Assembly (NCBI GenBank): GCA_903881085.1
Contig: CAIRSA010000131.1
Span: 1-64,000 of the forward strand
DNA from: an uncultured Acidobacteriia bacterium
GTDB lineage: Bacteria > Acidobacteriota > Terriglobia > Bryobacterales > Bryobacteraceae
DNA length: 64,000 bases
Reading direction: 5' to 3'
Part shown: positions 1 through 64,000 of the stretch, one piece after another
Numbering within the stretch: the first letter of the stretch is position 1
Layout: each line of letters opens with the position of its first letter
The notes under the pieces: model-generated
Databases searched by the model: none
What the model saw: the letters and a program-made list of their open reading frames with translations, nothing else
Told to the model about the DNA's origin: nothing
Translations under genes and position numbers: made by a program

Positions 1-132
1 ACGCGTTCTCCGGCTGGTTTGTTGACCGGTGGCTTCGGCTATGTGAATTACACGGCAATCACGTCTAATAGTGTTGGAGGCAACTTCCCATCGCCACGCA
101 CCATGCAAGTCGTAATGCGCTTCGAATTCTAG
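1..132 (+). CDS. TonB-dependent receptor, C-terminal fragment (5' end outside window)
   Basis: Reading from base 1, the last 43 codons end in a short strand finishing ...VVMRFEF followed by TAG. An aromatic last residue after a run of alternating hydrophobic residues is the usual end of an outer-membrane beta-barrel, and the GGFGYVNYT segment followed by a PSPRTMQ stretch matches the way Oar-like receptors of acidobacteria finish. The two complete receptors in this window end in the same style (AVKLLF, GLKINF). Receptor, CRTAC1 protein and TPR protein in a row is an arrangement I associate with acidobacterial genomes. Only the tail is visible, so the substrate cannot be judged. Confidence 0.65.
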   Translation, partial: TRSPAGLLTGGFGYVNYTAITSNSVGGNFPSPRTMQVVMRFEF

Positions 133-137
133 GCGTA

Positions 138-1742
138 TTGTTAGTTGGCGCGGGCTTTGCTGCTGCTCCGCCTATCGCATTTGAGGAGGTCGCCCGCAAG
201 GCCGGCCTCCTCTTTGTGTTGAAGAACGCGGAATCTGGCCAGTTTCATCAGATCGAACTGATGGGCGGCGGCGTGGCTGCGCTGGACTATAACAACGATG
301 GTTGCGCCGATATCTTCTTCACCAATGGCGCAGCCATTCCTTCGCTCAAGAAGACCGGCCCCGAATTCTACAACCGGCTCTATCGCAACAACTGCGATAT
401 GACCTTCACCGATGTGACCAGCGAAGCCGGCTTGCAGGGCGAAGGCTATTCGATGGCCGTGGCGGTGGGCGATTTCGATAACGACGGTTTCGCCGATATC
501 TTCGTTGCCGGCGTGGATCGAAATATCCTTTACCGAAATTTGGGCAACGGCAAGTTCCTGGATGTAACTTTGAAGTCCGGAGTGAGTGGTGATAAGCCGA
601 AGCCGTGGTCGGTTTCCTCCGGCTGGGTGGATTACGATAACGACGGATGGCTCGATCTGTTCGTGACCAACTACGTGGCGTGGGATCCGTCGAGGGAGCC
701 AAAATGCGGCAACCCTGATCAGCGATTCTATTGCCACCCCAATCAATATAAGGGCCTCGCCAATCAACTCTTCCACAACAATCACGATGGCACATTTACC
801 GATGTGTCAGCGAAGTCGGGCGTCGGTGCGCACATTGGCAAGGGCATGGGCGTGGCGTTCGCTGATATGGACGGCGACGGCTTCATGGACATCTTTGTGG
901 CCAACGATTCCGTGCGCGGCTTCCTGTTCCACAATCAGGGCAATGGAACTTTCAAAGAAGTTGGCCTGGAAACCGGCGTTGCGCTGCGTGACGATGGTGC
1001 GGCGATTGCTGGCATGGGCGCGGATTGGCGCGACTTCGATAACGACGGGCGTCCCGACATTGTAGTATCGGGCATGATCAACGATGGCTTCCTGCTGTTT
1101 CGCAATCGCGGCGCCAAGCGGGGTTTTGACGATCACAGCGAACGTTCTGGGCTGCTGATCGGCACGCGGCAACTGACCGGCTGGGGACTCGGCATGTACG
1201 ATTTTGATAACGATGGCTGGAAGGATCTGTTCTTCGCCAATGCCCACTTCACGCAGTTGGGGCATTTTCTGGGGCGCGATGCGGCGCTGCCGAACAGGGT
1301 GTTTCGCAACCAGGGCAACGGGCGGTTTGTCGATGTCGAAGCGCTTTCAGGCGCGGCTTTGCATCGCGGCGTGGCGTTCGCGGACTTCGATAACGATGGG
1401 CGGGTAGATGCGGTTGTTACTGCCATGAACGGCCCGGCCAAGTTGTATCGCAATGTATCAGGCGGCGCTGCCCACTGGCTGGCGGTGAAGTTGCGCGGCG
1501 TAAAATCGAACCGGCAAGGCTTGGGCGCTGAGGTGCGCGTGGTGCTGGAAGATGGGCGTAGTCTGTATAACCACGCGACCACGACAGTGGGTTATGGCAG
1601 TTCAAGCGAAGTAGTGGTGCGGTTCGGACTCGGAACGCAGAGCGCGGTTCAGCGATTGGAGGTTCACTGGCCCGGACGAAAAACACAGACGGTAAAGATA
1701 GCCGCGGTAGATAATATGGTCGAGGTGGTGGAAGAGCCATGA
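138..1742 (+). CDS. CRTAC1-type protein with FG-GAP/VCBS repeats and ASPIC/UnbV domain
   Basis: A secreted or surface protein of 534 residues. At least seven calcium-binding-type loops of the form D-x-D/N-x-D-G are visible (DYNNDG, DFDNDG, DYDNDG, DMDGDG and so on), marking an FG-GAP/VCBS seven-bladed beta-propeller. The C-terminal 90 residues, with NRQGLGAEVRV, form the ASPIC/UnbV domain that follows such propellers in CRTAC1-like proteins. The family's role is poorly defined; adhesion or extracellular ligand binding is inferred. The TTG at 138 lies 5 nt after the receptor stop, and the hydrophobic signal-peptide stretch (ILGVLLVGAGFAAA) extends upstream of it in the same frame, so the true start may be a rare codon further upstream overlapping the receptor gene. 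The stop overlaps the next ATG. Confidence 0.85.
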   Translation: MLVGAGFAAAPPIAFEEVARKAGLLFVLKNAESGQFHQIELMGGGVAALDYNNDGCADIFFTNGAAIPSLKKTGPEFYNRLYRNNCDMTFTDVTSEAGLQGEGYSMAVAVGDFDNDGFADIFVAGVDRNILYRNLGNGKFLDVTLKSGVSGDKPKPWSVSSGWVDYDNDGWLDLFVTNYVAWDPSREPKCGNPDQRFYCHPNQYKGLANQLFHNNHDGTFTDVSAKSGVGAHIGKGMGVAFADMDGDGFMDIFVANDSVRGFLFHNQGNGTFKEVGLETGVALRDDGAAIAGMGADWRDFDNDGRPDIVVSGMINDGFLLFRNRGAKRGFDDHSERSGLLIGTRQLTGWGLGMYDFDNDGWKDLFFANAHFTQLGHFLGRDAALPNRVFRNQGNGRFVDVEALSGAALHRGVAFADFDNDGRVDAVVTAMNGPAKLYRNVSGGAAHWLAVKLRGVKSNRQGLGAEVRVVLEDGRSLYNHATTTVGYGSSSEVVVRFGLGTQSAVQRLEVHWPGRKTQTVKIAAVDNMVEVVEEP

Positions 1743-2494
1743 TCTTGTGTTTGCTGCTTGCCCTCGCGCAATCTCACTCCAATTCTCCTGGATTTCCAGC
1801 TTACAAGCGAGCCAATGAGTTATTCGTAAACAAGCGCATGAACGAAGCACTGGCAGCGTTGGAACAGGCGCTTACAAAAGATGAGCGGCTGGTACCTGCG
1901 CTCACTCTCTACGCAAAAATAGCAATGGCGAGCAATCGTTATGACCTTGCCCGCAACAGCCTGGAGCGGGCACTGGAAGCGGACCCGAAGTCCGCGGATG
2001 CCCTGTTTCTATACGGTTTTCAGTTTTATCTACAGAACAATCTGCAAGACGCGCTGCCTGCGTTTGAAAAGGCCAGGCAGTTAAATCCAAAGGATTCCCG
2101 TGCCACATACTATCTGGGCTTGACCTATGAGAGTCTCGGCAGGCTGGAAGAGGCGCTGCCTTTGTACATGGCGGCAGGCGATGCCGCCGCTTACGTCAGC
2201 GGAACGCGGCTGTTAAACAGTATGGGAAGGCTTGACGAAGCCGCAAAGTGGATTCAAAAGGCATTGCAGTTGGAACCAGGCTCTCGAGACGCGCATTTTG
2301 AAGCTGCAAGACTGCTGCTGCGCGGCGAAGCGTTTTCCAAATCCGCAAAAGAGGCCGAGCGGGCGCTGGCGTTGGCGGGTGGATCCATTACCGATGCCCA
2401 GATTCATTTCCTGCTGATCAGGGCCTATCGCGATACTGATCCTGGAAAGTCGGCAGAACACGCAGCGGCTTTGCGGGCGATCACAGACCGGTAG
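1739..2494 (+). CDS. Exported TPR-repeat protein
   Basis: A 251-residue protein that starts within the stop of the CRTAC1 gene (ATGA overlap), so the two are almost certainly co-translated. The first 15 or so residues are hydrophobic and end near AQS, consistent with a signal peptide. From residue 30 onward there are five or so degenerate 34-residue tetratricopeptide repeats, recognisable from the A-L-x-x-A spacing and the D/N-P at repeat ends (EADPKSADAL, LNPKDSRAT, LEPGSRDAH). TPR proteins are scaffolds. Being coupled to a CRTAC1 protein suggests that it acts with the propeller protein in the periplasm. No enzymatic domain is seen. Confidence 0.85.
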   Translation: MILCLLLALAQSHSNSPGFPAYKRANELFVNKRMNEALAALEQALTKDERLVPALTLYAKIAMASNRYDLARNSLERALEADPKSADALFLYGFQFYLQNNLQDALPAFEKARQLNPKDSRATYYLGLTYESLGRLEEALPLYMAAGDAAAYVSGTRLLNSMGRLDEAAKWIQKALQLEPGSRDAHFEAARLLLRGEAFSKSAKEAERALALAGGSITDAQIHFLLIRAYRDTDPGKSAEHAAALRAITDR

Positions 2495-2509
2495 GTGCTA
2501 TTACAACCG

Positions 2510-3160
2510 CTATTCGATCCGGATTCCTAAGAGCGGAGCGAACAGCATCGCCTGGGTGAGATCGACCGTTGCTCCGCGGATGTCCTCGGCTGCAAGATGC
2601 AAGTCTTCCACCGCGGATCCGCGCAAATCCGCGTTCAACAACTTCACCTTGGACATCTCTGCATTTTGCAGGTTGCATTTGCGAAAGATGGAGCCGGTGA
2701 GATCTGCGCCAAGAAAGTCAGCTTCCGAAAAATTGCAGCGATCGAATTCAGCGGCCTTGAAACGCGCGTAGCGGAATTGGGAATAGCGCTGGTCGCCTTC
2801 GGAGATCAGGATGTCCTGGAAATCGGCTTCGCCGGCGCGCAGGCCTGTCATCCGGCAGTTGATGAACTCCACTCGGATGAAAGTAAGCCCACGCGTTTGC
2901 ATGTTCGCCAGATCGCAGTTGATGAGGCGGACGTCTTTCCAGAGCATGGATGAGAAGGCGCAATTGGCGAGTGAGACGCGCTCAAGCAAAGACGACTCGA
3001 TTCGCAGCGAACTATCTGCTGCCGCTTCGAGCCGTCCGCCTTCGATGTGACTTTCGTTGATGGTGATGTCGCGCGATGCAGCTGGCATTGCAGTCTGCGC
3101 CAGATCGCTTGGGAGATCTGGCTCACGGCGTTTGAATATAAATTTCTTGGGACTCTTCAA
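2510..3160 (-). CDS. Pentapeptide-repeat protein
   Basis: A 216-residue protein with a basic N-terminus (KKFIFKRRE) and, from about residue 60 to 205, consecutive A(D/N)LxX-type pentapeptides such as ADFQD, ADFLG, ADLTG, CNLQN, ADLRG. These fold into a right-handed quadrilateral beta-helix. No signal peptide is evident, so it is probably cytoplasmic. Some family members mimic DNA and protect gyrase, but nothing here points to that role. The start is a TTG with a weak upstream purine stretch; an ATG at 3088 would shorten it by 24 residues without touching the repeats. It is the last gene of the minus-strand run that contains the DUF1592/DUF1552 pair. Confidence 0.8.
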   Translation of the reverse strand: MKSPKKFIFKRREPDLPSDLAQTAMPAASRDITINESHIEGGRLEAAADSSLRIESSLLERVSLANCAFSSMLWKDVRLINCDLANMQTRGLTFIRVEFINCRMTGLRAGEADFQDILISEGDQRYSQFRYARFKAAEFDRCNFSEADFLGADLTGSIFRKCNLQNAEMSKVKLLNADLRGSAVEDLHLAAEDIRGATVDLTQAMLFAPLLGIRIE

Positions 3161-3187
3161 GTTTTCAGGTTACACGATGCAGACTGG

Positions 3188-3373
3188 TTAATGGCTGTCG
3201 CCGTCGTGGTCGGCGTCGCCACCCCCGCCGGCAATGGCGGCCTGTGCGGCCTTGCTCAACTGAACGGTGTCTTCAATGGGTTTGCTCTGGGCCTGCTTGG
3301 CCGGAGGCGCGGATTGCGGTGCCGAATAGGCATCGACTGGTGTTGCGGATCCAACACTGCTGATCGCTGACAT
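3188..3373 (-). CDS. Small protein of unknown function
   Basis: A 61-residue protein, MSAISSVGSATPV... ending in a Gly/Asp/His-rich tail (GGGGDADHDGDSH). The ATG at 3373 is preceded 11 nt upstream by AGGAG, and an earlier in-frame ATG at 3439 overlaps the DUF1552 stop and has no better site. The middle is Ala/Pro/Gln-rich and followed by IEDTVQLSKAAQAA, an amphipathic helix resembling the DTVxLSxAAQ segment of some small export-related and FlgM-like proteins; this is only a resemblance. It sits between the DUF1552 gene and the pentapeptide gene with short gaps, so it is likely co-transcribed. The His/Asp tail might bind metal. Confidence 0.5.
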   Translation of the reverse strand: MSAISSVGSATPVDAYSAPQSAPPAKQAQSKPIEDTVQLSKAAQAAIAGGGGDADHDGDSH

Positions 3374-3435
3374 GTAATTAGGTACTCCTGATGCACTTAT
3401 CGACCCATAGTTGGGAAGTTTGAATGTGAAAATGA

Positions 3436-4713
3436 TCAAAGATCTGAAATTAGATTTAACTTGCCCGTGGAATCACCCAGGTGGTCAAGCGGAACACCGG
3501 CCATATCCAACATGGCCAGGTGCAGGTTCGAAACAGGTGTATTTTTTGCGTATTTGACATGCCGTCCTGGGCGGATTTTGCTCTTCGCCCCGGCAATCAG
3601 CGTAGGAATATTGTTGTGGTCGTGTACGTTTGGATCGCCGATGGCCGCGCCGTATAATGCCACGGTATTATCGAGGAGCGTTCGGTCGCCTTCGCGCGTG
3701 GCCTTCAACTTATCCAGAAAATAGGCAAACTGCTCGACGTGAAATTCATTGATTTTAGCCACCTTTTCGATGGTTTCCGGATCGCCGCGATGGTGTGTGC
3801 AGGAGTGATGTGCTTCCGGCACGCCGGCTTCGGGATACGTCTGCAGGCCGCCTTCGCGGGCGAGCATAAACGTGATCACGCGCGTCGAATTCGAAGCGAA
3901 TGCAAGAAGGGAGAGATCGAATAGAAGCCGGCAATGCTCGCGATAACTTGGCGGAATGCCCGCGGGGGCTTGCGCACCGGCGGGAGCAGGCTGGGCACGC
4001 TCGATGCGTTGTTCCACTTCGCGAATTGAGGTGGCATATTCATCGAGTTTGCGGCGGTCTTCCGCGCCCAGGTCTTTTGACAAGCGCTGGGTTTCGTTTA
4101 ACGTCAGATCGAGCACGCTGCGGCGGGTCTGGCGCTGGGCGGGAGTCAACTGCGTGTCGCCGAATAGCCGTTCGAAAACCACTCGTGGATCCATCTCGGG
4201 CGGCATCGGTTGCGTTGCCGACTTCCACGAAATGCTCTGATAGACGCAGCTGTAGCTATCGCACGAACCGAGTTGGCGGCTGTCCTCGCAGGTGATTTCA
4301 AGCGAGGGTACGCGCGAAACCGACGCCAGGTGATTGGCTGCGATCTGGTCCATCGAGATGCCGCAGTGAATATCCGCTCCTTCGGTCTTGCGCGGATGCA
4401 CACCGGTCAAATACGACGAGGCTGCGCGGGCGTGGTCGCCGTTGCCATCGCCGAGTCCATTTCCGTTGTTGTCGGCTAAACCGCTCAGCACCAGGATCTG
4501 ATCGCGATGGCGCGTCAGCGGCTTTAACGTGCGCGGCAGTTCGAATTGGACGCCGGTGGTTGCGGGCGTCCAGTTCGGCATGTACTTGCCGCTGGGTGCA
4601 TAGACAATCATCATCCGCGATGGCGTTTCCGCGGGGGCCATTGCTTCGAGGAAGGGAAGTCCGATCGCGGCACCAGTGGCGCGCAGTAAGTGGCGTCTTG
4701 AAATGGTTTTCAT
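3436..4713 (-). CDS. DUF1552 family protein with Tat signal
   Basis: A 425-residue protein with an N-terminal twin-arginine motif (SRRHLLRATGAAIG) followed by a hydrophobic stretch, so it is exported folded. The body matches the DUF1552 family of planctomycetes and acidobacteria: an early IVYAPSGKYMPNW, a central DxSRxLGSC-like segment, the HHSCTHHRGDPE motif and a late HDHNNIPTLIAG. DUF1552 proteins are related to the DUF1501/sulfatase-like superfamily in layout and have no established activity. The ATG overlaps the stop of the DUF1592 gene (TAATG), which implies coupled translation and probably a joint complex. The family call is confident; the function is unknown. Confidence 0.88.
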   Translation of the reverse strand: MKTISRRHLLRATGAAIGLPFLEAMAPAETPSRMMIVYAPSGKYMPNWTPATTGVQFELPRTLKPLTRHRDQILVLSGLADNNGNGLGDGNGDHARAASSYLTGVHPRKTEGADIHCGISMDQIAANHLASVSRVPSLEITCEDSRQLGSCDSYSCVYQSISWKSATQPMPPEMDPRVVFERLFGDTQLTPAQRQTRRSVLDLTLNETQRLSKDLGAEDRRKLDEYATSIREVEQRIERAQPAPAGAQAPAGIPPSYREHCRLLFDLSLLAFASNSTRVITFMLAREGGLQTYPEAGVPEAHHSCTHHRGDPETIEKVAKINEFHVEQFAYFLDKLKATREGDRTLLDNTVALYGAAIGDPNVHDHNNIPTLIAGAKSKIRPGRHVKYAKNTPVSNLHLAMLDMAGVPLDHLGDSTGKLNLISDL

Positions 4714-6821
4714 TACTTAGTACCTCGCATCAGGAACGGGTCGCTTTCCACCGTGCCAAGTATCAATTCAGAGAACCGGTAGCCGCGGTCGCGCGTCTGC
4801 GCTGCCAGTTTGCGGATCGCAGGCCGGTCCGCGCCTTCCATGCCGCGGCCCGTGGCATAAGTGAGTATCTTTTCGGCCAGCGCCTCGGTCAACACATCTT
4901 TGTCTCTTGCCAGAATCGCTTTCAACTCGGCGGGCGTTGAGAACTTCGCTCCATTGGGAAGCACGCCCGATGCGTCTTCGTTGCGCCAACGGCCGATGGC
5001 ATCGTAGTTTTCCAGGCCGAAGCCAAGTGGATCCATGCGCGCATGGCAGCCTGCACAAACCGCATTGGCGCGATGCTTTTCCAGCTGTTGGCGCATGGTG
5101 CCGGAGTTCGCCGCGGTCTTCTCATCCAGTGGCGGAACGTTGGGCGGAGGCGGCGGGGGCGGCTGATTCAATACATTTTCCAAAACCCACTTGCCGCGAA
5201 TCACCGGGCTGGTTCGCGTTGGATAAGACGATACAGTCAGTACGCTTGCCTGGCCCAGAATGCCGCCGCGCTGATCGTTGTCCAACTCCACTCGGCGGAA
5301 CGCTTCGCCTTTCACGGATGTGTTGCCGTAATGGTTGGCGAGCCGTTCGTTCAGGAAGGTGAACCGCGCTGTGAGGAACTCCGGAATTGGCCTGTCCTCT
5401 TTCAGCATCGCGGCAAAAAACAGTTCGGTCTCTTTGCGCATGTCATCTGCCAGTTCGCCATTGAACATTGGAAAGAGCTTCGCATCTGGCTTCACGACGG
5501 AAAGATTGCGAAGTTGCAGCCACTGCCCTGCAAAGTTCTCGACAAAGGCAGAGGCGCGTGGGCTGGCGAGCATGCGCGAGGCCTGTTGGCGCAGGTTTGC
5601 GCGAAGGGTACCAGTGGCGGCTGCCCGAGTGAGCGCCTCATCAGGAAGGCTGCTCCACAGGAAATAGGAAAGCCGCGAAGCAAGTTCGAAATCGCCGACT
5701 CGCTCCGTGCGGAATAGAAAGTGAGGGGATATCAAAATCGCTTCGAGGGCAGCGCGCATGCCTTGTTCGAAACCCAGCCCGTTGCTGCTGGCCAAGCTGA
5801 GCAGGCCATCCATCTCGGAGGTCGAAACCGGCCTCCGCCAAGCCTTGCTCGCCAGCGGTTCCAGAATTTTGCGTGCGCATGCGGGTTGATGCTGGCCAGG
5901 AGCGTGGCCGCAAGCGAAGAACTTTTTGTACGCGCCAGTCTCTGCTGCGCGTGCGGTCTTTAAGGGACCGTAAACTTGCACATACTCCAGATATGGCGGA
6001 GGTCCTTTGAACTTCACGCCCGGCAAAACTTCTATCGTCGCTTCCACCCGATGCCGCCCTGCGGTGATCCAAATTCCATCGGTCTCAATGCCGCGATCGA
6101 TCTGGTAGTAGAAGGTCAGCGTTCGATCCTGCACCTGACGTCCATCCAGAAACAGTTTCAGGCGAGTCTGCAAGCCAGTGGGGAGCCCTTGAAAGAAGGC
6201 CGTACGCAATCGGTATTCGCCATCCACAGGAAATGCATGATCCACGCGCATGGTGAGTTGGCGATCCTGCCCGATGCGCTCTGCAAGATAGCGGCGCATC
6301 ACCGGCGGCACGGGTTCTGCGTCAATAGGGATCGCCGCTGCTGCGATGCGCTCAGCGGCTTTCAAATACCGCTCCGTTAGCGACGCATTTACGGAAAGCA
6401 CATTGCCGATATTGTCGAAGCCATAGCCGTATGGATCGGCCGGCAGATCCTCCGCAGGCAGCATGTCGATGCCCAGCAGATCGCGCACGGAGTTCGCAAA
6501 TTCGAAGCGCGTCAACCTGCGAGCAGTCACCTGCGCAGGCCGATGGAATGCGCCTTCAATCCAGATCGTCACCGCAAGCGACTGGGCCTGATCGGGCCGT
6601 GGGCGGCTCTTCGGAGGCATCTCGCCGCTTCGAATTCGGCGGGCAATCTGTTCCCAGCGATCGGGCTTGTCAGCGGAAAGCGACTGCACGCTGAACCCCG
6701 CGGCAGGATTCTTTTCGCCGTGGCAACCGGCGCAGTGCTGGCGCAGATAGGGCTGAACGGTTTCCTGAAAGGGATCGGCTGCGAGCAGGGGAAAGGCGGT
6801 GAGGATGAAGATTCGGAGCAT
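4713..6821 (-). CDS. DUF1592/DUF1588/DUF1587/DUF1585 protein with two CxxCH haem motifs
   Basis: A 702-residue exported protein built like the planctomycete multi-domain cytochrome proteins: signal peptide (MLRIFILTAFPLLAA), a cytochrome-type CAGCH in the first 50 residues with a downstream GEMPPKS loop, DUF1587 (RRLTRFEFANSVRDLLG), DUF1595 and DUF1592 in the middle, DUF1588 (proline run PPPPPPPNVPPL) and DUF1585 at the end with a second CAGCH. The ATG at 6821 was chosen because a longer reading frame to 6875 would run through a perfect 11-bp stem-loop. Two covalent c-type haems are expected, needing the Ccm machinery encoded at 37-43.6 kb. It is translationally coupled to the DUF1552 protein. 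The physiological role is not established. Confidence 0.88.
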   Translation of the reverse strand: MLRIFILTAFPLLAADPFQETVQPYLRQHCAGCHGEKNPAAGFSVQSLSADKPDRWEQIARRIRSGEMPPKSRPRPDQAQSLAVTIWIEGAFHRPAQVTARRLTRFEFANSVRDLLGIDMLPAEDLPADPYGYGFDNIGNVLSVNASLTERYLKAAERIAAAAIPIDAEPVPPVMRRYLAERIGQDRQLTMRVDHAFPVDGEYRLRTAFFQGLPTGLQTRLKLFLDGRQVQDRTLTFYYQIDRGIETDGIWITAGRHRVEATIEVLPGVKFKGPPPYLEYVQVYGPLKTARAAETGAYKKFFACGHAPGQHQPACARKILEPLASKAWRRPVSTSEMDGLLSLASSNGLGFEQGMRAALEAILISPHFLFRTERVGDFELASRLSYFLWSSLPDEALTRAAATGTLRANLRQQASRMLASPRASAFVENFAGQWLQLRNLSVVKPDAKLFPMFNGELADDMRKETELFFAAMLKEDRPIPEFLTARFTFLNERLANHYGNTSVKGEAFRRVELDNDQRGGILGQASVLTVSSYPTRTSPVIRGKWVLENVLNQPPPPPPPNVPPLDEKTAANSGTMRQQLEKHRANAVCAGCHARMDPLGFGLENYDAIGRWRNEDASGVLPNGAKFSTPAELKAILARDKDVLTEALAEKILTYATGRGMEGADRPAIRKLAAQTRDRGYRFSELILGTVESDPFLMRGTK

Positions 6822-6841
6822 TGCGCTCCATACATCATATA

Positions 6842-6872
6842 CAACGGGCCGCCGTGGGAGTGCGGCCCGTTG
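6842..6872 (-). terminator. Stem-loop after the TonB receptor gene
   Basis: A perfect 11-bp inverted repeat (caacgggccgc / gcggcccgttg) with a 9-nt loop, placed 13 nt past the receptor stop and 21 nt before the ATG of the DUF1592 gene. The T-run after it on the minus strand is poor (TTGTATAT), so it may attenuate or stabilise the mRNA end rather than stop transcription fully. Confidence 0.6.
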
Positions 6873-6884
6873 CATATTACCGGG

Positions 6885-9800
6885 CTAGAACAACAGCTTC
6901 ACGGCAAACTGAATCTGTCGAGCGGGGTAGGTGGAGGTGATGGTTCCGAAAGCCGAGCTGCTAGCGTTGCTGTTCGGCTGTTGGAAGTTGGTCTGGTTTA
7001 TGATATTGAAGGCTTCCGCGCGGAACTGCAAGCGCGAAGTTTCATTCCATAGGGTGAACGCCTTGTGCATACCCATATCCACCTGGATCAGCGGATAACC
7101 TTTGGCGCTATTGCGGATGGCGTTGCCCCACGGCTGGCTAGGATCGGTCGGGAGGCTTACGCAGGCCTTGTTCAGATAGGTGCTGACCGTGCGCTGACCT
7201 TCCGGCGTAACCGGATCGCAGGTCTGATTGGGGCGATAGTTGGGAAGTCCGGAAACCTGGAACTGCGGAGTCGGGCTGTAGGTCAAGTTGATCGGCAAGC
7301 CCGAAGCCATGGTGTTGATCGTGGTGAATTGCCATCCGCCGGCGATCGCCTGCATAACGGGATGAGCGCTGGCGCCGAAGCGGCGGCCTTTGCCGAAGGG
7401 CAATTCGTATACAATCGACGCAGTGTTGTTGATGGGCTGATTGTAGTTTGATGTACCCCATTCGCCCCTGATGTTCGCGTAGTTCACGCGGGAGTTATCT
7501 CCGCCGGCAGTTTCCAGGTGACCAGCCGCATTGTCCTTGGTGTCAGAGTAGCTGAAGGAGTTCAGGAAGAACAGGCCGTTGCCAAATCGTTTTTCCAACT
7601 TCATTTGGAGAGCATTGTACTTGCTGTTGCCGGCGCCAAATGCCACTTCGATTGCGGAGAAGTTCTGCACAGGGCGGCGAGCCTGCAGGGAAAGGTTCGT
7701 GCTGGCCGTGTTGGGAGCAGCCTGATTGTAATCGGCCAGAATCATGAGGTGTACGCCGCGGTTGCCAACATAGGCCACATCGAGCAACAGATCCTTAGCC
7801 AATTCATGCTGCACGCTGACGTGCCAGCTTTCCACATAACCGGTGGGGTTATCGCGTGGAATGTAGCGGGCCTGTGCGCGAAGGGGATCGAAATTGGCAG
7901 GCGAGGCGAAGCCGTCCGGATAACCGAAGCTAGTCGGGCGGAAGCAGCTCTGCGGCGGCGCGCTGGGCGTTTTGCAGATGCCTTGGCTGGGAATCTGATC
8001 GATGGCGGCATCAACGATGTTCGGACCATTGTATGCCAGCAGGTTTTCGCCGCCCAGGCGGTTGAACTGTTGGTAGCTGAGGCCGTAAGCGCTACGGATC
8101 ACGGTCTTGCGGCCGAATGGACGATACGCCACGCCAACGCGCGGGGCGAAGTTGTTGTACTTCGGATCCTGCAGTGAGCGTTCATAGAGACTGCCCGATT
8201 TTGCCTGGATCAATGATTTGGTTGCGGGATCGAAGTTTGCCAGGCGGTTGTCGGCAACCCACTGCGGCGAGGCAAATTCATAGCGCAGACCAAGGTTCAG
8301 CGTCAGGCGATCATTCACTTTGAAATCGTCCTGGAAGTAGGCGAAGTGCATGAACTGCTTGTAGTCAACAACTGCCAAATTGTTCAATTCGTAATGGCTG
8401 GGCGCACCGAACATGAAGTCAGCCAGACCCCAGGCCTGATTTTGCAGGGTGGTGTTGAGTGCTGAACCCGCGACCTTGCTGAAGCTGCCGTTGTATTGGA
8501 AGTTTCCATATGACGGATTGAAGTCATCAATCGCAGTGGTGAGATTCAGATACTCGTAGCCGACTTTCAGCGTATGGCGATTCATAATGTGCGTCAGGTT
8601 GACCTTGGGGTTGATCGAAAATGGATTCTGGAACTGAGGGTTCGAGCCCTGGCGTCCGAACTGGTCGAAGCCTTGCACATTGGTTTGATTGAGTGCGCCT
8701 GCAACCAGCTTGTCAGTCGGAAGGCCAGGGATTCCAATCAGAAGGCTGGGTTCTCCAAGGCCGAGGGGGGACTTGCCACCTTCTACCCAACTGAACGCCA
8801 GTCGCGCGTCCAACACGGTCTTGCTGTTGAACATGTAGCTGACACCCGGATCCAACTGTTGGTTGAAGATGTGGACATTGCCATTGTTGTTGCCGCCAGC
8901 CGGGCCGGGGATGTTACCCGGAACGAAGATGTCGTCCACACGATGGCTGTAACGGGTGAACATCGTCAACTTGGAATTTGCATAGTAGTCGATGCGGAAG
9001 TCACCCTTGTTGTCGTTGACGGTCCCCTTAGGCAGGGACTGGAAGTTGTTCGCATTATTGACGGTAACTGAGTTCGGAAGGGGCAGGGCATTCAGAATCG
9101 CCTGCGTGGAGGGAAGGATTGCGGATGCAGGAATGATACCGCTGGAGTAAACCTCGCCAGTCAGGGGATTCATCACCGCCGTGCCGAGGTTGCCCTTGCG
9201 TTGATCCAGGGTTGGCAGCGTAGCGTAGGCCAACTGGCTCTGCGAGCGTCGCAGGCTTTCGAAATCGGCAAAGATAAAGAGTTTGTCCTTGATGATTGGG
9301 CCACCGGCGGAGATGCCAAACTGGTTCTGATTGAAGGTCGGCTTCACGTTGCCCAGTGGCTTGAAGAAACCCACCGCATTCAGTTCGGTGTTGCGCAGGT
9401 ATTCCCACAATGAGCCATGCAGCTTGTTGGTGCCGCTCTTGGTGGTAGCGATGATTACCGCGCCGGATGCGCGTCCGTACTCAGCGCTGAAGTTGTTGGT
9501 GACGACGCGGAATTCCGCAACCGCGTCAGGGTTGATCTGCACAATCTGATTGGAGAAGCCCTGGTTGCTGGTACCGTAGGCGTTGTTGTCCACGCCATCG
9601 AGCAGGAAGTTGTTTGATTCGCTGCGCTGGCCGTTGACGTTATAGGAAGCGTCACGGCTGGCGAGCGAGGTCACGTCCTGCAGCAGCGACTTGCGAACGC
9701 CAGGAACCAGCAGCGTCAAGTCAGCATAAGAGCGGCCGTTTAGCGGCAGGTTGGTGGTTTCATGAGAACCGATCACTTCGCCGCGATCGCTGGTATCGGT

Positions 9801-10163
9801 TTCCAGGATTTCAGCCGCGCCGGTTACCATCACGGTCTCGGAGGTAGATCCGACTTCGAGTGCGAGGTCAACGCGTTGTTTGGCGTTCACGGTGACTGTG
9901 AAGCGCGATGCGGTGGCGGCTTTGAAGCCCTGCTTTTCGGCCTTTACCGTGTAGTCGCCGATGCGTACGTTAGGGAACTGATAGTTGCCGTTGTTGTCGG
10001 TTGAGGCGCTTTGCTGGACACCGTTGGCAAGGTTCGACAAGGTAACCTTGCTGCCTGCCACGGAAAGACCGGTTGGGTCCTTTACCGTGCCAAGAACGGA
10101 GGCGTCAAACTGCGCGATAGCGTTTGAGCACACGAGTAGTGCTAGTAGATATAAGCGAGACAT
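6885..10163 (-). CDS. Oar-like TonB-dependent receptor
   Basis: A 1092-residue outer-membrane receptor. It has a signal peptide (LYLLALLVCSNAIA), then a carboxypeptidase-regulatory-like beta-sandwich at about residues 20-105 (GTVKDPTGLSVAGSKVTL, GNYQFPNVRIGDY), a plug domain around 115-250 (NLPLNGRSYADL, NNFLLDGVDNN, SAEYGRASGAV) and a long beta-barrel ending in AVKLLF. The layout and length match the Oar/OmpR-like receptors expanded in Solibacteres, which are thought to import large oligomers such as glycans or peptides. A GAAGG ribosome site lies 3 nt before the ATG. The ECF sigma gene lies directly upstream and the DUF1592/DUF1552 pair directly downstream on the same strand. Substrate unknown. 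Confidence 0.9.
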   Translation of the reverse strand: MSRLYLLALLVCSNAIAQFDASVLGTVKDPTGLSVAGSKVTLSNLANGVQQSASTDNNGNYQFPNVRIGDYTVKAEKQGFKAATASRFTVTVNAKQRVDLALEVGSTSETVMVTGAAEILETDTSDRGEVIGSHETTNLPLNGRSYADLTLLVPGVRKSLLQDVTSLASRDASYNVNGQRSESNNFLLDGVDNNAYGTSNQGFSNQIVQINPDAVAEFRVVTNNFSAEYGRASGAVIIATTKSGTNKLHGSLWEYLRNTELNAVGFFKPLGNVKPTFNQNQFGISAGGPIIKDKLFIFADFESLRRSQSQLAYATLPTLDQRKGNLGTAVMNPLTGEVYSSGIIPASAILPSTQAILNALPLPNSVTVNNANNFQSLPKGTVNDNKGDFRIDYYANSKLTMFTRYSHRVDDIFVPGNIPGPAGGNNNGNVHIFNQQLDPGVSYMFNSKTVLDARLAFSWVEGGKSPLGLGEPSLLIGIPGLPTDKLVAGALNQTNVQGFDQFGRQGSNPQFQNPFSINPKVNLTHIMNRHTLKVGYEYLNLTTAIDDFNPSYGNFQYNGSFSKVAGSALNTTLQNQAWGLADFMFGAPSHYELNNLAVVDYKQFMHFAYFQDDFKVNDRLTLNLGLRYEFASPQWVADNRLANFDPATKSLIQAKSGSLYERSLQDPKYNNFAPRVGVAYRPFGRKTVIRSAYGLSYQQFNRLGGENLLAYNGPNIVDAAIDQIPSQGICKTPSAPPQSCFRPTSFGYPDGFASPANFDPLRAQARYIPRDNPTGYVESWHVSVQHELAKDLLLDVAYVGNRGVHLMILADYNQAAPNTASTNLSLQARRPVQNFSAIEVAFGAGNSKYNALQMKLEKRFGNGLFFLNSFSYSDTKDNAAGHLETAGGDNSRVNYANIRGEWGTSNYNQPINNTASIVYELPFGKGRRFGASAHPVMQAIAGGWQFTTINTMASGLPINLTYSPTPQFQVSGLPNYRPNQTCDPVTPEGQRTVSTYLNKACVSLPTDPSQPWGNAIRNSAKGYPLIQVDMGMHKAFTLWNETSRLQFRAEAFNIINQTNFQQPNSNASSSAFGTITSTYPARQIQFAVKLLF

Positions 10164-10220
10164 AGCCTTCAGGTTAGAAGAGTTATGTTTATATGTGATG
10201 AAATTAACGTGACGGTTGGG

Positions 10221-11081
10221 CTACCCTGCGTTGAGAGCCATTGTTACAGCATGATGAACCCAATCCTCAGGCATTGAAAGCATTGGTTCAGTCTGCATCA
10301 CGGCTATGGGGAAGCCGATCGTCACTCGATAGATTCGATGTAGCTCGGCACACACTGGGCAACCTTCTATATGGTCGTGCACCGGAGCTTGTAGCTCTGG
10401 CGGCAGAGCATGATCGATATAATCCATAAGCAATTGAAACTGCCCGCCGCACGTGAGTTCCGGCCCATTGCACAACTCTGGCCGGAGCAATTCAGCCATT
10501 GTTGCACGTGCCCGATGCAGCCGCTGCCTGACCGTTGCGTCGGGAATCTCCAATTGATCGGCCACTTCGCGTGAACTCATGTTCTCAACGTCACGTAGAA
10601 TCAACACCACACGGAACTCTTCGGGGATTTGATTCAGCGCTCTCTGCAAGGCGTCTCGCAAAGCCACCTGCCGCTCGATATTGGGGCCGGCCTCTGCCCA
10701 GGCTGTTGGCAACCCCTCGAACGTAGTGCCGTCGCCCATGCTGACTTCCGATTTCTTGGGTGTGCTGCGCAGTTTGGCCAGCGATGCGTTCACTACAATT
10801 CGATGCAGCCAGGTGGAAATGCTGGACGTGCCTTCGAAGGCTCGAATATTCTTCCAAGCGGAAATCAAGGTTTCCTGGACGGCATCCTGCGCATCCTGCT
10901 CGCGCCCAAGAATGCGATAGGCCGTGGCTAAGAGTCTGGAGGAGGATGCCTTCGCCAAATGCTCAAAGGAGTCAGCATCGCCTGCGCGAAGGCTTGCAAG
11001 CAGTGAAGGATCGGTTTCGAGTGTCAAGGTGGCTCTTTTCAATAATACTTCAAAAAAGATTTGTTTACCCGTCACAAACAC
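10221..11081 (-). CDS. ECF sigma factor with C-terminal zinc anti-sigma-like domain
   Basis: A 286-residue protein. Region 2 spans about residues 30-100 (AYRILGREQDAQDAVQETLISAW) and region 4 about 135-190 (IPEEFRVVLILRDVENMSS, then a VRQRLHRAR recognition helix), as in extracytoplasmic-function sigma factors. After residue 200 comes a short zf-HC2/ZAS-like segment with the H-x3-C-x2-C pattern (HIEGCPVC) normally found in separate anti-sigma factors. No separate anti-sigma gene is adjacent, so the tail may control the sigma in cis. The GTG at 11081 keeps the longest frame; a TTG at 11027 preceded by AAAGAG gives a more typical N-terminus and may be the true start. Likely target: the TonB receptor gene downstream (inference). 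Confidence 0.88.
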   Translation of the reverse strand: MFVTGKQIFFEVLLKRATLTLETDPSLLASLRAGDADSFEHLAKASSSRLLATAYRILGREQDAQDAVQETLISAWKNIRAFEGTSSISTWLHRIVVNASLAKLRSTPKKSEVSMGDGTTFEGLPTAWAEAGPNIERQVALRDALQRALNQIPEEFRVVLILRDVENMSSREVADQLEIPDATVRQRLHRARATMAELLRPELCNGPELTCGGQFQLLMDYIDHALPPELQAPVHDHIEGCPVCAELHRIYRVTIGFPIAVMQTEPMLSMPEDWVHHAVTMALNAG

Positions 11082-11135
11082 AGATGCTCACTACATCGAA
11101 GGGGTGCCAGAAGAAAACAAACAAGGAGCAACACA

Positions 11136-11672
11136 ATGAAACAGACCACAATTACCACCCTTGCAGCGGCTGCGGCCCTGCTGATGGGCACTTTGACCAC
11201 CCACGCCGCCGACGGCCCGACTGACGCGCAGATTGTCGGCATCGTCCTCGCCGCGGACCAGATCGATATCGACTACGGCAACATCGCGCTGCAGAAATCG
11301 AAAGACAAGGCTGTCCGCGAGTTCGCCCAGCGCATGGTGGTTGACCATTCCGCAGTGCAGAAGGCCGTGATTGAATTGGCCGCCAAATTGGGCGTTGTCG
11401 CCGCCGACAGTCCCACCAGCCTCAGCTTGAAAGACGGCGCGAAGGGCGTGACGGCGAAACTGAACGCGGCCAAGGGCAAGGAGTTCGCGAAGTTGTATGT
11501 GGATAACGAAGTTGGCTACCACAAGGCCGTAACCGACTTAGTGGCTGGGGTGCTGATTCCGAATGCCACCAACCCCGAATTGAAAGCAGCGCTCGAAGGC
11601 GCGCAACCGCTTTTCTTAAAGCACCTGGAACATGCCCGCATGATCCAGTCTGGCTCAACGATGTCCCACTAA
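11136..11672 (+). CDS. DUF4142 family exported protein
   Basis: A 178-residue periplasmic protein. The ATG at 11136 has an AAGGAG site 8 nt upstream and begins a clear signal peptide (MKQTTITTLAAAAALLMG, cleavage near THA-AD). The mature part is helical with the DUF4142 hallmarks: an N-terminal DAQIVGIVLAADQIDIDYG helix, FAQRMVVDHSAVQ, and a late LFLKHLEHARMIQ. DUF4142 proteins adopt a ferritin-like four-helix bundle; function is undefined, often linked to stress response. The gene is divergent from the ECF sigma gene and is followed by an NTF2-like gene 23 nt away. Confidence 0.85.
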   Translation: MKQTTITTLAAAAALLMGTLTTHAADGPTDAQIVGIVLAADQIDIDYGNIALQKSKDKAVREFAQRMVVDHSAVQKAVIELAAKLGVVAADSPTSLSLKDGAKGVTAKLNAAKGKEFAKLYVDNEVGYHKAVTDLVAGVLIPNATNPELKAALEGAQPLFLKHLEHARMIQSGSTMSH

Positions 11673-11695
11673 CTAACTTCACCAGGAGAACTACG

Positions 11696-12049
11696 ATGCA
11701 AGACTTGAAAACACTCGAAACAGAATTGAATGCCATGATCGCCAAAGGCGCAATGGTTGAAGCGGTAGAGAAGTTCTACGCCGAAGACGGCGAAGAGCAG
11801 GAAGGCAACCAGCCAGCGCGCAAGGGCGGCAAGAAAGCCCAGATGGAGTACCTGACAGCCTTCTTCAAGACCGTCACTGCCGTGAATGGCATCACGCTTC
11901 ACAGCCAGACGATCGGCGACGGCGTCACGATGAGCGAATGGACCTTCGACCTCAACACCACGAATGGCCCGATCCTCTGGAACGAGGTACTGCGCCGGCG
12001 GTGGGAAAACGGTAAAGTGGTGTCCGAGCGTTTCTACACTGCGGCATGA
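11696..12049 (+). CDS. NTF2-like/SnoaL-type small protein
   Basis: A 117-residue cytoplasmic protein with the layout of the NTF2-like alpha+beta fold: helix-rich N-terminus (LNAMIAKGAMVEAVEKFYAEDG), then a strand-rich half ending in a WENGKVVSERFY strand typical of SnoaL-like polyketide-cyclase and ketosteroid-isomerase relatives. Such proteins bind small hydrophobic ligands or serve as subunits; no catalytic dyad can be assigned. A CAGGAG site precedes the ATG. Its stop overlaps the next ATG (ATGA). Confidence 0.75.
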   Translation: MQDLKTLETELNAMIAKGAMVEAVEKFYAEDGEEQEGNQPARKGGKKAQMEYLTAFFKTVTAVNGITLHSQTIGDGVTMSEWTFDLNTTNGPILWNEVLRRRWENGKVVSERFYTAA

Positions 12050-12636
12050 CAACCAAACATCCACTCTTTGCTGTTCTCGCGGAGGCACGCACCTGTACGG
12101 TGTGCGCCTCCGCGCTGCCTTTGGGCCCACGGCCATTGCTGGCGGCACATCCTGAATCGAAGATCGTGATCATCGGGCAAGCGCCGGGCAAGTCGGCACA
12201 CGAATCAGGCATTCCCTGGCATGACCGCAGCGGCGATCGCCTGCGCGATTGGCTGGGCGTTACCTCTGAAGAGTTCTACGATCCGAAAAAGATTGCCATC
12301 GTTCCAATGGGCTTTTGCTATCCAGGCACTGGCGCTACGGGAGATCTTCCGCCGCGGCAGGAATGCGCGCCACTTTGGCATCCACAGATATTGCCGATCC
12401 TTAAGAGTCTTCAGCTAACTATCTATGTCGGTGCATTTTCATTCAACGCGAACTTAGGTGGGGCCTTTCGAACTTTGACGGAGAGTGTTGAGTCCTATCG
12501 AACGATGTTGCCTGGCAGGATTGTGTTGCCGCATCCCTCCCCGCGCAATGGCATGTGGGTAAAACAACGTCCGTGGTTTGAAGCGGAGTTGTTACCAGCA
12601 TTGCGCGAGAGGGTGCGACGCGTTATAGAAAAGTAG
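12046..12636 (+). CDS. Uracil-DNA glycosylase-like protein, HI_0220.2 type
   Basis: A 196-residue protein of the uracil-DNA glycosylase superfamily. Motif 1 appears as VIIGQAPGK (the water-activating loop region) and motif 2 as LPHPSPRNG, the DNA-intercalation loop. Between them lie FYDPKKIAIVPMGFCYPG and GDLPPRQECAP, diagnostic of the HI_0220.2-like branch. An N-terminal CTVC pair is seen, but there is no full set of four cysteines as in iron-sulfur family 4/5 enzymes. It should act on DNA in the cytoplasm, although uracil excision has not been generally shown for this branch. Coupled to the NTF2-like gene by a 4-nt overlap; the stop abuts the convergent P460 gene. Confidence 0.82.
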   Translation: MTTKHPLFAVLAEARTCTVCASALPLGPRPLLAAHPESKIVIIGQAPGKSAHESGIPWHDRSGDRLRDWLGVTSEEFYDPKKIAIVPMGFCYPGTGATGDLPPRQECAPLWHPQILPILKSLQLTIYVGAFSFNANLGGAFRTLTESVESYRTMLPGRIVLPHPSPRNGMWVKQRPWFEAELLPALRERVRRVIEK

Positions 12637-13440
12637 TTACTGAGGGGTTACAACGATCTTACCCTTCATATTCGGGTGGATCGCACAGTGAAAGTTGAAT
12701 TCGCCTGGTACGGTAAATGGAATCGCCTGGGAACCGCTACCAGCCTGCATATTTGCTGAAATCCAACCGCCGGGGAAATCATCTGCGATATTATGCGCAA
12801 CCACGTCGTCGTTGTAGAAGGTAACCATGCTACCAGCCTTCACCGTGAGAGTGCCGGGCACGAAAGCATAGTTCTTGATAATCGCTCCGGGAACCGCGCC
12901 GAGCGAAGTCAAATTACCGTTCTTAAAATGTCCTGCACCGCGAAACACCCAATCTTTTCCCTGGCCGGCCTGGAGATGGCAGTTGGCGCAGGTCTGTGAG
13001 TTTTGTGGCAAAGTGGAATAGCCGCCCGTGGGGGTATAGCCAACATATTCCCATTCGCCGTTGCGAAGGGCTCCGTAAGCCGTGCCAAATCCTTTTTCCT
13101 TGCGCATCGTGTTCACCGTAACGGCTGCTGCCGGATCTTTAATGTAGCGTCCATTCCGGTCTAACACTGCGTTGCCATCGGCGTCTTTCAGTGCATTTAC
13201 TGTTTCGAGAACGACAACTGATCCATACGGATAATTACCCTGACTGCCGTCTGCGACACCCGCGGCAATCGTATTGCCGTAGATGCTTCGCACCTGTTTA
13301 TTGTCTGAGCGGTCAAGTACATAAAACTGTGCCCATTTCTGATATCCTTCTGGAAACCCAACACGATCCGTGGCGGGTGCCTGAGCGAAAATGGAAACAC
13401 TTGTAACTGAAATCAAGATCCAAGTTAATTGTCTTTTCAT
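12637..13440 (-). CDS. Cytochrome P460-cupredoxin fusion protein
   Basis: A 267-residue exported protein with two redox domains. After a signal peptide (residues 1-20, cut near FAQ-AP), residues 28-172 resemble cytochrome P460: FPEGYQKWAQFYVLDR, then a C-terminal CANCH at 151-155 for covalent haem attachment. Residues 183-267 form a plastocyanin-like cupredoxin with type-1 copper ligands H216, C252, H255 and M258 (HCAIHPNM). The ATG at 13440 has AAAGGAGAGGT directly upstream. P460 enzymes oxidise hydroxylamine or act on NO; the attached cupredoxin could be its electron acceptor. Whether this protein is catalytic is open. It lies 90 nt past the histidine kinase on the same strand. Confidence 0.87.
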   Translation of the reverse strand: MKRQLTWILISVTSVSIFAQAPATDRVGFPEGYQKWAQFYVLDRSDNKQVRSIYGNTIAAGVADGSQGNYPYGSVVVLETVNALKDADGNAVLDRNGRYIKDPAAAVTVNTMRKEKGFGTAYGALRNGEWEYVGYTPTGGYSTLPQNSQTCANCHLQAGQGKDWVFRGAGHFKNGNLTSLGAVPGAIIKNYAFVPGTLTVKAGSMVTFYNDDVVAHNIADDFPGGWISANMQAGSGSQAIPFTVPGEFNFHCAIHPNMKGKIVVTPQ

Positions 13441-13530
13441 ACCTCTCCTTTGAGCGATACTAAGGATTATCATGATTTCGAGAGTCTGACAATCTTTTGG
13501 CTAATATGTTTCGAATTGTTAACCGCGAGA

Positions 13531-14889
13531 CTAAGATGATCGAAGATCGAGCCAAAAAGTAGACCCCGCTCCTGGCTGGCTATGTACTTGTATTTGAGTG
13601 TGATGAGCCTCAGCAATCCCTTGTGCGATTGCAAGACCGAGTCCAACTCCTCGATTTCCACTGCGGGCAGGGTTGGCCGTATAAAACCGTTCAAATATAT
13701 GGTGCAATATTTCGCCGGGCATCCCTTCGCCGTTATCTTGAACGGATATGCGAACCGCACTTCCTGTTCCCTGCACCATGACTGTAACCAGGCCTCCCCT
13801 TGGCGTGTGCTTGCAGGCATTATCGAGCAGGATTAACAGAAGTCTGCCAATCGCATCGGCGTTTGCATTTGCCGGCCTAACTCCACTGGCAACATCCAGA
13901 AGCAGTTCGACACCACACTCTTCTGCTCTGGATTGGCAGTTTTTGGCGACTTCCGCGGCGATGGTCCCGATGTTGACGGGCGTCAGTTTCAGTTCCGATT
14001 TTCCTGCATCCGCCCTGGCGATCGTCAGTAGCGCCTCCGTCAGTTCTGTCATGCGTTCCGATTCCTGCTTGATTTCCGTCAACGCTTGGCGATATTCCGC
14101 CGCGCTCCTTTCCCGGCGCAACGCCAGTTCCGCGGTGGCGCGAATAATGGCTAGAGGCGTTCGCAATTCGTGAGAGGCGTCCGCTGTGAAGCGTTGAATT
14201 CGAATCACTGCCGAATCCAGTCGTCGCAGCATATCGTTCCACGTCTCGGACATGCGTTGCAGGGCATCGCCGGTTTGGCTAACCATGAGGCGTTGCGACA
14301 GATTCTGCACACTGATTGTTCGCGCTACTTCGGTGATCTGATCCACTGGGGCCAGAGCCCTGCCGCTAATCCAATATCCGCCGAGGCAAGATGCAATCAT
14401 CACGGCAGGAATCAGAAATAAGAGCAGGTTGCGCATCATATCGAGCACCTCCGTTACCTCTGTCATTGGCGCGGCAACAACCGCTTTGTATGTCCGGCCC
14501 GCGTTGATGAATTGGCCACCGCGGAGCCTCAGGTTGCGGCCGTTGACGATGGCGTTGGACTGTCCTTGCGTCTCTGGCAGGAGCGGTGGGCCTGCGGCCG
14601 GAAGTAGCTGTTGTCCATTGGGAGTGCGCAGCACGATCCACTCGCCGTTCACCACTTCGCGTGCAAATTCGGCGAGTTCGTCTTTCAACTGGGGTTCATC
14701 CAGCAAGGGTGTCTCCACCTGTATCACGGTACGCAGGCTTTCAATCTGCGACGACAACCTGTTATCAACCGCCTGTAGCAGCCGGTGTTCCAGCGCGAAC
14801 CAAAGCGAGATGGCAAACATCAACAAGCCGCCTAGCAATACGGCGGAATACCAAACGGTGAGTTGAACGCGAATGGAATACGCTGCCAT
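13531..14889 (-). CDS. Sensor histidine kinase (EnvZ/CusS-like layout)
   Basis: A 452-residue membrane kinase. It has TM1 at about 12-32, a periplasmic sensor of about 120 residues, TM2 near 153-174, HAMP at about 175-228, the dimerisation/phosphoacceptor helix with SHELRTPL (His240), an N-box with LLDNACKHTPRGG, G1 DNGEGMP and G2 GVGLGLAIAQG. The ATG overlaps the response-regulator stop (TAATG), so the two are coupled. The layout and its position divergent from an RND efflux operon resemble metal-responsive CusS/CzcS systems, although no metal-binding cluster stands out in the sensor domain. The signal is therefore unknown. Confidence 0.9.
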   Translation of the reverse strand: MAAYSIRVQLTVWYSAVLLGGLLMFAISLWFALEHRLLQAVDNRLSSQIESLRTVIQVETPLLDEPQLKDELAEFAREVVNGEWIVLRTPNGQQLLPAAGPPLLPETQGQSNAIVNGRNLRLRGGQFINAGRTYKAVVAAPMTEVTEVLDMMRNLLLFLIPAVMIASCLGGYWISGRALAPVDQITEVARTISVQNLSQRLMVSQTGDALQRMSETWNDMLRRLDSAVIRIQRFTADASHELRTPLAIIRATAELALRRERSAAEYRQALTEIKQESERMTELTEALLTIARADAGKSELKLTPVNIGTIAAEVAKNCQSRAEECGVELLLDVASGVRPANANADAIGRLLLILLDNACKHTPRGGLVTVMVQGTGSAVRISVQDNGEGMPGEILHHIFERFYTANPARSGNRGVGLGLAIAQGIAEAHHTQIQVHSQPGAGSTFWLDLRSS

Positions 14890-15575
14890 TATTCATCCCC
14901 CTGAATGGAGTATCCAATGCCGCGCACCGTGCGTATGAGCCGGGCCTCCCCTGGCGCCTCAACCTTCACTCGAAGCAATCGAACAAATGCGTCAAGCGTG
15001 TTGCTTTCGATTCCCTGGTCGTGGTGCCACACCTGTTCGAGGAGCGTGTCGCGTGTTACGACCCTGCCTGAGTTGCGCATCAAAATTTCCAGGATGGAGA
15101 ATTCGGTCTTGGTCAGATGGATGATTGTGCCCGTTCGAGATGCTGTGTGTGCGGTAGGGTCGAGTCGCAGATTGCCAACCTCGTAGCAGACAGGTTGGGG
15201 GATCGGTCCGCGCCGCGAGACCGCGTTGACACGGGCAGCCAGCACTTCAAATGAAAACGGTTTGGTGAGGTAATCGTCTGCTCCCAGGTTTAGGCCCTTC
15301 ACAATGTCGTGAGTCGCGTCGCGCGCTGTGAGCATAAGAATGGGAGTCTGGCGCTTTTCCGCGCGCAGCCGCTTCACCACTTCAAAGCCGTCCATTTCGG
15401 GCAGCATGCCGTCGAGAATCAACAGATCATAATGGCCAGTCAGCGCGTAGCTGAGGCCACTTTTGCCATCGGCGGCGACGCTCACGGCGTGTCCCTCTTC
15501 GCTCAGGAACTGCTTCAGCAATCCGGCCATGCGCGCGTCGTCTTCCACCACCAAAACTCTCATCCTGTTGACCAT
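14889..15575 (-). CDS. OmpR/PhoB-family response regulator
   Basis: A 228-residue regulator. Receiver domain: acidic pair D12/D13, phospho-acceptor D55 (LLILDGMLPEMDG), conserved T and K (MLTARD, LTKPF). From residue 130 there is a winged-helix DNA-binding domain (LTKTEFSILEILMRNSGRVVTRD, then VRLLRVKVEAPGE and RGIGYSI). The ATG at 15575 is chosen for its AAGG site; an internal ATG at 15563 is also possible. It is partnered with the overlapping kinase gene. Two pairs of heptamer repeats just upstream, shared with the divergent efflux operon, suggest that it controls both itself and the pump. Confidence 0.9.
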   Translation of the reverse strand: MVNRMRVLVVEDDARMAGLLKQFLSEEGHAVSVAADGKSGLSYALTGHYDLLILDGMLPEMDGFEVVKRLRAEKRQTPILMLTARDATHDIVKGLNLGADDYLTKPFSFEVLAARVNAVSRRGPIPQPVCYEVGNLRLDPTAHTASRTGTIIHLTKTEFSILEILMRNSGRVVTRDTLLEQVWHHDQGIESNTLDAFVRLLRVKVEAPGEARLIRTVRGIGYSIQGDE

Positions 15576-15586
15576 GATATGCTGCC

Positions 15587-15634
15587 TTTCTGAAGAGTTT
15601 CTGTAGGTCAATCCGCTTTCAGACAATTTTCAGA
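15587..15634. promoter_or_regulatory. Probable response-regulator operator (two direct-repeat pairs)
   Basis: The 93-nt spacer between the response regulator and the TolC gene holds TTTCTGA-agag-TTTCTGT (15587-15604) and TTTCAGA-caat-TTTCAGA (15617-15634). Each is a pair of 7-mers separated by 4 nt, an 11-bp period, the geometry bound by OmpR/PhoB-type dimers. The repeats share TTTC(T/A)G. No confident -35/-10 pair is seen next to them. Confidence 0.55.
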
Positions 15635-15668
15635 ATCGCCGTCCTAAAATTGGAAGCTGAGGTTAAAG

Positions 15669-16931
15669 GTGACAACCGTTCCGCTTTTACGAATCGCATT
15701 GTGTCTTTCGCTCGCATTGCCCGCCTTCGCGCAAACTCCCGCGAAGGTTTTGACGCTTGAGGAGTGCGTGAAACTGGCTGTGGCTGCGCCTTCGCAGATC
15801 AGTGTTGCCCGACTGGAAACGGAGGCTGCGCTGTCTGGCATTGCCCAGGCACGGGCTTCATTCTTGCCGCAGGCAGGCCTGAACACGGGCTTCGTACACA
15901 ACACGTCTGCATCGTTTGTTGCTTTGAACGGAACACGGGAATGGATCGCGTTGGCCGGCGGTTCGGTTGAGTTCGATTCCTCAGGCCGGCTGCGCGCGGA
16001 ATTGAACCGGGCGCGCGCCGCGCACCAGGCCGCTACGGCCAGCGTGGCCATCACGCAGCGTGATTTGAAACGCGCCGTAACAACCTCTTATTACCGGGTG
16101 CTGCTTACCCGGCGCCTGGCCGTTGTGGCCAAGATGCTTCTGGCCGATAGTGAGAACTTTGAGGCGCGCACGAAGAAATTGTATGAGGGCGGGGAAGCCG
16201 CCCGTGCCGATGTTGTGAAGGCCGCGGCGCAGTCGTCGCAATTCCGCCAGGCGCTGAGCGCGGCAGAGTTGGAAGCGAAGATCGCCAATCAGGAATTGGC
16301 TTCTTTCTGGACTCGCGACGTTACCGACGAGTTGGCGATTGAAGACATTCTGGATAAGCCCTTGCCCACGCCGGAGGCCGAAGCCGCTGCTGCTGCGCCT
16401 TTCATGAACCGCATTGAATTCAACTTGCTTGATGCGCAACGCCGAGGTTTGCAAGCCGAAGCGCGACGCGAATTGGCGGCCATGCGGCCCGTTGCGACTA
16501 TGGACTTCCGCTTCGGTATCGACTCCAATATTCTGAGCCTGCGCGACCGCGGCGCTTCGACAACGATTGGCGTGAACATTCCGCTGTTCGATTGGCACAA
16601 GGCGCGCGAGGCATCGAATGCGTTTCTGGCCCGCGCCAAACAAGTGGATGCCAACCGGGCTATCGCCGAGCGCGCGCTGTCGAAAGAGTATCAGGCTGCA
16701 TTGGTTCGAGTGAAGCAATACTACGCCCAGGTGGCCATGACGAGCGATGCGCAGAAACTGGCCGAAGAAGACTTGAAGCTGAGCCGCCTGCGGTACGAGG
16801 GCGGGGAAGGCTCGGCACTCGACGTAGTCACCTCGCAAAGCCAGTTGGCCCAGGCGCGTTCCACTTACTTTGCAAACCTCACGAATTATCTGAACGCGCG
16901 AGCGGATCTGGAAGTTGCCGCCGGAAGGTAA
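15669..16931 (+). CDS. TolC-family outer membrane efflux protein
   Basis: A 420-residue outer-membrane channel. It starts with GTG after GAGGTTAAAG and has a signal peptide (LLRIALCLSLALPAFA). The rest shows the internally duplicated TolC layout of long coiled-coil helices: the N-terminal LTLEECVKLAVAAPSQISVARLE and the second half's SRLRYEGGEGSALDVVTSQSQLAQARSTY signature. First gene of a three-gene efflux operon; the adaptor ATG follows 8 nt after the stop. A trimer would form the channel across the outer membrane for the RND pump. Confidence 0.9.
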   Translation: MTTVPLLRIALCLSLALPAFAQTPAKVLTLEECVKLAVAAPSQISVARLETEAALSGIAQARASFLPQAGLNTGFVHNTSASFVALNGTREWIALAGGSVEFDSSGRLRAELNRARAAHQAATASVAITQRDLKRAVTTSYYRVLLTRRLAVVAKMLLADSENFEARTKKLYEGGEAARADVVKAAAQSSQFRQALSAAELEAKIANQELASFWTRDVTDELAIEDILDKPLPTPEAEAAAAAPFMNRIEFNLLDAQRRGLQAEARRELAAMRPVATMDFRFGIDSNILSLRDRGASTTIGVNIPLFDWHKAREASNAFLARAKQVDANRAIAERALSKEYQAALVRVKQYYAQVAMTSDAQKLAEEDLKLSRLRYEGGEGSALDVVTSQSQLAQARSTYFANLTNYLNARADLEVAAGR

Positions 16932-16939
16932 GGATTCAC

Positions 16940-18241
16940 ATGAAGAAAACGATTATCATCGCCACCGCGGTAGTTTTGTTGATGCTGAGCGGCTGTGCCA
17001 AGGAAAAGAAAGAGGAAGAAAAGCCGCCGGTTTTTGGCGTGCAAGTGGACAAGGTTGAGCATGAGCCAATTCAGCGCGTCATCATCGCCGAAGGGGTTCT
17101 TCGCGCCCTTGAACAATCGGCTGTAACACCGAAGATCAGCGCGCCAGTGTTGAAGTTCTTCGTCAACAAGGGGTCTGCCGTTACTGCCGGTCAGGTGCTT
17201 GCGACGTTGGAGAGTAAAGATCTGGAGGCCGCCGTAGTCGATACCAGAGCGGCTTACGCACAGGCTGAGGCGAACTTCCGGAACGTGTCGAAGGCGGCGG
17301 TGCCAGAGGGGATGGTGAAGTCGTTGGCTGATGTGCAGTCCGCCCAGCAGGGGCTGGATGCGGCTAAGCGCCTTGTGGATAGCCGTGAAAAACTCTACAA
17401 AGACGGGGCGCTGCCGCGGCGGCAGGTGGATGAAGCGCTCGTGCTGTACGCCCAGGCCAAGGCCCAGTTCGATACGGCGAATAAGCATCTGGAATCCGTG
17501 CAAGGCGTGAGCCGCGTGGAGGATGTAAACATCGCCCGCGCGCAGGCAGACTCCGCCAAAGGTAAGATGGACGCCGCCCGCGCCCAGTTGTCTTATGCCG
17601 AAGTGCACAGCCCTATCTCTGGCATTGTCTCCGAACGAATGCTGTTCCCCGGCGAAATGGCGCAAGCCGGAACCCCACTGTTAAACGTGATGGACGTTTC
17701 CAATGTGATCGCCCGCGTTAGCATCCCGCAGGCACAGGCAGGCTTTGTGCACGTCGGACAAGCAGCGAAGGTTGTCGCCAGCGATGGCACTGCGGCGGCG
17801 GACGGCAAGATCACGGTCATCAGCCCGGCGGTGGATCCGCAGGCAACAACGCTCGAAGTATGGGTGCAGATGTCGAATCCCGGCGGAAGATTGAAGCCCG
17901 GCGGTACCGTGAAAGTGACGATTCAGTGTGACACCCTCAAGGACGCATTGGTGGTTCCCACCGTCGCGTTGTTGCCGCATGAAGACGGCAGCACCGCGGT
18001 TTATGTGGTCAACAAAGAAAATTTGATCCACGTGCACAAGGTGCAAACAGGCATTCGCAATGCCGACAAGACGCAGATCGTGAGCGGCGTGCAAGAGGGC
18101 GACGTAGTGGTTGTCGAAGGGGGCGTTGGGTTAGGCGATGGCGCCAAGGTGAAGATTGAAAAGCCCGGCGAAGGCGAAAAGAAGGACGATGAGAAGGGTA
18201 AGAAGGACGACGATCACAAAGAGGACGAGAAGAAGAAATGA
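16940..18241 (+). CDS. RND efflux periplasmic adaptor lipoprotein (HlyD/AcrA type)
   Basis: A 433-residue membrane-fusion protein. The ATG at 16940 follows AAGGTAAGG and starts a lipoprotein signal with lipobox LSGC (Cys about residue 19). Next come a half-lipoyl segment (KISAPVLKFFVNKGSAVTAGQVLATLES), a long coiled-coil hairpin (about residues 100-205), the second half-lipoyl (YAEVHSPISGIVSERMLFPGEMAQAG) and beta-barrel/membrane-proximal domains. The last 30 residues are an unusual Lys/Glu/Asp-only tail (KKDDEKGKKDDDHKEDEKKK). It links the RND permease to the TolC channel; ATGA overlap with the permease gene. Confidence 0.9.
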   Translation: MKKTIIIATAVVLLMLSGCAKEKKEEEKPPVFGVQVDKVEHEPIQRVIIAEGVLRALEQSAVTPKISAPVLKFFVNKGSAVTAGQVLATLESKDLEAAVVDTRAAYAQAEANFRNVSKAAVPEGMVKSLADVQSAQQGLDAAKRLVDSREKLYKDGALPRRQVDEALVLYAQAKAQFDTANKHLESVQGVSRVEDVNIARAQADSAKGKMDAARAQLSYAEVHSPISGIVSERMLFPGEMAQAGTPLLNVMDVSNVIARVSIPQAQAGFVHVGQAAKVVASDGTAAADGKITVISPAVDPQATTLEVWVQMSNPGGRLKPGGTVKVTIQCDTLKDALVVPTVALLPHEDGSTAVYVVNKENLIHVHKVQTGIRNADKTQIVSGVQEGDVVVVEGGVGLGDGAKVKIEKPGEGEKKDDEKGKKDDDHKEDEKKK

Positions 18242-21200
18242 GCGAGCCCATTCAAAATAACGATGCCGCTCGCGAGCATTGGACGGCGCAGCACGGCAAG
18301 CCGATTATCTTCGTCATCCTGACCTTGGTCGCCGTGGGAATCTATCTGGCGTTTACGATTCCGATCGCGGTGTTTCCTTCAACGGACTTTCCACGAATCG
18401 TCATCGGCGCGGACAACGGCGTTGCGCCAATCGATCAGATGCTGGTGACCGTCACTAAGCCGATCGAAGAGGAGATGAACGGCATCCTCGGCCGCGAGCG
18501 AATGAAGTCGGTAACGAGTCGCGGTACTGCGGAAATCAATCTGTATTTTTCGTGGGACGTCGATATGTACCGCACGCTGGAACTGGTGAACGCGGCTCTG
18601 GCGCGCGTGCAACCCACGCTGCCAGCGACCGCCCGTTTGAACGCGCAGCGCCTTACCTTTGCGGCGTTTCCGGTGATGGGCTACAGCCTGACTTCGCCGA
18701 ATATTCCTCCAACGCGCCTATGGGAAATTGCCACGTATGAGATCAAGCCACGGCTGAACCGGCTGAACGGCGTGGCCACTGTTGTGGTGCAGGGAGGCCG
18801 CGAGCCGGAGTTCGAAATCCGCGTCAACCCTTCGAAAATGGCGCAGACCGGCGTGACCGTGCCCGCGCTGCTCGAAGCCGTTCGGAAGAGCAACATGGTC
18901 GATTCGCCGGGCCTGATCGAAAACAATCACCAGTTGGTGCTGAGTCTGGTGACCGGCCAGGCGCGCACGCCGGAAGAGATTTCCAACCTTGTCGTTAAGA
19001 CTACGAACGCGAATTTGCCTGTGCGAGTGGGCGACATCGCCAGCGTCGTGAATTCGGTGAAGCCAATCTATACTTCCGTTACGGCCAATCAGAAGCCGGC
19101 CGTGCTGGTGAACATCAAGCGCCAACCGAATGGCAACACCGTGGAAGTGGCGGATATGGTGCACGCCGAAATTGAAGCGATTAAAAAGTCGCTGCCGCAG
19201 GGAGTGGATCTCCAGCCGTTCTACGATCAATCGGAAATCGTTAATGATTCGATCAGCAGCGTGCGTGACGCGATTCTCATTGGCCTGATCCTGGCAACGA
19301 TCATCATGGTGCTGTTCCTGCGCGACTGGGGCACGTCGCTGGTCGCGGGCTTGGTGATTCCCGCTACCGTAGCGGTGACGTTTATTGCACTGCGCCTATT
19401 CGGGCAGAGCTTCAACCTGATGACCCTTGGCGGTCTGGCCGCTGCGGTTGGCCTGGTGATTGACGATGCGATTGTAGTCGTCGAAAATATCGTGCTGCAT
19501 CGCGATGCGGGCCAGTCGCGTTCTGAGGCGATTCGCAGCGCGCTGCGCGAAATCACCAAGCCGCTGATTGGCTCCACCATCACGCCGATCGTTGTATTTC
19601 TGCCGCTGATTTCGATCACTGGCGTGACCGGCGTGTTCTTCCGCGCGCTGGCAATTACGGTGGGCATGTCGCTGCTGACTTCGCTTTTCCTCGCACTGAC
19701 TTGGACCCCAACGGTGAGCCACTACATGCTGCGCTCAGTGCCGAAAGTACATGATGACAAGAGCGGCGTTATCGGTTCCCTGGTTCGCCTCTATGAATTC
19801 GCACTGCGTGGCGCGCTTGCCCACCCGTTGGTGATGTCCATTCTGGTGTTTGGAATCATCGGCGGATCCTACGCCTGCTTCAACGCGCTTGGCACGGACC
19901 TGTTGCCCGCAATGGACGAAGGCGGCTTTATTCTCGATTACCTGATGCCGGCCGGCTCGTCGCTTGCCGAAACGAACAAAACGATCGCCGAGGTGGAAGC
20001 AATTGTCCACTCGTTCCCCGAAGTGCAAAACACATCCCGCCGCACCGGCCTGCAACTTGGCCTGGCGCAGGTGACCGAAGCGAACCGCGGAGATTTCACC
20101 ATCCGCCTGAAACGCGACCGCAAGCGCTCCTCGGAAGAAATTATCAAACTGATGCGCGAAAAAGTGGGAGACGAACTTCCGCAATTGAAGGTTGAGTTCC
20201 CGCAGTTACTTCAGGACATGATCGGCGATTTGACCAGCGCTCCGGAGCCGATTGAGATCAAGCTCTTCTCGCAAAACGCGGCTCTTCTGCGCGAGTGGGC
20301 GCCGAAGCTCGGCGACGCGATCAAGAAGGTCCATGGCATTGTCGACGTGCTGGATGGAATTGAGAACACCATCAGCGGCCCCGCTCTCGTTTTCAAGGTG
20401 GATCAGGCCGTCGCAGCCCGCGCCGGCTTCAGCACGGAAGAGGTGGAACTCGATGCCAGCGCCGTGATGCAGGGCGAGCCCACCGCCATGCCGTCGATTT
20501 TGAACGACCGGCCCTATACCATCCGCGTGCGGTATCCGGAAGAGTCCCGCTCTTCGGTGGAAGCAATTAAGAACGCGCTGCTGGTCAGTTCCAATGGCAA
20601 AACCTCGACGCTCGGCGCGCTCACCAATGTGATTGAACTCCCCGGCCAGTCCGAAATTCAGCGCGAAAACCTGCAGCGCGATGTTGCCGTCACCGCGCGG
20701 TTGGAAAACCTCAGCCTCGGCGACGCGATCAAATCGGTGAAGAAAGTGGTCACCGATATTGGCATTCCCCCAAGTATCCGCATTGAATATGGCGGGGCGT
20801 ATCTGGAACAGCAGAAGTCGTTCCGCGATCTGGTGATGGTGTTGCTGCTGGCCATCGTGCTGGTGTTCACGGTGCTGCTATTCGAATTCGGCGGGTTTGC
20901 CGCTCCGATTTCGATCCTCGCTTCGGCGCTGCTATCCACGTCCGGAGTGTTTCTGGCCCTATTGATCACCAAAACGAGCTTCAACATTTCGTCGTTCATG
21001 GGGCTGATCATGGTAATTGGAATCGTCGCCAAGAACGGAATCCTGCTGCTTGATTCCGATCAACGTTTCCGAGCCTCCGGGGCATCCGCTTTTGAAGCGA
21101 TGGTGCAAGCCGGCGAACGGCGCTTGCGTCCGATTTTGATGACTGCGCTGGCAACCATCGCTGGCATGGTTCCGCTGTCGCTGGCCTGGGGCGCTGGGTC

Positions 21201-21312
21201 GCAGATGCTGCAACCGCTGGCCATCGCCGTAATCGGCGGCGTGCTGGCCAGCATGGTGTTATCGCTGATTGTTACGCCGGCGGTTCATTACTACCTGTCG
21301 CACCGCGACTAA
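18238..21312 (+). CDS. RND-family efflux permease (inner membrane)
   Basis: A 1024-residue transporter with the RND plan: TM1 near residues 20-40, a large periplasmic loop, TM2-6, the proton-relay DD pair in TM4 (VGLVIDDAIVVVENI), a second large loop and TM7-12 (EFGGFAAPISILASALLSTSGV, FNISSFMGLIMVIGIVAKNGILLLD). The porter-domain opening FPSTDFPRIVIGADNGVAP is shared with HAE/HME-type pumps; drug and metal substrates cannot be told apart by eye. It starts inside the adaptor stop, and its own stop overlaps the convergent sialidase-like gene by 4 nt. Proton-driven export through the TolC partner is expected. Confidence 0.92.
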   Translation: MSEPIQNNDAAREHWTAQHGKPIIFVILTLVAVGIYLAFTIPIAVFPSTDFPRIVIGADNGVAPIDQMLVTVTKPIEEEMNGILGRERMKSVTSRGTAEINLYFSWDVDMYRTLELVNAALARVQPTLPATARLNAQRLTFAAFPVMGYSLTSPNIPPTRLWEIATYEIKPRLNRLNGVATVVVQGGREPEFEIRVNPSKMAQTGVTVPALLEAVRKSNMVDSPGLIENNHQLVLSLVTGQARTPEEISNLVVKTTNANLPVRVGDIASVVNSVKPIYTSVTANQKPAVLVNIKRQPNGNTVEVADMVHAEIEAIKKSLPQGVDLQPFYDQSEIVNDSISSVRDAILIGLILATIIMVLFLRDWGTSLVAGLVIPATVAVTFIALRLFGQSFNLMTLGGLAAAVGLVIDDAIVVVENIVLHRDAGQSRSEAIRSALREITKPLIGSTITPIVVFLPLISITGVTGVFFRALAITVGMSLLTSLFLALTWTPTVSHYMLRSVPKVHDDKSGVIGSLVRLYEFALRGALAHPLVMSILVFGIIGGSYACFNALGTDLLPAMDEGGFILDYLMPAGSSLAETNKTIAEVEAIVHSFPEVQNTSRRTGLQLGLAQVTEANRGDFTIRLKRDRKRSSEEIIKLMREKVGDELPQLKVEFPQLLQDMIGDLTSAPEPIEIKLFSQNAALLREWAPKLGDAIKKVHGIVDVLDGIENTISGPALVFKVDQAVAARAGFSTEEVELDASAVMQGEPTAMPSILNDRPYTIRVRYPEESRSSVEAIKNALLVSSNGKTSTLGALTNVIELPGQSEIQRENLQRDVAVTARLENLSLGDAIKSVKKVVTDIGIPPSIRIEYGGAYLEQQKSFRDLVMVLLLAIVLVFTVLLFEFGGFAAPISILASALLSTSGVFLALLITKTSFNISSFMGLIMVIGIVAKNGILLLDSDQRFRASGASAFEAMVQAGERRLRPILMTALATIAGMVPLSLAWGAGSQMLQPLAIAVIGGVLASMVLSLIVTPAVHYYLSHRD

Positions 21313-22508
21313 CGAATATCCATCGGGACGCGCATCAGGTATACCTTTCGCGCGTCCTCCCAGGTAAGCACAAATTCGCGCTTGTCCTCATCGAGAAAAC
21401 CGTCCGGGTAGTTCAGGCTGACCTTATCCTGAACCAGATCTACCTTCACGCTCCAGGTCTTCATGTCGTCGTTGCTGATCCACAGCGACAATGGATTGCG
21501 TGCTTTGGAATTGGGATTGTGAACCAGGAAGATACGCCCATCGCGGGCACGCTGCAGGTTTACCTTCGAGGCCGGATTGGGAATGTCGGATTGCACGGGG
21601 GTGCTCCAACTCAGTCCCTTGTCTTTCGATTCACTGCGCCACAGCCAGCCATCTTTCTGTGAGCGGATGAGCATGGCAACGCGTCCATCGGAGAGTTCCA
21701 CAATGCGCGGCTCTATCAGCCAATCGTGCGCGCCACCTTTCAAGTAGCCACGCAGTTGAAACGACTGGCCGCCGTCGTCGGACACCATTACGCCGCACAC
21801 ATAACGATGGTTGCGGTCGGCCCACGCATTGCCGGTCTTTTGATGCAATTCGGAATCGGAACCGTAGGGCAGTTCCACTTGTTTTAATGGACGCTCGCCC
21901 ACCTGCCCCTGAACCGGGGCACGTCCTATCACTGGTTCTGCCCACTCGTCGCCCACCAGTTCCGCCCAACTCACGGGGATGATCCAACGGCCAGATGAAT
22001 GCACGATGCCGCCTGCGGCCCAAACGTTTTGAATACCGCCTGGGATGGAGTGCGGCCCGGTCCAGGTTTGCCCGCCATCGCGGCTGATGGCACGGTAACT
22101 ATGCAACTGCGTCATCCAAACTCCCATGCCATAGGTCTGCAAGAATGCGTGAATCTCACCAGGCTTCGGCTGGAATAATTCGGTGGTGAACAGTCCGCGC
22201 GTCGGGTGCGCAAAGCGTCCCGCTTTGGTCCAGGTCTTGCCTCCATCGGTACTGCGGGAAATCATGGTGAAGTTGCCGGGCGTAGGTTCCGTGAAGCCGC
22301 CTGTGGTCCACGTGGCCAGCAGTTCATTCGGTCCGACGCGGCGTAGCAGAGCCTCGCGGGTGAACAAACGGATGCCTGTGTCAGCCCACGGATAGCCTTC
22401 AGGTCCAGGCCATATTTCAACATTGGTTACGGCAGGATGAATGGAGCGGGTAGGTGTTTGTGCTGCGCAGGAAAATGAGACGAGAAGAATCAGGAATGGT
22501 CTGAACAT
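21309..22508 (-). CDS. BNR-repeat / sialidase-like exported protein
   Basis: A 399-residue secreted protein. The ATG at 22508 opens a signal peptide (MFRPFLILLVSFSCAAQ); a start 12 nt upstream is possible. Four Asp-box (BNR) motifs are visible: SRSTDGGKTWT, SRDGGQTWTG, VSDDGGQSFQ and ESKDKGLSWS, spaced as in a six-bladed sialidase propeller. The FRIP-type arginine motif of true sialidases is not evident near the N-terminus, so the enzyme activity is uncertain; many acidobacterial and planctomycete members are annotated only as exo-alpha-sialidase-like. Monocistronic and convergent with the RND gene. Confidence 0.8.
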   Translation of the reverse strand: MFRPFLILLVSFSCAAQTPTRSIHPAVTNVEIWPGPEGYPWADTGIRLFTREALLRRVGPNELLATWTTGGFTEPTPGNFTMISRSTDGGKTWTKAGRFAHPTRGLFTTELFQPKPGEIHAFLQTYGMGVWMTQLHSYRAISRDGGQTWTGPHSIPGGIQNVWAAGGIVHSSGRWIIPVSWAELVGDEWAEPVIGRAPVQGQVGERPLKQVELPYGSDSELHQKTGNAWADRNHRYVCGVMVSDDGGQSFQLRGYLKGGAHDWLIEPRIVELSDGRVAMLIRSQKDGWLWRSESKDKGLSWSTPVQSDIPNPASKVNLQRARDGRIFLVHNPNSKARNPLSLWISNDDMKTWSVKVDLVQDKVSLNYPDGFLDEDKREFVLTWEDARKVYLMRVPMDIR

Positions 22509-22541
22509 TGTCCAGACCATCCTATCAACGATTGGGAGAAA

Positions 22542-22787
22542 CTAGTTGCGTCCGCACAGACCAGGTGTGCCGCACATGCCGGCCGGGCATCCGCCGCCCG
22601 TGCGGTTGGCCGCGGGCGTGAACGCAGAAGGCGCGCCATTGGCATGCGCTGCGAACGTCGAAAGTTGCAGTGCCAAATGCTTCTGGCCGCAGGACGGGCA
22701 TTCCTGCGAATCCGATTCGGCAGCGCGCCGCACCAGCTTCTCAAACTTGCTTCCGCAATCTTCACAACGATACTCGTAGATAGGCAT
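22542..22787 (-). CDS. FmdB-family zinc ribbon protein
   Basis: An 81-residue protein starting MPIYEYRCEDCGSKFEKL, the signature of the FmdB/regulatory zinc-ribbon family, with CEDC and CPSC forming a four-cysteine zinc knuckle within the first 35 residues. The C-terminal half is low-complexity with extra Cys residues (GGGCPAGMCGTPGLCG), which is common in this family. The role is unclear; FmdB was described as a putative regulator of formamide/amide use in Methylophilus. Divergent from the metallo-beta-lactamase gene, 45 nt apart. Confidence 0.88.
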   Translation of the reverse strand: MPIYEYRCEDCGSKFEKLVRRAAESDSQECPSCGQKHLALQLSTFAAHANGAPSAFTPAANRTGGGCPAGMCGTPGLCGRN

Positions 22788-22832
22788 ACCATCTCATTGT
22801 ATAACGGTCTTCTCTCCGTGTATGCTGTGGTC

Positions 22833-24233
22833 ATGCGAATCTCCTTCTGGGGCGCGGCCCAAACTGTCACCGGCTCCATGCACCTTTTAGAAACAAGCGG
22901 AAAACGCTTTGTCCTCGATTGCGGTCTGTTTCAGGGCCGCCGGAAGGAGGCGTTTGAACGTAACCGCACGCTGCCTTGTCCGGCCAACAGTATCGATGCC
23001 GTGCTGCTTTCGCATGCACATATCGATCACAGCGGAAACCTGCCCTCACTGGTCAAGCACGGTTACGCAAATCCCATTTACACAACCCACGCCACTGCCG
23101 ACCTGTGCGAAGCAATGTTGATGGATTCGGCTCACCTGCAGCAGAAGGATGCCGAGTTTGTGAACAAGCGATCGTTCCGCCGGCGGTCCGTTGATCCCGC
23201 CCATCAGCATGAGGATGTTCAGCCGCTCTATTCTATGGAAGACGCCGCCGGTGTGATGCCGCTGTTCACTCGCACGCCGTTGCACACGCCCACAGATGTT
23301 GGCGGCCTGACTTACACCACCTACGAAGCTGGCCACATGCTCGGCAGCACCGCGATGCATCTGCAGGCCGAAGGCATCAATCTCGTCTTCAGCGGCGATG
23401 TCGGACGCAAAGGTCTGCCCATTACCATGGACCCGGAGTCGTTGCCCAAGGCCGACTATCTCATCATGGAGAGCACCTACGGAGACCGTTTGCATCAACC
23501 GGTTGAATCCGTGACCGATAAACTGGCAGCTATCGTCAATCGCACGGCCCGCCGTGGAGGCAAGATCATCGTACCGGCGTTCGCGGTCGGCCGAACGCAG
23601 CAGGTGGTGCTTATGCTGCATCAGTTGATTGATGAGCACAAGATTCCGTCGCTGCCCATGTTTGTCGATAGTCCGCTGGCCGTCGATGTTACGAAGATCT
23701 TCCGCAAGCATTCGGAACTGTTCGATGAGGAGACGCGCGCGTTTCTTGACAAGGGAGAGGACCCTTTCGGTTTCAGCCGCCTTACCTACGTACGCGAGGC
23801 CACGGAATCGAAGGCGCTGAATGATCTACACGGACCGTTCATTGTGATTTCCGCAAGCGGCATGTGCGAAGCCGGACGGATTGTCCACCATTTGCGCAAT
23901 AACATCTCGGACCCCAGAAATACGATTCTCATCACGGGTTTCCAGGGTGAGAACACGTTGGGTAGAAAACTTGTAGATAAGCTGCCCGAGGTGCCAATCT
24001 TCGGTGAGCTAATGCGCCTGCGCGCCGAGGTAACGAAGATCAATGAATTGAGCGGACACGCCGATCAGCGCGAACTGTTGGAGTGGATGAAGCCGTTTGC
24101 AAAGGGGCTGAAGAAGGTGTTTCTGGTCCATGGCGAACCCAAACAACAGGCTGCCATGGCCGTAGCAATTAAAGATAGATACGATCTGGAGGCTGTTATT
24201 CCGGCGCGCGGCGACAGTTTCGACCTGCAATAA
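22833..24233 (+). CDS. MBL-fold beta-CASP protein (putative RNA-processing nuclease)
   Basis: A 466-residue cytoplasmic protein. The metallo-beta-lactamase core is at residues 1-200 with the zinc-binding HAHIDH at 61-66, AGHMLGS and SGDVGRKG. The beta-CASP insert and motifs follow (MESTYGDRLH, IVPAFAVGRTQQ, ISASGMCEAGRIVHHL), with the C-terminal SGHADQRELLEW and VHGEPK. This set matches the bacterial relatives of CPSF73/Ysh1-type ribonucleases (COG1236), expected to cut RNA. The ATG at 22833 was chosen because the fold begins immediately (MRISFWGAAQTVTGS), although GTG codons lie just upstream. Flanked by the divergent FmdB gene. Confidence 0.9.
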   Translation: MRISFWGAAQTVTGSMHLLETSGKRFVLDCGLFQGRRKEAFERNRTLPCPANSIDAVLLSHAHIDHSGNLPSLVKHGYANPIYTTHATADLCEAMLMDSAHLQQKDAEFVNKRSFRRRSVDPAHQHEDVQPLYSMEDAAGVMPLFTRTPLHTPTDVGGLTYTTYEAGHMLGSTAMHLQAEGINLVFSGDVGRKGLPITMDPESLPKADYLIMESTYGDRLHQPVESVTDKLAAIVNRTARRGGKIIVPAFAVGRTQQVVLMLHQLIDEHKIPSLPMFVDSPLAVDVTKIFRKHSELFDEETRAFLDKGEDPFGFSRLTYVREATESKALNDLHGPFIVISASGMCEAGRIVHHLRNNISDPRNTILITGFQGENTLGRKLVDKLPEVPIFGELMRLRAEVTKINELSGHADQRELLEWMKPFAKGLKKVFLVHGEPKQQAAMAVAIKDRYDLEAVIPARGDSFDLQ

Positions 24234-24238
24234 CCGGC

Positions 24239-25165
24239 TTACTGCGGCATGGATGGGCTGCCCGGGAAATCAGAACAGAAGTTGTAGCCACCAGGCAAAG
24301 CAGGAAGACCATCTACAAACCCGGCCAGATTCACCTGTCCGTTGCCTGTGAACGAATTGCCGATCACGGTTCCATTCACTGCCCCGTAGGGGAAGGTGAT
24401 GTCGGCAAAGGGTGCCAGCACGGTGCCTTGTCCGGCGTTCAACTGCAATGTGCTTGCCTGGAAATAGTTGAACAGCACGTGGTTAGCGTCGGTGCCGGTG
24501 TAGTTATAACCGGCGTTGGGCTGAGTGGCCGCAACTCCGCTGACGTTGATCAGCACCGTGGATCCGCTGGGAACATCGATTTGAACGCCCCAAACGCTCT
24601 GCAAAAGAGTGCTCGTGACAGTAAATATGTTCAGTTTCGGATCAGTTCCCGTCAAAGACAGGCCGCCCCATTGGTTGGCGGTAGTCCCATTGGCAGTCAG
24701 CGCACCATAGGCAGACGATGCGGTTTGAAGAAACCCCGCGGCCTGGTAGAAGCTAAATGGCATGGGGTTGATCGCGTGCGGGTTCACAGACCCGTTTACT
24801 TGCCCATTCGTAAGCGAGATCGAGCCGGTAGCTGTGATGCCGCCTTCAACCAAGGTGACATTGGTGAACGATACTTTTCCGTTGGCCACGACCGAGCCCT
24901 TTTCTACCTGCCCGTTGCTGAACGTCAGGTTTCCACCAACTACGATATCGTTACGATTGGAGTTTGCTGTGAGTTGGGAGCCAAAGTCATATCCGGTGTA
25001 GATTGCATTACCGCCTACACCAACCCGGCCCTGAACATTGGAATATTGCGCAGTTGAGTTGCCGAGGACAAACAAGTTGTACTGGCAGACAGAATTGTCG
25101 CCGGCTGCGCAGGTTGCCGCAAGTGCGCATGCGGCGAATACACTGGATACAATTTGCTTCTGCAT
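24239..25165 (-). CDS. Choice-of-anchor A family secreted protein
   Basis: A 308-residue exported protein, signal peptide MQKQIVSSVFAACALAATCAAG. The body carries the choice-of-anchor A domain pattern: an opening YNLFVLGN, VQGRVGVGGNA, repeated strands (VVGGNLTFSNG, VVANGKVSFTN, ITATGSISLTN) and the closing GTVLAPFADITFPYGAVNGTVIG. Proteins of this class usually end in a sorting signal such as PEP-CTERM or LPXTG; none is present here (the end is SDFPGSPSMPQ), so this one is probably released or held by other means. Sits 107 nt downstream of leuD on the same strand but is functionally unrelated to it. Confidence 0.82.
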   Translation of the reverse strand: MQKQIVSSVFAACALAATCAAGDNSVCQYNLFVLGNSTAQYSNVQGRVGVGGNAIYTGYDFGSQLTANSNRNDIVVGGNLTFSNGQVEKGSVVANGKVSFTNVTLVEGGITATGSISLTNGQVNGSVNPHAINPMPFSFYQAAGFLQTASSAYGALTANGTTANQWGGLSLTGTDPKLNIFTVTSTLLQSVWGVQIDVPSGSTVLINVSGVAATQPNAGYNYTGTDANHVLFNYFQASTLQLNAGQGTVLAPFADITFPYGAVNGTVIGNSFTGNGQVNLAGFVDGLPALPGGYNFCSDFPGSPSMPQ

Positions 25166-25272
25166 AATGTACAGGTGGTTCTCCTAAAATCCAATCTACG
25201 CGAAAATTAGCCCCGCGCATATTGGGAAAACCACCTACACATTGTTGCCGGAATATAAGTAAAACTCAGGTT

Positions 25273-25869
25273 TTATGCTAAGGTGTTGAGCGACCAGGCC
25301 CGGCCGGCTTCGTACTGCTCGATCACGGGCAATTGCTTGAGAATATAGCCTAACTCATCAACGCCTTCCAGCAGACACATCTTTGAGAACGCATCCACAG
25401 GGAACTCGGCCGACGTGCCATCGGCTAAGGTGATCGTCTGGGTAGCCAGATCGATTGTCACCTGCATCGCCGGGTCCGCCGCATAGGCCGCGAACAGCTT
25501 CGCGTGCATGTCCTTGGAAACGACAATCGGAAGCAGGGAGTTTTTCAGGGAATTTCCCTTGAAAATATCGGCAAATGAGGTGCTGATCACAGCCTTAAAT
25601 CCGAACTGCGTCAACGCCCACGGAGCATGCTCGCGCGAACTGCCGCAGCCAAAGTTATCGCCAGCCAGCAGAATCTCGCAGCCTTTGGTCTCCGGCTTGT
25701 TGATGACGAAGTCCGGTTTCGGCGAGCCATCGGCCTCATAGCGCCAGTCATTAAACAACTGATCGCCCAGGCCAACTTTTGAGATGGTCTTCAGAAAGCG
25801 TGCCGGGATGATCTGGTCGGTATCGACGTTGTCGATCGGCATTGCAACTACACGGCTCTGGATTTTCAT
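25273..25869 (-). CDS. leuD: 3-isopropylmalate dehydratase, small subunit
   Basis: A 198-residue swivel-domain subunit of isopropylmalate isomerase, which with LeuC converts 2- to 3-isopropylmalate in leucine synthesis. Motifs: VDTDQIIPARFLK near the N-terminus, GDNFGCGSSREHAPWAL for substrate binding, and FADIFKGNSLKNSLLP. Length is normal for bacterial LeuD. The ATG overlaps the leuC stop (TAATG), so subunits are made in step. Last gene of the leuABCD operon. Confidence 0.96.
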   Translation of the reverse strand: MKIQSRVVAMPIDNVDTDQIIPARFLKTISKVGLGDQLFNDWRYEADGSPKPDFVINKPETKGCEILLAGDNFGCGSSREHAPWALTQFGFKAVISTSFADIFKGNSLKNSLLPIVVSKDMHAKLFAAYAADPAMQVTIDLATQTITLADGTSAEFPVDAFSKMCLLEGVDELGYILKQLPVIEQYEAGRAWSLNTLA

Positions 25870-27302
25870 TAGAGGGTCCTCACATCGGTCACCACGCCGG
25901 TGACTGCGCTGGCGGCGGCGGTCAGCGGGCTGGCGAGGAACGTACGTCCACCCTTGCCCTGACGGCCTTCGAAATTACGATTGCTGGTGCTAACGCTGTA
26001 CTGTCCCGGCTGCAGTTGATCGCCATTCATGGCGATGCACATGGAGCAGCCCGCTTCGCGCCACTCTGCGCCGGAATCCTTAAACACCTGGTCGAGCCCT
26101 TCGGTTTCGGCCTGGCGTTTGATCTCCATCGAACCCGGAACCACCATCATACGGACGCTCGGGCTCACTTTGCGGCCCTTCATTACTGATGCGGCGGCGC
26201 GCAGATCGCTGATGCGCGAGTTTGTGCAGCTACCGACAAACACCACATTGATGGGCTGGCCTACAATCGGTTTGCCCGGCTGCAGGTCCATATACTTCAA
26301 CGCCTTGGTGAGCGAATCGCGATCCTGCTGATCGGCCAGCGAGGAAGGATCAGGCAGTAAGCCGCTGATCGCCATGCCCTGGCCAGGATTCGTTCCGAAG
26401 GTGATCATCGGCTCAAGCGTGTTGGCGTCGATGGAGATGGAGTGGTCGTAGGTTGCGCCTTCGTCTGACGGCAACTGCTTCCAACGAGCCACCGCAGCGT
26501 CCCATTCCGCGCCCTGCGGAGCGAATTTGCGGCCGGCGATGAACTGGTAGGTTGTATCGTCCGGAGCGATCAAGCCGGCGCGAGCGCCGCCTTCGATCGA
26601 CATGTTGCACACGGTCATGCGCTCTTCCATGGATAGCGCGCGGATGGCCGAACCGCCGTATTCAATGACGCACGCGGTAGCGCCGCCAACACCGATGCGC
26701 GAAAGCAGCGCGAGGATGATGTCCTTTGCTGTCACGCCGGATTTAAGTGTTCCATCAACCGTTACTTGAAACGCCTTCGACCTGCGCTGCAGCAGGCACT
26801 GCGTGGCCAGTACGTGTTCCACTTCGCTGGTGCCGATGCCGAATGCCAGCGCACCGAACGCTCCGTGAGTCGCCGTGTGACTGTCTCCGCAGACCACCGT
26901 CATGCCGGGTTGGGTCAAGCCCTGTTCCGGTCCGATGACGTGAACGATGCCCTGGTTGCGATTCTGGAAGCCGAAGAACGGAATACCGAAGTCGGTGCAG
27001 TTCTTTTCCAGCTGTGCCACCTGCGCCGCGGCGATCTGGTCAACGATCGGCAGCGAGCGCGGCGTGGTCGGCGTGGAATGGTCCACGGTGGCGAAGGTGT
27101 TCTGCGGACGGCGCACCTTGAGGCCGCGTTCGCGCAGGCCTGAGAACGCCTGCGGCGAAGTTACTTCGTGCACCAGGTGCAGATCAATATAGATGAGGCT
27201 CGGAGCGCCGGGCTGTTCAGCCACAACGTGCGAATCCCAAACTTTTTCAATGATGGTACGTGGTAATGCGCTTTCAACTCTTGCGCCGTTAGATTGCGTC
27301 AC
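25869..27302 (-). CDS. leuC: 3-isopropylmalate dehydratase, large subunit
   Basis: A 477-residue aconitase-family subunit. It has the 4Fe-4S ligating cysteines in VGSCTNSR and [10 protein letters not shown], plus [32 protein letters not shown], and [14 protein letters not shown] near the start. Translation begins at a GTG inside the end of leuB (14-nt overlap), with AGGAG 10 nt upstream in the leuB coding sequence. It catalyses the isomerisation step of leucine synthesis with LeuD. The cluster requires iron-sulfur assembly encoded elsewhere. Confidence 0.96.
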
Positions 27303-28371
27303 AGACTGCGTCTCCTACTTGCGATGTCGTCGCCGGAGTGCCCTTCGGCCGCAGATCGGCCGTCACATTTCCGGAGTTCAATACTTTTTCCATGGCGGCG
27401 TTTACGGCCGCAGCTTCTTCCATCAGGCCGAAGCTGTATTCGAGCATCGCCGCAACGGAACCAATCGCGCCGAGCGGATTGGCTTTGTTTTGTCCTGCGA
27501 TGTCCGGCGCCGAACCATGTACCGGTTCGTACAGGCCAACCCATACGCCAGATGCCTTCCTGGCGCCGATGGAGGCCGAGGGCAGCATGCCGATCGAGCC
27601 AGCCAGCACTGCACCTTCGTCGCTCAGAATGTCGCCGAACATGTTTTCCGTCAGCACCATGTCGAAACGCTTGGGATTCAAAACCAGCTGCATGGCGCAG
27701 TTGTCCACCAGCAAGTGGTCGAGTTCCACATCCGGATAGTCCTTAGCGACTTCTTCCACAACGCGACGCCACAGCTGCGACGTTTCGAGCACGTTGCACT
27801 TATCGACGTTGGTGACCTTCTTGCGGCGCTTGCGTGCCAGCTCAAAGGACATGCGGGTCACGCGTTCGATTTCTCCGCGCGTGTAAGCCATGGTGTTCAT
27901 GGCATGCTCGTTTTCGCCTTCGCCGAAGATGCCGCGCGGCGTTCCATAATAAATGCCGCCGGTCAGTTCGCGCACGATGATCATGTCCACGCCATCCACC
28001 AGATGATTCTTCAGCGGCGAAGAGTCCAGCAGGGCAGGGTACGACCGCACGGGGCGCAGGTTGGCGAAAACGCCCATCGTCTTGCGGATTCCAAGCAGTC
28101 CGCGTTCAGGACGCTTTTCCGGCGGCCAGTTGTCGAACTCAGGAAGGCCGACGGCGCCCATCAAGGTCGCGTCCGCATCTACGCAAAGTCGTGCCGTCTC
28201 TTCCGGGAACGGTCCGCCGGTCTTGTGGATCGCGATGCCGCCCAGCAGGGCTTCTTTGCTGTTTACTTTATGGTTGTACTTGGCTGCCACGCGATCCAGC
28301 ACGCGCACAGCTTCCCGTGTGACTTCGGTGCCGATACCGTCACCGGGTAGAATGAGTAAGTTTAAGTCCAT
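27289..28371 (-). CDS. leuB: 3-isopropylmalate dehydrogenase
   Basis: A 360-residue NAD-dependent oxidative decarboxylase of the isocitrate/isopropylmalate family. Motifs: [15 protein letters not shown] at the N-terminus, [12 protein letters not shown]-type loop ([12 protein letters not shown]), [27 protein letters not shown] and [18 protein letters not shown]. It converts 3-isopropylmalate to 2-oxoisocaproate. It lies between leuA (7 nt) and leuC (14-nt overlap), all on the minus strand. Confidence 0.96.
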
Positions 28372-28378
28372 ATTTTCG

Positions 28379-29545
28379 TTATTCGGCGATGGCGGCTTTC
28401 GCCATCGATCCCTTTACCAGCTCAATGATTGCGTCGTTGCGCACGCCTTTTACGCGGTCGGCCAGTTCCGTGAACCCGTGGTAAACCACGTCCAATTCTT
28501 CTTTGGTGAGTTCGTAGCCCAGATCGCTGCACCGCTGTTTCAGTGCGTGGCGGCCGCTATGCTTGCCCAAAACCAGCTTGCTTTCGGGAACGCCAACGGT
28601 CTTAGGATCTATGATCTCATAGGTTGACTTCTCTTTCAGGTAGCCGTCCTGGTGAATGCCCGCTTCGTGTGCGAAGGCGTTGTCGCCGACGATCGCTTTA
28701 TTCGGTTGCGGGCCAAACGTGATGATCGACGTCAGCAACCGGCTGGCGGCGTAGATGTGCTCGGCGTTGATTCCCGTGGTGTACGGCAGCTTGTCGCGGC
28801 GCGTGTGCATCGCCATGACGATCTCTTCGAGCGAGCAGTTGCCTGCGCGTTCGCCGATGCCGTTGATGGTGCACTCAATCTGCCTTGCGCCAGCCTGTAC
28901 TGCGGCCAGCGAGTTGGCGACCGCAAGGCCAAGATCGTCGTGGCAATGCACGCTGATGATGGCCCGATCGTCCACGGCTTTCACCATGCGCCGGATCAGG
29001 GCAGCGTATTCATCGGGGATTGAGTAGCCAACGGTATCGGGCAGGTTCACCGTGCTGGCACCGGCATTGACCACAGCTAGCGTGATCTCTTCCAGAAAAT
29101 CCGGATCGGTGCGGGAGGCGTCTTCGGCGCTGAACTCTACGTCATCGGCATAAGTGCGAGCCAGTTCGATGGCCTTAACTGCCGCCTCAAGAACTTCCTG
29201 GCGCGATTTCTTCAACTTGAACTTCAAGTGGATGTCGCTGGTGGCGATGAAGGTGTGGATCACCGGCTTCTTGGCGTAGGCCAGCGCCTCGCCGGCTCGT
29301 TCCACGTCCATTTTGTTGGAGCGGCAAAGTGCGGCCACTCGAACATCGGGATATTCCCGGCTCACCGCTTGTACGGCGTCAAAATCGCCCTGCGAAGCAA
29401 TGGGAAAGCCTGCTTCCATAATGTCGACGCCAAGCTCTACCAGCTTGCGTGCCATCCGCAGTTTCTCAGGTACTGTCATGCTGCAGCCAGGTGACTGCTC
29501 GCCGTCGCGCAACGTGGTATCGAAAATTACTACGCGCTGATTCAT
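28379..29545 (-). CDS. leuA: 2-isopropylmalate synthase, short form without regulatory domain
   Basis: A 388-residue enzyme joining acetyl-CoA and 2-oxoisovalerate, the committed step of leucine synthesis. The TIM-barrel motifs are intact: FDTTLRDGEQSPG, the metal ligands in SVHCHDDLGLAVANS, and ECTINGIGERAGN; helical subdomains with LGKHSGRHALKQR follow. Typical bacterial LeuA is near 510-520 residues with a C-terminal leucine-binding domain; this one stops at the end of subdomain II, and leuB starts 7 nt later, so the regulatory domain is absent rather than frameshifted away. Feedback inhibition by leucine should then be lost or handled otherwise. First gene of leuABCD. Confidence 0.93.
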   Translation of the reverse strand: MNQRVVIFDTTLRDGEQSPGCSMTVPEKLRMARKLVELGVDIMEAGFPIASQGDFDAVQAVSREYPDVRVAALCRSNKMDVERAGEALAYAKKPVIHTFIATSDIHLKFKLKKSRQEVLEAAVKAIELARTYADDVEFSAEDASRTDPDFLEEITLAVVNAGASTVNLPDTVGYSIPDEYAALIRRMVKAVDDRAIISVHCHDDLGLAVANSLAAVQAGARQIECTINGIGERAGNCSLEEIVMAMHTRRDKLPYTTGINAEHIYAASRLLTSIITFGPQPNKAIVGDNAFAHEAGIHQDGYLKEKSTYEIIDPKTVGVPESKLVLGKHSGRHALKQRCSDLGYELTKEELDVVYHGFTELADRVKGVRNDAIIELVKGSMAKAAIAE

Positions 29546-29574
29546 GGTTTTTGTCTCGCGTTATTTAATTTAGG

Positions 29575-29617
29575 TATGCCCGCGGTGGCGGCCTGTTACT
29601 CCAACCACCGGGACATA
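29575..29617 (-). promoter_or_regulatory. Leader hairpin / inverted repeat upstream of leuA
   Basis: On the leuA strand, TATGTCC-CGGTGG and CCACCG-C-GGGCATA pair over about 13 bp with one bulge and one wobble, around a 16-nt loop, ending 30 nt before the leuA ATG. Divergent genes do not need a terminator here, so the element may be an RNA leader or a binding site for the neighbouring LysR protein. There is no leucine-rich leader peptide. Confidence 0.45.
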
Positions 29618-29682
29618 GGTTGATTATCAGGCACCTTTGGCGATTTAGCAAATTTATTCTATTCGCTGTTGGTATTAAGATT

Positions 29683-29688
29683 TATAAT
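29683..29688 (+). promoter_or_regulatory. Candidate -10 box for the LysR gene
   Basis: TATAAT, 21 nt before the LysR ATG at 29710 and just before a GGGGAG ribosome site. No good -35 hexamer is found at 16-18 nt spacing, so this is tentative. Confidence 0.35.
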
Positions 29689-29709
29689 GGGACTTGGGGA
29701 GATGTTGTG

Positions 29710-30594
29710 ATGGAATTGTTTTCCTTGAAAGTATTTCTGACGGTGGCGACGGAGAAGAACTTCTCTCGGGCGGCGGAGAAACTGCTGCGCACGCAGCCGG
29801 CCGTATCGCTTTCCATTCAAAGGCTTGAGGGCGAAATCGGGGAGAAGTTGATTGAGCGCTCGGGCAAGGAGATCATGCTTACCGACGCAGGCCGCATCGT
29901 GCTGGAGTATGCCCGCCGGTTTGAAAACCTCTCGCGCGACCTCGACAATGCGCTCGCCGAAATGCGCGACAACAGCGCCGGACGACTGGTGATCGGTGCC
30001 AATGAGTCTACCACCCTCTATTTGATTCAGCCCATCGTGCGCTATCGAGAGATGTATCCGAAAGTGAAGGTCCAGGTGCGACGCAGCCTTTCGAGCAAGG
30101 TCCCGTCGCAGTTGATTGACGGCGACCTGGAACTGGGAGTCATCAGCTTCGAACCGGGCGACGAACGGCTGATTTCCCAGGTAATCTATACGGATCATCT
30201 AGCCTTCGTAGTGAGTCCGGAACACAGATTGGCAGGCCGTGCGGAAGTGTCGATCAACGAACTTGGAGCGGAGACATTCATCGCGCACAACGTTCTGTCA
30301 CCCTATCGCGAAGTCGTTATCCGTGCCTTTCAGGAAGCGCGAGTGCCGTTGCGAATGGATGTGGAGATGCCAACCGTCGAGACCATTCGTAATCTTGTGC
30401 AGCGCAACGAAGGCGTGGCGTTCCTGCCCAAGATGTGCGTGGCGCAGGAGATTGAGCAAGGCCGGTTGTGCGAAGTGAAGGTCCCGGAGTTGGTGGTGGA
30501 GCGCAAGATTCATTTGGTATATCCGGCCCGGCGAAAGCTGAGCCACGCGGCCCAGGCGTTTCTGGGTGTGGTGGCGGGTGGGCGCAATGACTGA
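29710..30594 (+). CDS. LysR-family transcriptional regulator
   Basis: A 294-residue regulator. Residues 1-60 form the winged helix-turn-helix (FLTVATEKNFSRAAEKLLRTQPAVSLSIQRLE), and residues 90-290 the periplasmic-binding-protein-like effector domain (GRLVIGANESTT at the first strand). The ATG at 29710 was chosen over an earlier in-frame ATG because LysR proteins begin right at this point and GGGGAG is well placed. It is divergent from leuABCD across 164 nt, the classic layout for a LysR regulator controlling its neighbour. Which metabolite it senses is unknown; control of leucine synthesis is inferred only. Confidence 0.92.
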   Translation: MELFSLKVFLTVATEKNFSRAAEKLLRTQPAVSLSIQRLEGEIGEKLIERSGKEIMLTDAGRIVLEYARRFENLSRDLDNALAEMRDNSAGRLVIGANESTTLYLIQPIVRYREMYPKVKVQVRRSLSSKVPSQLIDGDLELGVISFEPGDERLISQVIYTDHLAFVVSPEHRLAGRAEVSINELGAETFIAHNVLSPYREVVIRAFQEARVPLRMDVEMPTVETIRNLVQRNEGVAFLPKMCVAQEIEQGRLCEVKVPELVVERKIHLVYPARRKLSHAAQAFLGVVAGGRND

Positions 30595-30643
30595 AACTAA
30601 GGGACCACGCAAAAACAACTTCACATTGACTGCGCGGCCACGT

Positions 30644-30688
30644 GGCGCGGGCACTCTTGCCTGCCGCGCCGAGAATCGTCTCGGCGCG
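30644..30688. repeat. Overlapping GC-rich hairpins (REP-like) / possible LysR terminator
   Basis: Stem A pairs ggcgcgg (30644-30650) with ccgcgcc (30664-30670). Stem B is a perfect 9-bp cgcgccgag/ctcggcgcg (30665-30688) with a 6-nt loop. They share the CGCGCC segment, so only one can form. Another 8-bp stem (gcacacac/gtgtgtgc) lies at 30771-30788. Such palindromes are typical of dispersed intergenic repeats; no long T-run follows. Confidence 0.45.
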
Positions 30689-30876
30689 TTCGTAAGTCTT
30701 TGGAAATACTGGAGCCTTGGTATGGGCAGGACAGCCCAACGGAAAACGTCTCAACACGAATGTCGAAACGGCACACACGAGTGTGTGCGCCACGTCGATG
30801 GCTGCAATGTTATTCTTGTGCGACGCCGGAGTATTCTCAGAGCATTATGATGATCCAACAATGGAGGGCGATACGT

Positions 30877-31044
30877 ATGGCAGGAAAATTCAGTGAACTT
30901 GAAGCGAAGATGTCGAATGATGCGATTGAAAAGAGTGACATCCTGTACCTCCAGTTGAGGGAGTCGATGGTTCTGGAAGAGCTGGCCGGCGAAAAGCGTG
31001 TGACTCAGAATGATTTGGGCGAATCGTTAAAAGTCGAACATTGA
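30877..31044 (+). pseudogene. Decayed XRE/HigA-type antitoxin gene
   Basis: An ATG with GGAGGG upstream opens a 55-residue frame, MAGKFSELEAKMSNDAIEKS..., resembling the N-terminus of HigA/XRE antitoxins (FxELxxKMSxEA, then the LxEL-x-RxVTQxDL entry of the helix-turn-helix). It stops at the first helix of the DNA-binding motif (SLKVEH-TGA). In the next frame, shortly after, TVRISQFEQ resembles the normal end of these proteins, so roughly 45-50 codons appear to be deleted. No toxin gene is recognisable in the 280 nt upstream. Alternatively it is a genuine small protein. Confidence 0.45.
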
Positions 31045-31083
31045 TTGCACTGTGCGCATTAGCCAGTTTGAGCAGATGGCATA

Positions 31084-31113
31084 CCGGCCTCGCTCCTGAC
31101 GGAGCTCAGCCGG
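31084..31113. terminator. Stem-loop between antitoxin remnant and TonB receptor
   Basis: Inner stem gctcc-tgac-ggagc and outer stem ccggc/gccgg with a 3x3 internal loop, in the 89-nt spacer between two convergent genes. No clear U-tract; probably acts as a bidirectional terminator or transcript end. Confidence 0.4.
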
Positions 31114-31133
31114 CTTGCTATAGGAAATCGGTA

Positions 31134-34100
31134 TCAGAAGTTTATCTTCAACCCCAACTGAATTCTTCGCGGCGCGCGTCCGGTAGTAATTGTTCCGAAA
31201 GTGCTGCTCTGATTCAGTCCGTTGGTACCCGGAGAGAAGCCGCCGTTTACAAATCCCGGATTGGTATGGTTATCCAGGTTGAAGGCCTCGACTCGCAATT
31301 GCGCTTTGATGCGTTCCGTGATCGATGTGTTCTTGATCAGCGACAAATCGCAATTGAAGAATCCCGGGTTGGTCACGTCGGGCATTGTGCGGCTGATGTT
31401 GCCGTAAGTGTAAGTCGGTGGATTGACAAAAGCACTAGTGTCGAACCATTGGTACTGATTCGGATTGTCGAGCTTCGCCGACTTCCCGGTCGAGTTCGGC
31501 CGGCTCGCCAGGTTGTTATTGGCGCCACTGACAAGTACCGGCAGTCCTTTCTGCAACGTCATGATAACCTGTGACTGCCAGCCGCCAATAATCCCGTCTA
31601 CGATTCTGTTGTGCGGATCGAAGGACTGCCCCTTTCCGACAGGTATCTTATACGAGGTACTGATGACCATACGCTGAGCCACATTGGTCGGATCAAGCGC
31701 GCGTTCCAGCTTCCGGTCGTACTTCCCATTCTGGTAGCCGTTGTTGTTCGTTTGTTCCACTGCTCCAAAATTGATTGGGGTTGCTACGCTGTCATCGATA
31801 AGCTTCGCCTTCGTATAGGAAACCAGCAGGGAAAGGCCTTTCGTCATGCGCTTTTGGACCGTGAGCAGTCCGGCGTTGTATATCGAGTTGCCGAGATGCG
31901 GATTTCGCACGGTGATGCTCGTGTAGTACGGATAAGGGAGCAGCGACTGCTGCCTGGAAATTGTCGCAGTTCCGAGCGACGTACCTTGCAGAGCGGTCAC
32001 GTAAGGATTGGGCACCTGGGTTTGTAGCGCCGTCTTCAGGTCCGTATCGTACTGCGGATCCAATTGGTTCATGTTGTAACCGCCGGCGACGAGGTGATTC
32101 CCGCGATTGCCGGTGTAACCGATATCGAAAAACCAACCGCCCCGAATCTGCCGCTGAATACCAAAGTTCCACTGCTGCGATGATGGCGTTCTCTGGTTAG
32201 CCTGATCGTAGCTGACGCCTTGGGCAAGCAGGAAGCTCGGTCCCAGCGCGGGGCCAAGGGGCTGGGTAAGGGCTGTTGGGAAACCATCTTTGAGATAGAA
32301 TGCCGGCAAATTTCCGTTTCCACCGGGAGCGTTGTAACTTGTACTTGTCGAAGCAAACCCGTTTGTGTTTCCGAAATAAGTAATGTTGAATGTACCGGGG
32401 TAGAATATGGCGTATCCGGCTCGAATTGCCATCTTGCCCGTGCTGAACGGATCCCACACAATGCCGATACGTGGCCCAAAGTCCTTATAATTCGGATTCG
32501 CATAAATCTTCCCGTAATCCTTGCAGGCATACTGCATCACGCCCAAGAGGCCGTTCAAAGGATTTTTTGCCGATGGATTAAAATTCGAGGTGCCGCAGTT
32601 GGCCTCGTAACCGGGCGGCTGGAAGTCGTACCGCAGCCCCATACTCACGTTCAGATTGCGCCGGACACGCCATGCATCCTGCACATATCCGCTGATGGTA
32701 TGTCCCTTCTCGGACTCGCCGACATTGGTGACGCCCGAACCGCTGCTCACAGCTCCAAGCAGGAAGCCCGCATACGTGCTGCCAGTCCCGGTCTGGTTCT
32801 GCGGATTGCCTGTAAGTCCTGCCGAGAAATTGAAGGTGCCCGATGGCTGCGAGGTCTGGTAGTTGTTCCCTTTCAGAATCCGGTACTCCGCGCCCAGTTT
32901 CAAGGTGTGCTGTCTCAGCACCAGGGTTATGGAGTCAACCATGTCCCAGGTGATTGCGCCGCGGAAGCCCACGGTGGGGTTTCCAAGGGAGCCGTACCCG
33001 GCGTTTATAACCGGGAAGGTGGTGTTGGGTACGCTCGCCGGCAGCCCGAGTTGCTTGGGCCAATCCTGGCCGTAACTGGCCGATTGAAACGGGAAATGCT
33101 GCCGCGCGACGCCAAGGCGGAACTCATTGATCACGCGCCCGGAAAACGTGTGCGTTTCGCTGAATGAGATGTTTGTGGTGCCGAAGTTGTCGTAACGTCC
33201 GTTTAAGGCCAAATTGGGGAAGGTGCAGGGGCAGTTGTTCGTATACGCGTTGTAGTGAGTAAAGCGCGCGAACATGGTGTCTTTGGGCGAAAGCTGCTGG
33301 TCTTCACGGATTGTCCACTGCTTCATGTGCTGCTGCCCGCTGCTGACCCAGAGATAGTTGTTGGATTGAGTGAACGCGTTGGGGCCGACAGGAACGATGT
33401 TCGGATCGGGATAGAGCTTAGTGATATTCTGGGCTACCGGGTCGATCCGGCTGGCTGGTATGATGTTCCCGGGAAACAGTTGGCGGATAAAGCCCGATCC
33501 ATTCGGATTGGCCTCCGTGGTTTTGGTGTCATAGATCGGCGTGAGCACACCGAGGTTGGTCCGCAACTGCGAAAAGTCGCCTTTGCGTTGATCCAGCGGC
33601 GGAACGGAGGTGAAACCGCTGTTAGGAACGACGTAGTTGTAGCCGCCCCAGTTCACGAAAAAGAAGCTCTTGTTTTTGCCGTCATAGACATGCGGAATCT
33701 GCAGCGGTCCGCCCACTGTCGCCCCGTACTGGTTGTAGCGGAACGGCGGCCTGACCGGCGTGAACGCATTGCGGGCATCGAGAAAGTCGTTGCGGAAGAA
33801 TTCGTTTACCGAGCCGTGATATTGATTCGTACCGCCCTTGGTCGCCATGTTGATCACGCCGCCCAGGGTAAATCCATACTCCGCGGACATTGCGCCTGAC
33901 TGTACCTTGAATTCCTGCACGGCGTCCACGCCGAGGTTGGAGTTGAGATCGGGATAGTAGCTGTTCTGTCCCACCATGCCGTCGACTTGCAGGTTGTTGG
34001 CGGCGTTCGGCCCTCCGTTGATGCTCAAATCGCTAAGACTGGTGCCGCGATCTCCGAAACCGCTTTGGACCGGGCCGGCGTTGGAGTGAACATTGTTCGC

Positions 34101-34562
34101 GAGCAGTACCAGGGCCAGCGCATTGCCTCCATCGAGCGGCAGGTCGTTGACGAATTCGTTGTCGATCACAGTGCCGACAGCTGCGTTGTCGATGCTAACC
34201 TGAGGCGCTTCGGCGACGACGTTTACCGATTCAGTTGAGGCGCCGACCTGCAGTTTCACATTCACTTCCGCCGTCTGGTCGACCTGCAGGCTGATGCCGG
34301 AACGGACATCTTTCTTGAAGCCCTCCCGTTCCACTGTGACCCTGTAGCTGCCTGGATTGACCGAGGGAGTTGTGTAGAATCCCTGCCCATTGGTCGTCGT
34401 AGAGATCGTGCCATTGGTTTCAATATTCACAATGGCTACTTTCGCGCCAACAACGGCGGAGCCGGTCGGATCGGTAACAGTGCCGAGAATTGTGCCTCGG
34501 CCTGTCTGGGCGGATAGCGGAAGGATGCACATCGACAACAGTGCGACTGTAAATCTTAACAT
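31134..34562 (-). CDS. Oar-like TonB-dependent receptor
   Basis: A 1142-residue outer-membrane receptor: signal peptide (LRFTVALLSMCILPLSAQ), carboxypeptidase-regulatory-like domain at about 22-110 (GTVTDPTGSAVVGAKVAIVN, GFYTTPSVNPGSYRV), plug domain (NDLPLDGGNALALVLL, LQVDGMVGQNSYY, MSAEYGFTLGGVINMATKGGTNQYHGS) and a barrel ending GLKINF. It is a paralogue of the receptor at 6885-10163 but differs in plug details, so the substrate is probably different. No sigma factor or TonB box partner is adjacent. The last 53 residues are 43/53 identical to an orphan tail encoded in inverted orientation at 34741-34938. Confidence 0.9.
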   Translation of the reverse strand: MLRFTVALLSMCILPLSAQTGRGTILGTVTDPTGSAVVGAKVAIVNIETNGTISTTTNGQGFYTTPSVNPGSYRVTVEREGFKKDVRSGISLQVDQTAEVNVKLQVGASTESVNVVAEAPQVSIDNAAVGTVIDNEFVNDLPLDGGNALALVLLANNVHSNAGPVQSGFGDRGTSLSDLSINGGPNAANNLQVDGMVGQNSYYPDLNSNLGVDAVQEFKVQSGAMSAEYGFTLGGVINMATKGGTNQYHGSVNEFFRNDFLDARNAFTPVRPPFRYNQYGATVGGPLQIPHVYDGKNKSFFFVNWGGYNYVVPNSGFTSVPPLDQRKGDFSQLRTNLGVLTPIYDTKTTEANPNGSGFIRQLFPGNIIPASRIDPVAQNITKLYPDPNIVPVGPNAFTQSNNYLWVSSGQQHMKQWTIREDQQLSPKDTMFARFTHYNAYTNNCPCTFPNLALNGRYDNFGTTNISFSETHTFSGRVINEFRLGVARQHFPFQSASYGQDWPKQLGLPASVPNTTFPVINAGYGSLGNPTVGFRGAITWDMVDSITLVLRQHTLKLGAEYRILKGNNYQTSQPSGTFNFSAGLTGNPQNQTGTGSTYAGFLLGAVSSGSGVTNVGESEKGHTISGYVQDAWRVRRNLNVSMGLRYDFQPPGYEANCGTSNFNPSAKNPLNGLLGVMQYACKDYGKIYANPNYKDFGPRIGIVWDPFSTGKMAIRAGYAIFYPGTFNITYFGNTNGFASTSTSYNAPGGNGNLPAFYLKDGFPTALTQPLGPALGPSFLLAQGVSYDQANQRTPSSQQWNFGIQRQIRGGWFFDIGYTGNRGNHLVAGGYNMNQLDPQYDTDLKTALQTQVPNPYVTALQGTSLGTATISRQQSLLPYPYYTSITVRNPHLGNSIYNAGLLTVQKRMTKGLSLLVSYTKAKLIDDSVATPINFGAVEQTNNNGYQNGKYDRKLERALDPTNVAQRMVISTSYKIPVGKGQSFDPHNRIVDGIIGGWQSQVIMTLQKGLPVLVSGANNNLASRPNSTGKSAKLDNPNQYQWFDTSAFVNPPTYTYGNISRTMPDVTNPGFFNCDLSLIKNTSITERIKAQLRVEAFNLDNHTNPGFVNGGFSPGTNGLNQSSTFGTITTGRAPRRIQLGLKINF

Positions 34563-34740
34563 GGATTGGGCCCCTCAGGAGATGGTAACGTGAAACTTTT
34601 TACTACAGGGGAGAGTATATCACGGCATGGCTGAGAGGCACAATAGTTTGAGTGGTCGAATACAAGATAAGCAATGAATGCCTTCAGTTTTCGCATGTGT
34701 AAATTTGTGCCTTCTTTGCCGGTTGACAGCCTGTTGTTGA

Positions 34741-34938
34741 ATCGCGCTCTCGCGCAATCTTGTAATGAGTGCGTTGCGAATCGAGGCCTTTAACCTTGAT
34801 ACTCAAACGAACCAAGGCTTCGTGAACGGCGGTTTCTCTGCCGGCGCCAATGGCCTGAATCAAAGTAGCACATTCGGCACCATCACCTCGGGCCGCCAAC
34901 CGCGCATCATTCAACTGGGATTGAAGATTTCTTTTTAG
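34741..34938 (+). pseudogene. Orphan C-terminal remnant of a TonB-dependent receptor
   Basis: An open stretch ending at TAG 34938 encodes LRIEAFNLDTQTNQGF... through LGLKISF, the barrel end of an Oar-like receptor. Aligned by eye to the last 53 residues of the intact receptor at 31134-34562 it shares 43. No plug, signal peptide or start region exists upstream, where similarity fades before about 34765. It lies on the opposite strand from the intact copy, 200 nt from its start codon. This is a truncated, inverted paralogue. An ATG at 34765 could still allow a short peptide. Confidence 0.75.
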
Positions 34939-34949
34939 CGCTCAGCGTA

Positions 34950-35006
34950 GACAATTTGTCCACCATTCCCGTGACAACAGATCCGCGGCCCGTTGGACAT
35001 ATTGTC
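34950..35006. promoter_or_regulatory. Paired GACA-N3-TGTC palindromes upstream of the subtilase
   Basis: GACAATTTGTC (34950-34960) and GACATATTGTC (34996-35006), 46 bp centre to centre, lie 105-160 nt before the subtilase ATG. The dyad arms and repeat suggest a dimeric repressor site of BlaI/MecI-like type, but the regulator is not in the window. Confidence 0.3.
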
Positions 35007-35109
35007 CCGCGGACAGCGGATTCTGTTTTTACGAAACGTGTTTTCAATTACTTAGGGCCTCCTGTCGCTTGGTTGTGGAATTGCTTACTAGTGTTGCAGG
35101 ACTACACCC

Positions 35110-35844
35110 ATGCATCGTTTTCTGTTACAACTGCTTCTCATCCTTGTTTCCGTCGTTACAGGCCTTGCGGCTCATCCGAAGGTCTCCCGGGACATCCACA
35201 ACGGGCCTTCCGGCTCGAACGTCGACGTGATCATTCAATACAAGCGGATGCCGCAGGCTCGGCATCATGCGCTTGTAACCAGCCGAGGCGGCAGCCACAA
35301 ACGCGACCTGGGGGCGATCCATGGCGCGCATTACTCGGTTCCGGTCAATGCACTGGACCACATCGCGAACGATCCGGATGTGGTTGGTATTCACCCCGAC
35401 CGCACACTCAACGCGCTGAACGATGTGACAGTAGCAACAACCGGCGCCAATCTCGCCAGTGGCTTTGGTCTGGATGGCGCGGGCATTGGCGTGGCGGTCA
35501 TCGATAGCGGCATCGTCAACGATCATCCAGATTTGAAGGGCCGAGTCGTCTACGAGCAGAATTTCGCAGCAGGCGATACAAAGGACCACTATGGTCACGG
35601 TTCTCACGTTGCAGGCATCATTGGCGGCAATGGAAACAAGTCGAGTGGACTTCAATACAGCCGTTTTCTGCGCGGCATCGCACCCAATGTGAATTTTATC
35701 GATCTGCGGGCCTTGGATGCGACCGGAGCAGGCTCCGATAGCAATGTTATCGCGGCCATTACTACGGCCATCAACCTGCGAGCCAAATACAATATTCGGG
35801 TCCTCAACCTTTCGCTTGGCCGCGGCTTGACCGGCAGCCAATGA
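35110..35844 (+). CDS. Subtilisin-like S8 serine protease, N-terminal part (frameshifted gene)
   Basis: 244 residues: signal peptide (LLQLLLILVSVVTGLAA), an I9-type propeptide at about 35-105 (VDVIIQYKRMPQ, YSVPVNALDHIANDPDVVGIHPDR) and the first half of the peptidase domain with catalytic Asp132 (VAVIDSGI) and His163 (YGHGSHVAG). The frame ends at TGA 35842-35844 straight after VLNLSLGRG, in the middle of the catalytic domain. The missing half, with oxyanion Asn and catalytic Ser, continues in the +1 frame from 35831. One base has probably been lost, either in the genome or by assembly error. AGGA precedes the ATG. Confidence 0.85.
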   Translation: MHRFLLQLLLILVSVVTGLAAHPKVSRDIHNGPSGSNVDVIIQYKRMPQARHHALVTSRGGSHKRDLGAIHGAHYSVPVNALDHIANDPDVVGIHPDRTLNALNDVTVATTGANLASGFGLDGAGIGVAVIDSGIVNDHPDLKGRVVYEQNFAAGDTKDHYGHGSHVAGIIGGNGNKSSGLQYSRFLRGIAPNVNFIDLRALDATGAGSDSNVIAAITTAINLRAKYNIRVLNLSLGRGLTGSQ

Positions 35845-35860
35845 TCTGCTTTGTCAGGCA

Positions 35861-36769
35861 GTGGAAGCCGCCTGGAACGCCGGCATCGTGGTCGTGGTTG
35901 CAGCGGGCAACGGCGGGCGCGATAATTCCCAAGGCACAAACGGTTATGGCACGATCCTATCGCCGGGCATTGATCCGTACGTGATTACCGTGGGTGCAAT
36001 GAAGACAATGGGTACTGTCAATCGCTTCGATGACCGTATCGCCAGCTACAGTTCGAAAGGCCCAACCGGCTACGACCATTTCGTTAAGCCGGACCTGGTT
36101 GCGCCTGGCAATCGCATCGTTTCCGTGCTGGGTAAGGACGGCAGTCTTTGCAAGACGTTTCCGGTCATACAAGTCAAGAACAACTATTACAAGGTTTTGG
36201 GAGACAACAAAGACACGCCGGACTACATGCAATTGAGCGGCACCAGCATGGCGACACCGGTAGTGAGTGGCGCTGCAGCACTGCTGATCCAGAAGGATCC
36301 TACCATGACGCCCGATCAGGTCAAAGCGCGCCTGATGCGCACCGCGTCGAAGAGCTTTCCGCAAACCAGCACCGCAGTCGATCCGAGCACGGGTATCAGC
36401 TATACCAGCCAGTACGATATCTTTACGGTGGGCGCGGGCTATGTGGATATCTTTGCTGCGCTCACAGACATCAACAAATCATCCGGCTCGGCAAAGTCGC
36501 CCATCGCGATCTTCGATAGTACAACGAAGACTGTCTCATTACTATATGGACAAGGCGTAGTGTGGGGATCTGGTGTTGTCTGGGGTTCGGGCGTAGTGTG
36601 GGGCAGCAATGCCTTCGTCAGTGGGAGCGGAGTTGTCTGGGGTTCTGGTGTAGTTTGGGGTTCCGGCTCCACTCTGGGTACGGGCGTGGTGTGGGGTTCG
36701 GGGGTTGTATGGGGAAGTTCGCTGCCTGCGGGAGAGCTCCTCGCCATTGCCGTCAATGGCGAGGAGTAG
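35861..36769 (+). CDS. Subtilisin-like S8 serine protease, C-terminal part with GVVWGS repeats
   Basis: 302 residues continuing the gene above; the frame is open from 35831 and reads NDLLCQAVEAAWNAG before the GTG at 35861. It holds the oxyanion VVAAGNGG, YSSKGPTG and the catalytic-serine motif LSGTSMATPVVSGAAAL. After the protease domain comes a linker and then seven GVVWGS hexapeptides (36554-36718), interrupted by NAFVSGS and GSTLGT. Such VVWGS tracts occur at the ends of S8 proteases in soil bacteria; their role is unknown. On its own this part lacks a signal peptide and the Asp/His residues, so it can only work if joined to the first part. Confidence 0.83.
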   Translation: MEAAWNAGIVVVVAAGNGGRDNSQGTNGYGTILSPGIDPYVITVGAMKTMGTVNRFDDRIASYSSKGPTGYDHFVKPDLVAPGNRIVSVLGKDGSLCKTFPVIQVKNNYYKVLGDNKDTPDYMQLSGTSMATPVVSGAAALLIQKDPTMTPDQVKARLMRTASKSFPQTSTAVDPSTGISYTSQYDIFTVGAGYVDIFAALTDINKSSGSAKSPIAIFDSTTKTVSLLYGQGVVWGSGVVWGSGVVWGSNAFVSGSGVVWGSGVVWGSGSTLGTGVVWGSGVVWGSSLPAGELLAIAVNGEE

Positions 36770-36800
36770 CGCTCCATCGACGAGAACCATCTTCTTTCAG

Positions 36801-36829
36801 AAAAGGGCCGGCGCAATGCCGGCCCTTTT
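36801..36829 (+). terminator. Rho-independent terminator after the subtilase
   Basis: A perfect 12-bp stem aaaagggccggc / gccggccctttt with a 5-nt loop, 32 nt after the stop and flanked by A-run and T-run, so it works on either strand. The rest of the spacer up to ccmE at 37086 holds no gene that I can see; a TATACT at 37060-37065 could be a -10 box but has no -35. Confidence 0.85.
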
Positions 36830-37085
36830 CGCATTCCCTCCCGTTTTTTTCAAAATAGCGTCAATACACCCTGCTTGGCCACAAACGTGCATTAGATCAT
36901 TGCAGAGACTCAATGCGCACCAGAAATTCCAATCGGACCCGGAACCTCTTATATAAGAATGATTTTCATGCGACGAAATGGGCTACCTGGTGCGTCAAAA
37001 GAATAGCCCCTATATTTTCTGAGGGGTTGGAAACCCTCTATCCGTGTGGGGTTTGGAGTTATACTGTGGGTGAAGAGGCACAATC

Positions 37086-37523
37086 ATGAAAGCATCGGTA
37101 AAATTCGGCGCGCTTGTCGTCGTCATCATTAGCACCTTGGCCTGGTTGGCCGCGGGCGGCATCAACGATTCCAAGTCGTACTATAAGACCATCTCTGAAA
37201 TCACTAAGCTTTCGAGCAGTGAAAAGGCCAATCGACTGCGCGTGGCCGGAAATGTCGAAGCTGGTTCCATTGCGCGGCATGGCCAGGACGTGGCCTTCAC
37301 GCTGGTCGAGGAAGGCCAGAAATTGAAGGTCGTCTACAACGGCTCCGAACCGCTGCCCGACACGTTCAAAGATGGCGCGCAGGCGCTTGCTGATGGCAAG
37401 CTGACCGCCGACGGCACCTTCCACGCCAGCAAGATCTCCGCCAAATGCGCTTCGAAGTATGAAGCCAAGCCAGGTGAAAAATACAACACCAAGCCTGTGA
37501 ACCAGAAGCAGGCGGGCGCATAA
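37086..37523 (+). CDS. ccmE: Cytochrome c maturation haem chaperone, CxxxY type
   Basis: A 145-residue protein with one N-terminal membrane anchor (about 7-25) and the CcmE OB-fold: LRVAGNVEAGSI, VAFTLVEEGQKLKVVYNG, EPLPDTFKDGAQALADG. In the standard HxxxY haem-attachment site the His is replaced: here C121-A-S-K-Y125 within SAKCASKYE, the CxxxY variant known from archaea and Desulfovibrio. CcmE takes haem from the CcmABCD complex and hands it to CcmF/H in the periplasm. First gene of the ccm operon; ccmF starts 3 nt after its stop. Confidence 0.93.
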   Translation: MKASVKFGALVVVIISTLAWLAAGGINDSKSYYKTISEITKLSSSEKANRLRVAGNVEAGSIARHGQDVAFTLVEEGQKLKVVYNGSEPLPDTFKDGAQALADGKLTADGTFHASKISAKCASKYEAKPGEKYNTKPVNQKQAGA

Positions 37524-37526
37524 TCC

Positions 37527-39539
37527 ATGGAAAATATCGGCGCTCTCTCGCTGTTGATTGCATTGTGCCTGGCGATCTACTCGGTTGCCGGCAGCCTGGT
37601 TGGAGCTATCAAAAAGAAGCCGTTTCTCATCACTAGCGCCGAACGCGCGGTGTACGCGGTCTGGCTGCTGCTCACTGTCGCCAGCGGGATTCTGATCAAC
37701 GGTTTGTTGACTGGGGATTTCCGGTTGGCCTATGTGGCGGCTCACAGCAACCGAACCATGCCCGCGATTTATAAATTCACGGCTTGGTGGGGTGGACAGG
37801 AAGGCTCGCTGCTGCTTTGGGCATGGCTGCTTTCCTGCTATGCCGTGGTGGTTGTCTACACCAATCGCAAGAGCCATCGCATCATCATGCCGTATGTGAA
37901 CGCCACCATGATGACGACCCTGGGCTTCTTCATTCTATTGGTCGCCTTCGTCGTTAGCCCGTTTCAAGTGCTGGCGCAGGGGAAGGGCATCATCGCCGTC
38001 CCCGATGGCAATGGCCTGAATCCACTGCTCCAATATTGGACGATGGTCATCCATCCGCCCATGCTGTACTTGGGCTACATCGGCTTCACGGTCCCGTTTG
38101 CCTTCGCACTGGGCTCGCTGATTATGAAGCAGCCGGGCGATGCCTGGATCCACACTACGCGCCGCTGGGCCATTGTGACCTGGTTCTTCCAGACCGCCGG
38201 CATCACGCTTGGCGCAGGCTGGGCATATGCTGTGCTCGGTTGGGGTGGCTATTGGGGCTGGGATCCGGTAGAGAACGCGAGCTTTCTTCCGTGGTTGACC
38301 TCGACGGCGTTTTTGCACTCGGTGATGATGCAGGAAAAGAAGGGCATGATGAAGGTTTGGAATATCGTGCTGGTTTCAGCTACCTTCTTCCTTTCGATCT
38401 TCGGCACCATGCTGACACGCTCCGGCATTGTGACCTCGGTCCACGCCTTTGCGCAGTCGCCCATCGGGAAATACTTCGGCACGTTCCTGGTTCTGGGAAT
38501 CGCCGTGGTTGTCTATATGATTCTCGACCGGCTCGACTATCTGAAGAGCGAATCGCACCTGGAGAGCATCGTATCGCGCGAATCGAGCTTCCTGTTTAAC
38601 AACCTGATTCTGCTTGCCAGCTGCTTTGCGATCCTGTGGGGTACGCTGTTCCCGGTGATCAGCGAAGCGATCTCTGGTGAAAAGATCAGCGTTGATGCAC
38701 CGTTCTTCAACCGCGTGAACATTCCTATCGGCTTGTTCCTCATGTTCCTGACCGGTGTAGGCCCGCTGATCGCTTGGCGGCGAAGTTCACCGGAAAGCCT
38801 GAAACGCAGCTTCATGTGGCCTTCGATTGGCGGCGCGGCGCTGATGATTGGCTTGTTCGCCTTGGGCATCCATCATGGTTATGCGCTGCTCAGCTTCGGC
38901 CTATGCATGTTTGTAACGATCACGATTGGCGTTGAATTCTGGAAGGGTTCGAATCTGATCTCGGCCAAAGACAACATGGGCTTGATTCCGGCCATGATCG
39001 AACTCACGCATCGCAACACGCGGCGCTACGGTGGATACGTCATCCACATGGGTATTGTGGCGATGTTTATCGGTTTCACAGGCGCGGCATTCAACAAAGA
39101 TGCCACGGCCGAAATCAAAGTAGGCGACACGTTTAGCATCGGCCGTTACGAACTGAAAGTGAAGGACATCCGGGTCAGCGAAAACGAAGACTACATCGCA
39201 CAGCACTGCGTTGTAGACGTGTTCAGCGGCGGCTCGCAGATCGACACGATGGAGCCTGAAAAACGCCTCTACCGGTCCAGCAACCAGCCCACTTCCGAAG
39301 TGGCTATCCGCCGCCGCCTGAACGAAGACCTTTACTTGAACTTCGCCGGCACCTCCGGCGAGGGCGGCAAGCCGGTGATTCAGGCGTATGTGTTCCCGCT
39401 GGTTTCGTGGATATGGATTGGTTTCTGGATCACCACCTTTGGAACCATCATTTGTCTGGTGCCGGCCAAATTGCGGCTCGCTTATGCGCGCACGGAAGTA
39501 GTAGGATACGCGGGGAAACATGCGCAAGTGGAAAAATAG
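37527..39539 (+). CDS. ccmF: Cytochrome c haem lyase subunit
   Basis: A 670-residue polytopic protein with about 15 membrane segments. It carries the tryptophan-rich haem-handling motif near residues 238-255 (GWGGYWGWDPVENASFLPWL), preceded by KFTAWWGGQEGSLLLWAW and followed by MLTRSGIVTSVHAFAQSPIG, all CcmF hallmarks. It joins reduced haem from CcmE to CxxCH apocytochromes outside the cytoplasm. A C-terminal periplasmic domain (VGDTFSIGRYELKVKDI) precedes the last helix. The end overlaps ccmH by 20 nt. Confidence 0.95.
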   Translation: MENIGALSLLIALCLAIYSVAGSLVGAIKKKPFLITSAERAVYAVWLLLTVASGILINGLLTGDFRLAYVAAHSNRTMPAIYKFTAWWGGQEGSLLLWAWLLSCYAVVVVYTNRKSHRIIMPYVNATMMTTLGFFILLVAFVVSPFQVLAQGKGIIAVPDGNGLNPLLQYWTMVIHPPMLYLGYIGFTVPFAFALGSLIMKQPGDAWIHTTRRWAIVTWFFQTAGITLGAGWAYAVLGWGGYWGWDPVENASFLPWLTSTAFLHSVMMQEKKGMMKVWNIVLVSATFFLSIFGTMLTRSGIVTSVHAFAQSPIGKYFGTFLVLGIAVVVYMILDRLDYLKSESHLESIVSRESSFLFNNLILLASCFAILWGTLFPVISEAISGEKISVDAPFFNRVNIPIGLFLMFLTGVGPLIAWRRSSPESLKRSFMWPSIGGAALMIGLFALGIHHGYALLSFGLCMFVTITIGVEFWKGSNLISAKDNMGLIPAMIELTHRNTRRYGGYVIHMGIVAMFIGFTGAAFNKDATAEIKVGDTFSIGRYELKVKDIRVSENEDYIAQHCVVDVFSGGSQIDTMEPEKRLYRSSNQPTSEVAIRRRLNEDLYLNFAGTSGEGGKPVIQAYVFPLVSWIWIGFWITTFGTIICLVPAKLRLAYARTEVVGYAGKHAQVEK

Positions 39540-39990
39540 TCTGCTCGTCCTGTTGCTGACGGTCGTCTCCATCGCGCAAACGCCGACTCAGTTGTTAACG
39601 CCTGCCATCCGCCGGGTAGGAGATAAACTCTCCTGCCTGTGCGGATCGTGCAAGAACACAGTGGCGACATGCCAGATGTTGGAATGCCACTACTCGCATC
39701 CATCGCGCATGCAAATCTCAGAGATGCAGGCGGCTGGCGCGAGTGATGAATCCATCATCGATAGCTTCGTGAAAAAGAGCGGGATTCAGGCGCTGGCTGT
39801 ACCGCCGGCGCAGGGTTTCTCTTTAATGGCGTGGGTGATGCCTATTTTTGTCATCCTGCTTGGCCTGACGATGATCTGGCTATTCGTGAAGCGTTTCCGC
39901 AAACCGTTTGTGCCGGCTGAAATCGCCCCGGATGAGCTCAACCGTTATCATGAGCAAATTGAGAAAGACATGGCCAAGTTCGATTCATGA
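39520..39990 (+). CDS. ccmH: CcmH-like apocytochrome thiol-disulfide protein, atypical cysteines
   Basis: A 156-residue protein: signal peptide, a short periplasmic three-helix domain and one C-terminal TM (about 105-125). Usual CcmH has LRCxxC; here the spot reads KLSCLCGSCKNTVATCQMLEC, giving Cys 39, 41, 44, 51 and 56. The following MQISEMQAAGASDESIIDSFVKKSG matches the helix after the motif in CcmH/NrfF. It is expected to reduce apocytochrome cysteines before haem attachment. Starts inside ccmF; stop overlaps the next ATG. Confidence 0.85.
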   Translation: MRKWKNSLLVLLLTVVSIAQTPTQLLTPAIRRVGDKLSCLCGSCKNTVATCQMLECHYSHPSRMQISEMQAAGASDESIIDSFVKKSGIQALAVPPAQGFSLMAWVMPIFVILLGLTMIWLFVKRFRKPFVPAEIAPDELNRYHEQIEKDMAKFDS

Positions 39991-40397
39991 TTATTGCCAT
40001 AGCAGCCGTTTTAACTATTAGCGTGGTCCTATTTACCATCGGCGTTCGGGCCCAGGATCTGGCGCCCGTGGAACAGGAATCACCTTTCAAGCACCTCGAT
40101 GAATTGAAGGCTCGTATCTACGAAAACCTTCGTGACCTGCAGTTCGAATTCCGCGTCGGAAAGCTTTCCGATGAGGATTATCAGACCGCCAAACAGGGTT
40201 TGCAGCGCGAATTGGCCGGGGTAATGGCCGAAGTGGACAAACTGAAAAACCAATTGGGCGTGACAATCGCACCCAGGAAAGCCGCCGCCGCTGCGGCCAG
40301 TGCCAAGCCGGAGAAGAAAGCCTTCTCCTGCCCGCACTGTGCAGCAACTTTTGACAAAGCGATGAAGTATTGCGGAGAGTGTGGCAAACCATGGTAG
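39987..40397 (+). CDS. Membrane-anchored zinc-ribbon protein of the ccm operon (CcmI position)
   Basis: A 136-residue protein with an N-terminal TM (MIIAIAAVLTISVVLFTIG), a helical coiled-coil-prone middle (LDELKARIYENLRDLQFEFRVGKLSDEDYQTAKQGLQRELA) similar to the CcmI start, an Ala-rich linker and a C-terminal zinc ribbon CPHC-x11-CGEC. It occupies the place of ccmI but lacks TPRs. It may help apocytochrome handling, which is inferred from position and from the shared N-terminal pattern. ATGA overlap with ccmH. Confidence 0.75.
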   Translation: MIIAIAAVLTISVVLFTIGVRAQDLAPVEQESPFKHLDELKARIYENLRDLQFEFRVGKLSDEDYQTAKQGLQRELAGVMAEVDKLKNQLGVTIAPRKAAAAAASAKPEKKAFSCPHCAATFDKAMKYCGECGKPW

Positions 40398-41389
40398 CCC
40401 TATTTCTATTGGCCGCGGCCACGGCATCCGCCTTCGGCGCGGTGGACGGCACCGTTACCAACCAATCCTCGAAAAAGGCTCAGACCGGTGCGACAGTGAC
40501 GCTCTATAAGCTGGGTGGCGCGGGTATGGAAGCTGTGGAATCGGTGAAGTCAGACGCTGCCGGCAAGTTCATCATCAATCAGGAAGCCGCCGGGCCTCAC
40601 CTGATTCAGACTGCCTTCGACGGAGTAGTCTACAACTTCATGCTTCCCCCGGGCAAGCCTCGCACGGGCCTCAGCCTGGACGTTTGGAATGCCTCAAAGC
40701 AGGCTGGCGGAGCCAAGATCAAGCAGCACATGATTCTGATTGAGCCGCTTGGTACGGAACTGCAAGTGCGTGAAAGTTATTTCTACGAAAACTCGGGGCC
40801 GACGACGTGGAATGATCCGCAAGGCGGCACGCTGCGCTTCTTTGTTCCGCAGGAAACTCGCGGCAATGTGGAAGTGCAGGCAACCGCACCGCAGGGCATG
40901 CCGATCCGCCGGCCGGCCGATAAAGCCAGTCAGCCCGGTGTGCTGAAAGTGGACTTCCCTATTAAGCCGGGTGAATCTCGCATCGACGTCAATTACAAAT
41001 TGCCGTTCACCAGTCCCGGAACATTCACAGGCAAACTGTTGCAAGCCGCCGAACAAACGATGGTCGCCGTTCCGCGCGGCGTCGAAGTGAAGCCCGAAGG
41101 TGCCGAGGTCGTTGGAAAAGAGCCACGCACGCAAGCCACCGTTATGAAGGTGACGGCCAACTCTTACAAGTTGGAACTCACCGGTTCAGGTGAATTGCAG
41201 CCGGCCGCCGCCGCAGCAGCAGAAGGTGGCGGGGGCGGGGGCGGGGAAGAGAACGGCCCGTCCATTTCCCAAATCGACGCCAAGATCTACGACCGCAAAA
41301 TCTGGGTTATTGGTCTGACCATGGGCGTGTTGGTGCTCGGTTTCGTTCTCATGTACCGTGCGGAGCCGGTGAAAGGCAAGAAGGGGTAA
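40391..41389 (+). CDS. Carboxypeptidase-regulatory-like membrane-anchored protein in ccm operon
   Basis: A 332-residue exported protein: signal peptide (VALFLLAAATASAFG), a beta-sandwich of the carboxypeptidase-regulatory-like type at about 20-100 (GTVTNQSSKKAQTGATVTLYKL), a second all-beta region, a Gly/Ala/Glu low-complexity linker (AAAAAAEGGGGGGGEE) and a C-terminal TM (IWVIGLTMGVLVLGFVLMY) with a short basic tail. The ATG at 40391 has GGAGAG upstream; an earlier TTG/GTG is possible. No ccm function is known for this protein. It sits between the zinc-ribbon gene and ccmA, with a TAATG overlap to ccmA, so it is made with the machinery. Confidence 0.75.
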   Translation: MVALFLLAAATASAFGAVDGTVTNQSSKKAQTGATVTLYKLGGAGMEAVESVKSDAAGKFIINQEAAGPHLIQTAFDGVVYNFMLPPGKPRTGLSLDVWNASKQAGGAKIKQHMILIEPLGTELQVRESYFYENSGPTTWNDPQGGTLRFFVPQETRGNVEVQATAPQGMPIRRPADKASQPGVLKVDFPIKPGESRIDVNYKLPFTSPGTFTGKLLQAAEQTMVAVPRGVEVKPEGAEVVGKEPRTQATVMKVTANSYKLELTGSGELQPAAAAAAEGGGGGGGEENGPSISQIDAKIYDRKIWVIGLTMGVLVLGFVLMYRAEPVKGKKG

Positions 41390-42096
41390 TGCCCTCCAGC
41401 GCCGCACTGCAGGCCGACCAAGTCTATAAATTCTTCGGCGATTATCCGGCTTTGCGAGATGTTTCGTTCTCGCTCGAACCGGGCGCCTGCCTGGCATTGT
41501 TAGGCCGCAACGGAGCAGGGAAGACAACGCTGCTGCGTATCCTTTCCGGTCTGTCGCGCCCATCAAAAGGCCAGGTTCTCGTCTTCGGCAAAGACTCGCG
41601 CGAGCAAGCCACGCGGGCGCGCATCGGCGTCCTTGGGCACGGCATCGCTATCTACGATGAACTCTCGGCGCTCGAAAACCTGAAGCTGTTTGCCAATCTG
41701 TACGGACTCGAAAACCCGCATGCTCAGGCCATGAAGTGGCTGGAGCGCACGGGCCTGGAACGCGTTGCCGAAGCGTTGGTGCGCGAATTTTCACGCGGCA
41801 TGCGGCAGCGGTTGGCCGTTGCCAGGGCATTCATCCACGAACCTACTCTGATGCTGTTGGATGAGCCTTTCACCGCGCTTGACGACCGTGCCATCGCTGT
41901 CCTGCAGTCGCTCTTGGCCGATGCACGCAAAGAAGGCCGCACCATCGTTATGTCTACTCACCAGTTGCGTGAGGCGCTGGAACTGGCCACCAACGTTGCC
42001 CTGATCAATAAAGGCAAGATGGTCTTCACCGGTGAGCGAACGCAGGAGATGGTCGACGATCCGGGCTATATCTACCGGAGGTATGGAGATTTATGA
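41389..42096 (+). CDS. ccmA: Haem exporter ATP-binding protein
   Basis: A 235-residue ABC ATPase: Walker A GRNGAGKTT, signature FSRGMRQRLAVARA, Walker B LMLLDEPFTALD and switch His in MSTHQ. With CcmB, CcmC and CcmD it powers release of haem-loaded CcmE. Identity rests on gene context between ccmE/F/H and ccmB/C, since the sequence also fits other ABC-2-type ATPases. The stop overlaps ccmB by 4 nt. Confidence 0.93.
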   Translation: MPSSAALQADQVYKFFGDYPALRDVSFSLEPGACLALLGRNGAGKTTLLRILSGLSRPSKGQVLVFGKDSREQATRARIGVLGHGIAIYDELSALENLKLFANLYGLENPHAQAMKWLERTGLERVAEALVREFSRGMRQRLAVARAFIHEPTLMLLDEPFTALDDRAIAVLQSLLADARKEGRTIVMSTHQLREALELATNVALINKGKMVFTGERTQEMVDDPGYIYRRYGDL

Positions 42097-42776
42097 GTCT
42101 CTTCTTCCGCCAGAGCTACATCGTAGCCATCAAGGATCTGCGCAGCGAATTTCGCAGCAAGGAAGCGATCAATGCCTCGTTATCGTTTGCAGTCGTGATT
42201 CTGCTGCTGTTCAGTTTTGCATTCGATCCATCGAGCGATGCCATCCGCGAGATGTCGGGCGGTCTGTTGTGGATCGTCTTCGCTTTCGCCGGCGCTTTAA
42301 TCCTGAATCGCAGTTTCGCCCGCGAACTGGCCAACGATTGTTTGGATGCGCTGATCTCCTCACCAGTCTCCGGCGCTGCTTTGTTCTTCGGCAAATCGCT
42401 GGCCAATCTTGTGCTGCTGGTGGGCATTGAGCTGGTCTGCTTTCCGGTATTCGGCATCTTCTACGGCGTGGAATGGTGGAAGCAGTTCGGGTCGTTGTTC
42501 CTGGTGGTCGTGCTGGCCACGTGGGGACTGACGGTGATCGGCACCATGTTCAGCGCCCTCACTGTGAACCTGCGCCTGCGTGAACTGATGCTGCCGATGC
42601 TGCTCTATCCGATGATGATTCCGGCGCTGATGGCGGCCATGAAGCTAACTACCGACTTGATCAACGGCCAGCCGCTTGAGGGCGACGCAACCACCTGGCT
42701 GCGGCTGCTGATCGGCTTTGATATTATTTTTACCTCGCTATCGCTGGCGCTGGTTGAGACTGTCCTGGTAAGGTAA
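42093..42776 (+). CDS. ccmB: Haem exporter membrane subunit
   Basis: A 227-residue protein with six membrane segments and the CcmB pattern: an N-terminal KDLRSEFRSKEAINASLSFAVVILLLFSFAF, then ALILNRSFARELANDCLDALISSPVSG, and the late RELMLPMLLYPMMIPALMAA. It forms the channel-like part of the CcmAB ABC complex. ccmC starts 6 nt downstream. Confidence 0.95.
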   Translation: MSLFFRQSYIVAIKDLRSEFRSKEAINASLSFAVVILLLFSFAFDPSSDAIREMSGGLLWIVFAFAGALILNRSFARELANDCLDALISSPVSGAALFFGKSLANLVLLVGIELVCFPVFGIFYGVEWWKQFGSLFLVVVLATWGLTVIGTMFSALTVNLRLRELMLPMLLYPMMIPALMAAMKLTTDLINGQPLEGDATTWLRLLIGFDIIFTSLSLALVETVLVR

Positions 42777-42782
42777 TCCTTT

Positions 42783-43472
42783 ATGCGCGAAAAACTAATC
42801 TATGGGCTGGGCGTTGTAGGCTCGGTGCTGCTGGTCTACAACCTGTACGTGATTCTGTTGCAACTGCCGGATGAGGCCGATCAAGGCGCCATCTATCGCA
42901 TCATGTTCTATCACATTCCGGCCTTCTTCACGGCCGGCTTTTGCTACATTACCGCGCTGATCGGCAGTTCGATGTATCTGATCAAGAAAGAAGGCGTGTG
43001 GGATGCGCTGGCTGTTTCGGCAACCGAAGTCGGCCTGGTTTTTGCCGCCATCAATCTGATCACGGGTATGATCTGGGGCCGCATTATCTGGGGCATCTGG
43101 TGGGCATGGGATCCGCGGCTGACGTGGGCGCTCATCTGCTGGCTGGTATATGCAGGCTACATGATGCTACGCCGCGCGATCGACGATCCGACTGAACGAG
43201 CCAAGATCTCTGGCGTGCTTTCGATCTTCGCCTTCGTCAGCGTATCCATCACCTGGAAGGCTATCGAATGGTGGCGCACGCAACATCCGGGCCCAGTGCT
43301 TTCGTTCCGCACGGGCGGCGTGAAGCGCGTGGATTCGCCCATCGAACACATGATCTATCAGAACTGGTGGGCGCTGCTGATGATAGCCGCCGTATTCCTG
43401 CTGATCCGCATGCGCCAGGAACAGACTCAACGCGAAATCGACGCCATGCGCCGGCAGGCGCACGCGCTCTAA
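42783..43472 (+). CDS. ccmC: Haem delivery protein
   Basis: A 229-residue polytopic protein with six TMs. The tryptophan-rich haem-binding motif is WGIWWAWDPRLTWALI near residues 102-118, with flanking conserved histidines (FYHIPAFFTAGF near 42, TQHPGP near 168). It presents haem to CcmE at the outer face of the membrane. A shared ancestor with CcmF is visible in the WxWDP motif. Followed by AAGGAG and the small ccmD. Confidence 0.95.
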   Translation: MREKLIYGLGVVGSVLLVYNLYVILLQLPDEADQGAIYRIMFYHIPAFFTAGFCYITALIGSSMYLIKKEGVWDALAVSATEVGLVFAAINLITGMIWGRIIWGIWWAWDPRLTWALICWLVYAGYMMLRRAIDDPTERAKISGVLSIFAFVSVSITWKAIEWWRTQHPGPVLSFRTGGVKRVDSPIEHMIYQNWWALLMIAAVFLLIRMRQEQTQREIDAMRRQAHAL

Positions 43473-43481
43473 GGAGACATC

Positions 43482-43631
43482 ATGGACCAACGCAATTTCA
43501 TGTACATGTTCTACGGCTTCAGCATCACTTGGGCCATCATCGCATTTTATGTTATGATTCTTGCCGGTCGTGAAAAAGGCATCCAGAAGCAATTGGAGAG
43601 CCTGAAACGAATCCTCGAGGACAAGAAATGA
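43482..43631 (+). CDS. ccmD: CcmD-like small membrane protein
   Basis: A 49-residue protein, starting at ATG 43482 with AAGGAG 6 nt upstream. It has one membrane helix (FYGFSITWAIIAFYVMILAG) followed by a charged helix (REKGIQKQLESLKRILEDKK), the known shape of CcmD, which holds CcmABC and CcmE together. Its stop overlaps the next ATG (ATGA). Confidence 0.88.
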   Translation: MDQRNFMYMFYGFSITWAIIAFYVMILAGREKGIQKQLESLKRILEDKK

Positions 43632-44968
43632 ACCGTAGACAAATGATTGGCGCCGCATTGGGCGCTGGTCTCATCTCCAAGCGCGAGATGGCTGCACAGG
43701 AGCAAATCGCACGGGCCACGCGCGCCATGCCATCGCCAAAGATCAAAGACGTCAGCGTGATCACTTGCGCCCCGGCGGGTGTCCGCCTGGTCGTCGTGAA
43801 GATCACTACAGACCAGGACGGCCTTTACGGCTACGGCTGCGCCACCTTCACGCAGCGCGCCGATCTGGTTGTGCCGGCTGTCGAAAAATACCTGAAACCG
43901 TTCCTGATCGGCAAGCCCGCCGATCGCATCGACGACACCTGGCAGGCCTGCTACAACTCCTCCTACTGGCGTAACGGCCCAGTTCTCAATAACGCGCTGA
44001 GCGGCGTTGACATGGCACTGTGGGACATCAAGGGCCGTCAGGCCGGTATGCCCGTCTATCAGTTGCTGGGTGGCAAGTGCCGCGAAGCTGCTGACACGTA
44101 CACACACGCCAGCGGTGCTGATTACCAGCAGTGCATCGATCAGGCCAAGAAGTTTATGGAAGCAGGCTTCCGCCATGTGCGTGTACAGGTTGGCACGCCT
44201 GGCATGGCAGGCTACGGCTCATCGGGTGGCGCCATGGCCGCAAAGGCATTGCATAACGCCCCGGTGTTTGAGTCTTCCGTCTATATCCGCCGCGCGCTGA
44301 AGCTGTTTGAAGAGTGCCGCAAGCAATTGGGCGAAGAGATCGAACTGCTGCACGATGTGCACGAACGCGTCACGCCGAACCAGGCGGTGCAGTTTGCCAA
44401 GGATGCCGAGAAGTTCAAACTGTTCTTTCTGGAAGATGCTTTGTCGCCTGAGGACATCGCCTACTTCCGCCAGATCCGCTCTCAATGCGCCACGCCGATC
44501 GCTATGGGCGAACTGTTCAACAGCCCGCATGAATGGACGCCGCTCATTCAGGAACGTCTGATCGATTACATGCGCATGCACGTGTCGCAAACTGGTGGTC
44601 TGACGCCGTGCCGCAAGGTTGCGGCGATGGGTGAGCTCTATGGCGTCCGCACCGCATGGCACGGCCCTGGCGATGTGTCGCCCATCGGCCACGCGTGCAA
44701 TCTTGCACTTGACCTGACTTGCTACAACTTCGGCGTTCAGGAGTACTCCGCGTTCAACGAACGTACGCGCGAGATTTTCGACGGCTGTCCGGAATTGAGG
44801 AATGGATATCTCTACGCTACGGAAAAGCCGGGCTGGGGAATTGAAATCAACGAGAAGGCTGCAGCCAAGTATCCATTCGGTGGAGCGGGTACAAGAGGCC
44901 GGAATGACAATTTGAATGGTGGTTGGGGAGAGGTGCGAAAGAAGGACGGAACGATTATTAAACAGTAA
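43628..44968 (+). CDS. Mannonate dehydratase/RspA-type enolase-superfamily protein with Tat-like signal
   Basis: A 446-residue enolase-superfamily protein. The N-terminus (MNRRQMIGAALGAG) is a twin-arginine-like signal, unusual for this superfamily. The barrel shows the ManD/RspA set: LHDVHERVTPNQA, FFLEDALSPED and MGELFNSPHEW providing the metal-binding acids, then HVSQTGGLTPCRK and AWHGPGDVSPIGHACN with the C-terminal His. Members dehydrate sugar acids such as D-mannonate; many relatives are weak or inactive. Translationally coupled to ccmD, which is surprising for a sugar-acid enzyme. Substrate and location need testing. Confidence 0.87.
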   Translation: MNRRQMIGAALGAGLISKREMAAQEQIARATRAMPSPKIKDVSVITCAPAGVRLVVVKITTDQDGLYGYGCATFTQRADLVVPAVEKYLKPFLIGKPADRIDDTWQACYNSSYWRNGPVLNNALSGVDMALWDIKGRQAGMPVYQLLGGKCREAADTYTHASGADYQQCIDQAKKFMEAGFRHVRVQVGTPGMAGYGSSGGAMAAKALHNAPVFESSVYIRRALKLFEECRKQLGEEIELLHDVHERVTPNQAVQFAKDAEKFKLFFLEDALSPEDIAYFRQIRSQCATPIAMGELFNSPHEWTPLIQERLIDYMRMHVSQTGGLTPCRKVAAMGELYGVRTAWHGPGDVSPIGHACNLALDLTCYNFGVQEYSAFNERTREIFDGCPELRNGYLYATEKPGWGIEINEKAAAKYPFGGAGTRGRNDNLNGGWGEVRKKDGTIIKQ

Positions 44969-44970
44969 GG

Positions 44971-45008
44971 ATTCTAGGGAGTACCGCGATGGCGGTACTC
45001 CCTAGAAT
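44971..45008. terminator. Bidirectional terminator, 17-bp perfect stem
   Basis: attctagggagtaccgc and gcggtactccctagaat pair perfectly around a 4-nt GATG loop, 3 nt past the enolase stop and 3 nt before the stop of the convergent PEP-CTERM gene. Long uninterrupted stem; ends transcription from both sides. Confidence 0.85.
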
Positions 45009-45011
45009 TGA

Positions 45012-45740
45012 TTAGGCGTTCATTTTGCGTTTGCGCAGCGCCATCAGGCCACATCCGGCGAGCAGCATGCCAACCGTGAGAGGCTCTGGAACCGTACCTG
45101 CCACATCCGCGAGTTCCAGGCGAATTCCATAAGATTGGCCTGTGTTGTAGTCGTAGACCGTCATGGTGTTGTTACCCAAAATCAGGCTACTGTTCGGAAT
45201 AGTCAGTGAGGTCCACGCCGAGTAGCCGGTTGCGCCGGGCAAGGGAACGTAATTCGGTGCGCCGGAGCCGCAGTCCTGCATTACCAGGGTGGTGTTGACA
45301 TAAATGAAGCCGCAGTCATCGAAAGCAACGCGACCTGTCAAAACCAAATTTTGGCTCAATCTTGTGGCGTCGACGTTGAACGTGGTTTGTGCAACGAATG
45401 CTGGCGATGAAATGCTGCCCAAATTGGCGGCCTGAGCGGTGGGTGAAGATGCCGAGGAATTATCGGCAATCCAATTACTTATGCCATCCAGTGGCACAGT
45501 CCACCCGGCATTGTAACGCACATCTGAACTAAGACAGGAATTGGCAACGGAACACAAATCGAACGCGTTTGCGCCACTGAGGAGTCTCCAATATCCGTCT
45601 ACAGCGCCACTGCCTCCGAGCACGCCTGGATCTGGGGCTACCAAGCCCGTGTTATGAAAACTGATCGGTCCAGCCATTGCCGCTGTCAGGCTCAAAACAC
45701 CCAACGCGCACTGTGCCAATATTGAAAATCTTCTCGTCAT
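45012..45740 (-). CDS. PEP-CTERM sorting domain protein
   Basis: A 242-residue exported protein: signal peptide (ILAQCALGVLSLTAAMAG), an all-beta body with two cysteine pairs, and the sorting tail VPEPLTVGMLLAGCGLMALRKRK (motif, hydrophobic helix, basic end). Exosortase processes such tails for delivery to the surface or matrix; no exosortase is in the window. The central part contains WTSLTIPNSSLILGNNTMTVYDYN, a jelly-roll-like carbohydrate-binding pattern. GAGGAGGG lies 7 nt before the ATG. The 228-nt spacer to xdhC is AT-rich and shows two AGTACT copies but no clear promoter. Confidence 0.88.
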   Translation of the reverse strand: MTRRFSILAQCALGVLSLTAAMAGPISFHNTGLVAPDPGVLGGSGAVDGYWRLLSGANAFDLCSVANSCLSSDVRYNAGWTVPLDGISNWIADNSSASSPTAQAANLGSISSPAFVAQTTFNVDATRLSQNLVLTGRVAFDDCGFIYVNTTLVMQDCGSGAPNYVPLPGATGYSAWTSLTIPNSSLILGNNTMTVYDYNTGQSYGIRLELADVAGTVPEPLTVGMLLAGCGLMALRKRKMNA

Positions 45741-45968
45741 TCCATTTCCCTCCTCATTTCAAGTGATCCGAATTACTATTTCTGTCATTTCTTCCACAAC
45801 TTTTACTGCTTCGCCCCTACCTAATTCTGAATAGAAGTTATTGCTAGTATATATTCTCATAGTACTTTTGTCTAGTACTGAAGTTTGCTTACTCTATACC
45901 GAAAGTACCCATGGGACTATGCCGGGCCGCGAACAACCACGCATCTCCGTGCTAAAATTGGAGTTCTG

Positions 45969-46805
45969 ATGGATCTTTATGATGAAATTGTGCGTTTGCG
46001 GCGCCTGGGGCAAAAGTGTGCTTTGGCCACCATCGTGGATGTAAACGGCTCTATTCCAAGTTACGAGAGCGCCAAATTATTGGTCCGCGAAGATGGCTCC
46101 ATGATGGGCACCATTGGCGGCGGTTGTGTGGAAGCCGAAGTTTGGAATGCTGCGCGGGAAGTGATTGATACGGAAAGACCTAAGAAATTGAACTTTTCGC
46201 TCGGTCAGGACGCCGCCTACGACAACGGTTTGATCTGCGGAGGGCAATTGAACGTATTCGTGGAAGCGGTTGTCCCGCAGCCCAAGGCCTTTATCTTTGG
46301 CGCGGGCCACATCTCAAAGAGCTTGTCCAAGGTGGCTGCGCTGGCTGGCTTTTCAACAGTGATCGCCGACAATCGCGAAATGTACGCCAACCGCGAACGT
46401 TTTCCTGAAGCCGACGAGGTTTTCGCTGAAGAATACGAAGAGTTGTTCCCCAAACTGAACGCCGGGCAGACATCCTACGTGATAATTGTCACACGGGGAC
46501 ACCGTGACGACATGCGCGTACTACGCTGGGCGGTCCAAACCGAGGCGCGCTATATCGCTATGATTGGCAGCAAACGCAAGGTGTTGGGCGTGGTGAAAGA
46601 ATTGGAAAAGGAAAACATCCCGCGCGCAAGATTGACCCGCGTGTTTGCTCCCATGGGGTTCGAGATTGGCGCCATTACGCCGGAAGAGATCGCTGTCAGC
46701 GTAGTAGCCGAAATGATCGCCGTCCGGCGGCGGCCTGATTCCGATTGGATGGCGCTTTCCAAGTCGATATTCGTTGATCAGAGCCGCCAGGCACAAGTAA
46801 AGTGA
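45969..46805 (+). CDS. XdhC-family molybdenum cofactor maturation protein
   Basis: A 278-residue protein. It has an N-terminal XdhC/CoxI domain (CALATIVDVNGSIPSYESAKLLV, GTIGGGCVEAEV) and a C-terminal Rossmann-like XdhC domain (FIFGAGHISKSLSKVAALAGF, VIIVTRGHRDDMRVL, YIAMIGSKRKV, EIGAITPEEIAVSVVAEMIA). XdhC binds the molybdenum cofactor, aids its sulfuration and inserts it into xanthine-dehydrogenase-type enzymes. The ATG at 45969 is chosen because the domain starts at once; an upstream ATG adds a non-conserved stretch. GTGA overlap with the MocA-like gene. Confidence 0.9.
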   Translation: MDLYDEIVRLRRLGQKCALATIVDVNGSIPSYESAKLLVREDGSMMGTIGGGCVEAEVWNAAREVIDTERPKKLNFSLGQDAAYDNGLICGGQLNVFVEAVVPQPKAFIFGAGHISKSLSKVAALAGFSTVIADNREMYANRERFPEADEVFAEEYEELFPKLNAGQTSYVIIVTRGHRDDMRVLRWAVQTEARYIAMIGSKRKVLGVVKELEKENIPRARLTRVFAPMGFEIGAITPEEIAVSVVAEMIAVRRRPDSDWMALSKSIFVDQSRQAQVK

Positions 46806-47392
46806 CCTCAGACCCAGTCACCGTAACTCCGTTGATTCTCGCCGCTGGAGCATCGTCCAGAATGGGGTCGCCGAAAGCACTCCTGCCGTTCGAGGGGACC
46901 ACGTTTCTAGACCGGCTTATTCAAACCTGCAACCAGAGCGGTGAAGAGGTTGTGGTGGTTCTTGGATATCATGAGGCAGAAATTCGCGCCGGCGTTCGCT
47001 GCACTGCCCGATTTGTGCGCAATCCGGACCCTGCGCGGGGACAGTTAAGTTCCATGCAATGCGGTCTTGCGGTCATTCCGGGTGCGGCGATGTTCATTCC
47101 CGTTGACCTGCCCGCCGTTAACCCACTGACCGTGCATGCTCTCCTGCTTGAATTCAGTAAGGGACAATATCCTGTTGTGGCCCCGCGGTTCGACGGCCGG
47201 CACGGGCATCCTGTCTGCATCGCGCGTTGTGTTGTGGAAGAGCTGCTGGCGCTTCCCACCACCGCTCAGGCACGGGATGTGATCCGCAAGTACCGGCCTC
47301 AAACTCTGTTTGTCGATGTCGAAGACGCGGCAGTGCTGCATGATATCGATACTCCCGTGGAGTACCGCAACCTGACGGAGTCAGTCAGATGA
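46802..47392 (+). CDS. MocA/MobA-like nucleotidyltransferase
   Basis: A 196-residue protein starting at GTG inside the xdhC stop. It has the nucleotidyltransferase signature LILAAGASSRMGSPKALLPF, then VVVVLGYHEAEIR and FIPVDLPAVNPLTV with the metal-binding Asp. Pairing with XdhC points to MocA, which adds CMP to molybdopterin for xanthine dehydrogenase family enzymes; MobA (GMP) is the alternative. The target molybdoenzyme is not in this window. Confidence 0.87.
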   Translation: MTSDPVTVTPLILAAGASSRMGSPKALLPFEGTTFLDRLIQTCNQSGEEVVVVLGYHEAEIRAGVRCTARFVRNPDPARGQLSSMQCGLAVIPGAAMFIPVDLPAVNPLTVHALLLEFSKGQYPVVAPRFDGRHGHPVCIARCVVEELLALPTTAQARDVIRKYRPQTLFVDVEDAAVLHDIDTPVEYRNLTESVR

Positions 47393-49629
47393 AACGAAAG
47401 CACTGGATACTGACCATATTTGCGCTGGCGTGCTTAGCCTATTTCTATATTCCGAAACTCCATCTTGCTGAGAAATTTGCGCCGCGCATCCAGACCGAGT
47501 TGGAGCAGGCGCTTGGCCGCAAGGTCAAGTTTGACAAGGTGAGTTTTAACATCATTCCCGGATTAGGGTTTGCGGTTGACGAAGTAGTGATTTATGACGA
47601 TCCTGCCAACGACATGGAGCCTGTGGCCTATGTCGGGTCACTGGAAATGCGGATTAGCCTGCTGAGTCTGCTCTCCGGTAAGATGGGCTTCACCGGGCTG
47701 CGGCTGGTTGAACCAAGCGTCAATCTCAAGCACAGTGCCGACCGCGGTTGGAATGTGCAGCAACTGCTGAACCAGGCTCTGCTTTCCGCCGGCAAATCCC
47801 ATCCGGGCCTGGCCATACAGGTGCGCACTGGCCGCGTGAACTTTAAGTCCGGCGACCGGAAATCCGTCTTCTATATTACGGATGCCGATGTGGATATCGA
47901 ATCCTCCTCGCGCTCTACAGGCGGCTTCGACATTGTCTTCTCCGGAGCTCCGGCACGCACTGATCGCGCCGCGCAGGGCTTCGGCCGGCTTACAGGCCGC
48001 GGTGAGTTCCGCCCGGGCCCTCAAGGAGAAGGTGAGGTGGAACTCACTCTGAATCTCCAGAAAAGTTCAGTTGGCGAAATCGCCGTGCTAGCGGCGGGCC
48101 GGGATTTGGGTATCCATGGTTTGATCGCATCCGAAGCGAAACTGAACGGGCCGTTGTCTAACATAACTATCACTGGCCATGCCGACTTGAGCGATATTCA
48201 TCGTTGGGATTTGATGGGTTCAAAGAGCGAAGGCTGGCCGGTCGATTATAAAGGTGTTCTCGACTTTCGCAGCCAGGTTTTGAATTTGCAGACGGTGCCA
48301 GGCAAAGCCGCGCCAGAACCGGTTGCCTTGCGCGTCTCCGTGCGCAACTATCTTACTACGCCGCGTTGGGCCGCCTTGATCACCATGAAGGAACTGTCCG
48401 CCAATCCATTATTAGCCGTGGCTCGGCACATGGGCGCCGGGATTCCCGAAAAGCTTTCGATGGACGGAAAGGTGGAAGGCGTCCTCGGTTTCTCCAATGC
48501 CTCTGGATTTCAGGGCCAGTTACGCATGAGCGAGGCCACCGCCAAAGTGCCCGATCAGGAAGCAATGCAGATTCCCGCGGCCCAGATCAAGATCTCCGGT
48601 TCTCGGGCAGAGTTGCTGACTACCCGGTTTGAATTGGCTGAGAACCGGCACGTGGATCTGGATGCGGCGATGAGCTTCGACTCGCAGCAAGTGGAACTGA
48701 AAGTTGCGACGCCGGGGCTGGGCGTGCGCGATGTGGAAGTATTTACAAGGTTGCTGAACATCGAAGCTGCGCCAGTCCTGAAGAGTTGCGAGCGCGGCAA
48801 CTGGCGTGGTGTGCTGCGCTTCGATGGCGAGTGGAAGGGCGACCTGGAAATTATGGGGGCTGTGATTGCCTTGCCGGATCTGTCCGACAAGCTTGAAATT
48901 GGACGTGCCGCCGTACAGATCCGAGGGGACCGCCTGGCCATTTCAAAGCTGAAAGCCAAGGCAGGAACGTTGAGTTTCGATGGGGACTTTCAATGGTTGC
49001 CCCACGCCGCCCGGCCGGCGCATGTGCACTTGCATGCCCAGGCAGCTTCAGCAGCGCAATTGGATCATTTGCTTTCTCCGGTATTGCATCGCCAACAGGG
49101 CTTCTTCGCCCGCACGCTGCGCTTGGACCGTGCGCCGGTTCCAGAATGGCTGACTGGCCGCCACGTGGAAGGCACCATCGGAGTCGACTCCTTTGTCATC
49201 GGGGGACACACGCTGGAGCATCTCAACTTAACTCTGACCTGGGACGCTATCCATGCCGGCTTCCATCCGGTGCATTTTTCCGAACAGGACGTCCATGCAG
49301 CCGGATCGATTACAGCCGATCTTGCCTACGCGCTGCCCATCTTCAGCGTGAGCGGCACTCTGGAAGGGCCATCCATTACCCTTGGACAAGACCTGGACGC
49401 GCAGAGCATCAGCGGCAAGTTTGTGATCAAGGGGCAGCGCGGTGCGCCCAGCCTACAGGCGTCCAATCTGGAATTAATCAGCGGCAAAGAAACCTACACA
49501 GGCAAGGGCGGCAGTATTCAGGATGGCCGCCTTCAGTTTGATCTGCTGTGCGGCAAGAAGTCGCTTCGGCTGGGTGGCACGCTCTCGCCACTTGCGCTGG
49601 AGCTCCAGCCACTGCAGAAGCCGAATTGA
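47389..49629 (+). CDS. AsmA-family membrane-anchored protein
   Basis: A 746-residue protein with an N-terminal TM (WILTIFALACLAYFYI) followed by the AsmA opening: LEQALGRKVKFDKVSFNIIPGLGFAVDEVVIYDDP, LEMRISLLSLLSGKMGFTGLRLVEPSVNL. The rest is a long beta-rich periplasmic region with repeated strand-turn blocks, ending LSPLALELQPL. AsmA-like proteins form lipid-transfer bridges between the two membranes and affect outer-membrane assembly. It overlaps the MocA-like gene by 4 nt, although no functional link is known. Confidence 0.83.
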   Translation: MKRKHWILTIFALACLAYFYIPKLHLAEKFAPRIQTELEQALGRKVKFDKVSFNIIPGLGFAVDEVVIYDDPANDMEPVAYVGSLEMRISLLSLLSGKMGFTGLRLVEPSVNLKHSADRGWNVQQLLNQALLSAGKSHPGLAIQVRTGRVNFKSGDRKSVFYITDADVDIESSSRSTGGFDIVFSGAPARTDRAAQGFGRLTGRGEFRPGPQGEGEVELTLNLQKSSVGEIAVLAAGRDLGIHGLIASEAKLNGPLSNITITGHADLSDIHRWDLMGSKSEGWPVDYKGVLDFRSQVLNLQTVPGKAAPEPVALRVSVRNYLTTPRWAALITMKELSANPLLAVARHMGAGIPEKLSMDGKVEGVLGFSNASGFQGQLRMSEATAKVPDQEAMQIPAAQIKISGSRAELLTTRFELAENRHVDLDAAMSFDSQQVELKVATPGLGVRDVEVFTRLLNIEAAPVLKSCERGNWRGVLRFDGEWKGDLEIMGAVIALPDLSDKLEIGRAAVQIRGDRLAISKLKAKAGTLSFDGDFQWLPHAARPAHVHLHAQAASAAQLDHLLSPVLHRQQGFFARTLRLDRAPVPEWLTGRHVEGTIGVDSFVIGGHTLEHLNLTLTWDAIHAGFHPVHFSEQDVHAAGSITADLAYALPIFSVSGTLEGPSITLGQDLDAQSISGKFVIKGQRGAPSLQASNLELISGKETYTGKGGSIQDGRLQFDLLCGKKSLRLGGTLSPLALELQPLQKPN

Positions 49630-49647
49630 TAAGATAACAGGAACAGC

Positions 49648-50469
49648 ATGCACTCTAACAGCGTGAACGCCGCCGACACGAAACCCGCACCCCCTTTAAG
49701 CGTGCGGCTGAATCAAATTGCCCGCTGTATGCGCCGAGCTGAAAACACCGGTCAGTGGATTCAATCCGTGATGGATGGCACAAGCGGCTTTTGCGGCCGC
49801 GCCGCGTTCTTCGCCGTGGATGGGAAAGCGTTGGTCTGCAAGGCAGCGCGCGGCCTCAACATCGTCACCGATGCGGTTCCCATGGTCGCGGCTCCAGCCT
49901 TTGCATCTGCCGTCGAAAGCCAGGACACAGTGGTCGCCATGCGCACTGCCGGTGAAATGTCGAAGACCATTTCCGAGGCCTTCGCCGGGGTAACCCTCGA
50001 TAGCCAGGCCAGTCTGGCGAAGGTGCACTTGATCCCTCTTACAGGCGCCAAACGTTCGCTCGCCGTACTCTACGCCGAAGATGTGATTGACCTTGACGCG
50101 TTGGAACTTCTGATGTCTATAGCGGCGTCGGCCCGCGAACATATTCATGCCGTATCCCCGCAGTCGTTCGCGAAATTTGTTGGCATCGAACCCGCGGACG
50201 CGGGTCCCGATGCGGCTCGCGCCCGCCGCTTCGCGCAGGCTCTTGTTTCCCGCATCCGGCTGGACTATCCTGAACTGGTTTTGGCTGGCCGGACAGAAGA
50301 GAATATTTATTCGCAATTAAAACCTGAAATCGAGGCCGCTTGCGCGTCATACCAACAGCAGTTCGGAAAGCTTGCACTGGCCGACTATATGCATCTCGAA
50401 CTGGTTCGAATCCTGGCAAATGAGGATGCGTCTAAACTTGGAACGGTATATCCTGGTCCGGCTGCATAA
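49648..50469 (+). CDS. GAF-like domain protein of unknown function
   Basis: A 273-residue cytoplasmic protein. Residues about 20-155 look like a degenerate GAF domain (FFAVDGKALVCKAARGL, VHLIPLTGAKRSLAVLYAEDVIDLDALELLMSIAASA). The C-terminal 90 residues are helical with RARRFAQALVSRIRLDYPELVLAGRTEENIYSQLKPEIEAA, a tail that I associate with acidobacterial GAF proteins. No output domain is seen. AGGAA before the ATG; its end overlaps the SLT gene by 44 nt. Sensor or adaptor function is inferred. Confidence 0.65.
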   Translation: MHSNSVNAADTKPAPPLSVRLNQIARCMRRAENTGQWIQSVMDGTSGFCGRAAFFAVDGKALVCKAARGLNIVTDAVPMVAAPAFASAVESQDTVVAMRTAGEMSKTISEAFAGVTLDSQASLAKVHLIPLTGAKRSLAVLYAEDVIDLDALELLMSIAASAREHIHAVSPQSFAKFVGIEPADAGPDAARARRFAQALVSRIRLDYPELVLAGRTEENIYSQLKPEIEAACASYQQQFGKLALADYMHLELVRILANEDASKLGTVYPGPAA

Positions 50470-52693
50470 AAGCGCAGTGTTGGCCATATTGATGGCTGCT
50501 ACTCTCCAGGCGCAAGGACTGGAGCCGCTGGCGCGCGCCTATCGCGAAAAGAACACCCCGCAAAACAAAGCCCCACTCGCTGCTTTCGCCGTCGCGCACC
50601 CCAAGGATCAGGACGGGGCGCTCGCGCTGTTTGCTCTGGGTGCTTCTGAAAAGATTCCCGCCGAGGCGGTCAAATATCTGGAGAAAGCCAATCCCAGATT
50701 GCCGAAGCTTGCGGACTACACCGCCATGTTACTCGCCGCCGGGTATTATGCGTTGAAGGATTACCCCAAGGCGGCACAGGCGGCTAACGTCGTATTCTCC
50801 TATAACCCGACATCGCCGCTTGGTGCACGCACCGCGCCGATTGCCGCCAAGATCTACTTGGCAGCTGGACAACCAGGCGAGGGTGTGAGGATCCTGCGCC
50901 GCTACTCCTCTGACCTGGCACAGCCCTCAGGCGATTTGCTGCTGGGCATGTGTCTGGAGGCAGCTGGCGATCTGCCGGCTGCGGCGATGTCGTTCCAGAG
51001 GGTCTATTTCCAGTATCCGGCGTCTCATGACGCCGTCGAGGCCAACGCTGCATTGACTCGTCTGCGCGCGCAGATGGGTTCAGCCTATCCGCCAACCATG
51101 CCCCAAACGATTCTGGAGCGGGCTGACAAATTAATGGCAAGAACGCCGAAGGTTGCGAAGGCCGATCTGGAGCGCAATATTCCCATCCTGGGAGGTGCGG
51201 ATCGTGAAGTAGCTCAAGTACGCTTGGGCGAGGCCGACTTGCGGGCCAAGGAATATGACAAAGCCATTCAGTATTTAAGCCACCTTACGGTTACTTCCTC
51301 AGAGGCCGATGCGGAACGTATCTATCACCTTTTCACTGCCGCGCGCCGTAAAGACAACGATTCGGCCATGCGGCAGACCCTGGCTGACCTGGCGGTGAAA
51401 CACCCCTCCTCGCCATGGCGTCTGAATGCGTTGGTAAGCGCAGGCGAATACTACATCCTTTCGAATAACTATCAGACTTACGACCCGATCTACAAAGCTT
51501 GCTTTGAAACATTCCCGGCCAGCACGCAAGCTCCGCTTTGCCATTGGAAGTACAGCTGGAGTCTCTATCTGCGGCGCAACCCTGATGCCGCGAACCGGCT
51601 GCGTGACCACGTAAAGTACTTCCCATTCTCTGAGAAAGCCAACACGGCCCTCTACTTTCTAGGCCGGCTAAGTGAGGATTCGCAAGACCCCACATCCGCC
51701 AATGCCTACTATGCGGAACTTTCACGGCGCTACCCCAACACTTACTACGCCATGCTGGCGCGGGAACGGCAGAAGACGCTCAATGTGAAAACGGAATCGC
51801 CCGATACCGTCGCCTTTCTGCGGTCGGTTGCATTCCCCGCTGTTAAGTTCGACACGAACCCGCAGCCCAATCCTGAGACGCTCGCCCGTATTGAGCGTTC
51901 GCGGCTGTTAGCGCGTGCCGGAATCATCGAGTACATGGAACTGGAACTGCGCTACGCAGCGCGCACGGGCGGCCAGGTGGTGCCGGTGGTGGTGGAACTG
52001 GCGTCATCCCTTGTACAGCGTGGCATGGCCGACAAAGGCCTGCGCTACATGAAGAACCTGGTGCCGAATTATCTATACCTGCAGCCGCAAAGCCTGCCTG
52101 AAACGTTCTGGCAACTGCTTTTCCCCCTGCCGTTCCGCTCTACGGTGGAACAAAAAGCCGAGGCGCACTCGCTCGATCCGTTTCTGGTTGCCGGGCTGAT
52201 CCGTCAGGAATCGGAGTTCAACCCCACGGTGATCAGCTATGCCAATGCCTACGGCCTCACCCAGATCATGCCCGCCACGGGCAGGGACCTGAGCCGCCGG
52301 TTGGGGATGAAAGGCTACACAACCGCCTCGTTGTTCAAGCCGGAAGTCAATGTGGAATTGGGTACCTACTATCTGCGTTCCTTGCTCAATTCTTTAGGCA
52401 ATCATTGGGAAGCAACGCTGGCTTCGTACAATGCGGGCAAGAGCCGGGCGGACAAGTGGATGGCTTGGGAGAAGTACCGCGAGCCCGCTGAATTCATCGA
52501 AACCATCCCCTTTACGCAGACTCGCGACTACGTGCAGAGCGTGATTCGCAACGCCAATATGTACCGCTGGCTTTACGAGGGCAAACCAAGTGCAGTACCC
52601 TCAATAAATGAGCCTGCCCGCAAGCCGGACCCAAGTCCAGCCACTAGAAACAAAAAACGTACGGCCCCGGTTTCGAAGCGAACGGACCGCTGA
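50426..52693 (+). CDS. Soluble lytic murein transglycosylase (Slt70-like)
   Basis: A 755-residue exported protein. Its first 20-45 residues include a signal peptide (LHKSAVLAILMAATLQAQ), then about 500 residues of TPR/superhelical repeats (YFLGRLSEDSQDPTSANAYYAELSRRYPNTYYAMLARER), and the SLT catalytic domain at about 590-720. The domain has the catalytic Glu in IRQESEFNP, then ANAYGLTQIMPATGRDL, ASYNAGKSRADKW and TRDYVQSVIRNANMY. It cleaves peptidoglycan glycan strands with 1,6-anhydro product formation. The ATG at 50426 was picked because it best positions the signal peptide. The 3' end overlaps the aminotransferase gene by 86 nt. Confidence 0.9.
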   Translation: MRLNLERYILVRLHKSAVLAILMAATLQAQGLEPLARAYREKNTPQNKAPLAAFAVAHPKDQDGALALFALGASEKIPAEAVKYLEKANPRLPKLADYTAMLLAAGYYALKDYPKAAQAANVVFSYNPTSPLGARTAPIAAKIYLAAGQPGEGVRILRRYSSDLAQPSGDLLLGMCLEAAGDLPAAAMSFQRVYFQYPASHDAVEANAALTRLRAQMGSAYPPTMPQTILERADKLMARTPKVAKADLERNIPILGGADREVAQVRLGEADLRAKEYDKAIQYLSHLTVTSSEADAERIYHLFTAARRKDNDSAMRQTLADLAVKHPSSPWRLNALVSAGEYYILSNNYQTYDPIYKACFETFPASTQAPLCHWKYSWSLYLRRNPDAANRLRDHVKYFPFSEKANTALYFLGRLSEDSQDPTSANAYYAELSRRYPNTYYAMLARERQKTLNVKTESPDTVAFLRSVAFPAVKFDTNPQPNPETLARIERSRLLARAGIIEYMELELRYAARTGGQVVPVVVELASSLVQRGMADKGLRYMKNLVPNYLYLQPQSLPETFWQLLFPLPFRSTVEQKAEAHSLDPFLVAGLIRQESEFNPTVISYANAYGLTQIMPATGRDLSRRLGMKGYTTASLFKPEVNVELGTYYLRSLLNSLGNHWEATLASYNAGKSRADKWMAWEKYREPAEFIETIPFTQTRDYVQSVIRNANMYRWLYEGKPSAVPSINEPARKPDPSPATRNKKRTAPVSKRTDR

Positions 52694-53816
52694 GTTCACT
52701 GAATCCGTCATCCGCGAGATGTCGCGCATTGCGATCAATCACAATGCTGTCAATCTGGCCCAGGGCTTTCCGGATTTCGCCGCCCCGGCCTGGATCAAGC
52801 ATGCCGCGCAGGACGCGATCGGCAACGACCATAACCAATACCCCATCACCTGGGGCATCCGTCCGTTCCGTTCCGCTATTGCTGAAAAGTATAGAAGGCA
52901 CTACGGCCTGGACTTAGATCCGGAGCGCGAAGTTACTGTCTGCTGCGGCGCCACCGAAGGCATGGTGGCAGCTTTGTTGGCAGTGGTGAATCCCGGCGAC
53001 GAGATCATTGTCTTTGAGCCCTATTACGAAAACTACCACCCTGACATGATGCTCTGCGGGGCACAACGCAGGCTGGTCTCTCTACATGCTCCTGATTGGA
53101 CCTTTGACCCGGACGAACTGCGCGCTGCCTTCACCGCGAAGACCAAGGCCATCATCATCAACACGCCCAATAATCCCACGGGAAAGGTTTTCACGCACAA
53201 AGAACTGGCCCTCATCGCCGAGCTGTGCGTGGAGCACGACGTGCTTTGCATTACCGATGAGATCTACGAACACATCCTCTACGACAATGAGCAGCACTAC
53301 CCCATCATGACCTTTCCAGGCATGCGCGAGCGCGCGATTCTGGTGAACAGCATGAGCAAGACCTACTCGGTGACCGGCTGGCGCGTGGGCTGGGTGCTGG
53401 CTGCGCCCGATCTGACCGACACGATTCGCAAGGTGCATGACTTCCTCACCGTAGGTGCGGCCACGCCGTTGCAACACGCCGGAGTGCTGGCGCTATCGCA
53501 GCCCGATGAATTCTATAGGAATCTTTCGGAAGAGTACAGAGGACGAAGAGATCATTTAATCGGATCCCTGGAATCGGCCGGCTTCAAGTGTTTCGTCCCC
53601 AAGGGCGCATACTACGTGATGACCGACATCTCTGGCTTCGGCTACGCGAGCGATACGGAGTTTGTGATGCACATGATCCGCGATGTGGGAGTCGCCGCCG
53701 TGCCTGGTTCGAGCTTCTTCCACAATCCGCAGGACGGCGCCAAATTTATACGCTTTTGTTTTTGCAAAAAATATGAGACGCTGGAGGAGGCTGGACACCG
53801 GTTAAGGAGGTTGTAA
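52608..53816 (+). CDS. Class I/II PLP aminotransferase (kynurenine-aminotransferase-like)
   Basis: A 402-residue fold-type I aminotransferase. Motifs: NAVNLAQGFPDFAAP near the N-terminus, VTVCCGATEGMVAALLAVVNPGDEI, IIINTPNNPTGKVF, CITDEIYEHILYD, and the PLP lysine in NSMSKTYSVTGWRVGW; FCKKYETLEEA at the end. The pattern matches the KAT/GTK and methionine-aminotransferase-like group; exact amino acid unknown. The start is the ATG at 52608 inside the SLT gene, since conserved residues begin by about residue 25 and no better start lies downstream. Confidence 0.9.
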   Translation: MSLPASRTQVQPLETKNVRPRFRSERTAEFTESVIREMSRIAINHNAVNLAQGFPDFAAPAWIKHAAQDAIGNDHNQYPITWGIRPFRSAIAEKYRRHYGLDLDPEREVTVCCGATEGMVAALLAVVNPGDEIIVFEPYYENYHPDMMLCGAQRRLVSLHAPDWTFDPDELRAAFTAKTKAIIINTPNNPTGKVFTHKELALIAELCVEHDVLCITDEIYEHILYDNEQHYPIMTFPGMRERAILVNSMSKTYSVTGWRVGWVLAAPDLTDTIRKVHDFLTVGAATPLQHAGVLALSQPDEFYRNLSEEYRGRRDHLIGSLESAGFKCFVPKGAYYVMTDISGFGYASDTEFVMHMIRDVGVAAVPGSSFFHNPQDGAKFIRFCFCKKYETLEEAGHRLRRL

Positions 53817-53821
53817 GGAAA

Positions 53822-54202
53822 ATGTTCAGAAGTTTCCTTGTACCTGAAGTCGTGTCTCAAGCGAATGGGACATCGCAAGAAATTGACCTTGGCGCCGCCC
53901 AAGGCCAAATGTTGCAGCTTACGCTCGGCATCACTCGCATCATTGAACAGGAAAGCATTGACGTCAGCGTCTTCGGATCCACCGACGGCGTGAATTGGGG
54001 CACGAAGCCGATCGTAAGTTTCCCGCAGAAGTTTTACTGCGGCGTGTACAGCATTATGGTCGACCTGGGCAGCAATCCGGACGTCCGGCACGTGCGCGTC
54101 CAATGGAAACTGGGCCGCTGGGGCAGAGGCGATTCGAAACCCATGTTCGGCTTCTACGTGTTTGCCGAAGAGGTTGCCGCCCACGCCATGGCCGCCGGGT
54201 AA
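53822..54202 (+). CDS. Unknown protein, beta-rich
   Basis: A 126-residue protein with no signal peptide or TM. Strand-like segments (ISQ-free, e.g. QMLQLTLGITRIIEQ, IDVSVFGSTDGVNWG, GVYSIMVDLG, RHVRVQWKLGRWG, FGFYVFAEEV) suggest a small beta-sandwich. The SVFGSTDGVNWGT turn resembles loops in discoidin/BNR-like domains but I do not recognise the family. Starts 6 nt after the aminotransferase stop (the AAGGAGG at the end of that gene gives its ribosome site), so it is co-transcribed with it. Confidence 0.6.
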   Translation: MFRSFLVPEVVSQANGTSQEIDLGAAQGQMLQLTLGITRIIEQESIDVSVFGSTDGVNWGTKPIVSFPQKFYCGVYSIMVDLGSNPDVRHVRVQWKLGRWGRGDSKPMFGFYVFAEEVAAHAMAAG

Positions 54203-54222
54203 CAATCCTTGTCCTTTGTTGA

Positions 54223-54293
54223 CCGCTCCCTCACGGTCGTAGCTCGGTAGGCTCTCGAAGGGCTCACACCGAGCCACGACCGTAAGGGAGTGG
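54223..54293. repeat. Large imperfect palindrome (REP-like) between convergent genes
   Basis: Two 25-nt arms, ccgctccctcacggtcgtag... (54223-54247) and its near reverse complement (54269-54293), differ at three positions and enclose a 21-nt loop. It lies between the stops of two convergent operons. No T-run, so probably a dispersed repeat that also insulates transcripts. Confidence 0.55.
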
Positions 54294-54299
54294 TTATAA

Positions 54300-55880
54300 C
54301 TACTTCGCGATGTTCAGCACTTTGCCAATCGACCCGGACGGCGGGTCGACGCCGAGAAGCGATGCGAGCGTTGTCGCTATATCGTTGACAATGATCGGCG
54401 TCGAGTAAACGCCACCCTTCACCTGCGGTCCCATGAAGATTACTGGCACATGCGTGTCATAGCCATACGGGGTGCCATGCGAAGTGCCGGTCTTTCCGAA
54501 CAGATAATACGGATCCTGCAAAATATAGAGGTCTCCAAACCGTGGCCCGAAATATCCCAGGCTGACCGCATTCCCAATGGCATCGCGCTGTACTTCTCCG
54601 CTGGCGATCTCGTGCCGCGTATAAACTCGTGCAATATGGGCCTCCAACTTTGCCGCTGCCGCCGCTACCTTTTCCACCGCGGCTGGGTCCAGACCCTTGC
54701 TTTGAATCAACTCCTGATTCAAGTAGGGCATTGTGGCCGCCGTTGCCACAAACCACTTGCCTTCACCGAACTTCTTCACCAGGGCATTGGTCATGGCGGC
54801 AACAATCGTGGCATCGGCCAACCGCCCGCCCGGCATATGACGAGCCTGATTCACTTCCGGGACAGGAGCAACTCCGTGATCGGCAGTCAACACTACCAGG
54901 TAATTCCCTGCGCCAACTTTCTGGTCTGCATACGCCAGCAACTTGCCAATCAACCGGTCCGTGCGGATGGAGATGTCGCGCACAGCCGGATCGTCCGGAC
55001 CCACGGCGTGGCCGACGTAATCGTTGGATGAGAAGCTGACGGTCAAAAGGTCGATGCCCGGATGATGTCCCAGATTTTCATTCGCAAGGGCACGCTCCGC
55101 CAGCATCTCGATCATTTCGTTGCCCCATGGCGTCGCTTCCAGGCTGCCGCAGGCGCGCAGGCCTTCTTCCTTCACCATGCTGCAGAACGGCTTCGCGTTG
55201 CCGCCTTTGGCGTCGAAGGGGAACCATTTCTCCTTCAAATGCGGCTTCGCCCATTGTTCTTCGTTGGCCTTCATCACCCAATCCGGCAGGTCTTGCATGT
55301 AGTAGGTGCTGCTCACCCAGTTATTGGTTTTTACGTCCACCCAATATGCGGCGTTGGCCATGTGGCCCGAAGGAAGAATCGCGCTGCGATCCTTGATCGA
55401 TATTCCGATGGTCTTCGATTCAAGGCCCTGCATTTTGATCTCATCGCCAATGGTGCTGACCAGTAGGCGGCGAGGCGAAGATCCCGCGTCGCCCGGCGCG
55501 CCGAGCAGTTTCGTCTGCGGGTCCGACACGCTGGTGACCGTCTTTCCCGTAGACCGTTCATACCACTCGTTAGCAATAATGCCGCTGGCCGAAGGCGGCG
55601 CCCCGGATAAAAACGTAGAATGGCCGATGGCCGTTACTGTGTTGGAGTGGACGTAATGGGCATCCGTAAACACGGCCCCATCTTTCATTAAACGCGCTAA
55701 TCCCGCGTTGTAGTCCTTTTGGAACTTGAGCAAGTAATCGTAACGGAACTGGTCGATCACAATCCCGACCACGAGCTTGGGTTTTTTTGCCGGTTCCGGA
55801 GAAGCGGCGGTCAAAAGTGAGGCTGCCGAAAGCAGCGCTGGTAAAAAAAGCCGAATGAGATGTGTCATGAACATCTTCAT
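54300..55880 (-). CDS. PafA-type alkaline phosphatase (phosphodiesterase superfamily)
   Basis: A 526-residue exported enzyme: signal peptide (LFLPALLSAASLLTAA), metal ligand Asp43 (GIVIDQFRYDY), nucleophile Thr81 (HSNTVTAIGHS), Asn104 (IIANEWYE), the Lys163/Arg165 pair in SIKDRSAILPSG that defines PafA-like monoesterases, then SSNDYVGHAVGPDD and TADHGVAPVPE for the second metal site. PafA enzymes release phosphate from monoesters in the periplasm and are often not phosphate-repressed. Here it is the last gene of a dprA-topA-aldolase run, 18 nt after the aldolase gene. A plain nucleotide pyrophosphatase role is less likely because of the K-x-R motif. Confidence 0.88.
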   Translation of the reverse strand: MKMFMTHLIRLFLPALLSAASLLTAASPEPAKKPKLVVGIVIDQFRYDYLLKFQKDYNAGLARLMKDGAVFTDAHYVHSNTVTAIGHSTFLSGAPPSASGIIANEWYERSTGKTVTSVSDPQTKLLGAPGDAGSSPRRLLVSTIGDEIKMQGLESKTIGISIKDRSAILPSGHMANAAYWVDVKTNNWVSSTYYMQDLPDWVMKANEEQWAKPHLKEKWFPFDAKGGNAKPFCSMVKEEGLRACGSLEATPWGNEMIEMLAERALANENLGHHPGIDLLTVSFSSNDYVGHAVGPDDPAVRDISIRTDRLIGKLLAYADQKVGAGNYLVVLTADHGVAPVPEVNQARHMPGGRLADATIVAAMTNALVKKFGEGKWFVATAATMPYLNQELIQSKGLDPAAVEKVAAAAAKLEAHIARVYTRHEIASGEVQRDAIGNAVSLGYFGPRFGDLYILQDPYYLFGKTGTSHGTPYGYDTHVPVIFMGPQVKGGVYSTPIIVNDIATTLASLLGVDPPSGSIGKVLNIAK

Positions 55881-55898
55881 TCTAGTATTTTCCAGGTG

Positions 55899-56765
55899 TC
55901 AGATTGTGGCGGAAAAAAGCTGGCGTGCCAGTCGCGTCTGAACCTCGTCGAGTCCCGCGCCTGGATTTCGCAATTGGGCAGCTGCGAAGACGCCCTGGTC
56001 TTTCAGCAGCAGTTTATGCACGGCTGTGCAGAGGTCGATGGTTTGCATCTCAAAATTTAGGAGCGGCAGCAGTTTTTCAAACGGTTCCGCGTGGCCAGCC
56101 AGCAGTTCTTTGAAGGCGTGGACATCCGGGCCGACGTGTCCAGCGCCGCCCATCAGTCCGTGCCCGCCACGGGCCAGAAATTCCGGTAAATGCAGGCCTG
56201 AATATCCGATCAGGTAGCTCATCCGCCCCGCTGGAAACGCCTCTACAAGTGCCGTTGTCATCGGTCCCGGTGGAATGAAATCGACTTTTATGGAAGAAAA
56301 TGCCGGGTATTTTGCGGCGAGATCACGCAGGCTTTCCATCGATATCCGCACGCCAGTCAAGGAGGCTGAATATTGCAGGATCTGCGGCACCCGAGTTGCA
56401 TCCATCACCGCGCCCAGATGGGCCATAACCGCATCTGGCGAGGCCGGCACAACGAACGGCGGCAACACCATCATCGCCTCGCACCCAATCTGTTCGAACG
56501 CGTGAGCCTGCGCCACGGCGTGATACGTGGATTGCGCAGTTACGTTGAATACAACAGGAATTGAACTGGATTCGCGAATGATTTTCGCCGCCAGAAGAAT
56601 CTCTTCTTCGGAAAGCTTCCACCATTCGCTGACAAAACCTGGGAAACACATTCCATCCGCGCCGGCGTCGCAAACATAAGCCACTTCGCGGCGCAGGGAA
56701 TTGAGGTCGAGGCGTCCTCCTTCATCGAAAGGAGTTTGCAGAATCGGGATGACGCCTCGAAGCAC
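55899..56765 (-). CDS. Dihydrodipicolinate synthase/N-acetylneuraminate lyase family aldolase
   Basis: A 288-residue TIM-barrel Schiff-base aldolase: PILQTPFDEGGRLDLNSLRREV at the N-terminus, Tyr132 (QYSASLTG) and the Schiff-base Lys160 (SSIKVDF). The GGT(S/T)GE loop of true DapA is replaced by FPGFVSEW at 41-48, so it is probably not the lysine-pathway enzyme but a sugar-acid or hydroxy-keto-acid lyase. Translation starts at a GTG directly after the topA stop (TAAGTG). Confidence 0.86.
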   Translation of the reverse strand: MLRGVIPILQTPFDEGGRLDLNSLRREVAYVCDAGADGMCFPGFVSEWWKLSEEEILLAAKIIRESSSIPVVFNVTAQSTYHAVAQAHAFEQIGCEAMMVLPPFVVPASPDAVMAHLGAVMDATRVPQILQYSASLTGVRISMESLRDLAAKYPAFSSIKVDFIPPGPMTTALVEAFPAGRMSYLIGYSGLHLPEFLARGGHGLMGGAGHVGPDVHAFKELLAGHAEPFEKLLPLLNFEMQTIDLCTAVHKLLLKDQGVFAAAQLRNPGAGLDEVQTRLARQLFSATI

Positions 56766-59192
56766 TTATACGGCGACCGCTGCTTCCAGCGGACGCTTGT
56801 ACTTGCACTCGTTATTCGGACATTGCGCAAAGTTGCCAGCCTTCAGATATTTCTCAATCATGAACGGGCTCTTGCACTCAGGGCAGGCTTCGTCGATCGG
56901 CCGTCCCCACGCCACAAAGTCGCAATCCGGATAGCGGTGGCATCCGAAAAACGTCTTGCCGCGCTTGGAGCGGCGTTCCACCACATCGCCTTCTTTGCAC
57001 GTCGGGCATTTTACACCGATCGTCTTCTGCTTAACGAACTTGCAGGTGGGGTAGTTGCTGCACGCCGTGAACTCGCCGAAGCGCCCGAACTTCATCACCA
57101 GATTGCTGTCGCAGGTGGGGCACTTTTCATCCAGCGGAACATCGGCCTTCTTCTGCTCGCCGCCCAGCGGCTTGGTCGTCTTGCAATCCGGATAACCGGA
57201 GCAGGCAAAGAACGTCCCAAAGCGGCCCTTCTTCAGGACCATGGTGCGGCCGCAGTTTTCGCAATACTCTTCGTCGCCCTGATCGCTCAGATCGACCTTA
57301 TCGACGTCGGCCAGATCCACCGTCAATTCGCGTGTATTGGTGCACTCCGGGTAACCGGTGCAGGCGATAAAGCTGCCGTGCCGGCCCCATTTGATCACCA
57401 TCGGCTTATTGCACTTTTCGCAAATCAAGTCGGTGGGTTTTTCCATCCGCTTGATGTCGGTCATCTGCGTTTCGGCGCGCACCAGATCGTCGGCGAACTT
57501 GTTGTAGAACTCGCCCATGGCGGCGCGCCAATCGATCTTGCCCTCTTCGATTTCGTCGAGCGCTTCTTCCATGCGGCGCGTGTACTCCACGTCGAAGATG
57601 TCGTTGAAGCATTCCAGCAACAGATCCGTAACCACCATGCCAAGCTCAGTGGGATAGAACTTGCCGCCTTCTTTCTTCACGTATTCGCGCTCTTGGATGG
57701 TTGACAAAATGGACGCGTAAGTGGAAGGACGGCCCACGCCGTCTGATTCCAACTCCTTCACCAGCGTCGCTTCGGTAAACCGGGGCGGCGGTTCGGTGAA
57801 GTGCTGTTCGGGCGTGATCGCTTTGAACTTCAGCGTCTCGCCTTCGGTCACCAGCGGAAGCTTGTGCTTCAACTCTTCGTCGTCTTCGTCCTTGGCGTCC
57901 TTGCCTTCTTCGTACACGGCCAGGAAGCCGTCGAACTTCGGCACGGAGCCTGTGGCTCGGAACATATACTGCGCTTTGCTCGCGCCAGCGGCGGCTACGT
58001 CGATCGTCGTTTGATCGAACAACGCGGGCAGCATCTGCGAAGCAACGAAGCGGTTCCAGATCAAGCGGTATAGCTTCAGTTCGTCTTCCTGCAGAATGTT
58101 TGCCAACTCATCGGGCGTACGCATGGCCGAAGTTGGGCGGATCGCTTCGTGCGCATCCTGTGCATCTTTCTTGCCCTTGTACACGTTTGGCTTTTCCGGC
58201 ACATAGTTTGCGCCGTAGCGCTGGCCGATCAATTCCCGGACTTCCGTCAACGCATCGTCAGAGACGCGCGTTGAATCGGTACGCATGTAGCTGATCAAAC
58301 CGGTTGCGCCCTCGTCGCCCAACTCCACGCCTTCATACAGGCGCTGGGCAAGGCCCATGGTGCGCTTAACGCTGAAGCGAAGTTTTCGCGCGGATTCCTG
58401 CTGCAACGTAGATGTGATGAACGGCGGCACTGGATTGCGCTTCTTTTCCCGCGTCCCTACCGAGTTCACCAGATACGTGGTGTTTTCCAGATCGGCCAGC
58501 AGCGCATCGGACGTGGCCTGGTCGGGGATCGTCACGTTTTCGCCATCGCGCTTGGCCAACCGGCAGTTTAGGATAGGCGGTTTCTTGGCGTTCAACGCTG
58601 CGTCGATGGTCCAGTATTCGGTCTTTTGGAATTCTTTGATTGACCGCTCGCGGTCCACGATCAACCGCAACGCTACGGTCTGTACGCGGCCCGCCGAAAG
58701 TCCGCGCCGCACCTTATCCCACAGCAGCGGGGAGATCTTGTAGCCCACAAGCCGGTCGAGCACGCGCCGCGCCTGCTGCGCTTCCACCAGATGTACGTTG
58801 ACCTCCATGGGATTCAACATCGCCTTCTGAATGGACTTCTGCGTAATTTCGTTAAACATCACGCGGAAGATTTTCGGCCCCCCCGCTTTCTTCGACTCCA
58901 ATTCTTCCTGGAGATGGAAACAGATCGCTTCGCCTTCGCGATCAGGATCGGCCGCGAGGTAGATGTTGTCCATACCCTTGGCAGCCGTCCGCAGTTCACC
59001 GATGAGCTTCTTTTTGCCCTCGATGACTTCGTAGGTGGGTTCGAAGCCGCGGTCGACGTTCACGGACAGGTCCTTCTTCGGAAGGTCCTTGATGTGCCCA
59101 AGCGACGCCTTGACAGTGAAATCCTTGCCCAGATACTTACCGATTGTTTTCGCCTTCGCCGGCGATTCGACGATGACGAGTGATTTAGCCAT
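56766..59192 (-). CDS. topA: DNA topoisomerase I
   Basis: An 808-residue type IA topoisomerase. Toprim domain at residues 1-130 (VIVESPAKAKTIGKYLG, YLAADPDREGEAICFHL), the DNA gate with RRVLDRLVGYKISPLLW and SAGRVQTVALRLIVDRE, and the active-site Tyr in TGLISYMRTDSTR. After residue 590 come five C4 zinc ribbons (CEKC, CENC, CPTC, CPTC, CPEC) that help strand passage. It relaxes negative supercoils in the cytoplasm. It follows dprA by 36 nt on the same strand, a conserved pairing in many bacteria. Confidence 0.97.
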   Translation of the reverse strand: MAKSLVIVESPAKAKTIGKYLGKDFTVKASLGHIKDLPKKDLSVNVDRGFEPTYEVIEGKKKLIGELRTAAKGMDNIYLAADPDREGEAICFHLQEELESKKAGGPKIFRVMFNEITQKSIQKAMLNPMEVNVHLVEAQQARRVLDRLVGYKISPLLWDKVRRGLSAGRVQTVALRLIVDRERSIKEFQKTEYWTIDAALNAKKPPILNCRLAKRDGENVTIPDQATSDALLADLENTTYLVNSVGTREKKRNPVPPFITSTLQQESARKLRFSVKRTMGLAQRLYEGVELGDEGATGLISYMRTDSTRVSDDALTEVRELIGQRYGANYVPEKPNVYKGKKDAQDAHEAIRPTSAMRTPDELANILQEDELKLYRLIWNRFVASQMLPALFDQTTIDVAAAGASKAQYMFRATGSVPKFDGFLAVYEEGKDAKDEDDEELKHKLPLVTEGETLKFKAITPEQHFTEPPPRFTEATLVKELESDGVGRPSTYASILSTIQEREYVKKEGGKFYPTELGMVVTDLLLECFNDIFDVEYTRRMEEALDEIEEGKIDWRAAMGEFYNKFADDLVRAETQMTDIKRMEKPTDLICEKCNKPMVIKWGRHGSFIACTGYPECTNTRELTVDLADVDKVDLSDQGDEEYCENCGRTMVLKKGRFGTFFACSGYPDCKTTKPLGGEQKKADVPLDEKCPTCDSNLVMKFGRFGEFTACSNYPTCKFVKQKTIGVKCPTCKEGDVVERRSKRGKTFFGCHRYPDCDFVAWGRPIDEACPECKSPFMIEKYLKAGNFAQCPNNECKYKRPLEAAVAV

Positions 59193-59228
59193 AGTTTATA
59201 AAGTTACCTAATAATCTCTGCGGGACTC

Positions 59229-60401
59229 TCACCACACTTTAACAAAGTTCTTGCCCGGAAGTTGCTTTACCATTCCCAACATCTCCAGTTCGAACAGTCC
59301 GGCGATAAGCTCCGACGAGGAATAGTTTTCCATTGTTGACATCAAGTCGTCAATATGGGTAGCTGTATCTACTTGAAGACATTCAAGAATTGCCTTGTTG
59401 AGTCCTTCTTGCGGAGTAAGAGGCAAAGTGGTTTGCTGCGCATAGCCGCCCGATTTGCCGGCTTTTTTAATTGATAGAAGCCTCCGGTCTTCGGGAGAAA
59501 GCTCGTTAAAAACGTCGTTCCAGTCCTGAACGAGCTTCGCCCCCTGCTTGATCAGCAGATTGGGAGCCCAGCTCATTTTGGAGGTGATGTTGCCAGGTAC
59601 GGCGAACACATCGCGCCCATGATCCAGAGCCAGCCGGGCGGTGATTGTTGACCCGCTGTATTGCGCGCCCTCCACGATCAGGACGCCGCTCGACATACCG
59701 GATATGATGCGATTGCGAATAGGAAAGTTCTGAGGAAATGCGGGCGAGCCCATGGGAAACTCCGAAAGCATGAGCCCCTTTTCAGCTATCTCGTTGTAAA
59801 GCTTGCGGTTCTCCTGTGGGTAAATTAAATCTACGCCGCATCCGAAAATGGTGATCGTTTCGCCGCCCCAGCTCAAAGCGGCCTTGTGGGCTGCCGTATC
59901 GATACCACGCGCCATGCCGCTGACAATCGCAATTCCGGCCGAGGCAAGGTCGGCCGCAAGGCGCTCCGTTGCTGCGACTCCATAAGGCGTCGGGTGGCGC
60001 GTTCCAACCACTGCCACGCAAACCGACTCTGACAAGTGCGGATTTCCCTTGTAGAACAACCCTAACGGCGGATCGTATATCGGTTTCAGCTTGGCGGGAT
60101 ACCGTGGATCGGTGATAGGCAGAAAGCCGGCTCCGGCTTCGAGCATCTTGTTCTGCTGATCGACGGCGTCTTCAAAGGTGCAGCCGCTGACAATGGAGCG
60201 CGCCGTGCTGCCGGAGATCCCGGCGCCCTCCAACTCCGACACCGAGGCGCGGAAGATCTTCATCGGCGACTTGTACGCCTCAATCAATTTCGCGGATGTC
60301 CGGGGCCCAAGCCCGGGAATCAACCGCAGCGCCAGCCAGTGCGCCAGTTCATCGTCGGAAATGCGAGCGGCTACCATAGATAGTAATGGTGGGCCGAACA
60401 C
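59229..60401 (-). CDS. dprA: DNA processing protein DprA/Smf
   Basis: A 390-residue protein. N-terminal helix-hairpin-helix/SAM-like segment (HWLALRLIPGLGPRTSAKLIEAY), the Rossmann DprA core (VAVVGTRHPTPYGVAATERLA, IVSGMARGIDTAAHKAAL, TITIFGCGVDLIYPQENRKLY, FPIRNRIISGMSSGVLIVEG, FAVPGN) and a C-terminal winged helix (about 320-385). It loads RecA onto incoming single-stranded DNA during transformation. The GTG at 60401 is preferred over the ATG at 60377 because GAGAGG lies 6 nt before it and none precedes the ATG; a still longer frame would overlap the divergent gene at 60432. Confidence 0.93.
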   Translation of the reverse strand: MFGPPLLSMVAARISDDELAHWLALRLIPGLGPRTSAKLIEAYKSPMKIFRASVSELEGAGISGSTARSIVSGCTFEDAVDQQNKMLEAGAGFLPITDPRYPAKLKPIYDPPLGLFYKGNPHLSESVCVAVVGTRHPTPYGVAATERLAADLASAGIAIVSGMARGIDTAAHKAALSWGGETITIFGCGVDLIYPQENRKLYNEIAEKGLMLSEFPMGSPAFPQNFPIRNRIISGMSSGVLIVEGAQYSGSTITARLALDHGRDVFAVPGNITSKMSWAPNLLIKQGAKLVQDWNDVFNELSPEDRRLLSIKKAGKSGGYAQQTTLPLTPQEGLNKAILECLQVDTATHIDDLMSTMENYSSSELIAGLFELEMLGMVKQLPGKNFVKVW

Positions 60402-60431
60402 GGAATTCCTCTCACCGAGTGATAAAGTTAA

Positions 60432-60884
60432 ATGTATATGCCTATTCATGCCACCTATGAAGACGTCAATCTGATTTTGAAGTTGTATGAAATGCGCCGC
60501 GAGGACAAAATGCGGGCAGCCCGGGACTATTTCGGTAGTACTTTCAGCTGCAAGAACATGCAGGAGTTTCAGCAACACTGCCCGCCTGGCTCGGAGCGGA
60601 ATGCTTACTTCCGTCAGGTTGTCACCTATTGGGACATGGTTGCGGGCTTCATCACGGCTGGTGTTTTAAACGAAGAGTTGTTCTTTGAAAGCGGGCGCGA
60701 ATTGCTGCTGGTGTGGGAGCGTGTTCGCGACTTTCTGCCGCACTACCGTGCCGCAACCAAGGATCCGATGGCGTGGCACAATCTGGAAGCCGTGGGGACT
60801 CGCTACGTCGAATATATGAAGCGTCGCGGGCCAGAAGCGTATGAAGCATTCTCAGAGCGGATTGCAGGGATGGTCAAGAAATAG
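60432..60884 (+). CDS. DUF4760-like helical protein
   Basis: A 150-residue cytoplasmic helical protein: ATYEDVNLILKLYEMRREDKMRAARDYF, a middle YFRQVVTYWDMVAGFITAGVLNEELFFESG and a late PMAWHNLEAVGTRYVEYMKRRG. This layout, with YWDMVAxLI and LFFE, resembles DUF4760 family proteins, but I hold that loosely. Function unknown. The ATG after TAAATGTAT is divergent from dprA; its stop is followed immediately by the next ATG (TAGATG). Confidence 0.6.
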   Translation: MYMPIHATYEDVNLILKLYEMRREDKMRAARDYFGSTFSCKNMQEFQQHCPPGSERNAYFRQVVTYWDMVAGFITAGVLNEELFFESGRELLLVWERVRDFLPHYRAATKDPMAWHNLEAVGTRYVEYMKRRGPEAYEAFSERIAGMVKK

Positions 60885-61148
60885 ATGCAGCGCGACGTCG
60901 AATTCTTCGGTGAGCAGGAACTGGAATTGGTATATATCGCCAAACGGCTCAAAGATTCGTTGGCGCTGGAAACAGCGCTCACCGAAGACGGCATCGACTA
61001 CCTGGTAGAGACCGATACGTACATTGGGGGTTTGCTGTTTCGCCGCGAGTTGACCGGAGCATTTTTTTACGTCGCCCCAACTGCTGCGGAGTCGGTCCGG
61101 GTGGCCATGCTCCGCCATGGTTATCAGCCCTACGAACCCGAGGGTTAA
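60885..61148 (+). CDS. DUF2007-like small protein
   Basis: An 87-residue protein with two halves: ELELVYIAKRLKDSLALETALTEDGIDYLVETD and a second strand-helix GAFFYVAPTAAESVRVAMLRHGYQP. The pattern of a beta-alpha-beta unit with a D-YLVE-D turn is like DUF2007 (putative prokaryotic signal-transducing proteins). Abuts the preceding gene with no gap, so it is coupled to it. Role unknown. Confidence 0.65.
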   Translation: MQRDVEFFGEQELELVYIAKRLKDSLALETALTEDGIDYLVETDTYIGGLLFRRELTGAFFYVAPTAAESVRVAMLRHGYQPYEPEG

Positions 61149-61190
61149 ATCTGTCCTAAGATTTCCGGCTACCTTGCCGATGAGAATTGC

Positions 61191-61616
61191 ATGGTATCGC
61201 TAATCTATGTCAGTTCAGCTGTTCGAGACTTTTCGGAAGACGAACTGGTTCGATTACTGAAAAAGGCGCGCCTGAGCAACCAGAGATTGGGAATCACCGG
61301 CATGCTCCTTTACAAGGATGGCAACTTCATGCAAGTGCTGGAAGGACCCGAAGTGGCCGTCGAGGCTCTGTTTTCAAAAATCTCAAAGGACAAACGTCAC
61401 CACGGCACCATCCTCTTGTTCACACGAAAGATCACAGAGCGTGAGTTCCCGGACTGGTCAATGGGCTTCCAGAATTTGCAGGGGACGGATGTGCACGATC
61501 TCCCCGGCTATACTACCTTCCTCAACATGCCGCTTGATCCCGACCAACTGGGGCCCGACGCAGGTGCGGCAAGAAGGCTTCTGAATTCGTTTCGGCAGAA
61601 CCTGGTTCGCAGTTAG
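61191..61616 (+). CDS. BLUF-domain blue-light photoreceptor
   Basis: A 141-residue protein made almost only of a BLUF domain binding FAD. The photocycle residues line up with AppA at constant offset: Tyr6 (LIYVSSA), Asn30 (SNQRLGITGML), Gln48 (FMQVLEG), Trp89 and Met91 (PDWSMGF). After the domain there is a 35-residue helical tail but no output domain, so it must signal by protein contacts like short BLUF proteins such as PixD. The ATG begins the first strand directly. Likely in a run with the two small genes before it (42-nt gap). Target unknown. Confidence 0.92.
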   Translation: MVSLIYVSSAVRDFSEDELVRLLKKARLSNQRLGITGMLLYKDGNFMQVLEGPEVAVEALFSKISKDKRHHGTILLFTRKITEREFPDWSMGFQNLQGTDVHDLPGYTTFLNMPLDPDQLGPDAGAARRLLNSFRQNLVRS

Positions 61617-61647
61617 GGATGTGAAGGAATCGGCTTGACCGCGAATT

Positions 61648-61668
61648 GGACCGGCGAATCGCCGGTCC
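61648..61668. terminator. GC-rich hairpin after the BLUF gene
   Basis: ggaccggcga-a-tcgccggtcc, a 10-bp perfect palindrome with a minimal loop, 32 nt past the BLUF stop. No U-tract follows; transcript end or dispersed repeat. Confidence 0.5.
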
Positions 61669-61699
61669 CACCCTTGAAGACACCGCACTTCCGTGGGTA

Positions 61700-61720
61700 G
61701 GACAGGCGATCCGTCTGTCC
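61700..61720. repeat. Short inverted repeat between BLUF and apaG
   Basis: ggacaggcg-atc-cgtctgtcc, 9 bp with one G-T pair, 24 nt before the stop of the convergent apaG gene. Together with the palindrome at 61648 it looks like a two-hairpin intergenic repeat. Confidence 0.4.
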
Positions 61721-61743
61721 AAATTCAAATTATTTAAACCCTA

Positions 61744-62127
61744 TTAGTGAACCGAATAGCGGGCTCTCAAGGCGAATGGCGCGACTTCTATATCGAACTC
61801 CCCGCCATTGGTACGAACCATCCGGTAGGTGCCGTGCATCGTGCCAGTTGGCGTCTTGATCGGACACCACGAGGAATACTTGAAGGATTCGCCCGGAGCA
61901 AGAATCGGCGTCTCACCAATCACGCCGGGTCCTTTTACTTCACGCACTTCGTCCAAGGCGTCGGTGATGATCCAATGGCGGCTCAGCAGGCGCACCGTAT
62001 CCGTGCTTTGATTGGTGATGCGCACCGTGTACTGAAACACCCACTGTCCTAGCTCGAGTTTGGAGTGTTCCGGCGAATGCTGCGAGATCACTTCAACTCG
62101 TACGCCTTCGGTAACCGCTTCCGACAT
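61744..62127 (-). CDS. apaG: ApaG-domain protein
   Basis: A 127-residue fibronectin-III-like beta-sandwich with the ApaG motifs FQYTVRITNQSTDTVRLLSRHWIITDA, VKGPGVIGETPILAPGESFKYSSWCPIKTPTGTMHGTY. The ATG at 62127 with GGAG upstream gives the usual length of about 125 residues; earlier starts at 62157 and 62169 add a poorly conserved stretch. ApaG is linked to cobalt/magnesium tolerance and Ap4A metabolism in enterobacteria, but its biochemical role is unsettled. Divergent from the ABC transporter gene. Confidence 0.93.
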   Translation of the reverse strand: MSEAVTEGVRVEVISQHSPEHSKLELGQWVFQYTVRITNQSTDTVRLLSRHWIITDALDEVREVKGPGVIGETPILAPGESFKYSSWCPIKTPTGTMHGTYRMVRTNGGEFDIEVAPFALRARYSVH

Positions 62128-62208
62128 CGGAGCCAGCTCCGGTTGGTAGATGGACATTGTCAAGCCCATGATCGCACGCTATCGCCGCCATGTACAATAC
62201 AACGAGAT

Positions 62209-63165
62209 ATGGATCCCATCTTAAGGCTCGACGGCGTGTCCAAACGATTCCTGTCTCATCAGGCGGTGGATCGCGTTTCCTTATCGATTCCCCGCGGCAG
62301 TTTTTACGGCCTGGTTGGTCCCTCGGGCTGCGGCAAGACTACTACCCTGCGCCTGATTGCAGGATTCGAAACGCCGGATGCAGGCGTCATCGAACTGGAA
62401 GGCCGGTCCATCGTCGACGACAAACCCTACGAGCGCAACGTCAGCACGGTCTTCCAAAGTTATGCCCTGTTTCCGCATCTCACGGTTCAGCAGAATATTG
62501 AATTCGGGTTGCGACGAAGATCGGCAAACGATGTAGACCGGCGTACCCGCGAGGCGATCGAGCTGGTGCAGTTGGGCGGCAAGGAATCACGGCTGCCCTC
62601 GCAGCTTTCGGGCGGTGAGAAACAGCGCGTGGCGCTTGCGCGCAGCCTGGTTACCGAACCAGCCGTGCTACTACTTGACGAGCCGCTGTCAGCCCTTGAC
62701 CCCAATCTGCGTGAGCAGGTACGCAGCGAACTGAAGAGCCTGCAACGCCGCGTTGGGACGACGTTTCTGTTCATCACGCACGACCGCGCCGAGGCGCTCT
62801 CCATGAGCGATTCGTTAGCTGTTATGAATGGCGGCAAACTGGAGCAGAGCGGCACGCCGCAGGAAATGTATCTGCATCCGCGCACAAAGTTTGTCGCTTC
62901 GTTTTTGGGCGCTGTCAATTGGATCGATGGCGTTGGCGTCCGCCCGGAAGCCCTGCACCTTTCCGCTCCGTCCGATGCTGCGCGAAGCTTGCAAGTGCAG
63001 GTGGAACAGATCGTGTTTCTGGGAGATTGCGTTCAAATCCATACCCGGTCTAAGCTCGACGAAGCGGTCACCGCGCAGGTTTCCCGATTCAGCGAAATTC
63101 CTGTGACAGGCAGGGACGCCACCCTTTGGTGGCGTCAGGAAGAAGAGTTGAGGTGCGACGCATGA
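62209..63165 (+). CDS. potA: Spermidine/putrescine-type ABC transporter ATP-binding protein
   Basis: A 318-residue ATPase: Walker A GPSGCGKTT, Q-loop FQSYALFPHLTV, signature LSGGEKQRVALARSL, Walker B VLLLDEPLSALD, switch His in FITHDRAEAL. After residue 235 comes a shortened TOBE-like regulatory region (GVRPEALHLS, VFLGDCVQIHTR). The next gene is a PotB-type permease, which places it in the polyamine/opine/iron ABC group. The ATG at 62209 starts right at the ATPase fold. The substrate is not visible from here: spermidine, putrescine or ferric iron are possible. Confidence 0.9.
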   Translation: MDPILRLDGVSKRFLSHQAVDRVSLSIPRGSFYGLVGPSGCGKTTTLRLIAGFETPDAGVIELEGRSIVDDKPYERNVSTVFQSYALFPHLTVQQNIEFGLRRRSANDVDRRTREAIELVQLGGKESRLPSQLSGGEKQRVALARSLVTEPAVLLLDEPLSALDPNLREQVRSELKSLQRRVGTTFLFITHDRAEALSMSDSLAVMNGGKLEQSGTPQEMYLHPRTKFVASFLGAVNWIDGVGVRPEALHLSAPSDAARSLQVQVEQIVFLGDCVQIHTRSKLDEAVTAQVSRFSEIPVTGRDATLWWRQEEELRCDA

Positions 63166-63983
63166 GGCGCGCGGCACTGGCTCCTGCGGTTGTGGTGACG
63201 GCGCTGCTGTTCCTTGCGCCCATGGCCGTGATTGTTTCCTATAGCTTTCTTTCGCGCGGTGCTTACGGTGGCGTGGAACTTCCCTGGACGCTTGAAAACT
63301 ATACCCGATTCTGGGATCCGTTGTATGGTTCGATTCTGGTTCGCACCTTCGCCATGGCTGCTGTGTCCACGGCCCTGTGCCTGGTGCTTGGATTTCCTCT
63401 GGCGCTGTTCATCAGCCGCGCAGGATCGCGGCGTACGCTCTACTTGCATCTGGTGATGCTGCCATTCTGGACCAGCTTCCTGATCCGCACTTACGCCTGG
63501 ATGTTTCTGCTGCGCGACACTGGCCTGGTCAACACCGTGCTGCAAGCGTTCGGTCTCATCAAAGACCCGCTGCCGCTGCTCTACAATCCAACGGCCGTGA
63601 TCGTCGGGCTGGTCTACGGCTACCTTCCGTTTATGGTGCTGCCGCTTTACAGCAGTCTTGAAAAGCTGGATAAGTCGCTGCTGGAAGCGGCGGCCGATCT
63701 TGGTGCGCGGCCCTGGAGCGTGTTGTTCCGCGTGACCATACCGTTGTGCCTGCCGGGCATTCGTGCCGGATCGCTGCTCGTGTTTATCCCCTGCCTGGGC
63801 GCTTATCTTACGCCTGACCTGCTGGGTGGCGGCAAGAGCATCATGATCGGTAATCTGGTGCAGAACCAGTTCACCGCAGCGCGCGATTGGCCGTTCGGTG
63901 CGGCCGTCTCGCTGGCCCTGATGGCACTGGTGATGCTGATGCTGTGCTTCCTGCTACGCCGCGATGGGGAGGAGCTTTTATGA
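63162..63983 (+). CDS. potB: ABC transporter permease, PotB type
   Basis: A 273-residue permease with six TMs and the EAA loop (EAAADLGARPWSVLFRVTIPL), which docks to the ATPase. The start MRRAALAPAVVVTALLFLAPMAVIVSYSF and the segment LPFWTSFLIRTYAWMFLLRDTGLVN are typical of PotB/PotH proteins. The ATG at 63162 overlaps the potA stop (ATGA). The gene ends in a GGAGG that leads the next ATG. Confidence 0.9.
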   Translation: MRRAALAPAVVVTALLFLAPMAVIVSYSFLSRGAYGGVELPWTLENYTRFWDPLYGSILVRTFAMAAVSTALCLVLGFPLALFISRAGSRRTLYLHLVMLPFWTSFLIRTYAWMFLLRDTGLVNTVLQAFGLIKDPLPLLYNPTAVIVGLVYGYLPFMVLPLYSSLEKLDKSLLEAAADLGARPWSVLFRVTIPLCLPGIRAGSLLVFIPCLGAYLTPDLLGGGKSIMIGNLVQNQFTAARDWPFGAAVSLALMALVMLMLCFLLRRDGEELL

Positions 63984-64000
63984 AGTCTCGCACTCTGCCG
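63980..64000 (+). CDS. Start of the next ABC permease gene (cut by window end)
   Basis: ATG at 63980 overlaps the potB stop and follows GGAGG; only MKSRTLP is visible. By position it should be a PotC-type permease. Identity rests on operon order alone. Confidence 0.55.

Follow-up and report, generated by a model that had tools for sequence, protein, structure and literature searches.

Two inverted TTCAG boxes form a probable divergent promoter between a two-component system and an RND efflux operon in an uncultured acidobacterium

How might one short spacer control both the two-component system on one side of it and the divergently oriented efflux operon on the other? The locus lies in the window (the whole 64,000-nt stretch of DNA from an uncultured Acidobacteriia bacterium analyzed here), and its features are collected in Table 1. 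The regulator exceeds the cut-offs for both of its domains (PF00072, 105.9 bits; PF00486, 87.5 bits), and its nearest NCBIfam subfamily is cztR_silR_copR (TIGR01387), for which it scores 223.3 bits and falls below the cut-off of 279.2. The permease stays below the cut-off of the CusA/CzcA heavy-metal model TIGR00914 (460.2 against 701.45); it scores higher with the multidrug model, yet lies below that cut-off too. Downstream of the kinase, a gene on the minus strand (12637-13473) fuses a cytochrome P460 domain with a cupredoxin domain and may be co-transcribed with the two-component system.

Table 1. Genes and putative promoter elements at the divergent locus (window coordinates)
Feature	Coordinates	Strand	Basis
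Sensor histidine kinase (HisKA, HATPase_c)	13531..14889	-	nearest NCBIfam model cztS_silS_copS, below cut-off
OmpR/PhoB-family response regulator, probable start ATG at 15563	14889..15563	-	Response_reg and Trans_reg_C
-10-like TATCAT of candidate regulator promoter, 10 nt past box	15574..15579	-	sequence; equal position in relatives
Regulator-facing box TACAG-N6-TTCAG, one mismatch	15590..15605	-	aligned with 23 exact boxes of relatives
Pump-facing box TTCAG-N6-TTCAG, exact	15618..15633	+	kept in four other divergent regulator/TolC genomes, one with one mismatch
-10-like TAAAAT of candidate TolC promoter, 11 nt past box	15645..15650	+	sequence; positional signal in aligned sites
TolC-family outer membrane factor, GTG start	15669..16931	+	TIGR01844, below cut-off
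RND periplasmic adaptor subunit	16934..18241	+	TIGR01730, above cut-off
RND permease (AcrB/AcrD/AcrF family)	18238..21312	+	ACR_tran, 730 bits

The original prediction placed four heptamers with an 11-bp period in this spacer, and all four are present: TTTCTGA at 15587 and TTTCTGT at 15598 form a left pair, and TTTCAGA at 15617 and again at 15628 a right pair. The 93-nt spacer was shuffled 5000 times with dinucleotides preserved, and heptamer pairs with at most one mismatch were counted: 0.22% of the shuffles had two separate pairs at period 11, and 2.4% had two pairs sharing any one period between 8 and 22. Because shuffles yield pairs at these rates, the repeats judged from the spacer sequence alone, without relatives, are suggestive and not decisive. 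The closest homologues of the regulator conserve one unit in their spacers, TTCAG-N6-TTCAG, which keeps the 11-bp period and often occurs as two inverted pairs. Read against these relatives, the four heptamers are best described as two inverted tandem pairs. The earlier reading of both pairs as repeats running the same way does not survive the comparison, as the relatives show one unit used twice in opposite orientations. The left pair retains its 11-bp period, but what had been taken for a plus-strand TTTCTG repeat corresponds to a minus-strand TACAG-N6-TTCAG (15605..15590) in a shifted register. The proposed 7+4+7 footprint is well supported in expecting an 11-bp tandem site at this regulator family and wrong in its unit. 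The consensus TTTCWGA-N4-TTTCWGA was dropped; its W mixes both strands of one half-site, so the genome scan proposed with it would seek the wrong motif. The simple pattern TTCAG-N6-TTCAG is not specific by itself, with 40 matches in the window's own genome against 13 for a reversed control. Six of the 40 are one repeated 16-mer, TTCAGTCGCAATTCAG, found on contigs C5, C26, C373, C404, C405 and C510 of G000, which is probably a repeated element.

Comparison with related genomes had been set as the check on the prediction, and the box proved to be kept at homologues of the regulator, defined as the 75 places matching at E<=1e-66 among 399 genomes of the class. In 39 of the 75 (22 of the best 30 and 17 of the next 45), the upstream stretch of about 260 nt contains an exact box on one strand or the other, so that tandem half-sites about 11 bp apart, as expected of the OmpR/PhoB family, stand upstream of the regulator's own gene in these cases. 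If one mismatch is tolerated in the first half-site, at its second or its fifth base, 12 more homologues qualify and the count rises to 51/75, although the homologues are related to each other and the counts are not independent events; the remaining 24 are without a box even with the allowed mismatch. Replacing N6 by N5 or by N7 as a spacing control gave 0/75 each. Among less similar regulators the box was found in none of 17 best matches of other genomes (L014-L030) and in none of six own-genome paralogues (L216-L221), both being small control sets. More distant regulators of other genomes (L032-L110) have a box at most 100 nt upstream in 2 of 79 cases (L042, 4962-4977; L044, 4930-4945), which come from Microbacterium oleivorans and a Streptomyces and may be coincidental or may point to an earlier use of the box. 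L031, the single close regulator among the matches listed in the contig scan, has its one box 1.1 kb upstream. Another candidate, L117, looked promising by its spacer letters, but the position reads as coding sequence without promoter context.

The position of the box relative to the predicted promoters is equally regular. We aligned sites chosen by the box alone, 24 facing the regulator, the imperfect one of the window included, and 25 pointing the other way, and found T....T exactly 10 nt past the second TTCAG in 18/24 and 18/25, respectively. At other offsets from 3 to 23 nt the same pattern reached at most 7/24 and 4/25, and at offset 2 it occurred in 6/24 and 10/25. The window's imperfect box entered this alignment shifted by one base, which could only reduce the counts. 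Ten further sites upstream of predicted targets have T....T at +10 in 7 cases and the final T in all 10. A distance of 10 nt from box to -10 is thus usual in the relatives, and the pump side of the window is off by one base; because its -10 sits at N11, a search for the box with a strict -10 at N10, which leaves two matches in the own genome, misses the window. The second TTCAG lies near the -35 region with a -10-like hexamer at a fixed distance, which would also suit a reading of TTCAG as the -35 element of an alternative sigma factor promoter. We regard this as very improbable, since the first half-site recurs at exactly 11 bp and N5 and N7 spacings do not, a need that sigma recognition does not have. 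The class II arrangement, in which an activator site replaces the -35 element beside a -10 at fixed distance, was found here on the evidence of sequence, and the geometry of an OmpR/PhoB-family site in that position makes activation of both promoters, and with it positive autoregulation, probable.

The same geometry bears on where the regulator begins. The ATG at 15575 falls within TATCAT, the candidate -10 of the regulator promoter, and the first residue of the regulator homologues corresponds to the codon at 15563; the likelier start is therefore 15563, which would leave a very short leader. The spacer, given originally as 93 nt, is then probably 105 nt.

Can the box be tied to this regulator and to the divergent arrangement? 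A TolC homologue is divergently adjacent to a regulator homologue in four other genomes (G012, G002, G136 and G018). All four spacers hold a pump-facing box, the copy in G012 with one mismatch, and three of the four also hold a regulator-facing box, exact in G012 and G018 and with a mismatch in G136; none was seen in the G002 spacer. An unguided scan of the 399 genomes with CTGAA-N6-CTGAA-N{4,34}-TTCAG-N6-TTCAG returned the inverted double box in 9 genomes, and the reversed-pattern control returned 0. In five of these nine genomes (G018, G232, G159, G265 and G011) the site sits immediately upstream of a regulator homologue. Genes were read at seven of the nine, that is, at all except G411 and G305. 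The G088 site, about 3.8 kb from a regulator homologue, falls between a YncE-like propeller gene and a 3-keto-disaccharide hydrolase-domain gene. In G353, an exact double box (L228, G353:C21, 2882-2941) has a TolC-adaptor operon on one side and, on the other, a CopR-like regulator distinct from the window's, as named from a reading of the translations. The G353 site counts against strict specificity and suggests that regulators of more than one subfamily may use the box. It also lends something to the proposal that the boxes in the window are sites for some other response regulator encoded in the window's own genome, which holds at least 47 scored homologues of the window's regulator, and that the adjacent system is merely a neighbor. 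We consider this improbable, because the box follows the homologues of the window's regulator and is absent from the less similar sets described above, and because more than half of the unguided composite sites (5/9) are at a regulator of the window's type.

We therefore turn to what the two boxes would do. Some members of the OmpR/PhoB family repress their own gene, and the regulator-facing box in the window is degenerate and near the start codon, as might be expected if it served negative autoregulation while the pump-facing box activated. This division of roles seems unlikely to us: in the relatives the distance from box to -10 is equal on both sides, which fits activation both ways, and AgrR, a characterized relative in a similar position, autoregulates positively (PMC7380067). 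A further proposal does without protein sites and takes the feature to be an RNA or DNA hairpin. The segment 15580-15650 does fold at -19.9 kcal/mol (z -3.5), and the spacer contains an imperfect 16-nt inverted repeat, but two opposed boxes by themselves yield such a hairpin, which by the promoter assignment would be mostly untranscribed. We give the hairpin almost no credence, because relatives vary in the gap between the boxes or have a single box, whereas the spacing within the box and the distance to the -10 are fixed.

We favor, with a probability of roughly 0.83, the reading that the spacer is a divergent promoter in which two inverted boxes for the adjacent OmpR/PhoB-family regulator activate transcription on both sides. 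A dimer of the regulator would bind two TTCAG half-sites 11 bp apart in head-to-tail fashion, each box would occupy the -35 position and be followed by a -10 hexamer at 10 nt on the regulator side and at 11 nt on the pump side, and phosphorylation of the regulator by the kinase would lead to recruitment of RNA polymerase in both directions, raising both the TolC-adaptor-RND operon and the regulator's own operon. Comparison shows the box, its spacing and orientation, the fixed distance to the -10 and the fact that the box recurs both at homologues of the regulator and before other gene families; binding by the adjacent regulator, activation rather than repression and dependence on phosphorylation are what we infer. 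Against this reading stand the 24 homologues devoid of a box, the G353 site, and, in the window itself, the imperfect regulator-side box and the one-base offset of the pump-side -10. The idea that one small region serves both regulator and pump is well supported by the conservation of the box, its exact spacing and the fixed -10 on both strands, with the amendment that the left pair is inverted and carries one mismatch.

Several known systems resemble the proposed mechanism. In the pho box of PhoB, an 11-bp tandem repeat takes the place of the -35 element and the -10 follows about 10 bp beyond. The layout here is alike in each of these respects, and differs in its half-site and in that PhoB governs the phosphate regulon. 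A PhoB-sigma4 complex is cited in two papers on PmrA (PMC3973317, PMC4660055). The same papers describe PmrA (BasR) as an OmpR/PhoB-family protein that binds head-to-tail to the tandem half-sites CTTAAG and XTTAAT, separated by 5 bp and thus at an 11-bp period, with the -35 element inside the box. The tandem layout at this period is common to both systems, whereas the half-site is TTCAG here and TTAA in PmrA; no CTTAAG/XTTAAT match was found in the spacer with up to two mismatches. The regulator and kinase of AgrR/CopR/PcoR systems belong to the same broad subfamily as the window's pair, but the core of their box is an inverted 6-4-6 repeat, ATKACANNNNTGTMAT, in contrast to the tandem TTCAG (PMC7380067). 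The AgrR study also presents AgrR as binding upstream of its own gene and as an apparent type II activator. The sole match of ATKACANNNNTGTMAT in the window, with up to two mismatches, is at 52738, far from the spacer. With the PmrA and AgrR boxes absent from the spacer and the tandem layout shared with PmrA, the mechanism would be PmrA- and PhoB-like with a different half-site.

How far does such a box reach beyond the efflux pump? A profile built from 44 box sites ranked the window's pump-side box first in its own genome (E 0.003) and the regulator-side box fourth (E 0.26), both being training sites. Between them came a site on C240 (E 0.03) before a gene that resembles DUF3108 weakly and below cut-off, and one on C302 (E 0.05) before a YncE-like propeller; several propellers fall below the Pfam YNCE cut-off, and "YncE-like" is used here as a description. 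In 61 relatives the profile found 29 places in 15 genomes at E<=0.05, with about 3 expected by chance. Seventeen are non-training places, eight of them within 11 kb of a regulator homologue, and genes were read at 14 of the 17 (all except L253, L254 and L260). On contig 4 of G033, six boxes, one a training site, precede six genes or operons, namely two DUF5916/CBM9 genes, a YNCE propeller, a chromate transporter, a DUF1259 gene, and a 3-keto-disaccharide-hydrolase-like gene (below cut-off) followed by a solute-binding protein and apparent ABC transporter genes. OMP_b-brl_4 barrel proteins with carboxypeptidase regulatory-like domains are predicted targets in G013, G018 and G037, and single targets are DUF5916 in G039, DUF5666 in G053, DUF1259 on another G033 contig, TolC in G044 and a YncE-like gene in G008; the G057 site is flanked by TolC and a YncE-like gene. 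When the 30 top-ranking homologues of the own-genome propeller were checked in a directed test, 10 had an exact box about 30-95 nt upstream that faced the gene, and two of these 10 sites had already been used in the profile. Among 20 further TolC homologues, two have a box upstream, and both of their genomes also have a regulator homologue. At L003 (2200-2680; G037:C814), an apparent chromate transporter remnant adjoins the regulator, and a box at 2627-2642 precedes a gene resembling the 3-keto-disaccharide-hydrolase-like gene of G033.

On balance we lean toward the view that Acidobacteria-like bacteria have, across the class, an envelope or metal-stress regulon that has gone undescribed and of which the box is the mark. 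In it, a single two-component system would act through one composite promoter (TTCAG-N6-TTCAG-N10-TNNNNT) on an RND efflux operon, YncE-like beta-propellers, DUF5916 proteins, OMP_b-brl_4 outer-membrane proteins, ChrA, DUF1259 and a solute-binding ABC transporter, with a regulator message that is almost leaderless. Neither a TTCAG box nor an acidobacterial regulon of this kind was found in the open literature searched; the kind of mechanism is familiar, and the set of target genes looks undescribed. For the window itself, the motif has been corrected and a likelier start codon for the regulator proposed. Little is known of the regulatory sites of these soil bacteria, and the box offers a precise, checkable consensus. 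Through it, an orphan two-component system would be connected with an efflux pump as well as with DUF1259, DUF5916, DUF5666 and the YncE-like propellers, so that work on one regulator may provide leads on all of those families.
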